Assembly (NCBI GenBank): GCA_026710325.1
Contig: JAPORH010000071.1
Location: forward strand, 1-37,888
From: Litoreibacter sp.
GTDB taxonomy: Bacteria; Pseudomonadota; Alphaproteobacteria; Rhodobacterales; Rhodobacteraceae
DNA length: 37,888 nucleotides
Direction of reading: 5' to 3'
Within the stretch, counting starts at the first letter, position 1. Each line of letters starts with the position of its first letter. Both the position numbers and the translations under genes were made by a program. This document shows, piece after piece, positions 1 to 37,888 of the stretch. Below the pieces are notes generated by a model that saw only the letters and a list, made by a program, of their open reading frames with translations, was not told the DNA's origin and made no database searches.

Positions 1-1
1 C

Positions 2-76
2 AAGTGGACCAAATTCCGCGACACCGTGACCGACAACTTCCGCGTCATCTCAACCAAAAAATACACCTTGATCTGA
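2..76 (+). CDS. C-terminal end of an unidentified protein (cut by window edge)
   Basis: An open frame enters from the left edge and stops at TGA 74-76, giving the last 24 residues of a protein (ending in KKYTLI). The tail is basic and mixed in character, and I do not recognise the family. It lies upstream of serB in the same direction, but about 200 bp of poorly coding sequence separates them, so an operon is unlikely. The evidence is only frame continuity to the window edge and a plausible stop. Confidence 0.4.
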   Translation, partial: KWTKFRDTVTDNFRVISTKKYTLI

Positions 77-274
77 GCAGAATCCAAGGTCAATTGGGTC
101 GCAAGAGTATACTATGAAAAAAATACCTAAAGAAAAACGCGCCGTTTCTTTGGGAGGGGTTCTCCAGTCTGCCGTTGAAAAGTGTATGCCGGGTTTCACA
201 AAAGGGAATCCGAAGCTATAGCGGCCATCAATCGCTTTTTGAGGAAGCTTTAACTATGATTGGGACCTCTGCGC

Positions 275-1150
275 ATGTTCGTAGCCTCGCTTTTGACCTC
301 CCCTGATACTCCGGTCTTGGATCCGTCTCTGGTCGAGTCGCTTCGCAATGCCTGGGGTGGTGGAGAGGTCAAATGGCTGATGCCGGATGTGGCGGCGGAG
401 TTCCCGTTGAGCACGCGTCCTGACAACGTCGAGACGGTCTGGCAGGACTTGCAGGGCATGCAGGTTGATGTCGTTGTTCACGTACTGGAGGGGCGCAAGA
501 AACAGCTGCTGCTGGCCGACATGGACAGCACGATGATCCAGCAGGAATGCATTGATGAACTGGCGGCGCGCGCTGGCATTGGCGAGAAAGTGGCAGACAT
601 CACGGCCCGGGCGATGAACGGCGAGATTGCCTTTGAAGGCGCTTTGCGGGAGCGTGTTAGGTTGCTGAAAGGGCTCAGACAGTCAGTAATAGACACTGTT
701 TTGGATGAGCAGATCAGCTACATGCCCGGTGGCAAAACCTTGCTTTCCACTATGAAAGCGCATGGCGCTTATGCCGCGCTCGTCTCTGGCGGGTTCACGT
801 CTTTCACGGGACCCGTTGCCGCACATCTTGGCTTCGATGAGCATCGTTCTAATCAGTTCGAGGTCAATGACGAAAAGCTGACGGGGCAGGTGATCCCACC
901 CATCTTTGGCAAAGAGGCTAAGGTTGAAGCTCTGGAAGATCTGACGGCAAAACGGCGCTTGTCGGATGACCAGGTGCTCGCAGTTGGCGATGGTGCGAAT
1001 GATTTGGGCATGCTGACACGTGCTGGGATGGGGGTTGCGCTACACGCGAAACCTGCAGTTCAGGCGCAGGCCGATTTCAAAGTGAACCATGGCGACTTGA
1101 CCGCGCTTTTGTTCCTGCAAGGCTATAGCGCGGAGGAATTCGTCACATGA
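275..1150 (+). CDS. serB: Phosphoserine phosphatase SerB
   Basis: Hydrolyses O-phosphoserine to serine, the last step of serine synthesis, in the cytoplasm. The HAD motifs are complete: motif I DMDST (nucleophile Asp about residue 82, general acid about 84), motif II SGG near 171, a downstream lysine, and motif IV GDGANDLGML near 238. A variable ACT-like region of about 75 residues precedes the catalytic domain, as in other SerB proteins. I chose the ATG at 275 (291 aa). The same frame can open at TTG 260, just after an in-frame stop, adding five residues; neither start has a strong ribosome site. The stop overlaps the ATG of the methyltransferase by 4 bp, so the two are probably translated together. 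Confidence 0.93.
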   Translation: MFVASLLTSPDTPVLDPSLVESLRNAWGGGEVKWLMPDVAAEFPLSTRPDNVETVWQDLQGMQVDVVVHVLEGRKKQLLLADMDSTMIQQECIDELAARAGIGEKVADITARAMNGEIAFEGALRERVRLLKGLRQSVIDTVLDEQISYMPGGKTLLSTMKAHGAYAALVSGGFTSFTGPVAAHLGFDEHRSNQFEVNDEKLTGQVIPPIFGKEAKVEALEDLTAKRRLSDDQVLAVGDGANDLGMLTRAGMGVALHAKPAVQAQADFKVNHGDLTALLFLQGYSAEEFVT

Positions 1151-1770
1151 CCAAACCTGACCTCGACAGTGCCTATGCTTTGAAAACACCCGAGGATTCG
1201 CAGAAGCTCTACGGCGAATGGGCTGAGAGTTATGAAGAGACCTTTGCTCAAGCCACTGGATACCGTCTGCCTTTGGCCGTCGCCGACGCTTTTGTCGCGC
1301 GTGGCGGCACCGGGCCTGTTTTGGATATTGGTGCGGGAACAGGCCTAGTCGGTGAGGAACTGTCAAAACGCGGCGTGTGCCTGATCGATGGCACCGATAT
1401 CTCCCCCCAAATGCTAGCTGAAGCGGCTTTGAAGGATTGCTATGAGAACTTGTTTGAAGGCGATCTCACAGCCCGGATTGATGTAGAGGACGGCGTGTAT
1501 AACGGGATCATAAGTGCGGGCACCTTTACCCATGGCCATGTTGGCTCCGATGTGTTTGAGGAGCTTCTGAGGGTCGCCGCATCAGGCGCGCTATTCGTGC
1601 TGAGCATCAATGCAGAGCATTACGCATCGCAAGGTTTCGAGAGAAAGCTCGGCGCGCTTTCAGCGCAGGTCAAGGGTCTAAATCGAGCCGAAACGCCGAT
1701 ATATGACGGCGTCCGGGATAATGAACACGCGGGCGACATGGCCTTGATTGTGAGCTTCAGAAAAGCCTAG
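1147..1770 (+). CDS. Class I SAM-dependent methyltransferase
   Basis: A 207-residue cytoplasmic protein with the Rossmann methyltransferase core. The SAM-binding loop reads VLDIGAGTGLVGEEL near residue 58, followed by an acidic strand end (DGTDIS) that would contact the ribose of SAM, and an EGD motif near residue 100. The length and lack of other domains fit the small UbiE/Methyltransf_11-like group. The substrate cannot be read from the sequence. The start overlaps serB by ATGA, which suggests coupling, though no link to serine metabolism is implied. The stop lies in a CTAG at 1767-1770 that also supplies the stop of the convergent enoyl-CoA hydratase gene. Confidence 0.85.
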   Translation: MTKPDLDSAYALKTPEDSQKLYGEWAESYEETFAQATGYRLPLAVADAFVARGGTGPVLDIGAGTGLVGEELSKRGVCLIDGTDISPQMLAEAALKDCYENLFEGDLTARIDVEDGVYNGIISAGTFTHGHVGSDVFEELLRVAASGALFVLSINAEHYASQGFERKLGALSAQVKGLNRAETPIYDGVRDNEHAGDMALIVSFRKA

Positions 1771-2555
1771 CGACCTTTCCAGACAGGATCACGCTTCTCG
1801 GCAAAGGCCTTGGCCCCTTCCAACTGATCTTCGCTCGTGTAGAGCGTTTTCATCGTCTCGAAACTGCTTGAGGTGATCTGGTTCATTGTGTCCTGGAATT
1901 TTTCATCCTCAGCTTCGCGCACGATTTCCTTGATCGCGGCGTAGACCAAAGGTGGGCCGGAGGCGAGCAGGCGGGCCAACTCCCACGCGCGATCCAAAAG
2001 CTGCTCTGCGGGGACAATCTCGTTGACCAGCCCCCAGCGATGCGCCTCCTCGACATCGAACCAACGACCTGTGAACAGCAGTTCCATTGCGATGTGATAG
2101 GGGATTCGCTTGGGGAGCTTAACGGAGGCTGCATCGGCGACCGTGCCGGAACGAATTTCTGGCAAAGCAAAACTGGCATGATCCGCCGCAAGGATCATGT
2201 CGGCGCTTAGGGCCAGCTCCAACCCGCCACCACAGGCAATGCCGTTCACCGCAGCAATTACAGGCTTGTTGAGCCCCGGCAGCTCTTGCAAGCCACCAAA
2301 CCCGCCGACGCCGTAGTCGCCATCAACGGCGTCGCCATCAGCTGCCGCCTTCAGATCCCACCCGGGGCAGAAGAATTTCTCACCCGCGCCTGTTATGATC
2401 GCGACACGAAGCCCCGGGTCATCGCGAAAGCTGGCAAAGACGTCACCCATGATGCGGGAGGTGGCCAAGTCGATGGCATTGGCCTTCGGACGGTCCAGCG
2501 TGACCTCCAGGATTGCGCCGTCCCGGCGGGTTCTAACGGGGCTGGCTTCAGTCAT
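1767..2555 (-). CDS. Enoyl-CoA hydratase/isomerase family protein (CaiD-like)
   Basis: A crotonase-fold enzyme of 262 residues that would hydrate an enoyl-CoA. The oxyanion-hole segments are visible: AIITGAGEKFFCPGWDLK near residue 53, and GIACGGGLELALSAD near residue 105, followed by FALPE and the helix that carries the catalytic acids. The GGGLELALSAD...FALPEI pattern resembles the carnitinyl-CoA dehydratase/CaiD branch. I chose ATG 2555, which overlaps the upstream ligase stop by ATGA; an in-frame extension to 2606 would lie inside the ligase and lacks family similarity. It is the last gene of the operon that starts with the acyl-CoA dehydrogenase. The real substrate is unknown. Confidence 0.9.
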   Translation of the reverse strand: MTEASPVRTRRDGAILEVTLDRPKANAIDLATSRIMGDVFASFRDDPGLRVAIITGAGEKFFCPGWDLKAAADGDAVDGDYGVGGFGGLQELPGLNKPVIAAVNGIACGGGLELALSADMILAADHASFALPEIRSGTVADAASVKLPKRIPYHIAMELLFTGRWFDVEEAHRWGLVNEIVPAEQLLDRAWELARLLASGPPLVYAAIKEIVREAEDEKFQDTMNQITSSSFETMKTLYTSEDQLEGAKAFAEKRDPVWKGR

Positions 2556-4573
2556 GGCGCTTTCCTTATCAAGGCATCCGCAGCGATTGCATCGGCTTCG
2601 GTGCAAATAAGCGGGTTGATTTCGATCTCTTCAAGGCTGTCAGCATGGTCCACGACATAGGCTTGAACGGCCTCAATCGCGGCGAGTATGGATTTGTGAT
2701 CACAAGCGGGTTTACCGCGATACCCTCGTAATACTGGTGCGATTCGCAGTTTGTTGAGTGCAGCTTCAACGCGTGCCTCGCTTGCGGGGATCAACAGTGA
2801 AACGCTGTCATCCAAAAGCTCTGTCATGGTCCCGCCAGCCGCAATCGTAAGCACAAAGCCGTGCACTGGGTCACGCACAACACCAATCAGAAGTTCCGCG
2901 ATAGGGTCCGTCACCATTTCTTCCAGCAGCACCGGCCCTACAGCCAGCTCAGGAAGGGTTTCCGCAACTTTCTCAGTCGAAGCTAATCCCAATGCGATAC
3001 CGCCGGCGCCCGTCTTGTGGGTCAGGCCTTGCACCTTTGCGACAAGTGGGAAGCCTAACTCAATCAAACCGGAAAGATCATCACGGCTGTCTAGCAAGAC
3101 GCCTTCTGGGATCGACATCCCGTAAGCCCAAAGCGCTCGCTTTGCGTCCACCTCGCTTAAAACGGACGCCTTCCGCGGGGCGCCTCGCAACAAAAGCTCG
3201 CTTTCTTCGGGTTCCGGCAGCTTTGCTGCACGGACGGCCTCCAGCGCCTCGCGCAGCCCGTTGAACGGGACAACGCCGCCGTCCATCAATCGCTGTGCGA
3301 CGCCTTCGGGCATCAACTCTGGCAAGGTTGCTGCCATGGCAAATGGCCGTCCGGTTTCCTGCTTGACGCGGATGGCCGTGTTTACCGTGCAGTCCCAATC
3401 AATCGGGTCACAGCGGTCGCGGCGTGGCTGGTCGACAATTGTGATCGTTATGGCGGCGTCGCTTTCCGTCATCGCCTTCCAAGTCGCGGTCATCGCATCC
3501 TCGTCGCGCCAAATATACGTATGATAATCGAGCGGGTTAGCCAGCGCGACTTTCGGGCCAAGCGCCTTGCGTAGAGCCTTTTCTTGTTCTGTCGTGAGCG
3601 GCGGAAAGGTCAGGCCAAGCCCGAGCCCCTGATCGGCGGAGAGCGAGGCCTCCCCGCCTGAGCAGCTGATGCTCGCCACCTTGCGAGAGGGCAGCGGCCC
3701 GGTCATGTGGAGCAGCTTCAGGGTCTCAAGAAAGGATGGCAGATCGGGGCTGCGCGCAACGCCGAGGCGGTCAAGCAACGCCTGCGCCCCGCTGTCTTCC
3801 CCAGCGAGCGATGCGGTGTGGGAGACGGTTGCCGCACGTGCTTGTTCTGACGCGCCGACCTTGAGCGCCACGAGCGGGACATTCTTCGCATGTGCTTTTT
3901 GGGAAAGGGATTCCCAGGCGCGCAGGTCAGAAAACCCTTCTACATGCAGGCCGATGGCAGTAACGCGTGGATCATCCAGCAAGACTTCGGCGATCTTGGC
4001 TTGGCTCATTTGCGCTTGGTTGCCGCAGGCAACCATATAACCAATAGGCAAGGATCGCATTTGCATGGTTAGGTTAATCGAGATGTTGGAAGACTGGGTT
4101 AGGATCGCAACGCCGCGCTCGACCGACACCAACCCATGCTGATCGGGCCAAAGCGCGACGCGGTCAAAAGCGTTGATGAAACCATAGCAATTCGGACCCA
4201 GAATTGGCATCTCGCCTGCCGCCCGCAACAAGCGCTCCTGCGCGTCTGCGCCGGTCGCGTCCTCAGCCGTCGCTTCGGCGAAACCGGAGGCGAAACAGAC
4301 TGCACCGCCCGCGCCTTTCTTGCGCAGACGCTCCGTCGCGCCCACGGATGCTTCGCGGTTGATCCCGATGAAGGCTGCATCGGGTGCCTCGGGCAGAAGA
4401 TGGGCGCCGGGCCAGGCTTTGACACCGCCGACCTCTGACTTGACCGGATGTACCGCGTAGAGCGAGCCTGCATAGCCAAATTTCTGTATTTGCGCCAAAA
4501 TGGCTTCGCACCAATACCCTCCGCCGATGACTGCGATAGAGCTTGGGTTGAAAAGTCTTTTTAGGGAAGTCAT
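2552..4573 (-). CDS. Acetate--CoA ligase family protein (ADP-forming acyl-CoA synthetase)
   Basis: A 673-residue fused enzyme of the NDP-forming acyl-CoA synthetase family, making an acyl-CoA from a carboxylic acid, CoA and ATP. Domains in order: CoA-binding Rossmann domain (residues about 1-130, SSIAVIGGGYW), succinyl-CoA-ligase-like domains (about 145-430), and a C-terminal ATP-grasp domain (about 460-670, LVAKVQGLTHKTGAGG). The phospho-carrier histidine is in TVSHTASLAG near residue 252. It sits between arsC (4-bp gap) and the hydratase (ATGA overlap). It could feed the dehydrogenase and hydratase with CoA esters. Related proteins activate diverse acids, including betaine-type substrates; which one applies here is inference. 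Confidence 0.9.
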   Translation of the reverse strand: MTSLKRLFNPSSIAVIGGGYWCEAILAQIQKFGYAGSLYAVHPVKSEVGGVKAWPGAHLLPEAPDAAFIGINREASVGATERLRKKGAGGAVCFASGFAEATAEDATGADAQERLLRAAGEMPILGPNCYGFINAFDRVALWPDQHGLVSVERGVAILTQSSNISINLTMQMRSLPIGYMVACGNQAQMSQAKIAEVLLDDPRVTAIGLHVEGFSDLRAWESLSQKAHAKNVPLVALKVGASEQARAATVSHTASLAGEDSGAQALLDRLGVARSPDLPSFLETLKLLHMTGPLPSRKVASISCSGGEASLSADQGLGLGLTFPPLTTEQEKALRKALGPKVALANPLDYHTYIWRDEDAMTATWKAMTESDAAITITIVDQPRRDRCDPIDWDCTVNTAIRVKQETGRPFAMAATLPELMPEGVAQRLMDGGVVPFNGLREALEAVRAAKLPEPEESELLLRGAPRKASVLSEVDAKRALWAYGMSIPEGVLLDSRDDLSGLIELGFPLVAKVQGLTHKTGAGGIALGLASTEKVAETLPELAVGPVLLEEMVTDPIAELLIGVVRDPVHGFVLTIAAGGTMTELLDDSVSLLIPASEARVEAALNKLRIAPVLRGYRGKPACDHKSILAAIEAVQAYVVDHADSLEEIEINPLICTEADAIAADALIRKAP

Positions 4574-4577
4574 GCGG

Positions 4578-5006
4578 TCAGGCTCCGGCTACCCGATTTC
4601 CATCCGCGTCAATGACAAGGCTGCCATCTTCCTTTTCAAAGGGCGCTGGCGGCCAGTTTGGAAGTAAATCAAGCACCAAGCCCGAGGGGCGACACAGTTT
4701 CACGCCTTTTTCCGTCACCACGATCGGGCGGTTCACTAGGATTGGATGTTCTACCATTGCCTTTATTAGGGTCTTTTCTGAGACGTCCTCGGCCGTCAAC
4801 CCAAGTTCCTCTGCAGGCGATTTGGACGTACGTAAAGCCTCACGCGCGCTGATACCGGCGGCGGCGAACAGCGCGCGCAGTTGTGGCTCGCTCCAGCCAG
4901 TTTTGAGGTATTCGACGACAAAAGGCGCATAGCCTGCCGCCTCGATGATACGCAACACGTTGCGGGAGGTGCCGCAATCTGGGTTGTGGTGAATGACGAC
5001 GTCCAT
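4578..5006 (-). CDS. arsC: ArsC family protein (glutaredoxin-dependent arsenate reductase type)
   Basis: 142 residues, the normal length of the thioredoxin-fold ArsC/Spx family. The active-site segment HNPDCGTSRNVL places the catalytic cysteine at residue 11 with the family histidine three residues before it, and later arginines in VNRPIV and LCRP match those that bind the oxyanion. The known reaction is reduction of arsenate to arsenite with glutathione and glutaredoxin. The setting is odd: the ATG abuts the acyl-CoA dehydrogenase stop with no spacer and the stop lies 4 bp before the ligase start, so it is co-transcribed with acyl-CoA enzymes and not with arsR, arsB or acr3. It may have another role in this operon. 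Confidence 0.88.
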   Translation of the reverse strand: MDVVIHHNPDCGTSRNVLRIIEAAGYAPFVVEYLKTGWSEPQLRALFAAAGISAREALRTSKSPAEELGLTAEDVSEKTLIKAMVEHPILVNRPIVVTEKGVKLCRPSGLVLDLLPNWPPAPFEKEDGSLVIDADGNRVAGA

Positions 5007-6167
5007 CTAGGCCCCAAGTGGTCTGAGCAGGTCACGCGCGATAATATGCCTTTGAATTTCCGATGTCCCGTCCCAAATGCGCTCGACCCGCGCGTCGCGC
5101 CAAAATCGCTCCAACGGGTAGTCATCCATGAGCCCCATGCCGCCATGGATTTGGATCGCGGCATCCGTTACGCGGGCGAGCATCTCGCTCGCATAGAGCT
5201 TCGCGGAGGCAATCTCCCGGTTTGAAGGCAGTTTCTTGTCGAGCCTATCAGCGGCGGCGAGCGTCAGCAGGTCAGCCGCATCAATTTCGGTGATCATGTC
5301 TGCGATCTGAAAGCCAACGCTCTGAAACTTGCCAATCGGCTGACCAAACTGCTCCCGCTCCGCCGAATAGCTCAGCGCATAGTCAAAGACCCGCCGCGCG
5401 CGGCCTACGGACATAGCGGCGACGGTAATACGGGTCGCGTAAAGCCATTCATTCATGACCGCGAAGCCACCATCAACCTCCCCCAGCACCTGAGCGTTGG
5501 GCAGACGGCAATCGTCGAACTCGAGGATCATGTTTTTATATCCGCGATGTGAGACGGATTTGTACCCGTCGCGGATGGTGAAGCCGGGCGTACCGCGATC
5601 GACAAGAAAGGTCGTTATGCGTTTCTTGGGCCCGCGCGGGGTGTCATCCTCCCCGGTGGCTATGAACACGATGATGAAATCCGCATGTTCCGCGCCGGAG
5701 ATAAAGTGCTTGGTGCCGTTGACGACCCAATCCCCACCATCACGTACCGCGGTGCATTTCATGCCGCGCACATCTGATCCGGCGCCCGGTTCGGTCATGG
5801 CAAGCGCGTCCATTTTTTCACCGCGCACCGCTGGCATCAGGTAACGCTCCACCTGATCGTCTTTACAGGCCATCAAGATGTTTTGCGGCCGTCCGAAGAA
5901 ATGGGTAAGCGCCATCGAGCCACGCCCGAGTTCCCGCTCGACAATCGAAAAATCGACATGGCTGAGGCCGGCACAGCCGACACTTTCGGGAAAGTTGCAG
6001 GCGTAAAAACCAAGATCTAGAGTCTTTTTCTTGATATCCTGCGCAATCTCTTCGGGGACTTCGCCGGTGCGTTCGACTAGGTCTTCATGCGGGTAAATCT
6101 CATTCTCTACAAAGCTGCGCACCGTGGAGGCGATCATCTCTTGTTCGTCATTGAGACCAAACTGCAT
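5007..6167 (-). CDS. Acyl-CoA dehydrogenase family protein
   Basis: A 386-residue flavoenzyme oxidising an acyl-CoA to the 2-enoyl-CoA, with electrons passed to ETF. Signatures: AMTEPGAGSDVRG (FAD/substrate loop) near residue 125, the middle beta domain about 125-230, and the C-terminal helical domain with IHGGMGLMDDYPLERFWRDA and the IWDGTSEIQRHIIARDLL tail that binds FAD. The catalytic base position cannot be fixed by eye. I chose ATG 6167 because AAGGAAAGGG lies just upstream; a longer frame to 6239 would run into the divergent promoter. It is the first gene of a four-gene leftward operon. Confidence 0.93.
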   Translation of the reverse strand: MQFGLNDEQEMIASTVRSFVENEIYPHEDLVERTGEVPEEIAQDIKKKTLDLGFYACNFPESVGCAGLSHVDFSIVERELGRGSMALTHFFGRPQNILMACKDDQVERYLMPAVRGEKMDALAMTEPGAGSDVRGMKCTAVRDGGDWVVNGTKHFISGAEHADFIIVFIATGEDDTPRGPKKRITTFLVDRGTPGFTIRDGYKSVSHRGYKNMILEFDDCRLPNAQVLGEVDGGFAVMNEWLYATRITVAAMSVGRARRVFDYALSYSAEREQFGQPIGKFQSVGFQIADMITEIDAADLLTLAAADRLDKKLPSNREIASAKLYASEMLARVTDAAIQIHGGMGLMDDYPLERFWRDARVERIWDGTSEIQRHIIARDLLRPLGA

Positions 6168-6190
6168 GGCAAAGCCCTTTCCTTGCGATT

Positions 6191-6249
6191 TGACGAAGGG
6201 TATGCCGGGCTGACGAAAACAACCATGCAGTATCAGCAAAAAACATGCA
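6191..6249. promoter_or_regulatory. Paired direct repeats with 20-bp spacing between acyl-CoA operon and GlxA-type regulator
   Basis: TGACGAA occurs at 6191-6197 and again at 6211-6217. CATGCA occurs at 6224-6229 and 6244-6249. Both pairs have a 20-bp period, about two helix turns, which is the arrangement AraC-family activators often use. The repeats lie between the acyl-CoA dehydrogenase start (6167) and the regulator start, so they are candidate binding sites for that regulator. This is inference from spacing; the repeat units are short. Confidence 0.35.
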
Positions 6250-6277
6250 CCAATGGAAAATTCACTCAGATCGCGTC

Positions 6278-7192
6278 ATGCAGATCGATGTGCTGCTCTT
6301 CGATGCGTTTTCTGCCCTTTGTCTCGCCAATTCCATTGAGCCGCTCCGCGCAGCCAACAGCTTCGTTCGCCGAGGATATGCGTGGCGTTTTGTGAGCCTC
6401 GATGGCGCACCAGTTTGCTCTTCGAGCGGTATGAGGCTCACGCCCGACGCTGCATTGCAAGACTGCAAGGGTGATATGCTGATCGTCATGCCGAGCTACC
6501 AATTTGTGGAACACGACACCAAGATCGTTAGGACTTTACTTCGTGCAGCGGCTCTTCGGTATGGACGTGTCGCGGGATTTGACACCGGAAGCTGGCTTCT
6601 GGCCAGCGCCGGGCTGCTCGATGGATGCCGCGCTACCATTCACTGGGATGCGCTTGCACAATTCGAAGAGACTTTCCCCGCAGTCGACGTGCTTCGCGAG
6701 GACTTTGTGATCGACCAGGACAGAGTGACCTGTCGTGGCGCGCAGACAGCCTTTGATCTCATGCTGTCCATCATAGCGGGTACCCATGGCACATCGGTGC
6801 GTCTTGATGTTGCGGACCTGCTGGGTGCCGGTTCAGGGGAGACATCTGCTCCCGTCCCGCTTGCCAAAAGCAGGACTGTGTCGAAGGCGGTTGCGTTGAT
6901 GCAGGCGAATCTTGAGGAGCCGCTGACAATCCGTGACCTTGCAAGGCATGTCGGGCGCAGCCAGCGCGATTTGCTGTACCAGTTCCGGCAGGAGTTCGGG
7001 GCTTCGCCCAATGCGGTCTATCGTCACCTGCGCCTAAACAGATGCCGTAAACTGGTTGAAGAGACGGAGATCCCCGTGTCAGAAATCGCGGTCCGTAGCG
7101 GGTATCAGAATACTGCAGCGATGACACGCGCGTTCCGCACTGCGTTTGATGAAACGCCACAAAGCTTAAGGCGCAAACAGAGAAATGCGTGA
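6278..7192 (+). CDS. GlxA/CdhR-type transcriptional regulator (DJ-1/PfpI domain plus AraC HTH)
   Basis: 304 residues from ATG 6278 (an in-frame ATG at 6245 would add 11). Residues about 1-170 form a DJ-1/PfpI-like sensor domain (VLLFDAF, SIEPLRAAN, RVAGFDTGSWLLASAGLLDG). Residues about 210-300 carry the double AraC helix-turn-helix, including LTIRDLARHVGRSQRDLLYQF and the second HTH SEIAVRSGYQNTAAMTRAF. Relatives such as CdhR, GbdR and GlxA-type proteins often control carnitine, betaine or amine catabolism. It is divergent from the acyl-CoA operon and is probably its activator. No clear ribosome site decides between the two starts. Confidence 0.88.
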   Translation: MQIDVLLFDAFSALCLANSIEPLRAANSFVRRGYAWRFVSLDGAPVCSSSGMRLTPDAALQDCKGDMLIVMPSYQFVEHDTKIVRTLLRAAALRYGRVAGFDTGSWLLASAGLLDGCRATIHWDALAQFEETFPAVDVLREDFVIDQDRVTCRGAQTAFDLMLSIIAGTHGTSVRLDVADLLGAGSGETSAPVPLAKSRTVSKAVALMQANLEEPLTIRDLARHVGRSQRDLLYQFRQEFGASPNAVYRHLRLNRCRKLVEETEIPVSEIAVRSGYQNTAAMTRAFRTAFDETPQSLRRKQRNA

Positions 7193-7195
7193 GCG

Positions 7196-8197
7196 CTACT
7201 TCGTGTACATCTGCTTTTTATGCGCCCGCGTCCGCTTCGTCGCGGCAGCAGATCCGTCGTGAAACGTTCCGAACCAGCGATCAAACGGGATCTCGGACGT
7301 CCCGTAGTTGCACTCGAAATACCGGTGATGCAGCTGGTGAAAGAAATCACCCGCGCGACTGGCATCCTTATTGCCAACAACCACGCGTTCAAATCCTGAA
7401 TGGCTGAAAGCCGGTGAAACTTGTTGGAACATGGCGTGCCAAGTCAAATGCAGAGGATGGCTCGCGACAAGGAAATGGATCCAATACGTGCTGAAATAGA
7501 GTAGGTTTTCGAGCCAATGGTTCGAAATGCCGGTCCATGGCCCGGTTGTGACGTTGCGGTGATGCACGGCGTGGAAACGCGGGTAGAGCTTGGGGTGATG
7601 TTCCAAGCGGTGCGCCCAGTAGTAATGCAGTGACGACCACATTGGGATCAGTGCAAGCCAGATGCCGCACCAGACCGGGTTTTCGGCGAAAGTGACGGTT
7701 GGAACGTAGCTGTTGGCCATGCACCAGAAGATGACCCATTGGTAGATCGTAGCGACGGTGATTGCGGAGCCTAGTGTCCAGAACACGTTGTCACGTACCT
7801 GATTGCCAAAACTGAAATGACCACTCATGCGGGTCGGATCACGGGCCTCGAACTTCTTCTCTGTGCCTTGCCCTTTACGCATGTAAAGCCACCAATGCAG
7901 TGTGCCGGCCACCAGAATTTGCGGGAGCAAATTTGCCAGCCAAACGCGCGCCATCCAGCCGGGCGCGAAACTTTGCATCGCCTCCAGCGGCGGGATGAAG
8001 ATGAACCAGACGGCAAGGGCGAGAATGAAACAGATCGAAACCGAAGTGATTTGCAGCCATGCGCCGCGATACCAGTCGAATACGGATTTCAGGTTCAGCG
8101 GCCAGGTGAAAAGCGGGTTAAGCGCAACCGGGTCCGCGGGGCGGTAGTGCCAGCGGTCGGCCTCCGGGTCCTGAGCGAAACTGGCGTCACTGGGCAT
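7196..8197 (-). CDS. Sterol desaturase/fatty acid hydroxylase family protein
   Basis: 333 residues, a membrane di-iron oxygenase. Several hydrophobic segments (about residues 48-75, 85-105, 140-165, 175-195) precede and surround the histidine boxes: HYYWAHRLEHH near 205, FHAVHH near 222, HLTWH near 265 and FHQLHH near 302. These make up the eight-histidine pattern of the family, which hydroxylates or desaturates lipids. The substrate is unknown. Its start overlaps the class II aldolase stop by 11 bp, so the two form a unit. It converges on the GlxA-type regulator with only 3 bp between stops. Confidence 0.88.
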   Translation of the reverse strand: MPSDASFAQDPEADRWHYRPADPVALNPLFTWPLNLKSVFDWYRGAWLQITSVSICFILALAVWFIFIPPLEAMQSFAPGWMARVWLANLLPQILVAGTLHWWLYMRKGQGTEKKFEARDPTRMSGHFSFGNQVRDNVFWTLGSAITVATIYQWVIFWCMANSYVPTVTFAENPVWCGIWLALIPMWSSLHYYWAHRLEHHPKLYPRFHAVHHRNVTTGPWTGISNHWLENLLYFSTYWIHFLVASHPLHLTWHAMFQQVSPAFSHSGFERVVVGNKDASRAGDFFHQLHHRYFECNYGTSEIPFDRWFGTFHDGSAAATKRTRAHKKQMYTK

Positions 8198-8936
8198 AGT
8201 TAGAGCCTTCTTCGTCCAGAATGGCCTTTAGCTCTGACAGGTGACGGATATCAGGCTCTGGGTAGTCGTCGAACTCAGCGGCGGTTTTGGCGGCAATATC
8301 ATCGGGAATGATCGAAAGCTTTTGTCCGGTTTGCAGCGCGTTGATATAGACAGCCGCTGCGCGTTCAAAATGATAAAGTCGGTTGAAGGTCTGTGCGACC
8401 GTATCGCCGATCACCATGATGCCGTGGTTGCCCATCACCATGATGAACTTCTTGGGGTCGGAGAAAAGCTTGGCGCAACGCTCCCCCTCCTCCTCAAAGG
8501 CCAGACCTCCGTAGTGGTCATCCACCACTTGGCGTTCGAAGAACATAGCAGCATTCTGATCGAGGGGCGGCAACAGCTTGTTCTCCAAACAGGCCAGTGT
8601 CGTCGCGTAAACGGAGTGGACATGCATGGCGCAGCGGGCATGTGGGCAAAGCCGATGCAGGCTGCCATGTAGCCCCCAAGCCGTTGGGTCCGGGGCATGC
8701 GGTGAGGCCAAAACGTCAGGATCATTCGCATCAAGAAGCAGCAGTTCCGACGCTTTAATCCGGCTGAAATGGACCTGGTTTGGGTTGATCAAGAATTGGG
8801 TGCCGTCGTCATTGACCGATAGCGAGAAGTGATTGGCCACCCCCTCATGCATGTTGAGCCGTGCGGTCCAGCGGAAACAGGCGGCGAGGTCGACCCGCTC
8901 TTCCCAATAATCGATATTACTGCGTGTGCCGTCCAT
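8187..8936 (-). CDS. Class II aldolase/adducin family protein
   Basis: 249 residues. The fold family includes fuculose-phosphate aldolase and related zinc enzymes. Metal-ligand histidines fit MHVHSVYATTL near residue 109 and MGNHGIMVIGDTVAQTFNRLYHFER near 178, and LNMHEGVANHFSLSV near residue 30 matches the N-terminal substrate region. I chose ATG 8936 because AGGGAGGT lies just upstream; the frame stays open to 9065 but that stretch is the promoter region shared with ade. Most members with this pattern lack a known substrate. It is the first gene of a two-gene unit with the sterol-desaturase-like protein, and divergent from ade. Confidence 0.88.
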   Translation of the reverse strand: MDGTRSNIDYWEERVDLAACFRWTARLNMHEGVANHFSLSVNDDGTQFLINPNQVHFSRIKASELLLLDANDPDVLASPHAPDPTAWGLHGSLHRLCPHARCAMHVHSVYATTLACLENKLLPPLDQNAAMFFERQVVDDHYGGLAFEEEGERCAKLFSDPKKFIMVMGNHGIMVIGDTVAQTFNRLYHFERAAAVYINALQTGQKLSIIPDDIAAKTAAEFDDYPEPDIRHLSELKAILDEEGSNYAQ

Positions 8937-9053
8937 CTGGACCTCCCTCTGCCATCCGACCTGCGGGTCTTCTGGCAAAGAAACCACGCGGAACCTCGCC
9001 AAGCTAGCCATTTTGCGACTTGCAAACCCATTCGCGACCATGACAATTGGTCC

Positions 9054-10856
9054 ATGGAACGACACTCACTGAAAACTTGGGCGGAAAGTGCGGCAACTCT
9101 GGTTGCTGTGGCCGCTGGGCGTGCGCCTGCCGATATGGTGATCCGCGGCGGAAAGCTGGTCAATGTACACACCCGGGAGGTGCTGGACGGTTGGCAAGTC
9201 GCGATCGCCGAAGGGCGCTTCGCTTACGTTGGGCCAGATGCCAGCCATTGCGTTGGTCCCGAGACCAATATCATAGAAGCAAACGGGCGCTACCTGATCC
9301 CAGGCCTTTGCGACGGCCATATGCATATCGAAAGCGGGATGCTGACCCCTGCGGAATTTGCTGCCGCCGTGATCCCGCAAGGCACGACGACGATGTTTAC
9401 CGACCCGCATGAGATCGCGAATGTGTTGGGTCTTGAAGGCGTGAAATTGATGCGTGATGAGGCTCTAATACAGCCGATTTCGATCTATACGCAGATGCCC
9501 AGCTGTGCGCCCTCTGCCCCGGGTCTGGAGACGACCGGCTATGAAATTGGCCCTGAAGACGTAGCTGAGGCGATGTCCTGGCCCGGTATAATCGGGCTGG
9601 GGGAGATGATGAATTTCCCCGGTGTGATCAACGGCAGCCAGCAGATGCTGGCCGAAATTGCCGAGGTTCAAAAGGCCGGAAAGACTGTCGGCGGGCATTA
9701 TGCCTCCCCTGACCTTGGACCGGAGTTCCACGCTTATGCCGAAGGTGGCCCGGCTGACGACCACGAGGGGACGTGCGAGGCCGATGCGATTGCCCGCGTG
9801 CGCCAAGGTATGCGCATGATGATGCGGCTCGGCTCCGCTTGGTATGATGTTGAAAGCCAGATTACCGCGGTGACCGAGAAAGGGCTCGATCCGCGCGGGT
9901 TCATTCTTTGCACCGACGATTGCCATTCCGGGACGCTGGTCAATGACGGGCATATGAACCGGGTGGTGCGCCACGCAGTTGCCTGCGGGTGCGACCCGCT
10001 GATTGCCTTGCAGATGGCGACAATCAATACGGCCACGCATTTTGGCTTGGAGCGGGAACTCGGCTCAATCGCGCCGGGGCGCCGCGCCGATGTGATCCTA
10101 ACCTCCGATCTAAGCGAGTTACCGATCGAAAAGGTGATCGCGCAGGGTCGGGTCGTGGCAGAAGGCGGGGAGATCGCCGTCACCTGCCCGCATCTGGACT
10201 GGCCAACACATTCACGCGAGACGGTTAAGCTTGGCAAGACACTTGTTGCCAAAGATTTCGAGATTCCGGCCCCGAAAGGCGCCGAAACCCTAACCGCCAA
10301 TGTCATCGGCGTCGTTGAAAACCAAGCACCAACAAAGGCATTGAAACGACAAGTTCAGGCGGAACAGGGTCTAATCTCGGCGCAAAACGGGATCGCGCAA
10401 ATCGCTTTGGTCGAACGTCACCGTGCGACTGGTGATGTGGTCAACGCGCTCGTAGAGGGTTTCGGCTATCAGGGCGAGATGGCGATGGCCTCCACCGTGG
10501 CCCATGACAGCCACCACATGATTGTCATTGGCACGTCGCGTGAGATGATGGCGCAAGCGGCCGACCGGCTTGGTGAGGTTGGTGGCGGCGTCACCATCTG
10601 GAAGGACGGGGAAGAGATCGCCCTTGTCGAATTGCCTATCGCTGGTTTGATGTCGGACCGACCCGCGCATGAAGTCGCTGCGAAAGCGGAACAGATGGTA
10701 AAGGCGATGGAGGCCTGCGGCTGCACCCTGAACAACGCCTATATGCAGCATTCGCTTCTGGCCTTGGTTGTCATACCCGAGTTACGGATCTCTGATTTGG
10801 GCTTGGTGGACGTGACCAAATTTGAATTGACTACACTGTTTGAGGAACCCGCATGA
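9054..10856 (+). CDS. ade: Adenine deaminase
   Basis: 600 residues of the amidohydrolase-type adenine deaminase, converting adenine to hypoxanthine and ammonia. Metal-binding and catalytic segments: GLCDGHMHIESGML near residue 92, TMFTDPHEIANVLG near 118, GLGEMMNFPGVI near 181, GHYASPDL near 214, and CTDDCHSGTLVNDGH near 286. The last 170 residues are the specific C-terminal domain (NVIGVVENQAPTKALK onward). ATG 9054 fits the family N terminus; the frame opens back to 8829 but that part overlaps the divergent aldolase gene. The stop overlaps amn by ATGA. A key point is the pairing with amn, which supplies adenine. Confidence 0.94.
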   Translation: MERHSLKTWAESAATLVAVAAGRAPADMVIRGGKLVNVHTREVLDGWQVAIAEGRFAYVGPDASHCVGPETNIIEANGRYLIPGLCDGHMHIESGMLTPAEFAAAVIPQGTTTMFTDPHEIANVLGLEGVKLMRDEALIQPISIYTQMPSCAPSAPGLETTGYEIGPEDVAEAMSWPGIIGLGEMMNFPGVINGSQQMLAEIAEVQKAGKTVGGHYASPDLGPEFHAYAEGGPADDHEGTCEADAIARVRQGMRMMMRLGSAWYDVESQITAVTEKGLDPRGFILCTDDCHSGTLVNDGHMNRVVRHAVACGCDPLIALQMATINTATHFGLERELGSIAPGRRADVILTSDLSELPIEKVIAQGRVVAEGGEIAVTCPHLDWPTHSRETVKLGKTLVAKDFEIPAPKGAETLTANVIGVVENQAPTKALKRQVQAEQGLISAQNGIAQIALVERHRATGDVVNALVEGFGYQGEMAMASTVAHDSHHMIVIGTSREMMAQAADRLGEVGGGVTIWKDGEEIALVELPIAGLMSDRPAHEVAAKAEQMVKAMEACGCTLNNAYMQHSLLALVVIPELRISDLGLVDVTKFELTTLFEEPA

Positions 10857-12337
10857 TCGTCTCTGATTCCAACCTGCCAACTGAAACCGCAAGGGTTCCG
10901 TCGCCGGCGATGTTCTCAGACGCAGGCAAGGCAGTCGATCGTCTGTGCGAGCTCTATTCGGCAGCAACCGGGTTTTTGACAGAAAAGTTCAACGCTGCGC
11001 TCAAGGGTGACACGCCGACTGCGCGCTACCGGGCCTTTTACCCCGAGATCCGAATGACCACGACCACCTTTGCGCAGGTCGATAGCCGACTGAGCTTCGG
11101 TCATGTCTCGGCACCCGGCACCTATTCGGCCACGATCACGCGGCCCGATCTGTTTCGGCATTACTTAGAACAACAAATACAACTCCTCATGGATCATCAC
11201 GGGGTTGAGGTGCAGATCGGAGCATCGGAAACACCTATGCCCGTTCATTTTGCGGCAGCTGCTGACGCAGCAGTAACTGTCCCGCAAGATGGTGCCATCG
11301 CCTTCACGCTACGCGATGTGTTTGACGTGCCCGACTTGTCGACGACGAACGACGATATCGTCAACGGCAACAGCGCCTCCCATCCGGACGGGTCGAACCA
11401 TTTGTCGGGGTTCACGGCTCAGCGGATCGATTATTCGCTTGCGCGGTTGTCGCACTATACTGCGACCGATCCGGAGCATTTTCAGAACCATGTCCTGTTC
11501 ACCAACTATCAGTTCTATGTGGATGAGTTCGAAGCCTATGCACGCGAACAACTCGCTGATCCAAGCTCTGGCTACACTAGCTTTGTCAGCACTGGAAACC
11601 ATGTCCTGACCGACCCGCAAGGCACGATCCCACCCGTCGCAAAGATGCCCCAGATGCCGACCTACCACCTGACCAAGGCGGACGGGTCTGGGATCACGCT
11701 GGTCAATATCGGTGTGGGTCCGTCCAACGCCAAGACGGCGACCGACCACATCGCGGTCTTGAGGCCTCATGTGTGGCTCATGGTGGGGCATTGCGCCGGT
11801 TTGCGGAACTCCCAATCGCTGGGGGATTTCGTGCTGGCCCATGCCTATCTGCGCGAGGATCACGTACTCGACGACGACCTTCCCGTCTGGGTTCCCATTC
11901 CGGCCTTGGCCGAGGTTCAGATTGCCTTGGAAGACGCGGTGGAAGAGGTGACAGAGTTACAGGGCTACGATCTGAAACGCATCATGCGGACCGGCACCGT
12001 GGCCACCATCGACAACCGCAATTGGGAGCTGCGCGACCAATCCGGTCCGGTTCACCGTCTGAGCCAATCGCGCGCCGTCGCGCTTGACATGGAAAGCGCC
12101 ACGATTGCTGCCAACGGATTCCGTTTCCGGGTGCCCTATGGCACTTTGCTTTGCGTCTCTGACAAGCCTCTGCATGGGGAGCTGAAGCTACCCGGCATGG
12201 CCTCAGACTTCTATAAGACGCAAGTCGCGCGCCATCTTTTGATTGGAATTAAAGCCATGGAACGGCTCGCCGACATGCCACTAGAACGCTTGCATTCGCG
12301 GAAATTGCGCAGTTTTGACGAAACAGCCTTCCTCTAA
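10853..12337 (+). CDS. amn: AMP nucleosidase
   Basis: 494 residues, close to the 484 of the E. coli enzyme. It splits AMP into adenine and ribose 5-phosphate. The N-terminal AMN-specific domain covers about residues 15-175 (DTPTARYRAFYPEIRMTTTT). The C-terminal nucleoside-phosphorylase fold follows (LVNIGVGPSNAKTATDHIA near 282, LMVGHCAGLR near 307, ALDMESATIAANGFRFRVPY near 403, and SDKPLHGE near 428). It is translationally coupled to ade by ATGA overlap, so AMP can go to adenine and then hypoxanthine plus ammonia. In bacteria AMP nucleosidase is typically controlled by ATP and phosphate. No terminator with a T-tract follows directly. Confidence 0.95.
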   Translation: MIVSDSNLPTETARVPSPAMFSDAGKAVDRLCELYSAATGFLTEKFNAALKGDTPTARYRAFYPEIRMTTTTFAQVDSRLSFGHVSAPGTYSATITRPDLFRHYLEQQIQLLMDHHGVEVQIGASETPMPVHFAAAADAAVTVPQDGAIAFTLRDVFDVPDLSTTNDDIVNGNSASHPDGSNHLSGFTAQRIDYSLARLSHYTATDPEHFQNHVLFTNYQFYVDEFEAYAREQLADPSSGYTSFVSTGNHVLTDPQGTIPPVAKMPQMPTYHLTKADGSGITLVNIGVGPSNAKTATDHIAVLRPHVWLMVGHCAGLRNSQSLGDFVLAHAYLREDHVLDDDLPVWVPIPALAEVQIALEDAVEEVTELQGYDLKRIMRTGTVATIDNRNWELRDQSGPVHRLSQSRAVALDMESATIAANGFRFRVPYGTLLCVSDKPLHGELKLPGMASDFYKTQVARHLLIGIKAMERLADMPLERLHSRKLRSFDETAFL

Positions 12338-12341
12338 CGGC

Positions 12342-12367
12342 AAAAAAACGCAGAAAAACGCAGAAAA
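12342..12367. promoter_or_regulatory. Phased A-tracts (10-bp direct repeat ACGCAGAAAA)
   Basis: Two exact copies of ACGCAGAAAA (12348-12357, 12358-12367) follow an A7 run, giving A-tracts near 12342, 12354 and 12364 spaced by 10-11 bp. Such helical phasing bends DNA. The site starts 5 bp after the amn stop and lies about 100 bp before the HU-like gene. Confidence 0.5.
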
Positions 12368-12376
12368 ATAAGGGTT

Positions 12377-12402
12377 TTTGCACACTAGTTGTTGTGCGCA
12401 AA
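12377..12402. promoter_or_regulatory. Imperfect inverted repeat upstream of the HU-like gene
   Basis: TTTGCACAC (12377-12385) pairs with GTGCGCAAA (12394-12402) with one A-C mismatch and an 8-nt loop. No T-run follows, so it looks more like a protein-binding dyad than a terminator. It lies between the phased A-tracts and the HU-like start. Confidence 0.3.
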
Positions 12403-12466
12403 CACTATATTCAGCTAGGTTCGCCCAATAACGCCCAAATAATGGGATACTAGAGGGAGACAGCTC

Positions 12467-12757
12467 ATGGCGTCGAAACCAATGACCAAGACTCAACTGG
12501 TCGCAGCCCTGGCCGAAGAAGCCGGAACCGACAAGAAAGGCGCCGCGGCGGCTTTGGACGGAATCATCAACATCATCACCCGCGAAGTTGCAGGCGGCGG
12601 CGCAGTCACATTGCCGGGTGTTGGCAAAATCTACTGCCGCGAACGCCCTGCGCGTATGGTGCGCAACCCTGCCACCGGTGAGCAGATCCACAAAGAAGCG
12701 GACAAGGTCGTCAAGATGACCATTGCCAAGGCGCTGAAGGACAGCGTGAACGGCTAA
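12467..12757 (+). CDS. HU/IHF family DNA-binding protein
   Basis: 96 residues. The fold begins with MTKTQLVAALAEEAGTDKKGA (residues 6 on, two helices), then the beta-arm region with LPGVGKIYCRERPARMVRNPATGE near residue 47, including the conserved RNPATGE arm that inserts in the minor groove, and a final helix (KMTIAKALKDSVNG). The usual F/G-rich stretch is GVGKIYC here. A strong AGAGGGAGA ribosome site precedes the ATG. It is monocistronic: a separate intrinsic terminator follows. The upstream curved DNA may be part of its control, since HU-type proteins often bind bent DNA; autoregulation is inference. Confidence 0.9.
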   Translation: MASKPMTKTQLVAALAEEAGTDKKGAAAALDGIINIITREVAGGGAVTLPGVGKIYCRERPARMVRNPATGEQIHKEADKVVKMTIAKALKDSVNG

Positions 12758-12783
12758 GCCCGATCCGCATTTACAGAGTTTCG

Positions 12784-12812
12784 AGGGTCGCCTTAGGCGG
12801 CCCTTTTCTTTT
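12784..12812 (+). terminator. Intrinsic terminator of the HU-like gene
   Basis: AGGGTCGCC (12784-12792) pairs with GGCGGCCCT (12796-12804), with one G-U pair and a TTA loop, followed by TTTTCTTTT. It lies 27 bp after the stop of the HU-like gene. Confidence 0.88.
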
Positions 12813-12868
12813 GCCCATTTTACGCAGATGGTGCGCGCGAAGTTGCGTGGCGGCAAAGGACCAAAAGA

Positions 12869-13735
12869 GTGGATATCAAAGCAATTGCTATGGGGCTCGC
12901 TTTTGCGCTGATCTGGTCGTCTGCCTTTACCTCGGCGAGATTTATCGTGACGCAAGCCCCGCCTTTGACGATCTCGGCCCTGCGGTTCTTGCTCGCCGGA
13001 TTGATCGCAATCGCCATCGCGCGTGCCATGGGCCAAACATGGCAGCTGACCCGAGTACAGTGGCGCTCTGTGGTGATCTTCGGGGTCTGCCAGAACGCGA
13101 TTTACCTAGGGCTGAATTTTGTTGCGATGCAAACGGTGGAGGCGTCGTTGGCCGCGATCATCGCATCTTCGATGCCGCTGCTGGTTGGGCTTATAGGCTG
13201 GGTGGTACTGAAGGACCGCTTGCCAATGCTGGGGGTCGTGGGGCTGGTCACCGGGTTTGGCGGGGTTGCTTTGATCATGGGGGCGCGGCTCAGCGGGCAG
13301 GTGGACATGCTTGGGCTTGGTCTCTGCGTAATCGCGGCTTTGGCTTTGGCGGTTGCGACGCTGGCGATGCGCGGGGCGTCGAGCGGCGGCAATCTGATGA
13401 TGGTGGTGGGCCTGCAAATGTTGGTCGGCTGCGCGGTGCTGGCGGTTTGCGCGGCCTTCTTCGAAGAAATGTCGATTTACTGGAACCTGGAGCTCGGGCT
13501 GGCCTTCGCCTACACGACTCTTGTGCCAGGCATTCTGGCGACGTTTATCTGGTTTGTCTTGGTGGCGCGGATTGGGGCGGTGAAGGCGGCGACCTTCCAT
13601 TTCTTGAACCCGTTCTTCGGCGTCGCGATCGCGGCTGTTTTCTTGGGGGAGCAGCTCGGGGTTTGGGACCTGATCGGGGTGGCCGTGATTACGGCGGGTA
13701 TTTTGGCCGTTCAGCTTTCAAAACAGAGGGGCTGA
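12869..13735 (+). CDS. EamA family (drug/metabolite) transporter
   Basis: 288 residues made of about ten hydrophobic helices in two five-helix EamA repeats (about residues 5-135 and 150-285). The first repeat shows ALIWSSAFTSARFIV and LRFLLAGLIAIAIAR; the second ends LNPFFGVAIAAVFLGEQLGVW, the typical last two helices. It is an inner-membrane exporter or permease of small metabolites, substrate unknown. Start is GTG 12869, preceded by AAAGGA at suitable distance. It has its own position after the HU terminator and converges on aroC, with a GC-rich palindrome between the two stops. Confidence 0.9.
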   Translation: MDIKAIAMGLAFALIWSSAFTSARFIVTQAPPLTISALRFLLAGLIAIAIARAMGQTWQLTRVQWRSVVIFGVCQNAIYLGLNFVAMQTVEASLAAIIASSMPLLVGLIGWVVLKDRLPMLGVVGLVTGFGGVALIMGARLSGQVDMLGLGLCVIAALALAVATLAMRGASSGGNLMMVVGLQMLVGCAVLAVCAAFFEEMSIYWNLELGLAFAYTTLVPGILATFIWFVLVARIGAVKAATFHFLNPFFGVAIAAVFLGEQLGVWDLIGVAVITAGILAVQLSKQRG

Positions 13736-13741
13736 TGCGGG

Positions 13742-13755
13742 CCCCGCATGCGGGG
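13742..13755. repeat. Perfect GC-rich palindrome between convergent EamA and aroC genes
   Basis: CCCCGCATGCGGGG is a perfect 14-bp palindrome 6 bp after the EamA stop. It has almost no loop and no T-run, so it is only a possible weak terminator or recombination/processing site. Confidence 0.35.
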
Positions 13756-13808
13756 AATCCGGTAACTCTCTGATTTAGAATGATATCTCAGATCTGTTTA
13801 TCAGCTGT

Positions 13809-14903
13809 TTACCCTATTTTTCCTTGATTTCCACCATTTTGCCCGCGGTGCAGGAGGATATGGTCAAGGATCACGCAGGCCATCATCGCCTCACCTACAG
13901 GGACGGCGCGAATGCCCACGCAAGGGTCGTGACGGCCTTTGGTGATGATCTCCGCGGCTTCGCCCGATTTTGTGATGGTCTTGCGCGGAGTCAGAATGGA
14001 GGAGGTCGGCTTCACCGCAAAGCGGACGACGATATCCTGCCCGGTGGAGATGCCCCCTAAAATGCCGCCGGAATGGTTGGAGCTGTATTCAGGGCCGTCA
14101 GGGCCCATGCTGATCTCATCGGCATTGGCTTCGCCTGTCAGCATGGCGGCTTCCATACCGGCGCCTATTTCGACGCCTTTTACGGCGTTGATCGACATCA
14201 TGGCTGCGGCAAGATCGGTGTCGAGCTTGCCATAAACCGGCGCGCCAAGGCCCGCAGGAGCGCCAGAGGCTGTCACTTCGATCATTGCACCGACGGAGCT
14301 GCCGGATTTGCGCAGCCCGTCGAGATAGTCTGCCCAGACATCTGCGGCATCCGCGTCAGGCACCCAGAACGGATTCTGATCGACTTGAGATAGGTCGCGC
14401 GCCGCTGCCTTATGCACGCCCATTTGCACCATATAGCCTGTGATCTGCAGGCCGGGTGCGAGTGCCTTGATAGCTTCACGAGCGACGCCGCCCGCTGCGA
14501 CACGCGCCGCTGTTTCGCGGGCAGAGGAGCGCCCGCCGCCGCGATAGTCGCGTATCCCGTATTTCTGCCAATAGGTGATATCGGCATGGCCGGGGCGGAA
14601 TTTCTCGGCGATATCGCCGTAATCCTTGGAGCGCTGATCGGTGTTTTCGATCATCAACTGGATCGGCGTACCGGTCGTTTTGCCTTCAAACACGCCAGAC
14701 AGAATGCGGACCTGATCGGGCTCCCGCCGTTGGGTCGTGTATTTGTTCTGGCCGGGTTTGCGTTTGTCGAGCCAGACCTGGATCATGGCCTCATCCAACG
14801 GGACATTTGGCGGGCAGCCATCGACCGTAGCGCCCAAGGAAGGCCCGTGGCTCTCACCCCAAGTTGTGACGCGGAAAAGATGGCCAAAGCTGTTGATCGA
14901 CAT
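13809..14903 (-). CDS. aroC: Chorismate synthase
   Basis: 364 residues, full length. It forms chorismate from EPSP with reduced FMN, the last common step to aromatic amino acids. The three family signatures are present: [17 protein letters not shown] near residue 17, [19 protein letters not shown] near 120, and [11 protein letters not shown] near 305. I chose ATG 14903 because CTCAGGAGCT sits just upstream; the frame opens further to 14966 but those residues are not family-like and cover the TTGGCA repeats. It is transcribed away from the small membrane protein gene, with a Rhodobacteraceae-type hairpin repeat between them, and is apparently monocistronic. Confidence 0.96.
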
Positions 14904-14942
14904 GCGGAAAGCTCCTGAGTGAGCTTCCAAATAGCGGGCTGT

Positions 14943-14979
14943 TTGGCAAATGCCAAGCGTTGCCAAGGGCCGTTGCCAA
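14943..14979. repeat. Cluster of TGCCAA boxes upstream of aroC
   Basis: TTGGCA-AA-TGCCAA forms an inverted repeat at 14943-14956. TTGCCAA follows at 14960-14966 and 14973-14979, so TGCCAA starts at 14951, 14961 and 14974. The boxes lie 40-76 bp upstream of the aroC start and could be an operator or part of a decayed repeat. Confidence 0.35.
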
Positions 14980-14980
14980 A

Positions 14981-15040
14981 GTGGGGGCGCTGCCCCCGCG
15001 CATTCGGCGCTCCCCCGGAATGTTTTTGAAACAATGAAGA
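14981..15040. repeat. GC-rich double-hairpin extragenic repeat, Rhodobacteraceae type
   Basis: A GGGGGC-GCT-GCCCCC hairpin is followed by CGCGCATTCGGCGCTCCCCC and then GGAATGTTTTTGAAACAATGAAG. I recognise this layout (short G/C hairpin, second G/C hairpin, A/T-rich tail ending in ATGAAG) as a dispersed noncoding element common in Rhodobacteraceae intergenic DNA. A genome search would settle copy number. Confidence 0.5.
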
Positions 15041-15070
15041 GGCGCGGCGCTCATAGGGGCCGAGGCTCAG

Positions 15071-15253
15071 CTAAGGTTTCAACCGGGCACGCTTGCGCTT
15101 TGCGAATGCTGTGATGGAAGTAACGGTGCGGTCGACGAGGATGACTAGAAGCGCGGTGAGCCAGATCGGCAATTCATACTCTGTCGCGACACCAAAAGCG
15201 AAATAGACGAGCCACACGAAAAGCAGCTCAAGACACAACAAAATTACAGACAA
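15071..15253 (-). CDS. Small two-helix membrane protein, unknown function
   Basis: 60 residues starting at TTG 15253. Two hydrophobic stretches (about residues 3-22 and 29-42) are separated by a short acidic loop, and the C terminus is strongly basic (KRKRARLKP), which predicts both ends in the cytoplasm. AAAGGAGG lies 13 nt upstream of the TTG and supports translation, though the spacing is long. No family is recognised. The gene stands alone between aroC and the LysR gene, on the same strand as both. The hydrophobic pattern and ribosome site support a real gene, but it could be chance. Confidence 0.5.
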   Translation of the reverse strand: MSVILLCLELLFVWLVYFAFGVATEYELPIWLTALLVILVDRTVTSITAFAKRKRARLKP

Positions 15254-15487
15254 TCCCCCAAGGGCGCCTCCTTTCTCCTAGTGATTTCTGAATGTAAATG
15301 TATGTTACATTAATCTTGCGAGAAATACTAGGGGAGCGTGTTGGCTTGTTGCCAGAAAACTGAAGACTTGGCAGCAGGAGCGCAATCAGTCGATGTGCAA
15401 GTCCGCTTTGCGGACGAAGCTGCCGTTTGACTCTTGTACGCCAACGTCTGCTTCGAGTGGTTTGCGGCCGTCACCGCACGCGATGCT

Positions 15488-16372
15488 TCAGCACAAACCC
15501 TGCTCGGCAAGATAACGCACGAACAAAAGTGTCAGGCTTTCGCGGCGTGACTTGTCGGGCCAGACCGCGTAGATTCCCAAGGGCTCCAGCGACCAATCGG
15601 GGAGCAACCTGACAAACTTCCCTTCGGCAACGCCTCGGTCGGCAAGAAACGAAGGAAGTACGGCCGCCCCGATGTTCTCTGTGCACATGTGGTACACCGC
15701 TTCGATGCTGTCGATCTCGATTTGCGCATTTCCCGTCACCTGTTCCATCTTACCGGACGGCGAAGTGAAAGCGGTCGTATCCGAGCGATGCCGGAATCGG
15801 ATCCAGTCCCAGTCCTCCATGTCGGAAGGACGTTTCGGGGTCTTCCGCTGGCGTGCATATTCAGTGCCGGCTACGAGATGGCGCTGCCCTGTCGCGAGTT
15901 TCCGCGACATCATCGAACTGTCGTCAAGCCAACCCACGCGAATGCTCATGTCCAGCCCGTCTTCGATCAGCTGCATGCGGTGATCGGTGTAGATAACCGA
16001 GAACGCCACGTTGGGATGTGACTTGGCAAAGTTCGCAACGGCAGACGTCAGCGGCCCGCCAGCGAGAAACGCCGGGAGCGAAATGCGCAAGGCCCCAACC
16101 GGCTCCAGCGTCAGGGCATTCAGCTCATTCAATCCCGCTTCGGCACTGCGTAACATCTCGACCACCCGGGCGTGGAACATCTTGCCTTCGTTGGTCAAAG
16201 CGATTTTCCGTGTCGTCCGATACAAAAGCGTGACGCCGAGGTAGTCCTCCAACTCCGACACAGTTTCGCTGATCCGAGAGGGTGCCAGCCCCAACGCCTT
16301 GGCCGCTGCGCGGAACGAGCCTTCATCCACGACGCGCGCGAAGATAGCCATTTGTTTCAAGTGGTCGATCAC
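15488..16372 (-). CDS. LysR family transcriptional regulator
   Basis: 294 residues from GTG 16372. The N-terminal winged HTH covers residues 3-62 (MAIFARVVDEGSFRAAAKALGLAP and the ISETVSELEDYLGVTLLYRTTRK that follows), and the effector-binding domain about 90-290. I prefer GTG 16372 over GTG 16408 because LysR proteins usually begin a few residues before this helix; the longer start would place the shared 19-bp element inside the gene. It is divergent from the beta-propeller operon and 117 bp of intergenic DNA separates them. By family habit it probably controls its own gene and the divergent operon; the effector is unknown. Confidence 0.92.
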   Translation of the reverse strand: MIDHLKQMAIFARVVDEGSFRAAAKALGLAPSRISETVSELEDYLGVTLLYRTTRKIALTNEGKMFHARVVEMLRSAEAGLNELNALTLEPVGALRISLPAFLAGGPLTSAVANFAKSHPNVAFSVIYTDHRMQLIEDGLDMSIRVGWLDDSSMMSRKLATGQRHLVAGTEYARQRKTPKRPSDMEDWDWIRFRHRSDTTAFTSPSGKMEQVTGNAQIEIDSIEAVYHMCTENIGAAVLPSFLADRGVAEGKFVRLLPDWSLEPLGIYAVWPDKSRRESLTLLFVRYLAEQGLC

Positions 16373-16395
16373 TGTTCTGCCCCGCGGACCAATCA

Positions 16396-16414
16396 ATTCT
16401 GAAATCACCGAATA
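16396..16414. promoter_or_regulatory. Shared 19-bp element, copy A (LysR / beta-propeller promoter)
   Basis: The 19 bp from 16396 match 18809-18827 at 15 positions with no gaps; the common core is TTCNNAAATCANCGAATA. The two ends form an imperfect TTC...GAA dyad. Copy A lies between the LysR start (16372) and the first operon gene (16489). This is a candidate LysR binding site. Confidence 0.5.
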
Positions 16415-16488
16415 GTCGAATATTTGCCCTTTGCCTAGGCTTCACGGATGGACCCATGTGCAGAGCATGAACAGACCGGAGGACCCCA

Positions 16489-17721
16489 ATGAAACCCAAA
16501 GAGAAGAAAATCGTTGCGACGCTCGTATTGGCGGCAGCAATGACCAGCTCGGCAATGGCACAGGACGCCGCGCTCGACATGAACTTTGCCGGTGCGCTCG
16601 AGTTTTCAGATGATGGCACGCTGTTCGTTGGCGACAACTATAACGGTACGATCTACGCCTTCGACATGACTGGCGCAGCGGCTCCGAGCCAGGTGGCACC
16701 GGTCAACGTCGGCGGCATTGACGTCAAGATTGCCGATGTGCTGGGCGTGCCACGCAGTGCGCTGGCGATCAACGACATGGCTGTGCACCCGGTGAGCGCC
16801 GAGGTCTTCATCTCTGTCACGCGAATTGGCAACTTCGAATCTGCACCAGCAATCGTGAAGGTGACGCAGGATGCCGAGATCGCACTGGTCGATCTGGACG
16901 AAGCGTCGTTTCAGAAGCAAGCACTGACCCATTACCCGGATCAGGAAACCACGTTCCGCCCCCGTGGACTTGGCCAGAACCCGCCGCTTGTGCGTGACAT
17001 CGCAAAGGGCGAAATCAAGCTCAGCTCGCTGGCGATCATGGACATGGAATTCCACGACGGCGAATTGTTCGTCTCGGGCGTCGCATTCGACAACTTCCTG
17101 TCGACCCTGCGGCGCATGCCGTTTCCGTTCACTAACGAACAGGCTGCTGCAAATGTCGAGATGTACCACATCTCGCACGATCAGTTCGAAACCCGCGCTC
17201 CGATCCGCGCCATGTCGATCCAGGAAGTCGACGGCAAGACCCAGCTGGTCGCCGCTTACACCTGCAGCCCGATTGTTCTGATCGAGTTGGACGAGATTCA
17301 GGATGGCGCCAAAATCTCTGCCCGCACGTTGATGGACTATGGCAACGGGCAACCGCTGGACATGGTGTCCTATTCGATGCAGGGCCAAGAGATGCTGTTC
17401 CTGACCAGCAATAGCCGCTCGCCGCACGTCATCCCCGTGTCCAGCCTGAACGGCGCGCAGTCCTACACAAAGGGCGACCTGCCGGAGGGCGGCAAGTCCG
17501 ATATGATGCCGATCATGCCCGTGGGCGACACCGGTAAGGCTGTGATGTTTGACGGTATGTCGCTGCACATCGACAACCTTGGCGCCAACCTCTTCGTTTC
17601 GCTGACGCGAGATATGTACACCGGCAGCCTTAACTTGGACTCCAACTTCAACGGGTTCCCGAACCGGTTGCACAACCTCGTGGCCGAGTTCGACTTCCCG
17701 CAGTACTGGGAAGATAAGTAA
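16489..17721 (+). CDS. Secreted beta-propeller-like protein, unknown function
   Basis: 410 residues with a Sec signal peptide (basic start, hydrophobic core 8-18, cleavage likely AMA|Q at 24/25). The mature part has repeated strand blocks of the NHL/SMP-30/YncE look: FSDDGTLFVGDNYNGTIYAFD near 39, ALAINDMAVHPVSAEVFISV near 86, IMDMEFHDGELFVSGVAF near 184, and ISIQEVDGKTQLVAAYTCSP-like and MSYSMQGQEMLFLTSNSR-like blocks later. No catalytic motif or cofactor site is evident, and I do not recognise a named family. GGAGGACC-type sequence precedes the ATG. The next gene starts 1 bp after the stop, so both are one unit under the LysR-facing promoter. Confidence 0.8.
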   Translation: MKPKEKKIVATLVLAAAMTSSAMAQDAALDMNFAGALEFSDDGTLFVGDNYNGTIYAFDMTGAAAPSQVAPVNVGGIDVKIADVLGVPRSALAINDMAVHPVSAEVFISVTRIGNFESAPAIVKVTQDAEIALVDLDEASFQKQALTHYPDQETTFRPRGLGQNPPLVRDIAKGEIKLSSLAIMDMEFHDGELFVSGVAFDNFLSTLRRMPFPFTNEQAAANVEMYHISHDQFETRAPIRAMSIQEVDGKTQLVAAYTCSPIVLIELDEIQDGAKISARTLMDYGNGQPLDMVSYSMQGQEMLFLTSNSRSPHVIPVSSLNGAQSYTKGDLPEGGKSDMMPIMPVGDTGKAVMFDGMSLHIDNLGANLFVSLTRDMYTGSLNLDSNFNGFPNRLHNLVAEFDFPQYWEDK

Positions 17722-17722
17722 G

Positions 17723-18784
17723 ATGCTTGGCGCACTTCGTCTGATGGCGTCGGCGTTGTGCGCCGCAGGCATCTCAGGGTCGGCTGCCCTCGCCAAAGAG
17801 GGCAGCCTGGTCCTTCCCGAACAACCGAGCGATCCGGTCATCCTCACCTCTGCATCAACGGAAATGTTCCGCGTCTATGTCGGCACGCCTGATGAATGCT
17901 GCGCGGGAAGATCGCCGCTTGCCGGACGTTATGAGCATGAAGGGCCAGGCGTCAGTTTCGCCCCGGCGTTCGACTTCGTCGAAGGCCAACCCTACACCGT
18001 TCTGTCTAACGGTGTCATGACGACCTTCACCCTTGGCGAGGTCGATCAGGCCGCACCCGAAGTTGTTGCGGTCTATCCCAGCGGCGACGCGATCCCGGAA
18101 AACACCTTGCGGTTTTACGTCCATTTTTCTGCACCGATGCAGCCGCATCTGGCGGAAGAAAATATCAAGCTAGTCGATGCGACCGGAGTCGAAGATATTG
18201 CCGCCTTCATGACGTTCAAGCAGGAGCTTTGGAACGCAGACCGTACCCGTTTGACCCTTTTGATGGACCCGGGGCGGATCAAGCGCGGGGTAGCGCAGAA
18301 CCAGTCGCTCGGGCCCGCGCTGTTGGAAGGTCGCAGCTATGCGCTGGTGATTGAAGGCGGGTGGCCCGCGGTTCATGGCGGGCAAAACTCCCCAAGATTT
18401 GAAAAGGCGTTCCACGTCTCCGCGCCGCTCCGAACTTTGCCAAACTTGAAGACTTGGAGCTTGTCCGAGCCGCGCGCGATGACGCGGGCTCCGTTGGTGG
18501 TCAGGTTTGACCGAGCCTTTGACCGGCACGGATTGGCGACCGCGATCACGGTGTTGGATGCCAGCGGTCGGATCATTGATGGGCATGCGAGAGTTGGACG
18601 AGATCAAACAGAATGGCGTTTTGTGCCGCGCGTGCCTTGGGTCGGGAACCATATCGACATCCACGTAGACACGCGGCTTGAAGACGTGGCGGGCAACAAC
18701 TTTCGCGATTTGCTGGATCATGCACTCGGCACTGCGGCGCAATCTGGTGACACTGTGACACGCCGCGTGATGTTAGCCGAGTGA
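17723..18784 (+). CDS. Secreted protein with Ig-like segments, unknown function
   Basis: 353 residues with a signal peptide (cleavage likely ALA|K at 24/25). A conspicuous Cys-Cys pair occurs early in the mature part (TPDECCAGRSPLAGRYEHEG). Two segments have the look of bacterial Ig-like repeats: APEVVAVYPSGDAIPENTLR near 114 with NTLRFYVHFSAPM after it, and APLVVRFDRAFDRHGLATAI near 256. There is a WPAVHGGQ motif near 215. No enzyme signature is visible. It starts 1 bp after the beta-propeller stop and is presumably exported with it; the two may act together in the periplasm. The stop overlaps a downstream inverted repeat by one base. Confidence 0.78.
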   Translation: MLGALRLMASALCAAGISGSAALAKEGSLVLPEQPSDPVILTSASTEMFRVYVGTPDECCAGRSPLAGRYEHEGPGVSFAPAFDFVEGQPYTVLSNGVMTTFTLGEVDQAAPEVVAVYPSGDAIPENTLRFYVHFSAPMQPHLAEENIKLVDATGVEDIAAFMTFKQELWNADRTRLTLLMDPGRIKRGVAQNQSLGPALLEGRSYALVIEGGWPAVHGGQNSPRFEKAFHVSAPLRTLPNLKTWSLSEPRAMTRAPLVVRFDRAFDRHGLATAITVLDASGRIIDGHARVGRDQTEWRFVPRVPWVGNHIDIHVDTRLEDVAGNNFRDLLDHALGTAAQSGDTVTRRVMLAE

Positions 18785-18806
18785 TTGTTCGGATCAGTCG
18801 AACAAT
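18784..18806. promoter_or_regulatory. Inverted repeat with T-N11-A spacing upstream of the DUF2218 operon
   Basis: ATTGTTCG (18784-18791) and CGAACAAT (18799-18806) are perfect inverted arms around a 7-bp spacer. T18789 and A18801 are separated by 11 bases, matching the LysR-box rule T-N11-A. No T-run follows, so an operator is more likely than a terminator. Confidence 0.5.
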
Positions 18807-18808
18807 GA

Positions 18809-18827
18809 TTTCGAAAATCAGCGAATA
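18809..18827. promoter_or_regulatory. Shared 19-bp element, copy B (DUF2218/SnoaL operon promoter)
   Basis: Matches copy A (16396-16414) at 15 of 19 positions in the same orientation relative to its downstream gene. It ends 54 bp before the DUF2218 ATG; copy A ends 74 bp before its ATG. It directly follows the T-N11-A inverted repeat. Confidence 0.5.
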
Positions 18828-18881
18828 CCCAAATAAACCGAGCCGCCTTAGCTCTGGTCCTCACTGCAAAGGACAACGGAC

Positions 18882-19184
18882 ATGAATACGACCGCCTCTT
18901 TTGAAACCGACCGCGCCAGCCGATATCTCAAGGCGCTTTGCCACCACTTTGGCCGCAAGGTTGACGCGAAATGCGACGAGACCGCCGGGTGGGTTCAGTT
19001 TCCGTTTGGCCGCTGCGATTTGAAAGCGGGGGTGGACAAGCTGGAATTGACCGCCAGCGCCGATGACCAACGCCAGCTCACCCAAGTCGTAAAGATCGTC
19101 ACCAGCCATCTAGAGCGTTTCGCCTTCCGCGAAGACCCCAAGCTGGAATGGGCGAGTTCTGAAGCGACACCAAACCATTCCTGA
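18882..19184 (+). CDS. DUF2218 domain-containing protein
   Basis: 100 residues, most of them a DUF2218 domain. The pattern ASRYLKALCHHFGRKVDAKC near residue 12, then GWVQFPFGRCDLKAG near 36 and VVKIVTSHLERFAFREDPKLEW at the end fits the family. Its function is not established; in many genomes it lies near siderophore-interacting or iron-related proteins. No signal peptide. It is the first gene of a six-gene rightward run ending at 22416, with a 27-bp gap to the next gene. The upstream region has the inverted repeat and copy B of the shared element. The heme-type membrane protein at the end of the operon would fit an iron or redox link, but that is inference. Confidence 0.82.
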   Translation: MNTTASFETDRASRYLKALCHHFGRKVDAKCDETAGWVQFPFGRCDLKAGVDKLELTASADDQRQLTQVVKIVTSHLERFAFREDPKLEWASSEATPNHS

Positions 19185-19211
19185 ATAACCCAGCCAACAA
19201 GGAAGATCACC

Positions 19212-20054
19212 ATGACCCTGAAGACACGCTTACTTACCGCGACCCTGGCCGCATTCATGCCAATAGCCGCCTTCGCCGATACAGCCGCCAACAAAGCGCT
19301 CGCCGTTGAGGCGCTAACTGAGACGCTGCTGAAAGGCAATGTTGACTCGGTCGATAAGTACTTCGCCCCTAGCTACATCCAGCATAACCCGGATGTGCCG
19401 AGCGGATCCGAGGCTTTTAAAGGCCTGGTGACCATGCTGAATGACGGCCCCGGAATTGACGCAGAGATCGCGCGCGTCATCGCCGACGATGATATGGTGG
19501 CGATCCATGCGCGCTATACCGGGTTTGGCCCGACGCCGATGATCGCTTTTGACGTGTTCCGCATCGAAAACGGCATGATCGTGGAGCATTGGGACAACCT
19601 GATCGAAGAGCAGCCGTTGAACCCCTCAGGCCGGAGCCAGATTGACGGCGCGACCGAGATCACGGATCTCGACAAGACCGAGGCCAACAAGGCGAAGGTC
19701 ACGGAGTTTCTGACCCGCTCGATGATCAACCACGAAGAGGTCGACATTACCAACTACATCAGCCCGGTCACCTATCTTCAGCACAACCCGATGGTGGCTG
19801 ACGGGCTGGACGGTTTCGGCGCTTTCATGGGCGAGATGGCCAAGCAGGGCATCACCATGGAGTACGCGAAGGTGCATCACGTGATCGGGGAAGGGAACTT
19901 CGTGCTCAGCCTGTCCGAAGGCTCCTTCGGCGGGGAGGCGCAGGCATTCTATGACCTGTTCCGCCTCGAAGATGGTCTAATCGTGGAGCATTGGGACATC
20001 ATCGCGCCGATGCCCGGCCCCGACGCCAAGCACAACGAAGCCGGCAAATTCTGA
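19212..20054 (+). CDS. Secreted tandem SnoaL-like protein (two domains)
   Basis: 280 residues with a signal peptide (cleavage likely AFA|D at 22/23). Two tandem SnoaL/NTF2-fold domains are evident from repeated motifs: YIQHNP near 55 and IVEHWDN near 123, then YLQHNP near 188 and IVEHWDI near 257. The QHNP...EHWD pair is typical of the COG4922-type SnoaL-like group, named for similarity to polyketide cyclases that use the fold for aldol chemistry. Actual activity is unknown. The protein ends in the short tail GKF, shared with the second tandem SnoaL protein in this operon, so the two probably come from a duplication. Confidence 0.85.
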   Translation: MTLKTRLLTATLAAFMPIAAFADTAANKALAVEALTETLLKGNVDSVDKYFAPSYIQHNPDVPSGSEAFKGLVTMLNDGPGIDAEIARVIADDDMVAIHARYTGFGPTPMIAFDVFRIENGMIVEHWDNLIEEQPLNPSGRSQIDGATEITDLDKTEANKAKVTEFLTRSMINHEEVDITNYISPVTYLQHNPMVADGLDGFGAFMGEMAKQGITMEYAKVHHVIGEGNFVLSLSEGSFGGEAQAFYDLFRLEDGLIVEHWDIIAPMPGPDAKHNEAGKF

Positions 20055-20063
20055 TCAACGCGC

Positions 20064-20084
20064 GCGCCCCGGCTGCCGGGGCGC
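20064..20084 (+). other. Strong intra-operon hairpin
   Basis: GCGCCCCGG (20064-20072) pairs perfectly with CCGGGGCGC (20076-20084) around a CTG loop. No T-run follows and transcription probably continues, so it may protect or process the mRNA between the first and second SnoaL-type genes. Confidence 0.5.
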
Positions 20085-20100
20085 AATTCAGGAGCACATC

Positions 20101-20595
20101 ATGCAACGCAGAACCCTTCTCAAAACATCGCTCGGCGCGGCGCTGGCGATCATCCTTGGAACACACGCAGGAGCACAAACAATGGACGCAACAACACAAG
20201 CCAGCTTCGACACGGTCATGGCCTTCATGGGCGCAATGGGCGGCGGCGATATGGAAAAGATGTCGGAGCTTATGGCCGATGACATGGTCTGGCACAATGA
20301 GGGCGACAGCAGCTTGCCCTGGATCGGGGAGACCAAAGGCAAAGAGGCGATTTTCGAGTTCCTCGGCGTCTTCGGCGCAAACCTACAGACCACCAAATGG
20401 GAAAACACCGATTCCTTTGCCTCGGGTGACACCGTGGCCGTGTTTGGCGTGATGAATGGCATTACACCGCATTCCGGTCAGGAAATTGGCGAGTTTACCT
20501 TCGCGCTGCGGGCCAAAGTGCGCGACGGGCAGGTCGTGCTTTGGCACTGGTTCGAAGACAGCTTCGCCGTCAGCCAAGCCTATCACGGCCGTTAA
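20101..20595 (+). CDS. Secreted single-domain NTF2/SnoaL-like protein
   Basis: 164 residues. The N terminus MQRRTLLKTSLGAALAIILG has a twin arginine and a hydrophobic core, so export by Tat or Sec is likely, with cleavage near AGA|Q at 25/26. The rest is one NTF2-fold domain: FMGAMGGGDMEKMSELMADDMVWHNEG (about 42-68, in two pieces), then GKEAIFEFLG near 80, FALRAKVRDGQVVLWHWFED near 135. It lacks the QHNP/EHWD pair of its two neighbours and has WHNEG and LWHWFED instead, so it is a more distant relative. A clear AGGAG precedes the ATG. Function unknown. Confidence 0.8.
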   Translation: MQRRTLLKTSLGAALAIILGTHAGAQTMDATTQASFDTVMAFMGAMGGGDMEKMSELMADDMVWHNEGDSSLPWIGETKGKEAIFEFLGVFGANLQTTKWENTDSFASGDTVAVFGVMNGITPHSGQEIGEFTFALRAKVRDGQVVLWHWFEDSFAVSQAYHGR

Positions 20596-20623
20596 ATCAA
20601 AAACCAAAACGCGAGGGACCATT

Positions 20624-21391
20624 ATGGGACAAGGTTTGGACAATGTGCGCCGGATTTATCTGGAGGGAATCGCAGGCGGCAACGCACGGGAGGCCGTGCA
20701 CGCCTACACCGGGCATCGCTACACGCAGCACTCCACCGGCGTGGCAGATGGGGCTGAGGGGTTCCTTGCGTTTTTTGAGCCTTTCGTCGCGCGCAATCCA
20801 AAGCGCGACATCGAAATCAAACGCATCTTCGAGGACGGGCCTTGGGTCTTTTGCAGCGCCTATCAATCTTTGAACAACGGTGCTGCGCAATGGGTGACGA
20901 TGGACATGTTCCACACCGATACCAGCGGATTAATCCTTGAGCACTGGGACACCATCGCGCCCTACGTCGCAGACACGGCGTCAGGCGAAGACATGGTCGG
21001 CGGTGCGCAAGCGGTCGACACGTCAGCCGATAGTGCCGCCAACAAATCGATTGTTCTCGAATACACGAAACAAGTTCGGCAGGAGAAAAATCTGACCAGT
21101 CTTGACCAGTTCGTCGCGGACGACCTGATCCAGCACGCCGCTGGCATCAAAGCTGGTCGGCAAGGTTTGTCGGGCTGGTTGGGGTCAGCCGAAAATGGCG
21201 ACTACGAGATGCTGTTCAAGCTGATCGGCCAAGGTGATTTCGTGGTCACTTATGGCAAGCGCCACGCCAAAGGCGCGGACATCGCCGTCTTCGATCTCTA
21301 CCGCATCGCTGATGGGAAGATCGCCGAACACTGGATGAACGAAGAACCAATCTCGCCCCGCGAAAGCTGGGGCAACTCCGGCAAATTCTGA
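20624..21391 (+). CDS. Cytoplasmic tandem SnoaL-like protein (two domains)
   Basis: 255 residues from ATG 20624, preceded by GCGAGGGACC. The frame opens back to 20456 but that part overlaps the previous gene and lacks family similarity. There is no signal peptide. Domain 1 (about 5-115) has YTQHSTGVADG and ILEHWDTIAPY; domain 2 (about 138-245) has LIQHAAGIKAG and IAEHWMNEEP. The tail GKF and overall plan match the secreted tandem protein at 19212, which suggests a duplicated pair, one cytoplasmic and one exported. The gap of 23 bp to the following membrane protein gene supports one operon. The catalytic role, if any, is unknown. Confidence 0.83.
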   Translation: MGQGLDNVRRIYLEGIAGGNAREAVHAYTGHRYTQHSTGVADGAEGFLAFFEPFVARNPKRDIEIKRIFEDGPWVFCSAYQSLNNGAAQWVTMDMFHTDTSGLILEHWDTIAPYVADTASGEDMVGGAQAVDTSADSAANKSIVLEYTKQVRQEKNLTSLDQFVADDLIQHAAGIKAGRQGLSGWLGSAENGDYEMLFKLIGQGDFVVTYGKRHAKGADIAVFDLYRIADGKIAEHWMNEEPISPRESWGNSGKF

Positions 21392-21414
21392 CGCCGCTTA
21401 AAAGGACCAAGAGA

Positions 21415-21810
21415 ATGACCAAGCAATACCTCGTCCCCCGCATCCTCATCGGGTTGATGGCCCTCGTCATGGCCGCCGCTACCATTCCGGCCTATGGCAA
21501 CCCGACGTCTAACCCCGGCCTTACAAACCTCGTCGATCCGGCACTGTCACTTGGCGAAACTGCCGGCGCGTTCCTTGGGCGGCAAATGACCGTCATCCTT
21601 GTCGCCTTGATCGGTGCTGTCACCAGCCTGCGTCATCTCGTGATGATCGGTGGGTTCGGCATGATGTTTATGAATGGCCACGACGCCATTCTTATGGGTC
21701 TGCTTGGTGGTCCAGACTTCGCCGTTGCAGCCATCGCCGGGCTGGTCTTCGCTGCGCTTGGAGCTTTGTCGATCTTCCTGGTCTGGCGTCAACGACCCGC
21801 AGCCGGATGA
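21415..21810 (+). CDS. Small integral membrane protein, unknown function
   Basis: 131 residues with about four hydrophobic helices: residues 8-27, 59-78 (VILVALIGAVTSLRHLVMIG), 79-100, and 103-124 (AVAAIAGLVFAALGALSIFL). The loop after helix 1 contains NPTSNPGL. I do not recognise a family. The stop overlaps the start of the ferric-reductase-like gene by ATGA, so the pair are translated together and may form a membrane complex. The start is a good ATG with AAAGGACC upstream. Confidence 0.7.
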   Translation: MTKQYLVPRILIGLMALVMAAATIPAYGNPTSNPGLTNLVDPALSLGETAGAFLGRQMTVILVALIGAVTSLRHLVMIGGFGMMFMNGHDAILMGLLGGPDFAVAAIAGLVFAALGALSIFLVWRQRPAAG

Positions 21811-22416
21811 CCATGTTCAGGTCCCTTTCACCATACTGGCTGTGGGCAGTTCTTTCACTGCCTGCAGCCGGTTTTTTTGCCGCCGCAATCAATTCCAATG
21901 ATCCAGAAATCTACGAGCAGCTGCTTCACCCGACCGGCGAGTTCTCGGCACGCTTCATGATCATCGCAATGCTGGCCTCGCCACTTTTACTGATCCTCAA
22001 AGGTTGGCGCGGACCGCTTTGGCTCAAGAAGAACCGTCGTTATTTCGGCGTCGCCGCCTTTGGCTATGCGGCTTTGCACACCCTGTTCTATTTGGTCGAC
22101 AGTCAAACGATGGAACGCCTGCTCGACGAGTTGTCGCGCTTTTATATCTGGACCGGTTGGCTGGCCTTTCTGGTCTTCATTCCACTGGCAGTGACATCCA
22201 TGGATTTTTTTCGTGCGCCTTCTTGGCCCACGCTGGAAAACCCTGCAACGGTGGACCTATGCAGCGGCGGTCCTGACCTTGCTGCACTGGGCCGCGCTCC
22301 ACGATTGGGGAGGTATCGGTCCTGCGCTTGTCCATTTCGGTCCGCTTGGCCTGCTTGAAGTGTATCGCCTCTGGTACTGGTACTTGCGCCGTCGCACACG
22401 AGTTTCGGTCAGATAG
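21807..22416 (+). pseudogene. Ferric-reductase-like transmembrane protein, frame broken at a T7 run
   Basis: The first 135 residues read as a heme-type transmembrane protein of the ferric-reductase-like/MsrQ group: helices about 8-27, 50-64, 77-96 (YFGVAAFGYAALHTLFYLVD with a histidine) and 112-131. At 22205-22211 there are seven T. Frame 0 then runs off-family to a stop at 22358. In the +1 frame the family sequence resumes at once (VRLLGPRWKTLQR, then WTYAAAVLTLLHWA with a second histidine, and a final helix) to 22416. With six T the frame is intact at 202 residues, ending in a basic tail. So this is either a real one-base insertion, a sequencing error, or slippage. Confidence 0.75.
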
Positions 22417-22689
22417 AAAACTCAGACCGCCGCGGTTCTTGATGAAAGAGCGCTTAAACTGTTGACCTGCCCCGATTATTCGACCCATCAGCCACTATCA
22501 CTGGAGTAAAAATGACTGCAGCGAACAACCAGCCAAAGGTTTTGCCATAGTAGGCTTCGCATCCCTCGAGACAGCAAAGCTTCGACACATTGATGTAGGC
22601 TTCCAGCGCTTTGCGGACATCGGTAAAAGGTGCAGCATTCGGCAAAAATGGGCTCAAAACTGACCTTTGTGTCCTATGCACGTGAGCTA
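22417..22689. other. Intergenic stretch with no supported gene
   Basis: Between the ferric-reductase-like gene and the petC terminator I see no convincing coding sequence. A 75-codon frame on the minus strand (22454-22681) has no ribosome site and a composition like noncoding DNA; its sequence has the look of short dispersed noncoding remnants. GGAGTAAAAATG near 22502 on the plus strand opens only a short frame. Confidence 0.5.
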
Positions 22690-22717
22690 CAAAAAAGCGC
22701 GCCGGGTGGGCGCGCTT
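22690..22717 (-). terminator. Intrinsic terminator of petABC
   Basis: On the minus strand AAGCGCGCC (22717-22709) pairs with GGCGCGCTT (22703-22695) around a CACCC loop, then a T-run (A-run at 22691-22696 on the plus strand). It lies 22 bp beyond the petC stop. Confidence 0.9.
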
Positions 22718-22739
22718 CTTTGAAATTATGGGGAAGGGT

Positions 22740-23558
22740 TTACTCTTCCTTGCCTTTGGCGGCGGCCCAGATGCGCTTGTTGGTGAGGTAGAGCAGCACT
22801 GAGAGCACTGTCAGGAAGATCACGGCGACGAAGCCGGTTTCTTTACGCGCGATCAGCTTGGGCTCTGCCGTCCACATCAGGAAGGCGGCGAGGTCTTTGG
22901 AGGTGCTTTCCAGATCGTTTGGTGCGCCGTCGTCAAACTCGACATCCTCTCCGTAAAGCGGGGGTGCCATGGAGATCCAGCCGCCTGGGAAGGCCTTGTT
23001 TTCGTACAAGGTCACGCCAGCTTCCTCTTTCTCCTCACCGGTGTAACCGGTCAGGAGGGAGGCGATGTATTCCGGTCCGCCCATGCCTTTCAGCAACTGG
23101 TTGATGCCAGTGCCGTTCGGGCCGCTGAAGCCTGCGCGCGCTTTCGCCATCAAGGACAGGTCGGGAGCGCCAGCCGAGTTAACCGCTGGGAAGTGGTCGG
23201 TCGGTGCAAGCGCGCGGAATTCGTCCAGTTCAGCATCGTAGAGATGCATGTTCGCGCCTTCATCGGAGACGAACATGGCATCCACATAGGCTTTCATCTG
23301 GTCTTCCGGCAGGTGCGGACCGCCCGGATCAGCCAAGGTGCGCAGGGGCACGAATTTCAGCCCGTGACAGCCGGAGCAAATCTCGGTGTATACCTTAAGA
23401 CCGCGCTGCAGCTGGTTTTCGTCATAGGTGCCGAAAGGGCCTTCGAAGGAGAAGTCGTAGTCATAGACCTCTCCCGCGCCGCCCGCCGCGAAGGCGGGGG
23501 TGGAAAGCATCACGGCAGCCGCGGTTGCGAGTGAGAGTTTTTTGAGCATTGGTTTCAT
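22740..23558 (-). CDS. petC: Cytochrome c1 of the bc1 complex
   Basis: 272 residues. A signal peptide (cleavage about AFA|A at 24/25) is followed by the heme-binding CSGCH near residue 58 ([15 protein letters not shown]). The Met ligand is probably in ISMAPPLYG near 196. A C-terminal transmembrane helix (about 242-260, [19 protein letters not shown]) anchors the protein in the inner membrane. It passes electrons from the Rieske protein to soluble cytochrome c. It is the third gene of petABC, 6 bp after cytochrome b, with a terminator 22 bp downstream. Length and plan agree with Rhodobacter cytochrome c1. Confidence 0.97.
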
Positions 23559-23564
23559 TTCCTC

Positions 23565-24878
23565 TTACTCAGCAGGTTGCGCAGCGGGTGCTTCACCGCC
23601 TGGCTTGGACTTCGGGTAGTGGGCCGAGAAGTCCTCCTCGATCGTGGCCGGACGCGGCAGCGGTTTCTCGATCACACCCAGAAGCGGCATGATCACCAGG
23701 AAGTAGGCGAACCAATAGATCGTGCCCAGAAGCGAGATCAACGGGATCAGGCCTTCCGCCGGCATCGCGCCCGCCCACATCAGGACGAAGAAGTCGATGA
23801 CCAGCAGCAGGAACCACCATTTGAACATTGGGCGGTAGCGGCCGGAGCGCACCGATGATGTATCGAGCCACGGTGCCAGCGCCATGACAGCGATGGCGCC
23901 GAACATGGCCAACACGCCCAGGAACTTCGCATCCAGGAAGAGGAAGTCAAAGGTGATGGCGCGCAGGATCGCGTAGAATGGCAGGAAGTACCATTCAGGC
24001 ACAATGTGGGCCGGTGTCACCAGGGCGTCTGCCTCGATGTAGTTATCGGGGTGGCCCAGATAGTTCGGCATGAAGCCCACGATGGCGAAGAACACCACCA
24101 TGATAACGGCCAGCGCGAACAGGTCCTTGATCACGAAGTAGGGCCAGAATGGCAGCGTGTCTTTCTCGGCCTCCTCTTTCGAGGTGCGGCGCACTTCAAC
24201 ACCGGTTGGGTTGTTGTTGCCCGTGGTGTGGAAGGCCCAGATGTGAAGGATCACAAGGCCCGCAATCACGAATGGCAGCAGGTAGTGCAGCGAGAAGAAG
24301 CGGTTCAGCGTGGCATTGTCCACCGCGGGCCCACCCAGAAGCCAGGTTTGCAGCGCTTCGCCGATGCCCGGGATCGCGCCGAACAGGCCGGTGATCACGG
24401 TGGCACCCCAGAAGGACATCTGACCCCATGGCAGCACGTAGCCCATAAAGGCGGTGCCCATCATGGCGAGGTAGATGATCATGCCGATGATCCACGTGAC
24501 CTCACGCGGGGCTTTGTACGAGCCGTAGTACAGGCCGCGGAAAATGTGCAGATACACGGCGACAAAGAAGAGCGATGCGCCGTTTTGGTGCAGGTAGCGC
24601 AGCATGTAGCCGCCATTCACGTTGCGCATGATGTGCTCAACGGAGGCAAAGGCCTCATCAACATGCGGCGTGTAATGCATCGCCAGCACGATGCCGGTGA
24701 TGATTTGCAGCGCGAGACAGAAGGTCAGCACGATGCCCCAGATCCACATCCAGTTGAGGTTCTTGGGGGTGGGGATCATCAAAGTGTCGTAAGCAAGGCC
24801 GATGATGGGAAGGCGCTTTTGCAGCCATTTCTCCCCGCCGGTCTTGGGTTCATAATGGTCGTGTGGAATACCAGCCAT
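23565..24878 (-). CDS. petB: Cytochrome b of the bc1 complex
   Basis: 437 residues, matching Rhodobacter capsulatus cytochrome b in length. About eight to nine transmembrane helices. Heme-ligand histidines lie in [10 protein letters not shown] near 66 plus the [16 protein letters not shown] helix near 112, and in [20 protein letters not shown] near 195. The quinol-site PEWY motif is present ([17 protein letters not shown], near 292-308). It oxidises ubiquinol and carries electrons across the membrane through two b hemes. It lies 15 bp after petA and 6 bp before petC, in a classic fbc/pet operon order. Confidence 0.97.
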
Positions 24879-24893
24879 TTGTATTTTCTCCCT

Positions 24894-25451
24894 TTAACCG
24901 AGTGTCAGTGTGTCTCCATCAAAGGCGGCAACAGGAACGGGCAGGTTCTTAGGCGCAGGGCCTTTGCGAATACGTCCCGAGGTGTCGTAGTGCGAGCCGT
25001 GGCACGGGCAGAACCAGCCACCGAAGTCACCTGCATCGCCCAGAGGTACACAGCCCAGGTGGGTACAAACGCCGATCATGACGAGCCACTCACCAGCTTC
25101 ATCGAGGGAGCGGTTTTCGTCAGAGGCGTCAGCACCAGCAAGGTTTGCGTTCTCAGCGCTTTGATCTGGCAGCTCGCTCAGGTCCACGTCGCGGGCGGCG
25201 GCAATCTCTTCTTCCGTACGACGACGGATGAAGACCGGCTTACCTAGCCATTTCACCGTCAACTGCGACCCGGGCTCGATGCCGGAGACGTCGACGTCAA
25301 TCGATGACAACGCTTGCACATCGGCAGATGGGTTCATTTGGTTGATCAGGGGCCACACTGCGGCACCTGCAGTCACCGCACCCGCGCCGGCGGTTGCGTA
25401 ATATAGAAAGTCGCGGCGTGTGTTACCTGCGTGATCGTCTGCGTTGGACAC
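24894..25451 (-). CDS. petA: Rieske iron-sulfur protein of the bc1 complex
   Basis: 185 residues from GTG 25451. A twin-arginine signal-anchor (TRRDFLYY near 13) is followed by one transmembrane helix (about 20-38) and the soluble Rieske domain, with cluster motifs CTHLGC near 127 and CPCHGSHYD near 147, plus the two disulfide cysteines. GTG 25451 gives MSNADDHAG, which aligns with the start of Rhodobacter Rieske proteins, and GGAGA lies 6 bp upstream. An ATG at 25457 would add two residues and leave no proper ribosome-site spacing. It is the first gene of petABC, divergent from trmL. Confidence 0.95.
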
Positions 25452-25563
25452 GGACATTCTCCATTAGCTGATCGATGCGCGCGAGACCCACCGAGCAAAT
25501 TTAATACACCCCGCGCGGAATCCGGATCGGGGCTCTCGCGCGGTTGATAATGCGAAGGTAGGT

Positions 25564-26064
25564 ATGTCGTCTAGTGAGGAAACCCCCGATATGGCATGCC
25601 AATTGTCGCACCAAGAGCCAAAATACATACAAATTGCGGCGTTCCAGCCAGATCTGGCGCCGAATCTCGGATCTTTAGTGCGTTTGGGGGCCTGTTTTGA
25701 TGTGCCGGTGCATGTGATCGAGCCTTGTGGATTTCCGTTTTCGATGAAGCTTTTACGCACAAGGGCGTTGGATTATGGGGAAAAGGCGGATGTGCGCCAC
25801 CATGACGATTGGGATGCCTTTCAACGGACACGCACGGGACGTCTGATTCTGCTGACGACGAAGGCCGAGGCCGATCTGTGGGAGTTCGACTTCGAGCCAG
25901 GCGATTGCCTGTTGGTTGGACAGGAAAGCGCGGGTGTGCCAGAATTTGTTGCCGCTGCGGCAGATCATGCAATCCGGATCGATATGCCGGGTGGAGGACG
26001 TAGTTTGAACGTCGCAATTGCCGCCGCTATCGCAGTTGGCGAGGCTACCCGGCAACTGCGCTAA
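25564..26064 (+). CDS. trmL: tRNA (cytidine(34)-2'-O)-methyltransferase, TrmL type
   Basis: 166 residues of the SpoU/TrmH SPOUT methyltransferases. The N-terminal knot strand IQIAAFQPDLAPNLGSLVRL begins near residue 22, with IEPCGFPFSMKLLRTRALDY near 51. SAM-knot segments are LLVGQESAGVPE near 116 and RIDMPGGGRSLNVAIAAAI near 137, which match TrmL closely. The known enzyme methylates the wobble ribose in certain tRNA-Leu. Start 25564 gives the usual length plus about 15; ATG 25591 with GAGGAA upstream is a good alternative. It is divergent from petA and its stop overlaps the GNAT stop (convergent). Confidence 0.88.
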   Translation: MSSSEETPDMACQLSHQEPKYIQIAAFQPDLAPNLGSLVRLGACFDVPVHVIEPCGFPFSMKLLRTRALDYGEKADVRHHDDWDAFQRTRTGRLILLTTKAEADLWEFDFEPGDCLLVGQESAGVPEFVAAAADHAIRIDMPGGGRSLNVAIAAAIAVGEATRQLR

Positions 26065-26486
26065 AGCGTCAGCTCCATATCGCGATGCGGGATGCCGGCG
26101 TCGTCATAGACCGGGCCATAAGCGGTGAAGCCGAGCTTTTCATAAAACCCGATCGCGTGCGTTTGCGAGCCAAGTATCGCCTTTTGGAACGGGTGATTGC
26201 TGCGCAGATCATCAAGGATGGCGCGCATCAAAATAGACCCTATTCCGCTTGATCTTGCATCTTCCAGCACAGCGACCCGCTGAATTTTCGCCTTCTCCTC
26301 CATAGGCAAGACGCGTGCGGTCGCAATCGCGCGCCCGTCTTTACGCATGATATAGTGCAGACAGTCCGGGTCTTTGCCGTCAACCTCTTCCTCCTCGGGA
26401 ACGTCCTGTCCCTCGATGAAGACCACCCGCCTGATCGTTAGGCAGGTGGCGAGGTCGTCCTCAGTGGTAGCGCGGGTGACCGTCAT
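26061..26486 (-). CDS. GNAT family N-acetyltransferase (ElaA-like)
   Basis: 141 residues of the acetyl-CoA-binding GNAT fold. Motif A is IQRVAVLEDARSSGIGSILM near 69-88, with the R/Q-x-x-G-x-G/A acetyl-CoA loop in this form. Motif B follows as AILGSQTHAIGFYEKLGF near 102. The early region has RRVVFIEGQDVPEEEEVDGKD, typical of the ElaA/YjdJ-like subgroup whose substrates are unclear. Its start overlaps the upstream GST stop by ATGA, so it is the last gene of a long leftward run. The stop overlaps the trmL stop from the other strand. Confidence 0.85.
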   Translation of the reverse strand: MTVTRATTEDDLATCLTIRRVVFIEGQDVPEEEEVDGKDPDCLHYIMRKDGRAIATARVLPMEEKAKIQRVAVLEDARSSGIGSILMRAILDDLRSNHPFQKAILGSQTHAIGFYEKLGFTAYGPVYDDAGIPHRDMELTL

Positions 26487-27094
26487 TGCGCGGGCGGTTC
26501 GGTGGAGGTCATGCTGTCGCGCTTGGCGAAGTCTTCATACCAGCTTGCAAGCGCATCATGGCCTTTGCGCCAGTCGCGATCTGCAAAACGCAGGTCCAGA
26601 TAACCCAAGGCGCAGCCGACGGCGATATGGCCAATATTGAGCGGGCCTGAGAGGTGAGACATCCAGCGGGTTTCCAACGCGGAAAGACTTTGGGTGATCT
26701 TTGCCCATTGCGCGTCGACCCAAGGTGCGAAGCGCTTATCTTCGGGACGCAGGCGCGATTCGTAGACGCCAAGGATGGCGGCATCCATCATCCCGTCGGC
26801 TGTCGCCTCTAGCGTCAACAGCTCCCACTGGCGAGCGGCGGAGCTGTAGAGACCGGCCTGCACGCGGTCATCGAAAAAGCGGCAAATCACCCTGCTGTCA
26901 TAAAGCGCGGGGCCTGCTGGGCGCTCCAGCGTCGGGATTTTGCCAATCGGGTTGAGCTGCAGCGGGTTTGCGCCGGGTTCAAGCGGCGTGCCGCCCGCGG
27001 TGACAAGCTCGATATCATCGAACTGTCCGGTCTCTTTCAGCAGCACGAGGACTTTGCGCACGTAGGGTGAGGTCGGGGCGTAATAGAGTTTCAT
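26483..27094 (-). CDS. Glutathione S-transferase family protein
   Basis: 203 residues. The N-terminal thioredoxin-like domain starts with MKLYYAPTSPYVRKVLVLLK (residues 1-20; the serine/proline of TSPYVR is the probable glutathione-activating region), followed by NPIGKIPTLE near 48 and YDSRVICRFFDD near 64 (the SRxI glutathione-binding motif). The C-terminal helical domain covers about 85-200. The substrate cannot be read from the sequence. It is translationally coupled to the GNAT gene and starts 3 bp after the PaiB-like gene. A second GST lies two genes upstream, and they differ in active-site type. Confidence 0.88.
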   Translation of the reverse strand: MKLYYAPTSPYVRKVLVLLKETGQFDDIELVTAGGTPLEPGANPLQLNPIGKIPTLERPAGPALYDSRVICRFFDDRVQAGLYSSAARQWELLTLEATADGMMDAAILGVYESRLRPEDKRFAPWVDAQWAKITQSLSALETRWMSHLSGPLNIGHIAVGCALGYLDLRFADRDWRKGHDALASWYEDFAKRDSMTSTEPPAQ

Positions 27095-27097
27095 GTT

Positions 27098-27724
27098 TCA
27101 GGTCTCCTTTGGGTCAGCGCCATGCATAAGCCCGGCGAGCATTGCGAGTTCCATGCCTTGCCCGTAGGCGGCGACATGGTCGGCGGCCGCATGGCGCACA
27201 TCATCGGGTTTGTTTTGATTGAGCTTCCAGGTGCCTTCGATGCCCGTGACCTCAAACCTGAACGGAAGGATCGCACGCATCATCTTCTCCATCACGCCAT
27301 CGCTCATCTTTTCCGACGTCCAAGGCGTTTTGGGCAATAATAGAGTCTCAAAATGCGCGCTGAGCCGGTCGAGCATTTGATGTAGGTTGCCATGTGGCAT
27401 TGGGTGCAGCACACCACGCAACCGCACCGAGACATAGTTCCAGGTGGGCACCTGATCCGGCACCCCGTACCAGTCGGGGGAGATATAGCTGTCCGGCCCC
27501 ATGACGGAGATCACCGCCTTCGCGGGTGCGCCGAGACGTGCAATCGGGTTGGAGCGGACAAGGTGCAATTCGGCCTCTGCGCCCGTTTCATCTAGTAGAA
27601 AGGGGATGTGTGAGGTGAGTGGGCCATCCTCCCCATTCACCGCCAGCGTCCCAAACGCGCGTTCGCGCGCGAAACGGATGTTGCGCGCGGTCTCCTCTTT
27701 GCGGAAAGCGGGGTTGGGGTGCAT
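27098..27724 (-). CDS. PaiB-like FMN-binding protein
   Basis: 208 residues of the FMN-binding negative transcriptional regulator (PaiB) family. Features include IRFARERAFGTLAVNG near 16, TSHIPFLLD near 38, YISPDWYG near 80, VPTWNYVSVRLRG near 91 and a C-terminal segment with FEVTGIEGTWKLNQNK near 156, which is family-typical. B. subtilis PaiB affects sporulation and protease genes, but the role in other bacteria is uncertain and a flavin-reductase-like activity is possible. It lies between the two GST genes, 43 bp after the first and 3 bp before the second, and appears co-transcribed. Confidence 0.87.
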   Translation of the reverse strand: MHPNPAFRKEETARNIRFARERAFGTLAVNGEDGPLTSHIPFLLDETGAEAELHLVRSNPIARLGAPAKAVISVMGPDSYISPDWYGVPDQVPTWNYVSVRLRGVLHPMPHGNLHQMLDRLSAHFETLLLPKTPWTSEKMSDGVMEKMMRAILPFRFEVTGIEGTWKLNQNKPDDVRHAAADHVAAYGQGMELAMLAGLMHGADPKET

Positions 27725-27767
27725 GGCTCGGGTCCTTTCGAAGCGCGAGCCTAGGGGAGGCTTCGGT

Positions 27768-28409
27768 CTAGTCCAAGGCCTCTTTTTGCGGGAAAAGCGT
27801 GACCGGATCCCCTGCCTGCCATTTCGGGAATTTCGGCATGATGCGCGTAAAGCGGTCGCTGTCCAGAAAGGCGTCGAGCCAGCGGATCAGGTTGGGCCAA
27901 GGCTGTGCATCGAACCATGCACGATCCGTATTGGCGAATTGCCGAACAAAAGGCAGAATCGCCATGTCGGGTTGGGTGGGCTTTTCGCCGTAGAGGAAAT
28001 CCTGGCCAGCGAGCTGCGCGTCAAGCTGGCGTAGGAAGGTTGCAGCTTTTTCGCGTTCCTCCCCCGGCTCGCTGTTATGGCGGGTGTGGTATTTGTAGCG
28101 GTCCAGCGCCGTTTTGAAGGGGCCGTCGGAGGTGGCGATCAGGTCGCGGCCTTCATCGGGGTAGTCAAGCCAACTTTCGGGGTCATTCTGTTCTAGCGCC
28201 CAGTCCATGACGTCGAGGCTTTCTTCGATCACTTTGTCCTGCGTGATTAGGACCGGAACGGTACCTTTGGGGGAGGCTTCGAGGAATTCAGGTGCTTTGT
28301 CGCGGAGCAGGATCTCACGGATTTCAGTCTCTATTCCTGCGGAAACCAGCGCCAAACGCGCGCGCATCGCATAGGGGCAACGGCGGAAGGAATAGAGGAT
28401 GGGCCTCAT
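27768..28409 (-). CDS. Glutathione S-transferase family protein with CPYA motif
   Basis: 213 residues. The N-terminal domain carries a CPYA motif (FRRCPYAMRARLAL near 8-21), so the active residue is probably a cysteine as in omega/glutaredoxin-like GSTs that do thiol transfer rather than conjugation. SPKGTVPVLI near 50 and EESLDVMDWAL near 63 complete the glutathione site; the helical domain follows to residue 213. Its start overlaps the mtaB stop by ATGA, so the two are coupled. It differs from the serine/proline type GST two genes downstream, so the run contains two distinct GST types. Confidence 0.88.
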   Translation of the reverse strand: MRPILYSFRRCPYAMRARLALVSAGIETEIREILLRDKAPEFLEASPKGTVPVLITQDKVIEESLDVMDWALEQNDPESWLDYPDEGRDLIATSDGPFKTALDRYKYHTRHNSEPGEEREKAATFLRQLDAQLAGQDFLYGEKPTQPDMAILPFVRQFANTDRAWFDAQPWPNLIRWLDAFLDSDRFTRIMPKFPKWQAGDPVTLFPQKEALD

Positions 28410-29665
28410 GCGACGAGCTGGTTCTTGGCCACGGATTTGATGGTTGCGGGGACGATTTTCCCCTCGGGCTGATCCGTGTCAAACGCGACTTCGGCGAATT
28501 GCGCGGTGCGGCCCATGCGGGGGTTTTCCATCAGGATGTGATGGGTCTGGCCGACCTGATTTTTAAGGTGCTTCTCGACCTGGGCCTGCCCGGCCTCGCG
28601 CAAGCGTGCCGCGCGCTGCTTGATCGCTTTGCCATTTACTTGCGGCATCTTGGCGGCGGGCGTGCCTTGGCGGGGGGAGTAGGGGAAGACGTGCAGCCAG
28701 GTCAGGTCGCAATCCTCGACCAGCTTGAGGGAGTTTTCGAACATGGCATCCGTCTCGGTCGGGAAACCGGCGATGATGTCGGCGCCGAAGGTCATATCGG
28801 GGCGCAGCTTTTTGGCGTCCTCGCAAAACTTGATCGCGTCGTCGCGTAGGTGGCGGCGTTTCATGCGTTTTAGGATCATGTCGTCACCCGCCTGCAGCGA
28901 CAGATGCATATGAGGCATCAGGCGCGGCTCGGTCGCGATGGCTTGCATCAAGGCCTCATCCACCTCGATCGAATCGATGGAAGAGATACGTAGGCGGGGC
29001 AGGTCAGGTATAAGCTTCAGGATGCGGGCGACGAGATCGCCGAGCTTGGGTTCCGCTGGCAGATCCGCACCCCAGGAGGTCAGATCGACGCCGGTCAGGA
29101 CGACCTCGTTGAACCCCGATTGCACCAGCCGTTTGATCTGATCAACGATGACGCCTGCGGGGACGGAGCGGGAATTGCCGCGGCCATAAGGGATGATGCA
29201 GAAGGTGCAGCGATGGTCGCAGCCGTTTTGCACCTGAACATAGGCGCGCGACCGGGTGCCGAACCCGTCGATCAGATGCTGCGCGGTCTCGGTCACGGAC
29301 ATGATGTCGTCGACGATGACCTTTTCCGTCTCCCCTATGAAATCACCAGCAAGGCCTTGCCATGTTGCCGGGTCCATCTTCTCCGTGTTGCCCATGACGA
29401 GGTCGACCTCATCCATGGCGGCGAAGGTTTCCGGTTCGATCTGCGCGGCGCAGCCGGTGACGATCATGCGCGCGCCGGGATTGTCACGCTTAAGCTTGCG
29501 AATTTCCTGACGCGCTTTGCGAACGGCCTCTGCCGTCACGGCGCAGGTATTCACGACGACAGCGTCGCCCATGCCCGCTTGGGCGGAGAGCTCCTTCATC
29601 GCCTCCGTCTCGTAGCTGTTGAGACGGCAGCCGAGAGTCGCGAAGATGGGCGGTTTAGCTGTCAT
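28406..29665 (-). CDS. mtaB: tRNA t6A37 methylthiotransferase MtaB
   Basis: 419 residues. The N-terminal UPF0004 domain has three cysteines for one 4Fe-4S cluster (GCRLNSYE near 11, VNTCAVT near 39, VTGCAAQ near 69). The radical-SAM domain has [15 protein letters not shown] near 143, the CxxxCxxC cluster motif. A TRAM-like C-terminal domain covers about 360-419. The enzyme adds a methylthio group to t6A at position 37 of tRNAs that read ANN codons. It overlaps dapF by 11 bp at its start and the GST by ATGA at its stop. This is a common gene neighbourhood in alphaproteobacteria (dapF-mtaB). Confidence 0.93.
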
Positions 29666-30497
29666 CGATCTGGCTCAAGAAATCAGGCGTAAGCGTCCCG
29701 GAAAAAACATGCGCGGTCGGCCCAGTCATCCAAACACCGTCCTCGCGCCAGTCAATCTCGATCCGGCCACCGTCCAGGTCAATCGCTACTTTGCGCGCAG
29801 TTAGACCCTTTCTGGCAGCGGCCACTGCAGTTGCGCAGGACGAAGACCCAGAAGCCAGAGTGACACCTACCCCGCGTTCCCACACACGCATGCGCAGATG
29901 ATCAGGGCCGATGAGGGAGGCGAATTGAACATTGGTGCGCTCCGGGAAGAGCGGGTGATGTTCTATCTCGGCCCCGCGAGCTTCAAGGTCTACGGCCTCT
30001 GCATCCTCGACAAAGAACGTACAATGCGGGTTGCCCATTCCGGTCGCAGTTGGAGCACCATCTATGGGCAGTTCCAACGTACCTATCGCTTCCGCCAAGG
30101 GGATGTCCTGCCACTCGAGCAAGGGCGCGCCCATATTGACACTGACAAGACCAGGTGCCGCCTGGACGGCTTGCAGCAAGCCGCGCTCTGTTTTTAGCGT
30201 CATTGCGTCAACGCCATGGTGAGACATCTCATACTGCGCGACGCACCGGGTCGCGTTTCCGCAAGCGGCCGCGGTGGAGCCGTCGGCATTGTAGAAGGTC
30301 AGCCCGATATCGGCGCCAGCCACATCGTCCAGCACAGCCAGCTGGTCGAACCCGACACCGCGATGCCGGTCACCGAGCGCGCGCGCGAGCGCTGAGGTGA
30401 CCACAGCGCCGGCGCCCCGCTGGTCTATGACCACGAAGTCGTTTCCAAGCCCGTGCATTTTCATGAAGGGCAAGCTATTTGCGCTGTCTTTCGTCAT
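29655..30497 (-). CDS. dapF: Diaminopimelate epimerase-like protein, second catalytic Cys replaced by Ser
   Basis: 280 residues, normal length. DapF interconverts LL- and meso-diaminopimelate for lysine and peptidoglycan. The first active-site motif is intact ([18 protein letters not shown], Cys79), as are [14 protein letters not shown] near 12 and the GNPHCTFFV segment near 155. The second motif, usually ACG[ST]GAC, reads LASGSSSCA: the catalytic cysteine (C217 of the Haemophilus enzyme) is Ser216, codon TCT at 29850-29852. The rest of the loop is changed as well (GSSSCA for GTGACA). This should cripple or alter activity unless the organism has another DapF. It heads a leftward run of six genes. 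Confidence 0.88.
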
Positions 30498-30557
30498 GGC
30501 GCTGCATATAGCGACGGTTTGTCGATGTGTTAAGGGCCCAAGTAATGAGCGCTGGGC

Positions 30558-31163
30558 TCAGGACCCTGGGGCTTGCTCGGGGGACAAAATATCGGTGACC
30601 ATTCTCAGGCTGCGCGCACGTTTGGGTTCTATCAGCCAGATTTGTTCATGCGGGACCTTGAAGGCCTTTGCCATGATCGAGCGGGAATACCCCATTTCAG
30701 TCCAATACTGCTGAGCGATTCTAAATGTCTCCTGCGTGGGTCTGTCGCTTTTCCATGCATGCAGACCAAGTTTGCCGTCCTCATACATAATGCGCTGTTT
30801 GCCAGCGATGAAAATGTCGATGCATGCGGAGAAACACGCCGCAACAACAAATGTGTTGATGCCTTTTTGCTTGATGGTGCGGCCAACCTGATGCGCGGCG
30901 ACCGGATCGCCACCTGGGCTTTGCAATATGATCAGCCCATTCACCTCGCCTTGCGTCGCAAGAGCTTGAAACCAGTAGGAGGTTTCGCTGGTGATCTTAC
31001 CGTCAAGCACTAGAAAATCGCCGTTTTCTGTCTGTTCGACGAAGAGAGCACCGCCAATCGCTTGCGCTTCGTCGGTGACCAAAACCCCATTCTGAGCATT
31101 GGGTGTCGCGCAGGCGCAGAGGCCGGTCAGTCCGATAAGGGCAAGAAGGATTCTGAAATACAT
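30558..31163 (-). CDS. Lipoprotein with ClpP/crotonase-like periplasmic domain (COG3904 type)
   Basis: 201 residues with a lipoprotein signal (LIGLTGLCAC, probable lipidated Cys18). The domain has the ClpP/crotonase-like look: NGLIILQSPGGDPVAAHQVG near 75 (oxyanion-like strand-turn), then FVVAACFSACIDIFIAGKQR near 104, where a serine sits in the place of the ClpP nucleophile region. Residues near HAWKSDRPTQETF could hold the histidine. This matches the predicted periplasmic protein group COG3904, whose function is unknown. A good AAAGGAG ribosome site lies upstream. It is 60 bp upstream of dapF on the same strand and may be a separate transcript. Confidence 0.82.
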   Translation of the reverse strand: MYFRILLALIGLTGLCACATPNAQNGVLVTDEAQAIGGALFVEQTENGDFLVLDGKITSETSYWFQALATQGEVNGLIILQSPGGDPVAAHQVGRTIKQKGINTFVVAACFSACIDIFIAGKQRIMYEDGKLGLHAWKSDRPTQETFRIAQQYWTEMGYSRSIMAKAFKVPHEQIWLIEPKRARSLRMVTDILSPEQAPGS

Positions 31164-31240
31164 GGCGGGGTGACTCCTTTGACCTAATGTGGGTCGATTG
31201 CGACAAAATGGAAAGCAAGGTTTTGCATCTGTTTTAGCCC

Positions 31241-31268
31241 TTGACGGGTCGGGGTCGTGGCTTTAGTT
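31241..31268 (+). promoter_or_regulatory. Promoter of tRNA-Lys
   Basis: TTGACG (31241-31246) and TTAGTT (31263-31268) are separated by 16 bp, and the tRNA begins 14 bp after the -10 box. The -35 is near consensus and the -10 weak. Confidence 0.55.
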
Positions 31269-31281
31269 GGGCACCTCACGT

Positions 31282-31357
31282 GGGCCCTTAGCTCAGTTGG
31301 TAGAGCAACTGACTTTTAATCAGTAGGTCGATGGTTCGAACCCATCAGGGCTCACCA
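31282..31357 (+). tRNA. tRNA-Lys (anticodon UUU)
   Basis: Complete cloverleaf of 76 nt with encoded CCA. The acceptor arms 31282-31288 and 31347-31353 pair (one G-U). The anticodon stem 31308-31312 pairs with the arm after loop CTTTTAA, giving anticodon UUU at 31315-31317. The T-arm contains GGTTCGAACCC. Discriminator A is at 31354 and CCA at 31355-31357. Confidence 0.97.
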
Positions 31358-31482
31358 CTTTATCTTCGAAGTGGTACATAGGCGGAAATCAATTTCGCGT
31401 GCAGGCATCGGACGACTAGTGGTCGACACATGCTGCTGTCTTGGTGCTATGATAGCACAACTGATGTTGCGCGGGGTGCCTC

Positions 31483-31659
31483 ATGTTTCAATCTATTGGC
31501 GGTTTTATTGTTTTTGCTCTCGATATCTGGGCGATCGTTTCCATTATCAATTCCAAGGCTGAGACCTCCAAGAAGGTTCTGTGGATCCTTCTGGTTCTGC
31601 TACTGCCGCTTATTGGTTTTGTGATTTGGTTTTTCGCGGGGCCGCGCCCAAGCCAATGA
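31483..31659 (+). CDS. PLDc_N-type small membrane protein
   Basis: 58 residues. Two hydrophobic helices are separated by a short basic stretch: FIVFALDIWAIVSIIN near 8 and VLWILLVLLLPLIGFVIWFF near 32, ending in GPRPSQ. The order DIWAIVSI...KVLWILLVLLLPLIGFVIWFFAGPR is characteristic of the PLDc_N (phospholipase D nuclease N-terminal) family of small membrane proteins, whose role is unclear. Only a weak GGGG-type ribosome site lies upstream. It sits 125 bp after tRNA-Lys and converges with the PhyR-like gene, with 18 bp between stops. Confidence 0.8.
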   Translation: MFQSIGGFIVFALDIWAIVSIINSKAETSKKVLWILLVLLLPLIGFVIWFFAGPRPSQ

Positions 31660-31677
31660 ATGGGGGTGCTGAGTGGG

Positions 31678-32454
31678 TCAAGCGCCGCTTAGGATAAAGG
31701 ACTGGCTGACCACACTTCGGACCTGAACGTCGAAGCAAGGCTTTGCGATGATCAAAACCGGCTCGCTCGTCGCACCTGTCAGGTAGTGCTCCGGGTAGGG
31801 CGATACGAAAACGGCGTCGAGCTTCGGATGCCGCGCCTGCAGCGCAGAGACCGCCGCGCGACCGGAGGAGCCTTCGGCCAGCTCGGTGCTGGCGATGATG
31901 AGTTCCGGCGCCATGTCCCGCCCCATTTCAATGGCTTGGGCGGCCGTGCGCGCCACGCCGGTTACCTCGCACCCCATCTCGCTGACGCAATTGGCCATGT
32001 CCATGGCGATCAACGTGTCATCTTCGATCAGCAAGACGCGTTTTCGGGGGCGATAGGGCATTTCAAGCAGGGCCGTTTCGAACAAGGCGGGGACGGATTC
32101 AGGCTCAATGCGGAGGATCAAGGCGATATCTTCAAAAACGAATTCTTCGATCGTTCGGAGAAGGAGGACTTCGCGGGAATGGCGTGACACCTGCCGCATG
32201 CGGTTGCGCGCCGCCACTTGGCTGAAGGAAAGCATCGGGGGGTCTTCCCATATGTCAGCAAGGGCGCGAAACAGCTCGATCCGGATGGCACGCACGGAGA
32301 CATCTAAGATTTTTGGGCGGGCCAATTGGCGCGCCCGATTGGCAAGCTGATCGCCCGTGCGCCGGCACCCCGACAAGGCACGACCGTAGCGCCGCAGAAA
32401 GGGCATCACCGCGTCAAGAATATCTCCTGCTGCCCGGCTGACGCCGTCGGCCAT
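31678..32454 (-). CDS. PhyR-like protein with degenerate receiver (no phosphoacceptor Asp)
   Basis: 258 residues in the PhyR layout. The N-terminal sigma-factor-like domain covers about 1-130 (PFLRRYGRALSGCRRTGDQL near 18-37; EVLLLRTIEEFVFEDIALIL near 95). The C-terminal receiver starts at 138 with VLLIEDDTLIAMDM. In working PhyR the phosphoacceptor Asp lies in LADIQLADGSSG; here the segment is LIIASTELAEGSSG with Ser189 (codon AGC at 31888-31890). The acidic pocket (E144, D145, D146), the switch Ser218 and Lys238 remain. PhyR normally binds NepR after phosphorylation and frees EcfG. No nepR or ecfG neighbour is present. ATG 32454 has GAGGT upstream. Confidence 0.85.
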   Translation of the reverse strand: MADGVSRAAGDILDAVMPFLRRYGRALSGCRRTGDQLANRARQLARPKILDVSVRAIRIELFRALADIWEDPPMLSFSQVAARNRMRQVSRHSREVLLLRTIEEFVFEDIALILRIEPESVPALFETALLEMPYRPRKRVLLIEDDTLIAMDMANCVSEMGCEVTGVARTAAQAIEMGRDMAPELIIASTELAEGSSGRAAVSALQARHPKLDAVFVSPYPEHYLTGATSEPVLIIAKPCFDVQVRSVVSQSFILSGA

Positions 32455-32554
32455 ACGCAGTACCTCAATTCTTAGACTGTCGGTGAATGACTTTTGAGGC
32501 TAGGCGCAAAATGTGAAGATTTTGGTAACTTTTTGTACTTTCACGCAGAATTTC

Positions 32555-33586
32555 TCAACGCACCGTGTCGCCGGGCGCGAAGACCGGCGATATTTCAACA
32601 TGCCGCGGTGGTGAATTTGCTGATTTGTCCAGGCTTGCCAGAATAATCTCGGCGGCTTTTCTGCCAATTTCGGCCCTGCAGCTATCCATTGTTGCCAACC
32701 GTTTGGGAAGTCCGTCGATCAGCTCCACGCCGTTGAACCCGGCCATGCCGATATCATCTGGCACATCAATTCCCGCCTCTAGGCAGTAGAGTAAACCGCC
32801 GGCGCCGATCATGTCATTGGAATAATACAGAAAATCGAGGTCTTTGCTGCGCTCAAGGATGGCCTGCGTCATTTCCCGGCCTTTGGCCAGGGCCGAGCCA
32901 CCTGAATAATACTCTTCGTCGGCAAGAGACAAACCCGCCTCCTGCAGCACGGCGGTGAACCCTTCGAAACGTTTGCGCGCTCGGTGGTCGAGCGGCATTT
33001 TGGTGCCGAGAAGCCCGATTTTGCGGTAGCCACGCTTCAGTATCTCGGTCGCGGTCTCGCGCCCGGCGCGCACATGGCTAATGCCAACGCATGCGTCGAT
33101 CGCGTCCCCGTCCACATCCATGATTTCGACTACCGGAACACCCGCGTTCGCCATCATTTTGCGTGCGGCATCGGTGTGCTCCAGCCCCGCGACGATCAGA
33201 CCAGAGGGCCGCCAGGAGAGCATTTCGAAGATGACCTCCTCCTCCTTATCGGGTTCGTAATAGGTGACGCCTACGACGGGTTGTAGCTGTGTGCCCTCAA
33301 GCACCTTGGAAATGCCCATCATCACTTCCGGGAAGACCATATTGGACAGGCTGGGGATGATGACGCCTACCAGATTGACCCGGTTGGAGGCGAGGGCGCC
33401 CGCGATCTTGTTTGGGACGTATCCAAGTTCCTTCGCGGCGTTCAGGACCTTTTCGCGCGTCTTTTCAGAGACCTCACCGCGGTTTCGCAACACCCGGCTC
33501 ACGGTCATCTCGGAGACGCCAGAGGCTTCAGACACATCTCGGAGCGTGAGCTGTGGGCGGTAGTCGGGGTCTGAGCGGGAGGTCAA
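32555..33586 (-). CDS. LacI family transcriptional regulator
   Basis: 343 residues from TTG 33586 (AAAGG lies 9 nt upstream). The HTH is near residues 14-33 (LTLRDVSEASGVSEMTVSRV), with the hinge helix PNKIAGALASNRVN near 60. The periplasmic-binding-like effector domain follows (LVGVIIPSLSNMVFPEVMMG near 70; LYYSNDMIGAGG near 251) up to the C terminus. The pattern is that of the GntR/gluconate subgroup. A further TTG at 33649 in frame would add 21 residues but has no ribosome site. A LacI-type operator lies 81 bp upstream, so it probably regulates itself. No sugar-use operon is adjacent in this window, so its target is unknown. Confidence 0.9.
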   Translation of the reverse strand: MTSRSDPDYRPQLTLRDVSEASGVSEMTVSRVLRNRGEVSEKTREKVLNAAKELGYVPNKIAGALASNRVNLVGVIIPSLSNMVFPEVMMGISKVLEGTQLQPVVGVTYYEPDKEEEVIFEMLSWRPSGLIVAGLEHTDAARKMMANAGVPVVEIMDVDGDAIDACVGISHVRAGRETATEILKRGYRKIGLLGTKMPLDHRARKRFEGFTAVLQEAGLSLADEEYYSGGSALAKGREMTQAILERSKDLDFLYYSNDMIGAGGLLYCLEAGIDVPDDIGMAGFNGVELIDGLPKRLATMDSCRAEIGRKAAEIILASLDKSANSPPRHVEISPVFAPGDTVR

Positions 33587-33666
33587 ATGTCGGGGCCTTT
33601 GGTCGTTGTGCGCATGTCCTTGATACAGCGGAAGTTGAGGCTTGTCCAAAGCGGAATAGCTGGTTA

Positions 33667-33680
33667 TGTTAACGCTAACA
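33667..33680. promoter_or_regulatory. LacI-family operator (TGTTAACGCTAACA)
   Basis: A 14-bp near-palindrome, with 12 of 14 positions self-complementary, shaped like the TGTTA-NNNN-TAACA boxes of LacI/GntR-family regulators. It is upstream of the LacI-type gene and could repress it; the plus-strand side faces the orphan terminator at 33721. Confidence 0.7.
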
Positions 33681-33720
33681 ATTCAGATTTGTTGACGCTC
33701 CGGCCGAGGCAAATCACTTC

Positions 33721-33761
33721 AAAGGGGACGCGCTTGGGCCAATTTGTGCGTCCCCTTTTTT
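33721..33761 (+). terminator. Plus-strand intrinsic terminator with no gene in front
   Basis: AAAGGGGACGC (33721-33731) pairs with GCGTCCCCTTT (33748-33758), a perfect 11-bp stem with a 16-nt loop, followed by TTT. The T-run reads on the plus strand, but the gene to its left (LacI) runs the other way. A short plus-strand transcript from near 33680 is implied. Confidence 0.75.
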
Positions 33762-33800
33762 GTTGCGTCACTCCTTCGATCTGCGCATGAAGGTAGGGAA

Positions 33801-33877
33801 GGCCCCGTGGCTCAACTGGATAGAGCAGCCCCCTCCTAAGGGGCAGGTTGCAGGTTCGAATCCTGCCGGGGTCGCCA
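33801..33877 (+). tRNA. tRNA-Arg (anticodon CCU)
   Basis: Complete cloverleaf of 77 nt with encoded CCA. The acceptor arms 33801-33807 and 33867-33873 pair (one G-U). The anticodon stem GCCCC/GGGGC holds loop CTCCTAA with anticodon CCU at 33835-33837, which reads AGG. The T-arm is CAGG-TTCGAAT-CCTG. Discriminator G at 33874 and CCA at 33875-33877. Confidence 0.97.
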
Positions 33878-34089
33878 ATTTTGTTGGTTTGATTGAGCGC
33901 TCAGGAGGGGTGGGGACGCGGGTAAATGCTCCATTGCCTGCGGGGAGTGTCATACCACACTGATTTTTCAAGGTTTCTAAACTTTCCTAGGGTTTGGTGG
34001 TTACGCCAGTCTCTGAACCCTTTTCGATCGCTGCTTGAAATTGTTCGGTATAACGCCATTGCTCCTTCGCCGCTCTTCGAAATTGGCCT

Positions 34090-34503
34090 TTATGGCGTGC
34101 ATCTGTAAAATCGAACCCGCAAATTTCCGAACTTATTCATCCAGACTTGGGGCTGCGTGAGGACCACTAAGTAGGGTCTTTCGGTTTGATTGATTTGGAG
34201 AGAACTTCCTGAGCTTTGGTTAAAGAAGGTCTCTGAGTTTGGATCAATTCGGCTGAGAGAAAGGGACTCTATTGCGAGCGTATTCGCATCAATCCACTTT
34301 AAAGTCTGTGGAATAGAATGGTTTTTGCCCTCGGTGCGCGAGGTGTTTTCGTAGACACTGCAATAAGCAGTTTCTTCGCACGTCCAGATTTCCTGAGGTT
34401 CTGCCAAAAGCGCTGAAGACGTTGCCAAAAACATAAAAGCAAAAATGGTCCCGGTGACCCTTACATGTCGATTTGCGGCGTCCAACACTGAACGAGTATG
34501 CAT
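34090..34503 (-). CDS. Small secreted protein, unknown function
   Basis: 137 residues. A hydrophobic signal-like segment (about residues 18-34, GTIFAFMFLATSSALLA) is followed by EPQEIWTCEETAYCSVYENT, with two cysteines, and a third near the C terminus (RFYRCTP). I do not recognise the family. The base composition of this gene is noticeably lower in GC than neighbours (two sampled 60-base lines are about 43% GC). It is the gene nearest to tRNA-Arg in a low-GC block. Its start lies 34 bp left of the terminator of the sugar dehydrogenase gene, on the same strand. Confidence 0.6.
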   Translation of the reverse strand: MHTRSVLDAANRHVRVTGTIFAFMFLATSSALLAEPQEIWTCEETAYCSVYENTSRTEGKNHSIPQTLKWIDANTLAIESLSLSRIDPNSETFFNQSSGSSLQINQTERPYLVVLTQPQVWMNKFGNLRVRFYRCTP

Positions 34504-34536
34504 CGCTTACGCTTTCGATGAACCAAAACCCGATTG

Positions 34537-34569
34537 AAAAGGGCGAGCAAGTGCCTTTCTTGCTCGCCC
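34537..34569 (-). terminator. Intrinsic terminator of the PQQ sugar dehydrogenase gene
   Basis: GGGCGAGCAAG (plus strand 34541-34551) and CTTGCTCGCCC (34559-34569) make an 11-bp stem with a 7-nt loop; in the minus-strand direction it is followed by TTTTC. It lies just beyond the stop at 34594. Confidence 0.85.
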
Positions 34570-34593
34570 CTTTGCTATGCTTGGCCGTTAAAA

Positions 34594-35904
34594 CTACTGC
34601 CTAGCGGTTGCCGTCACCCGATAGATTTCTCCCTCATCCGTCGCGACATAGAGTGAGTTATCAGGTGCCATAACCAAACCGCGGAAACGCTTCGAAAAGC
34701 CGAGCGGCATGCGTGTAATCCCATTGATGCCCAAGCCATCAGGTGTGATTGAGATCATGTCTATCCGCTGGCCAATTGGAGTGCCTCCAAAGCCAATACC
34801 AAGAACACCCGTCGCGAGCCGACCTTCGTAGATACCCCAGTTCTCGCCTTTCAAGAATGCAGCAGACGAGGTGCCTTGTGACCAACCATTGTTGTTCCAA
34901 GTCGGTGGCATCAGGTCTTCAAAGCGCGTGTCACTCATTGGCATGTAGGAGGCGCGGACCGCTGGGTCCAACTCGTCCATTTGCTCCGGTTCATATCCGC
35001 AATATTGGTCGGGGCAAGCGCCTCTTCCGGCGACATTTTCTTGAGGATCCCACCCAGCGTTTCCGCCGTTTACAAGTGCGGTAATCTCATCGCTGTGCCA
35101 TGGCCCGTGCTCTGCCGTAAACGCTTTGCCATCGCTGGGACGGAAATCAATTCCCTGAACGTTGCGGTGCCCATAGGTGTAAATGCGACTATCAAACCCG
35201 TCCGGTGGGTTGTTATCGGGGTGCGCGTTGCCATCCGTATCAACACGCAGAACTTTGCCGCATAGCAGTTCTGGAGATTGTGGGCAGATACCATAGTGGC
35301 GGTCGCCACCAGCGACCCAAAGATACCCACCCGGACCAATACGCACACGCCCACCATTATGAGCGCCGGGGCCGCCAAAGGGTTGGTCAGACGCGAGCGG
35401 TTTGTACTGGATGTCAGTCACAATATCTGTTCTGTCCGCCACGCTGCTCATGTCGTCACTCAAAGTGAGACGCATGACAATGTTACCGTCACAGCGTTCG
35501 AAATTGGTTTTGCACCCCTCGCCGTGATATTTATCGGAGGTCGAAGCGACGTAGAGTCGGCGGTTTTGATCAAAGTTACGATCAGCAGCTACGCCCATCA
35601 TACCGGCCTGACCTTCACAGAACAGGTCTTCGCCCGCTTCAGAGTATCCCTCGGTGCCTTTCATTCCGTAAATTTTTGTCACCGTTCCATCCGAGGAACG
35701 CATTGACAGCCCTTTGCATTTCTCTGTGAAAAACATCGTGCCGTCAGCACGAACGGTCATGTCCCATGGCGAGTCGAGACCCTCAAGGACGGGCGTGGCT
35801 TCTAGGACGGGAATGTCCATTCCTTGCGCTGACGCGACGGAACTACCTATGACAATAGCCACCGCCGCAGATGCGACAAGCGATCCACATGTTGAATACT
35901 TCAT
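34594..35904 (-). CDS. PQQ-dependent sugar (glucose/sorbosone) dehydrogenase family protein
   Basis: 436 residues. A signal peptide ends near ASA|QG at 26/27. The rest is a six-bladed beta-propeller of the soluble quinoprotein glucose dehydrogenase family: LEGLDSPWDMTVRADGTMFF near 40, GEDLFCEGQAGMMGVAAD near 93, GAHNGGRVRIGPGGYLWVAG near 180 with the likely catalytic histidine in AHNGG, and YTYGHRNVQGIDFRPSDGKA near 238. Such enzymes oxidise sugars in the periplasm and pass electrons from PQQ to a cytochrome. The upstream cytochrome c (51-bp gap, same strand) is the probable acceptor. GGGAGG precedes the ATG. Cysteines are unusually frequent. Confidence 0.9.
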   Translation of the reverse strand: MKYSTCGSLVASAAVAIVIGSSVASAQGMDIPVLEATPVLEGLDSPWDMTVRADGTMFFTEKCKGLSMRSSDGTVTKIYGMKGTEGYSEAGEDLFCEGQAGMMGVAADRNFDQNRRLYVASTSDKYHGEGCKTNFERCDGNIVMRLTLSDDMSSVADRTDIVTDIQYKPLASDQPFGGPGAHNGGRVRIGPGGYLWVAGGDRHYGICPQSPELLCGKVLRVDTDGNAHPDNNPPDGFDSRIYTYGHRNVQGIDFRPSDGKAFTAEHGPWHSDEITALVNGGNAGWDPQENVAGRGACPDQYCGYEPEQMDELDPAVRASYMPMSDTRFEDLMPPTWNNNGWSQGTSSAAFLKGENWGIYEGRLATGVLGIGFGGTPIGQRIDMISITPDGLGINGITRMPLGFSKRFRGLVMAPDNSLYVATDEGEIYRVTATARQ

Positions 35905-35955
35905 TCTAAAATCCTCCCATTTTAGTTTTTGTATTTGAATTATTTGAACTGATTA

Positions 35956-36276
35956 CTACTCGTATTTCGCGTCCTTCAAATAAGCGGCCAAGTTCTCAAT
36001 ATCTTCATCGGACAGCGGTCTGGCCATCATGATCATGAGCGGTGAATTCGGGCCAAACCTTTGTCCGGACCTGTAAGCTATGAGTTTTTCGCGCGTATAT
36101 TCGACCGTGTTGCCGGAGACTTTAGGGTAGCTTGATGCCCCTTTGCCCGCTGGCCCGTGACAGGCATGACAAGATTCATGATATAGCTTGTCGCCCGCTT
36201 CCGCATCACCTGCAGTCGCACCACTGGAAATAACGAGCGCGACAGCGAGTGATATTGCGCCGATGAATTTTGGCAT
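35956..36276 (-). CDS. Class I cytochrome c
   Basis: 106 residues. A signal peptide ends near ATA|G at 22/23. One heme-binding CHACH motif lies near 36-40 (YHESCHACHGPAGKG). The axial Met is likely in SPLMIMMARPLSDEDIENLA near 77, which also matches the family C-terminal helix. It would take electrons from the adjacent PQQ-type sugar dehydrogenase in the periplasm. A good GAGGAAG ribosome site lies upstream of the ATG. It is the first gene of this two-gene unit. Confidence 0.9.
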   Translation of the reverse strand: MPKFIGAISLAVALVISSGATAGDAEAGDKLYHESCHACHGPAGKGASSYPKVSGNTVEYTREKLIAYRSGQRFGPNSPLMIMMARPLSDEDIENLAAYLKDAKYE

Positions 36277-36651
36277 GTTCTTCCTCGCTTCGAAGGGATG
36301 GTACGCCAGCGTCGTATTGAGTCAAGTATGGATTAAGCGAGAGCAAGACGCCCAACGGGCGGAGCTTGCCTGCACCGCGTCCAGCCTGCGATGCCCGGAG
36401 ATGAGCCGGTAGAGGCAAGGGCCGCGAGGGGTTTTGGAGGCCCAGACCTCGATGGCCTGGCGGAGCATGTCCCTTACAATCGGCGCTATGGGGATGTGGT
36501 GGATTTGGGTCATTGGGCCTCCGGCTTTTGGGGAGGCGTAGCCCTGCGTGGTTCATGCCGCATGACGGGCGCGAACGGTCTGTTTCCGCCCGACTTACCT
36601 TCAAATTTGCGTTTGAGACCCCATATATGGCCCAAAGGAAAGGGATATTGC
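36277..36651. other. Intergenic stretch with no supported gene
   Basis: The 375 bp between the cytochrome c and QmcA-type genes hold no gene I can support. A minus-strand frame of 63 codons (36322-36513) has a GGAGG a few bases before its ATG, but no family resemblance. The longer frame that opens at 36391 on the plus strand only extends the QmcA-type gene upstream with a sequence unlike the family. A promoter for the QmcA/NfeD pair should be here; no clear boxes were found. Confidence 0.5.
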
Positions 36652-37548
36652 ATGGATCTAGAGGATTTCTTGAGCGGATTGTCTGGCGGGGGTTTGACCC
36701 TGCTTTTGCTGGCGGCGCTAATCATTGTGTCGATCCTGATGGCGGTGCGCATCGTGCCGCAATCGGAGAAATACGTGGTGGAACGGTTTGGCAAACTCAG
36801 GTCCGTTTTGGGGCCCGGGATCAACATCATTGTACCGTTTTTCGACCGGGTGGCGCATAAGATTTCCATTCTGGAGCGGCAGCTGCCGACGAATAGCCAG
36901 GACGCGATCACCTCAGACAACGTGCTGGTGCAGGTGGAGACCAGCGTGTTTTACCGCATCATTGAGCCCGAGAAGACCGTGTACCGGATCCGCGATATTG
37001 ACGCGGCGATTGCGACCACGGTGGCGGGGATCGTGCGGTCCGAGATCGGGACGCTGGAGCTCGATGAGGTGCAGTCCAACCGGGCGCAGCTGATCATCCG
37101 CATCCAGCAATCGCTGGAGAAGGTGGTGGACGACTGGGGCATCGAGGTGACCCGGGCGGAGATTTTGGACGTGAACCTGGACGAGGCGACCCGGGCCGCG
37201 ATGCTGCAGCAGCTGAACGCGGAGCGGGCCCGGCGCGCAGCCGTGACGGAGGCCGAGGGGCAGAAACGTTCGGTCGAGCTGAACGCGGATGCGGAGCTTT
37301 ACGCCGCCGAGCAGACCGCCAAGGCGCGGCGCGTGCAGGCGGATGCTGAGGCCTACGCGACCAGCGTTGTGGCCCAGGCAATTGCCGAGAACGGGCTGGA
37401 GGCCGCGCAGTACCAGGTGGCGTTGAAGCAAGTTGAGGCGCTGACCGCGGTGGGCGCGGGCGACGGCAAGCAGACCATTTTGCTGCCCGCCAACGCGCTG
37501 GACGCCTTTGCTGATGCCTTTGGTCTGCTGAAAGGGCGCTCCTCATGA
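36652..37548 (+). CDS. SPFH/Band 7 family membrane protein, QmcA-like
   Basis: 298 residues from ATG 36652 (AAAGGAAAGGG upstream). An N-terminal transmembrane helix (about residues 14-33, LTLLLLAALIIVSILMAVRI) is followed by the band-7 domain (about 38-200: VPQSEKYVVERFGKLRSVLG, TSDNVLVQVETSVFYRI) and a long coiled coil rich in Ala, Glu and Arg (about 190-260, ATRAAMLQQLNAERARRAAV). Stomatin-like proteins assemble in membrane microdomains and are often paired with NfeD, as here with an ATGA overlap. The frame opens back to 36391, but that part is not family-like. Confidence 0.92.
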   Translation: MDLEDFLSGLSGGGLTLLLLAALIIVSILMAVRIVPQSEKYVVERFGKLRSVLGPGINIIVPFFDRVAHKISILERQLPTNSQDAITSDNVLVQVETSVFYRIIEPEKTVYRIRDIDAAIATTVAGIVRSEIGTLELDEVQSNRAQLIIRIQQSLEKVVDDWGIEVTRAEILDVNLDEATRAAMLQQLNAERARRAAVTEAEGQKRSVELNADAELYAAEQTAKARRVQADAEAYATSVVAQAIAENGLEAAQYQVALKQVEALTAVGAGDGKQTILLPANALDAFADAFGLLKGRSS

Positions 37549-37832
37549 TTTGGTCGGCCTATTGGATTTGGATCGCTGCAGCACTGGTGCTTGGCATTTT
37601 GGAGATGCTGGCACCGGGCTTCATTCTGCTGGGGTTTGCGATTGGCGCAGGGGTGATTGGCACAATTTTTTACGTGGATGGCGGGCTGGGGGGCTATTTG
37701 GCGGGCTCCTTGCCGATGACATTGGTGGTTTTCGCAGCGGTGTCGCTGGTGTCGTGGATCGTGATGCGCCGCATCTTTGGCAAGCGCCAAGGCCAAGTGA
37801 AGGTTTGGGATACCGACATTAACGATCCTTGA
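37545..37832 (+). CDS. NfeD family protein, short form
   Basis: 95 residues of the short NfeD type. Two or three hydrophobic helices (about 3-21, 24-42, 50-72: YWIWIAAALVLGILEMLAPG, GFILLGFAIGAGVIGTIF, LVVFAAVSLVSWIVMRRI) are followed by a short soluble tail. Its start overlaps the QmcA-type stop by ATGA. NfeD proteins partner SPFH proteins in membrane microdomains; short forms lack the serine-protease domain of long ones. The C-terminal OB-fold domain seen in many NfeD proteins is missing or very short here. Confidence 0.88.
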   Translation: MIWSAYWIWIAAALVLGILEMLAPGFILLGFAIGAGVIGTIFYVDGGLGGYLAGSLPMTLVVFAAVSLVSWIVMRRIFGKRQGQVKVWDTDINDP

Positions 37833-37861
37833 GTTTCGCTGCGGCTTTGCCGCATCGACCC

Positions 37862-37888
37862 GCGCCCTCGGCTGTGCCTCGGGCGCTT
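37862..37888 (+). terminator. Possible terminator after nfeD (cut by window edge)
   Basis: GCGCCC (37862-37867) pairs with GGGCGC (37881-37886), followed by TT at the window end; a second small hairpin TGCGGC-TTT-GCCGCA lies at 37840-37854. Any T-run would be beyond the window. Confidence 0.3.

Follow-up and report, generated by a model that had tools for sequence, protein, structure and literature searches.

A candidate operator common to two gene units beside a LysR-type regulator, one unit encoding a predicted beta-propeller and Ig-like protein pair, in a Litoreibacter genome

In Escherichia coli, the LysR regulator YhaJ mediates induction of the divergent pirin-like gene yhaK by hydroquinone, and the YhaJ box was reported as TCA-N7-TGA (PMC5031710). 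Other described systems that resemble individual genes of the locus analyzed here are the CrgA/YafC/AaeR-type LysR regulators, the SnoaL-like/ester cyclase proteins, the MsrQ/ferric-reductase-like heme membrane proteins and the SMP-30/Drp35-type propeller lactonases. In the open-licence PMC literature, no paper was recognised on the locus, its operator or its beta-propeller and Ig-like pair (hereinafter Prop and IgL).

The locus lies within a 37,888-nucleotide stretch of contig JAPORH010000071.1 (the window) from Litoreibacter sp., a marine bacterium; the flanking genes were named by eye as aroC and cytochrome c1/b/Rieske. Its features are as follows.

15488..16372, minus strand: LysR-type regulator, 294 aa; PF00126 and PF03466 above gathering
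16374..16425, plus strand: operator 1, in the LysR-Prop gap; TTCTG-N5-CGGAC box, TTCTGAAAT box, CGAATAGTCGAAT
16489..17721, plus strand: Prop, beta-propeller protein with signal peptide, 410 aa; AF2 pLDDT 88.5
17723..18784, plus strand: IgL, Ig-like domains, signal peptide, 353 aa; AF2 pLDDT 91.3
18787..18838, plus strand: operator 2, in the IgL-DUF2218 gap; TTCGG-N5-TCGAA box, ATTTCGAAAAT, GCGAATACC
18882..19184, plus strand: DUF2218 protein, 100 aa; PF09981, E 7.5e-29
19212..20054, plus strand: tandem SnoaL protein with signal peptide, 280 aa; PF12680 in two stretches; PDB 3g0k, E 2.8e-17
20101..20595, plus strand: single SnoaL/NTF2-fold protein with Tat-like signal, 164 aa; PF12680, E 5.3e-16
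20624..21391, plus strand: tandem SnoaL protein, no signal peptide, 255 aa; PF07366 in two stretches (run from 20618)
21415..21810, plus strand: Mem131, 131-aa membrane protein; no match in Pfam or NCBIfam
21807..22416, plus strand: FRL, ferric-reductase-like membrane protein; PF01794, E 1.6e-11

The gene set and arrangement of the original prediction were borne out, with all nine genes in place: LysR is divergent from Prop and IgL, which are followed, after 97 bp, by a six-gene unit in the order DUF2218, tandem SnoaL, single SnoaL, tandem SnoaL, Mem131 and FRL. The gaps within this unit are 27, 46, 28 and 23 bp plus one ATGA overlap, as the tight spacing claimed earlier (23-46 bp or ATGA) had it. 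Pfam matches were obtained for LysR, DUF2218, the first tandem SnoaL, the single SnoaL (SnoaL_2), the second tandem SnoaL and FRL (Ferric_reduct), with none for Prop or the 131-aa protein and only a sub-threshold Big_5 match for IgL. The order appears to go beyond chance because it is identical in L027 and recurs with variations in L029, L030, L031, L035 and L041; the genes of these relatives come from a simple in-house caller and not a standard program, with errors to be expected in some starts and small genes. The label 'secreted' attached earlier to several products rests on N-termini that look like signal peptides when judged by eye, whereas profile support was confined to a weak, sub-threshold Tat-signal match in the single SnoaL protein (E 0.009).

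Both domains place the regulator among LysR-type proteins (HTH_1, 70.2 bits against a cut-off of 26.6; LysR_substrate, 114.9 bits against 28). Its top NCBIfam matches are YafC (176.9 bits, cut-off 470) and AaeR (151.6 bits, cut-off 425), and the nearest PDB sequence is 3hhg, which we take to be CrgA. Three starts are available, namely GTG 16372 (294 aa), GTG 16408 (306 aa) and ATG 16351 (287 aa); GTG 16372 (or ATG 16351) is more likely than GTG 16408 because the latter would place operator 1 inside the gene. The in-house caller gave 294 aa in L016, L017, L028, L030, L031 and L035, and 306 aa in L027.

One predicted 52-bp operator is common to both units, each copy with a -10-like element behind it: TAGGCT at site positions 63-68 for operator 1 and TTAGCT for operator 2, with spacing equal within one base. 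A T-N11-A inverted repeat upstream of the divergent target was recognised by eye in both gaps, being imperfect at operator 1. The sites were aligned by eye before being subjected to cross-class held-out scans, in which a matrix derived from the sites of one unit in other genomes was used to seek the site of the other unit. The true site ranked first in 14 of 14 such scans (7 loci), operators 1 and 2 each among 75,669 positions, and the DUF2218-side site of L041 ranked first with a score of just -7.0. In the scan of the whole genome with model R1, which consists of 14 sites including operators 1 and 2, operator 1 was the best match (46.3 bits) and operator 2 the second (41.2), followed at a distance by C173 (15.5), C111 (12.5) and C20 (8.4 bits), which are weak or chance matches; at neither C173 nor C111 was a related gene recognised. 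The -10-like positions are well kept (T63 in 13/14, A64 in 13/14, T68 in 11/14).

The presence of the predicted operator tracks LysR identity. Among 37 loci with a LysR match, scored with each locus's own sites excluded from the matrix, all 14 whose LysR is at least 61% identical were positive near the LysR start (scores 4.9 to 59), whereas 22 of the 23 at or below 38% were negative, the exception being L045, with a positive site at a LysR identity of only 33%. Sites outside the model were found in L028 (two), L040 (two), L063 (two, in the LysR/SIP gap and before Prop), L108 (LysR/DUF2218) and L030 (SIP side, E 0.002), in a scan that covered 36 sources chosen from loci L001-L127 and the window; SIP denotes a siderophore-interacting flavoprotein. 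L034 has a weak match on the minus strand (E 0.05). With the same operator before both units, the proposal of a single LysR-controlled locus gains ground, and co-regulation of the two units by LysR is well supported by these comparisons.

The original prediction had singled out scattering of the genes in homologous genomes as evidence against itself. The outcome is mixed: Prop-IgL is indeed separated from the DUF2218/SnoaL cassette in some genomes, but even then the two can share the operator. In L063, ~10 kb separates the Prop and LysR/SIP sites, which score 18.2 and 40 bits. SIP genes are present in the operator-bearing loci L029, L030, L035 and L063, and the SIP copy of L016 matches PF08021/PF04954; DUF2218 and SIP together hint equally at iron handling. 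In a scan of 198 genomes of the host family, G007 has sites before DUF2218-FRL-NmrA, DUF2218-MBL and the gene of an OsmC protein, and G052 has one before DUF2218-GST-NmrA; no related gene lies by the site in three of the nine loci examined from that scan (L134, L135, L137). The sites of G192, G003 and G026, which have no related genes beside them, count as weak or chance matches. Among the genes of operator-bearing units elsewhere are those for a QorB-like reductase, GST, OsmC, DUF2218 and a siderophore-interacting flavoreductase. The closest relatives of the NmrA partner (L106) are E. coli YtfG, presumably QorB, and triphenylmethane reductase. A distant Prop-IgL clade adjoins a glutathionyl-hydroquinone reductase gene, the L025 GST being YqjG-like (E 7e-132 to 3r3e; 61% identity with E. 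coli YqjG), and pirin, CDGSH/glutamate-synthase and hemerythrin genes stand beside the distant-clade GST in fixed order in L092, L097 and L099. No operator was detected in distant-clade loci L022, L025, L092 and L099 in the 36-source scan, or in L022, L099 and others in the 37-locus comparison.

Prop and IgL form a near-obligate pair as judged by gene order: of the 74 loci that could be tested, 73 have IgL downstream of Prop. Structure prediction, suggested at the outset for the propeller pair, yielded the models listed above and agrees with a beta-propeller and an Ig-like protein; in Foldseek searches, the Prop model matched propellers only loosely, and the IgL model matched multi-Ig proteins. 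None of the 78 members of the Prop family has a significant Pfam match (best E 0.026; the beta-propeller repeat SBBP appears in three members at E 0.1 or worse), and D96, H227, H230, E234 and C259 are invariant. The spread of the pair is patchy, across Alpha- and Gammaproteobacteria, Bacteroidota and Cyanobacteria, with several kinds of regulator alongside; the pair seems to have been transferred among distantly related bacteria.

The DUF2218 protein scores above gathering for PF09981 (100.4 bits against a threshold of 29.1). The single SnoaL protein has weak PDB relatives in limonene-1,2-epoxide hydrolase and the IdmH cyclase (E about 5e-6), and the 255-aa tandem protein is 76% identical to its L017 copy. 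Mem131 was found in 7 of 198 genomes of the host family, its own included; a relationship to DUF4267, hinted at by gene position in L068/L069, was rejected after a profile comparison with very few sequences yielded no match. The FRL gene is frameshifted in this assembly: alignment of the DNA with the intact L027 copy places the frameshift near 22205-22215, the reading frame ends at 22358, and the typical C-terminus continues in another frame to 22416. FRL is intact in L027 and L017. The ferric-reductase-like gene postulated earlier is present by its PF01794 domain, but its frame is broken in this assembly. The top NCBIfam match of FRL is MsrQ at 41.8 bits, against a cut-off of 130, for the truncated frame, and an assignment as MsrQ was rejected. 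The supply of electrons from the membrane pair, also part of the original prediction, is not supported for this strain, given the frameshift and the failure to find SIP in its own genome by a search run without a positive control; the electron branch looks impaired here, whereas some relatives have SIP plus an intact FRL.

Gene order, the common operator, the operator-LysR correspondence and the Prop-IgL pairing are demonstrated at the level of sequence. As to function, we see an even chance that the locus is a LysR stress regulon, with two operator-driven units and a secreted arm, for quinone-like electrophiles, a chemical class that the original prediction did not name and that is proposed because of the operator-bearing genes and the distant neighbourhoods. 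LysR would bind the 52-bp site, with an upstream half forming an LTTR-type imperfect inverted repeat, TTCGG-N5-CCGAA, with a T-N11-A box, and a downstream half (TTCTGAAAT...CGAATA) running into the -10-like element, as for a ligand-activated LysR promoter. The copy in the LysR-Prop gap would drive Prop-IgL and probably LysR too, and that in the IgL-DUF2218 gap the six-gene unit. The inducer would be a redox-active electrophile of the quinone or aromatic type, which the SnoaL-fold proteins would bind or convert; the small-molecule role suggested earlier is plausible. In relatives, an SIP-type flavoreductase and FRL would pass electrons towards the membrane, and Prop-IgL would deal with the same compound, or with the damage it causes, beyond the cytoplasm. 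When the comparison is limited to the 39 loci in which Prop is flanked by 9 kb or more on each side, redox-type families, whose models were built from the same Prop loci, occur within 5 kb in 12/39 vs. 10/39 at 5-10 kb; near and far barely differ, and therefore the quinone reading draws no set-level support from enrichment. Across all 78 loci the counts are 26 near and 12 far, with contig ends shortening the far zone.

An alternative is that the locus handles iron or a metallophore, DUF2218, SIP and FRL importing or reducing an iron chelate while periplasmic binding or processing of the chelator would fall to the SnoaL proteins and Prop-IgL. SIP in the operator-bearing loci named above fits this account, as does the occurrence of DUF2218 in a lanthanophore locus and beside siderophore uptake genes (PMC11317620). 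However, the nine window genes include no match to TonB receptor, siderophore synthetase or ABC transporter families, the control-free search found no SIP in this genome, and operator-bearing units elsewhere carry QorB-like, GST and OsmC genes; we regard iron handling as unlikely. The strong variation in gene content from locus to locus argues against a pathway that degrades or modifies one specific aromatic or lactone compound, with Prop as an enzyme, e.g. a propeller lactonase, and no stress response. Such a pathway would suit the cyclase or hydrolase chemistry of the SnoaL fold, an intradiol-dioxygenase-like gene in L035 (by Pfam; in L032 and L040 by clustering), and a catechol-type dioxygenase with Fe-ADH in L099 (L021/L092 by clustering). 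The lactonases Drp35 and RPA3624 are among the Foldseek matches of Prop, but these are loose (TM <=0.43, rmsd >11), plexins rank higher, and the whole Prop family is without a significant Pfam match, so the pathway appears improbable.

Periplasmic oxidant repair, in which an MsrQ-like FRL would supply electrons for mending periplasmic proteins damaged by oxidation and the other genes would be accessory, has MsrQ as the top match of FRL in its favor. We consider it very improbable, the score of the truncated frame being far below the cut-off, no MsrP-like gene having been noticed by eye among the called genes of the window, and FRL being frameshifted here and unseen in many Prop loci.

Returning to the quinone-like stress regulon, a more tentative possibility is that Prop-IgL is a new, self-contained two-protein envelope device that captures or destroys a diffusible quinone-like electrophile before it enters the cell. 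It would have moved among phyla of largely marine bacteria, coming in each case under whichever local regulator senses this chemistry (LysR of three clades, TetR, Crp-type), the lineage of the window having wired it into the DUF2218/SnoaL regulon by acquiring the operator of that regulon. What is new here is the operator common to both units and a Prop-IgL pair outside Pfam coverage. Vague annotations become a testable regulon with a regulator, an operator, two promoters and a short target list; the function of Prop-IgL is probably general, since distantly related bacteria share it, and, if the inducer is truly quinone-like, the pair would represent an envelope-side arm of quinone defence.

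Compared with CrgA/YafC/AaeR-type regulators, the window LysR has both Pfam domains, 3hhg as the nearest PDB chain and YafC/AaeR as the best NCBIfam matches, but falls far below every equivalog cut-off. The SnoaL-fold proteins resemble SnoaL-like/ester cyclase proteins in having PF12680 above gathering in all three and PF07366 in both tandem ones, and differ in that two are tandem and two exported (by eye). FRL shares PF01794 with MsrQ/ferric-reductase-like proteins, whereas it lies under the MsrQ cut-off and is frameshifted, and by eye no MsrP was noticed in the locus. Prop shares the propeller fold and a loose Foldseek match with SMP-30/Drp35-type lactonases; unlike these, its 78 members are without significant Pfam matches, and the invariant residues could not be placed on a lactonase site. 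Identification of Prop as an SMP-30 lactonase was rejected.

With respect to the E. coli YhaJ regulon (yhaJ, yhaK, yqjF; neighbour yqjG), the window LysR is 24.6% identical to YhaJ and not orthologous, and the reported YhaJ box differs from the operator found here (PMC5031710). The LysR of the distant clade (clade 2) was likewise rejected as orthologous to YhaJ (identities of 25-33% in partial alignments, 3/4 aligning only in part), and nothing in the 12-kb K-12 stretch is annotated as Prop-, IgL-, SnoaL- or DUF2218-like. The likeness lies in the layout, a LysR gene divergent from its target, which for yhaK is a hydroquinone-responsive arrangement (PMC5031710), and in the pirin-like and glutathionyl-hydroquinone reductase genes (YqjG by annotation) that the YhaJ regulon has in common with the distant Prop-IgL clade.

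The window comprises an entire contig (C142; 37,888 bp) of a genome of 4.19 Mb in 240 contigs. The nine genes of the finding, i.e. a LysR gene divergent from a secreted-type beta-propeller gene (Prop) with an Ig-like-domain gene directly downstream (IgL), followed by DUF2218, three SnoaL-fold genes, a 131-aa membrane protein (Mem131) and a ferric-reductase-like membrane protein (FRL), sit between these genes, named by eye:

13809-14903, minus strand, aroC, flank on one side
22740-25457, minus strand, cytochrome c1, cytochrome b and Rieske, flank on the other side

The locus is arranged as originally described: the LysR, DUF2218, SnoaL and Ferric_reduct assignments were upheld by Pfam, in which IgL weakly matched Big_5 and Prop and Mem131 had no match. 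The FRL reading frame meets a stop at 22358, the expected C-terminus running on to 22416 in a different frame; alignment with the intact copy of L027 (uncultured Litoreibacter) places the frameshift in or beside a T-run, and it could be true decay or an assembly error. Elsewhere in the window (31678-32454), a protein resembles, by eye, a PhyR-type general stress response regulator.

Control of both units by LysR, a guess in the original prediction, gains sequence evidence from a 52-bp element, the putative operator, that gap comparison found to be common to the LysR-Prop gap (16374-16425) and the IgL-DUF2218 gap (18787-18838). Sites were registered by eye, and the resemblance was first spotted in the window itself. 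In a cross-class test, the matrix was built solely from the opposite unit's sites in other genomes, which guards against mere orthology, and the window and its close relative L027 were both left out when scanning either; the true site ranked first in all 14 scans (seven loci), with low scores in locus L041 (5.0 and -7.0). A -10-like TAnnnT follows the operator at fixed spacing (T in 13/14, A in 13/14, final T in 11/14). R1, a sequence-only model of the 14 sites, detected only two strong sites in the genome of the window, scoring 46.3 and 41.2 bits against 15.5 for the next match. On 36 chosen sources, 26 matches were obtained at E ≤ 1, 14 of them R1's own sites, and seven of the 12 non-model matches had E ≤ 0.0012. 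Among 198 family genomes, 11 matched at E ≤ 0.01 (16 sites); six of nine annotated loci make sense and three lack a related gene.

R1 sites (L, non-model matches in loci, E ≤ 0.0012; G, family genomes, E ≤ 0.01)
before Prop: L028, L040, L063
before DUF2218: L108
behind IgL: L028
before a 185-aa protein: L040
LysR/SIP (siderophore-interacting flavoprotein) gap: L063
LysR/DUF2218: G071
LysR/DUF2218-FRL-NmrA: G007, site 1
DUF2218-MBL: G007, site 2
OsmC protein with signal-peptide-like start: G007, site 3
LysR/DUF2218-GST-NmrA: G052
cluster remnant: G063

Among 37 loci with a LysR match, a positive site lay by the LysR start in 14/14 with LysR at least 61% identical, three of these scoring merely 4.9 to 8.2, and was absent from 22/23 with LysR at most 38% identical (exception, L045); six of the 14 loci supplied matrix sites, their own being left out. 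By these sequence comparisons, presence of the predicted operator tracks regulator identity.

Among 84,980 species genomes scanned, 154 encoding stretches were found, and the top 80 (79 loci) were retained; with the window, this gave 80 loci, Prop being called in all except L059 and L071. In 73 of the 74 Prop loci with more than 700 bp downstream (L055, L060, L089 and L090 were left out of the 78), IgL lies on Prop's strand no more than 1.7 kb downstream, the gap being at most 315 bp in 70 and 1.3-1.5 kb in three; the sole exception is L105. Prop and IgL identities correlate over the 67 loci that have a single full-length pair (r = 0.90, reached by 0 of 500 permutations), as is also expected from common descent alone. 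The Prop family is rare (4/398 in a phylum-wide genome sample, counting the window's own). Counting the own genome, Prop is present in 11 and IgL in 12 of the 198 family genomes, and both in ten; the window and ten full-length loci of the other nine (G001 has two) all have Prop adjoining IgL. G063, one of three family genomes outside these ten, holds a decayed remnant and G084 a short fused one; in G145, no Prop was called with the IgL, which neighbours genes of the LysR, CDGSH/glutamate-synthase, hemerythrin and GST types. The G063 remnant (L026, 8892-10112), with a split LysR and fragments of Prop and SnoaL, retains a strong operator (38.9 bits). Two Saprospiraceae/Bacteroidia loci (L065, 10016-13683; L066, 9998-13616) have two tandem Prop genes, then one IgL.

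AlphaFold2 models of Prop and IgL were confident (mean pLDDT 88.5 and 91.3). Among the best 50 Foldseek rows against PDB, those for Prop were mostly propellers (plexin sema, WD and NHL domains, Drp35, RPA3624 lactonase; TM-score ≤ 0.43, rmsd > 11), and those for IgL mostly multi-Ig proteins and L,D-transpeptidases. Sequence profiles against PDB gave no convincing relative for Prop and one short stretch for IgL (E = 0.0015). D96, H227, H230, E234 and C259 are among the residues invariant across the 78 Prop sequences; D49, H100, D185, E224, Q232, R236 and D291 are among those that are nearly so. Such a pattern would be in keeping with a metal site or a polar binding site.

The window combines two modules, Prop-IgL and DUF2218/SnoaL. 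In several family genomes (L106, L107, L108, L110), LysR is divergent from DUF2218 and SnoaL, variably with NmrA and FRL, and Prop-IgL is absent; the nearest relatives of the L106 NmrA protein are YtfG and triphenylmethane reductase. Single SnoaL occurs in 20/198 and Mem131 in 7/198 family genomes. Within 5 kb of Prop-IgL, a broad LysR cluster, containing the LysR of the window as well as that of a distant clade, is found in 33/78 loci, a second LysR cluster in 9, TetR in 6 and Crp-type regulators in 7. In Bacteroidota-type loci (L075, L079, L081, L085, L089, L095, L100), Prop is preceded by a gene for an Alginate_exp-type outer-membrane porin, which in L067 is found between Prop and IgL, a hint of transport through the outer membrane; a Crp-type regulator often accompanies it (Pfam for the L100 copies). 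A second LysR of the own genome (L003, contig C204, 456-2355), 50% identical to that of the window, is divergent from a metallo-beta-lactamase-fold protein (PF00753) with a Tat-like start, resembling one seen in several Prop loci. In L002 (contig C104, 1449-2687), a SnoaL-type paralogue is divergent from an HxlR-type-looking regulator gene (both by eye).

The LysR-FRL segment looks acquired or moved. The aroC-to-bc1 distance is 3.4 kb in G171 (same genus), 0.2 kb in G001 and 3.5 kb in G190, and no match to the segment was found there; in G001, the cluster genes present share the contig with aroC and bc1 at a distance of ~420 kb, and in G190 they are mostly on another contig. L027 (Prop 91% and LysR 98% identical) has the same nine-gene order and different flanking genes, judged from gene lengths and clusters. 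In the Prop tree, Granulosicoccaceae and Enterovibrio are interspersed among Rhodobacteraceae, in a quick method with 76 rows, many from metagenome bins, so that contamination could contribute to the mixing; such mixed patterns, as the program itself warns, do not prove transfer. In L033 (1467-7017), which has two operator-like sites (matrix-scan scores 21.8 and 36.4), Prop and a shortened IgL are separated by other genes, an arrangement resembling a cluster broken up by an insertion.

We would class the locus as a detoxification regulon under LysR control that includes an undescribed, predicted secreted pair. A quinone-like electrophile is the best of several readings of the inducer class, with roughly even chances of being right. 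Six distant-clade Prop-IgL loci (L077, L092, L093, L097, L099, L102) carry a glutathionyl-hydroquinone-reductase-like GST, with CDGSH/glutamate-synthase and hemerythrin genes (6/6) and a pirin gene (3/6) within 5 kb, the families being assigned from tests on L025 and L099 copies; L099 also has a catechol-type intradiol dioxygenase and Fe-ADH. Against a quinone, the set of redox-type genes shows no clear enrichment close to Prop (12/39 loci with full flanks) relative to the more distant zone (10/39). Iron handling, too, would accommodate DUF2218 and SIP (PMC11317620).

In E. coli, the pirin-like yhaK is induced by hydroquinone via the LysR YhaJ, which the authors connected with quinol degradation (PMC5031710), and yqjG is close to yhaJ/yhaK. 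Since the distant clade's regulators are not orthologous to YhaJ and R1 and matrix scans found no operator in that clade, the likeness is one of gene content alone. LysR-controlled detoxification is already known, and no new principle is involved.
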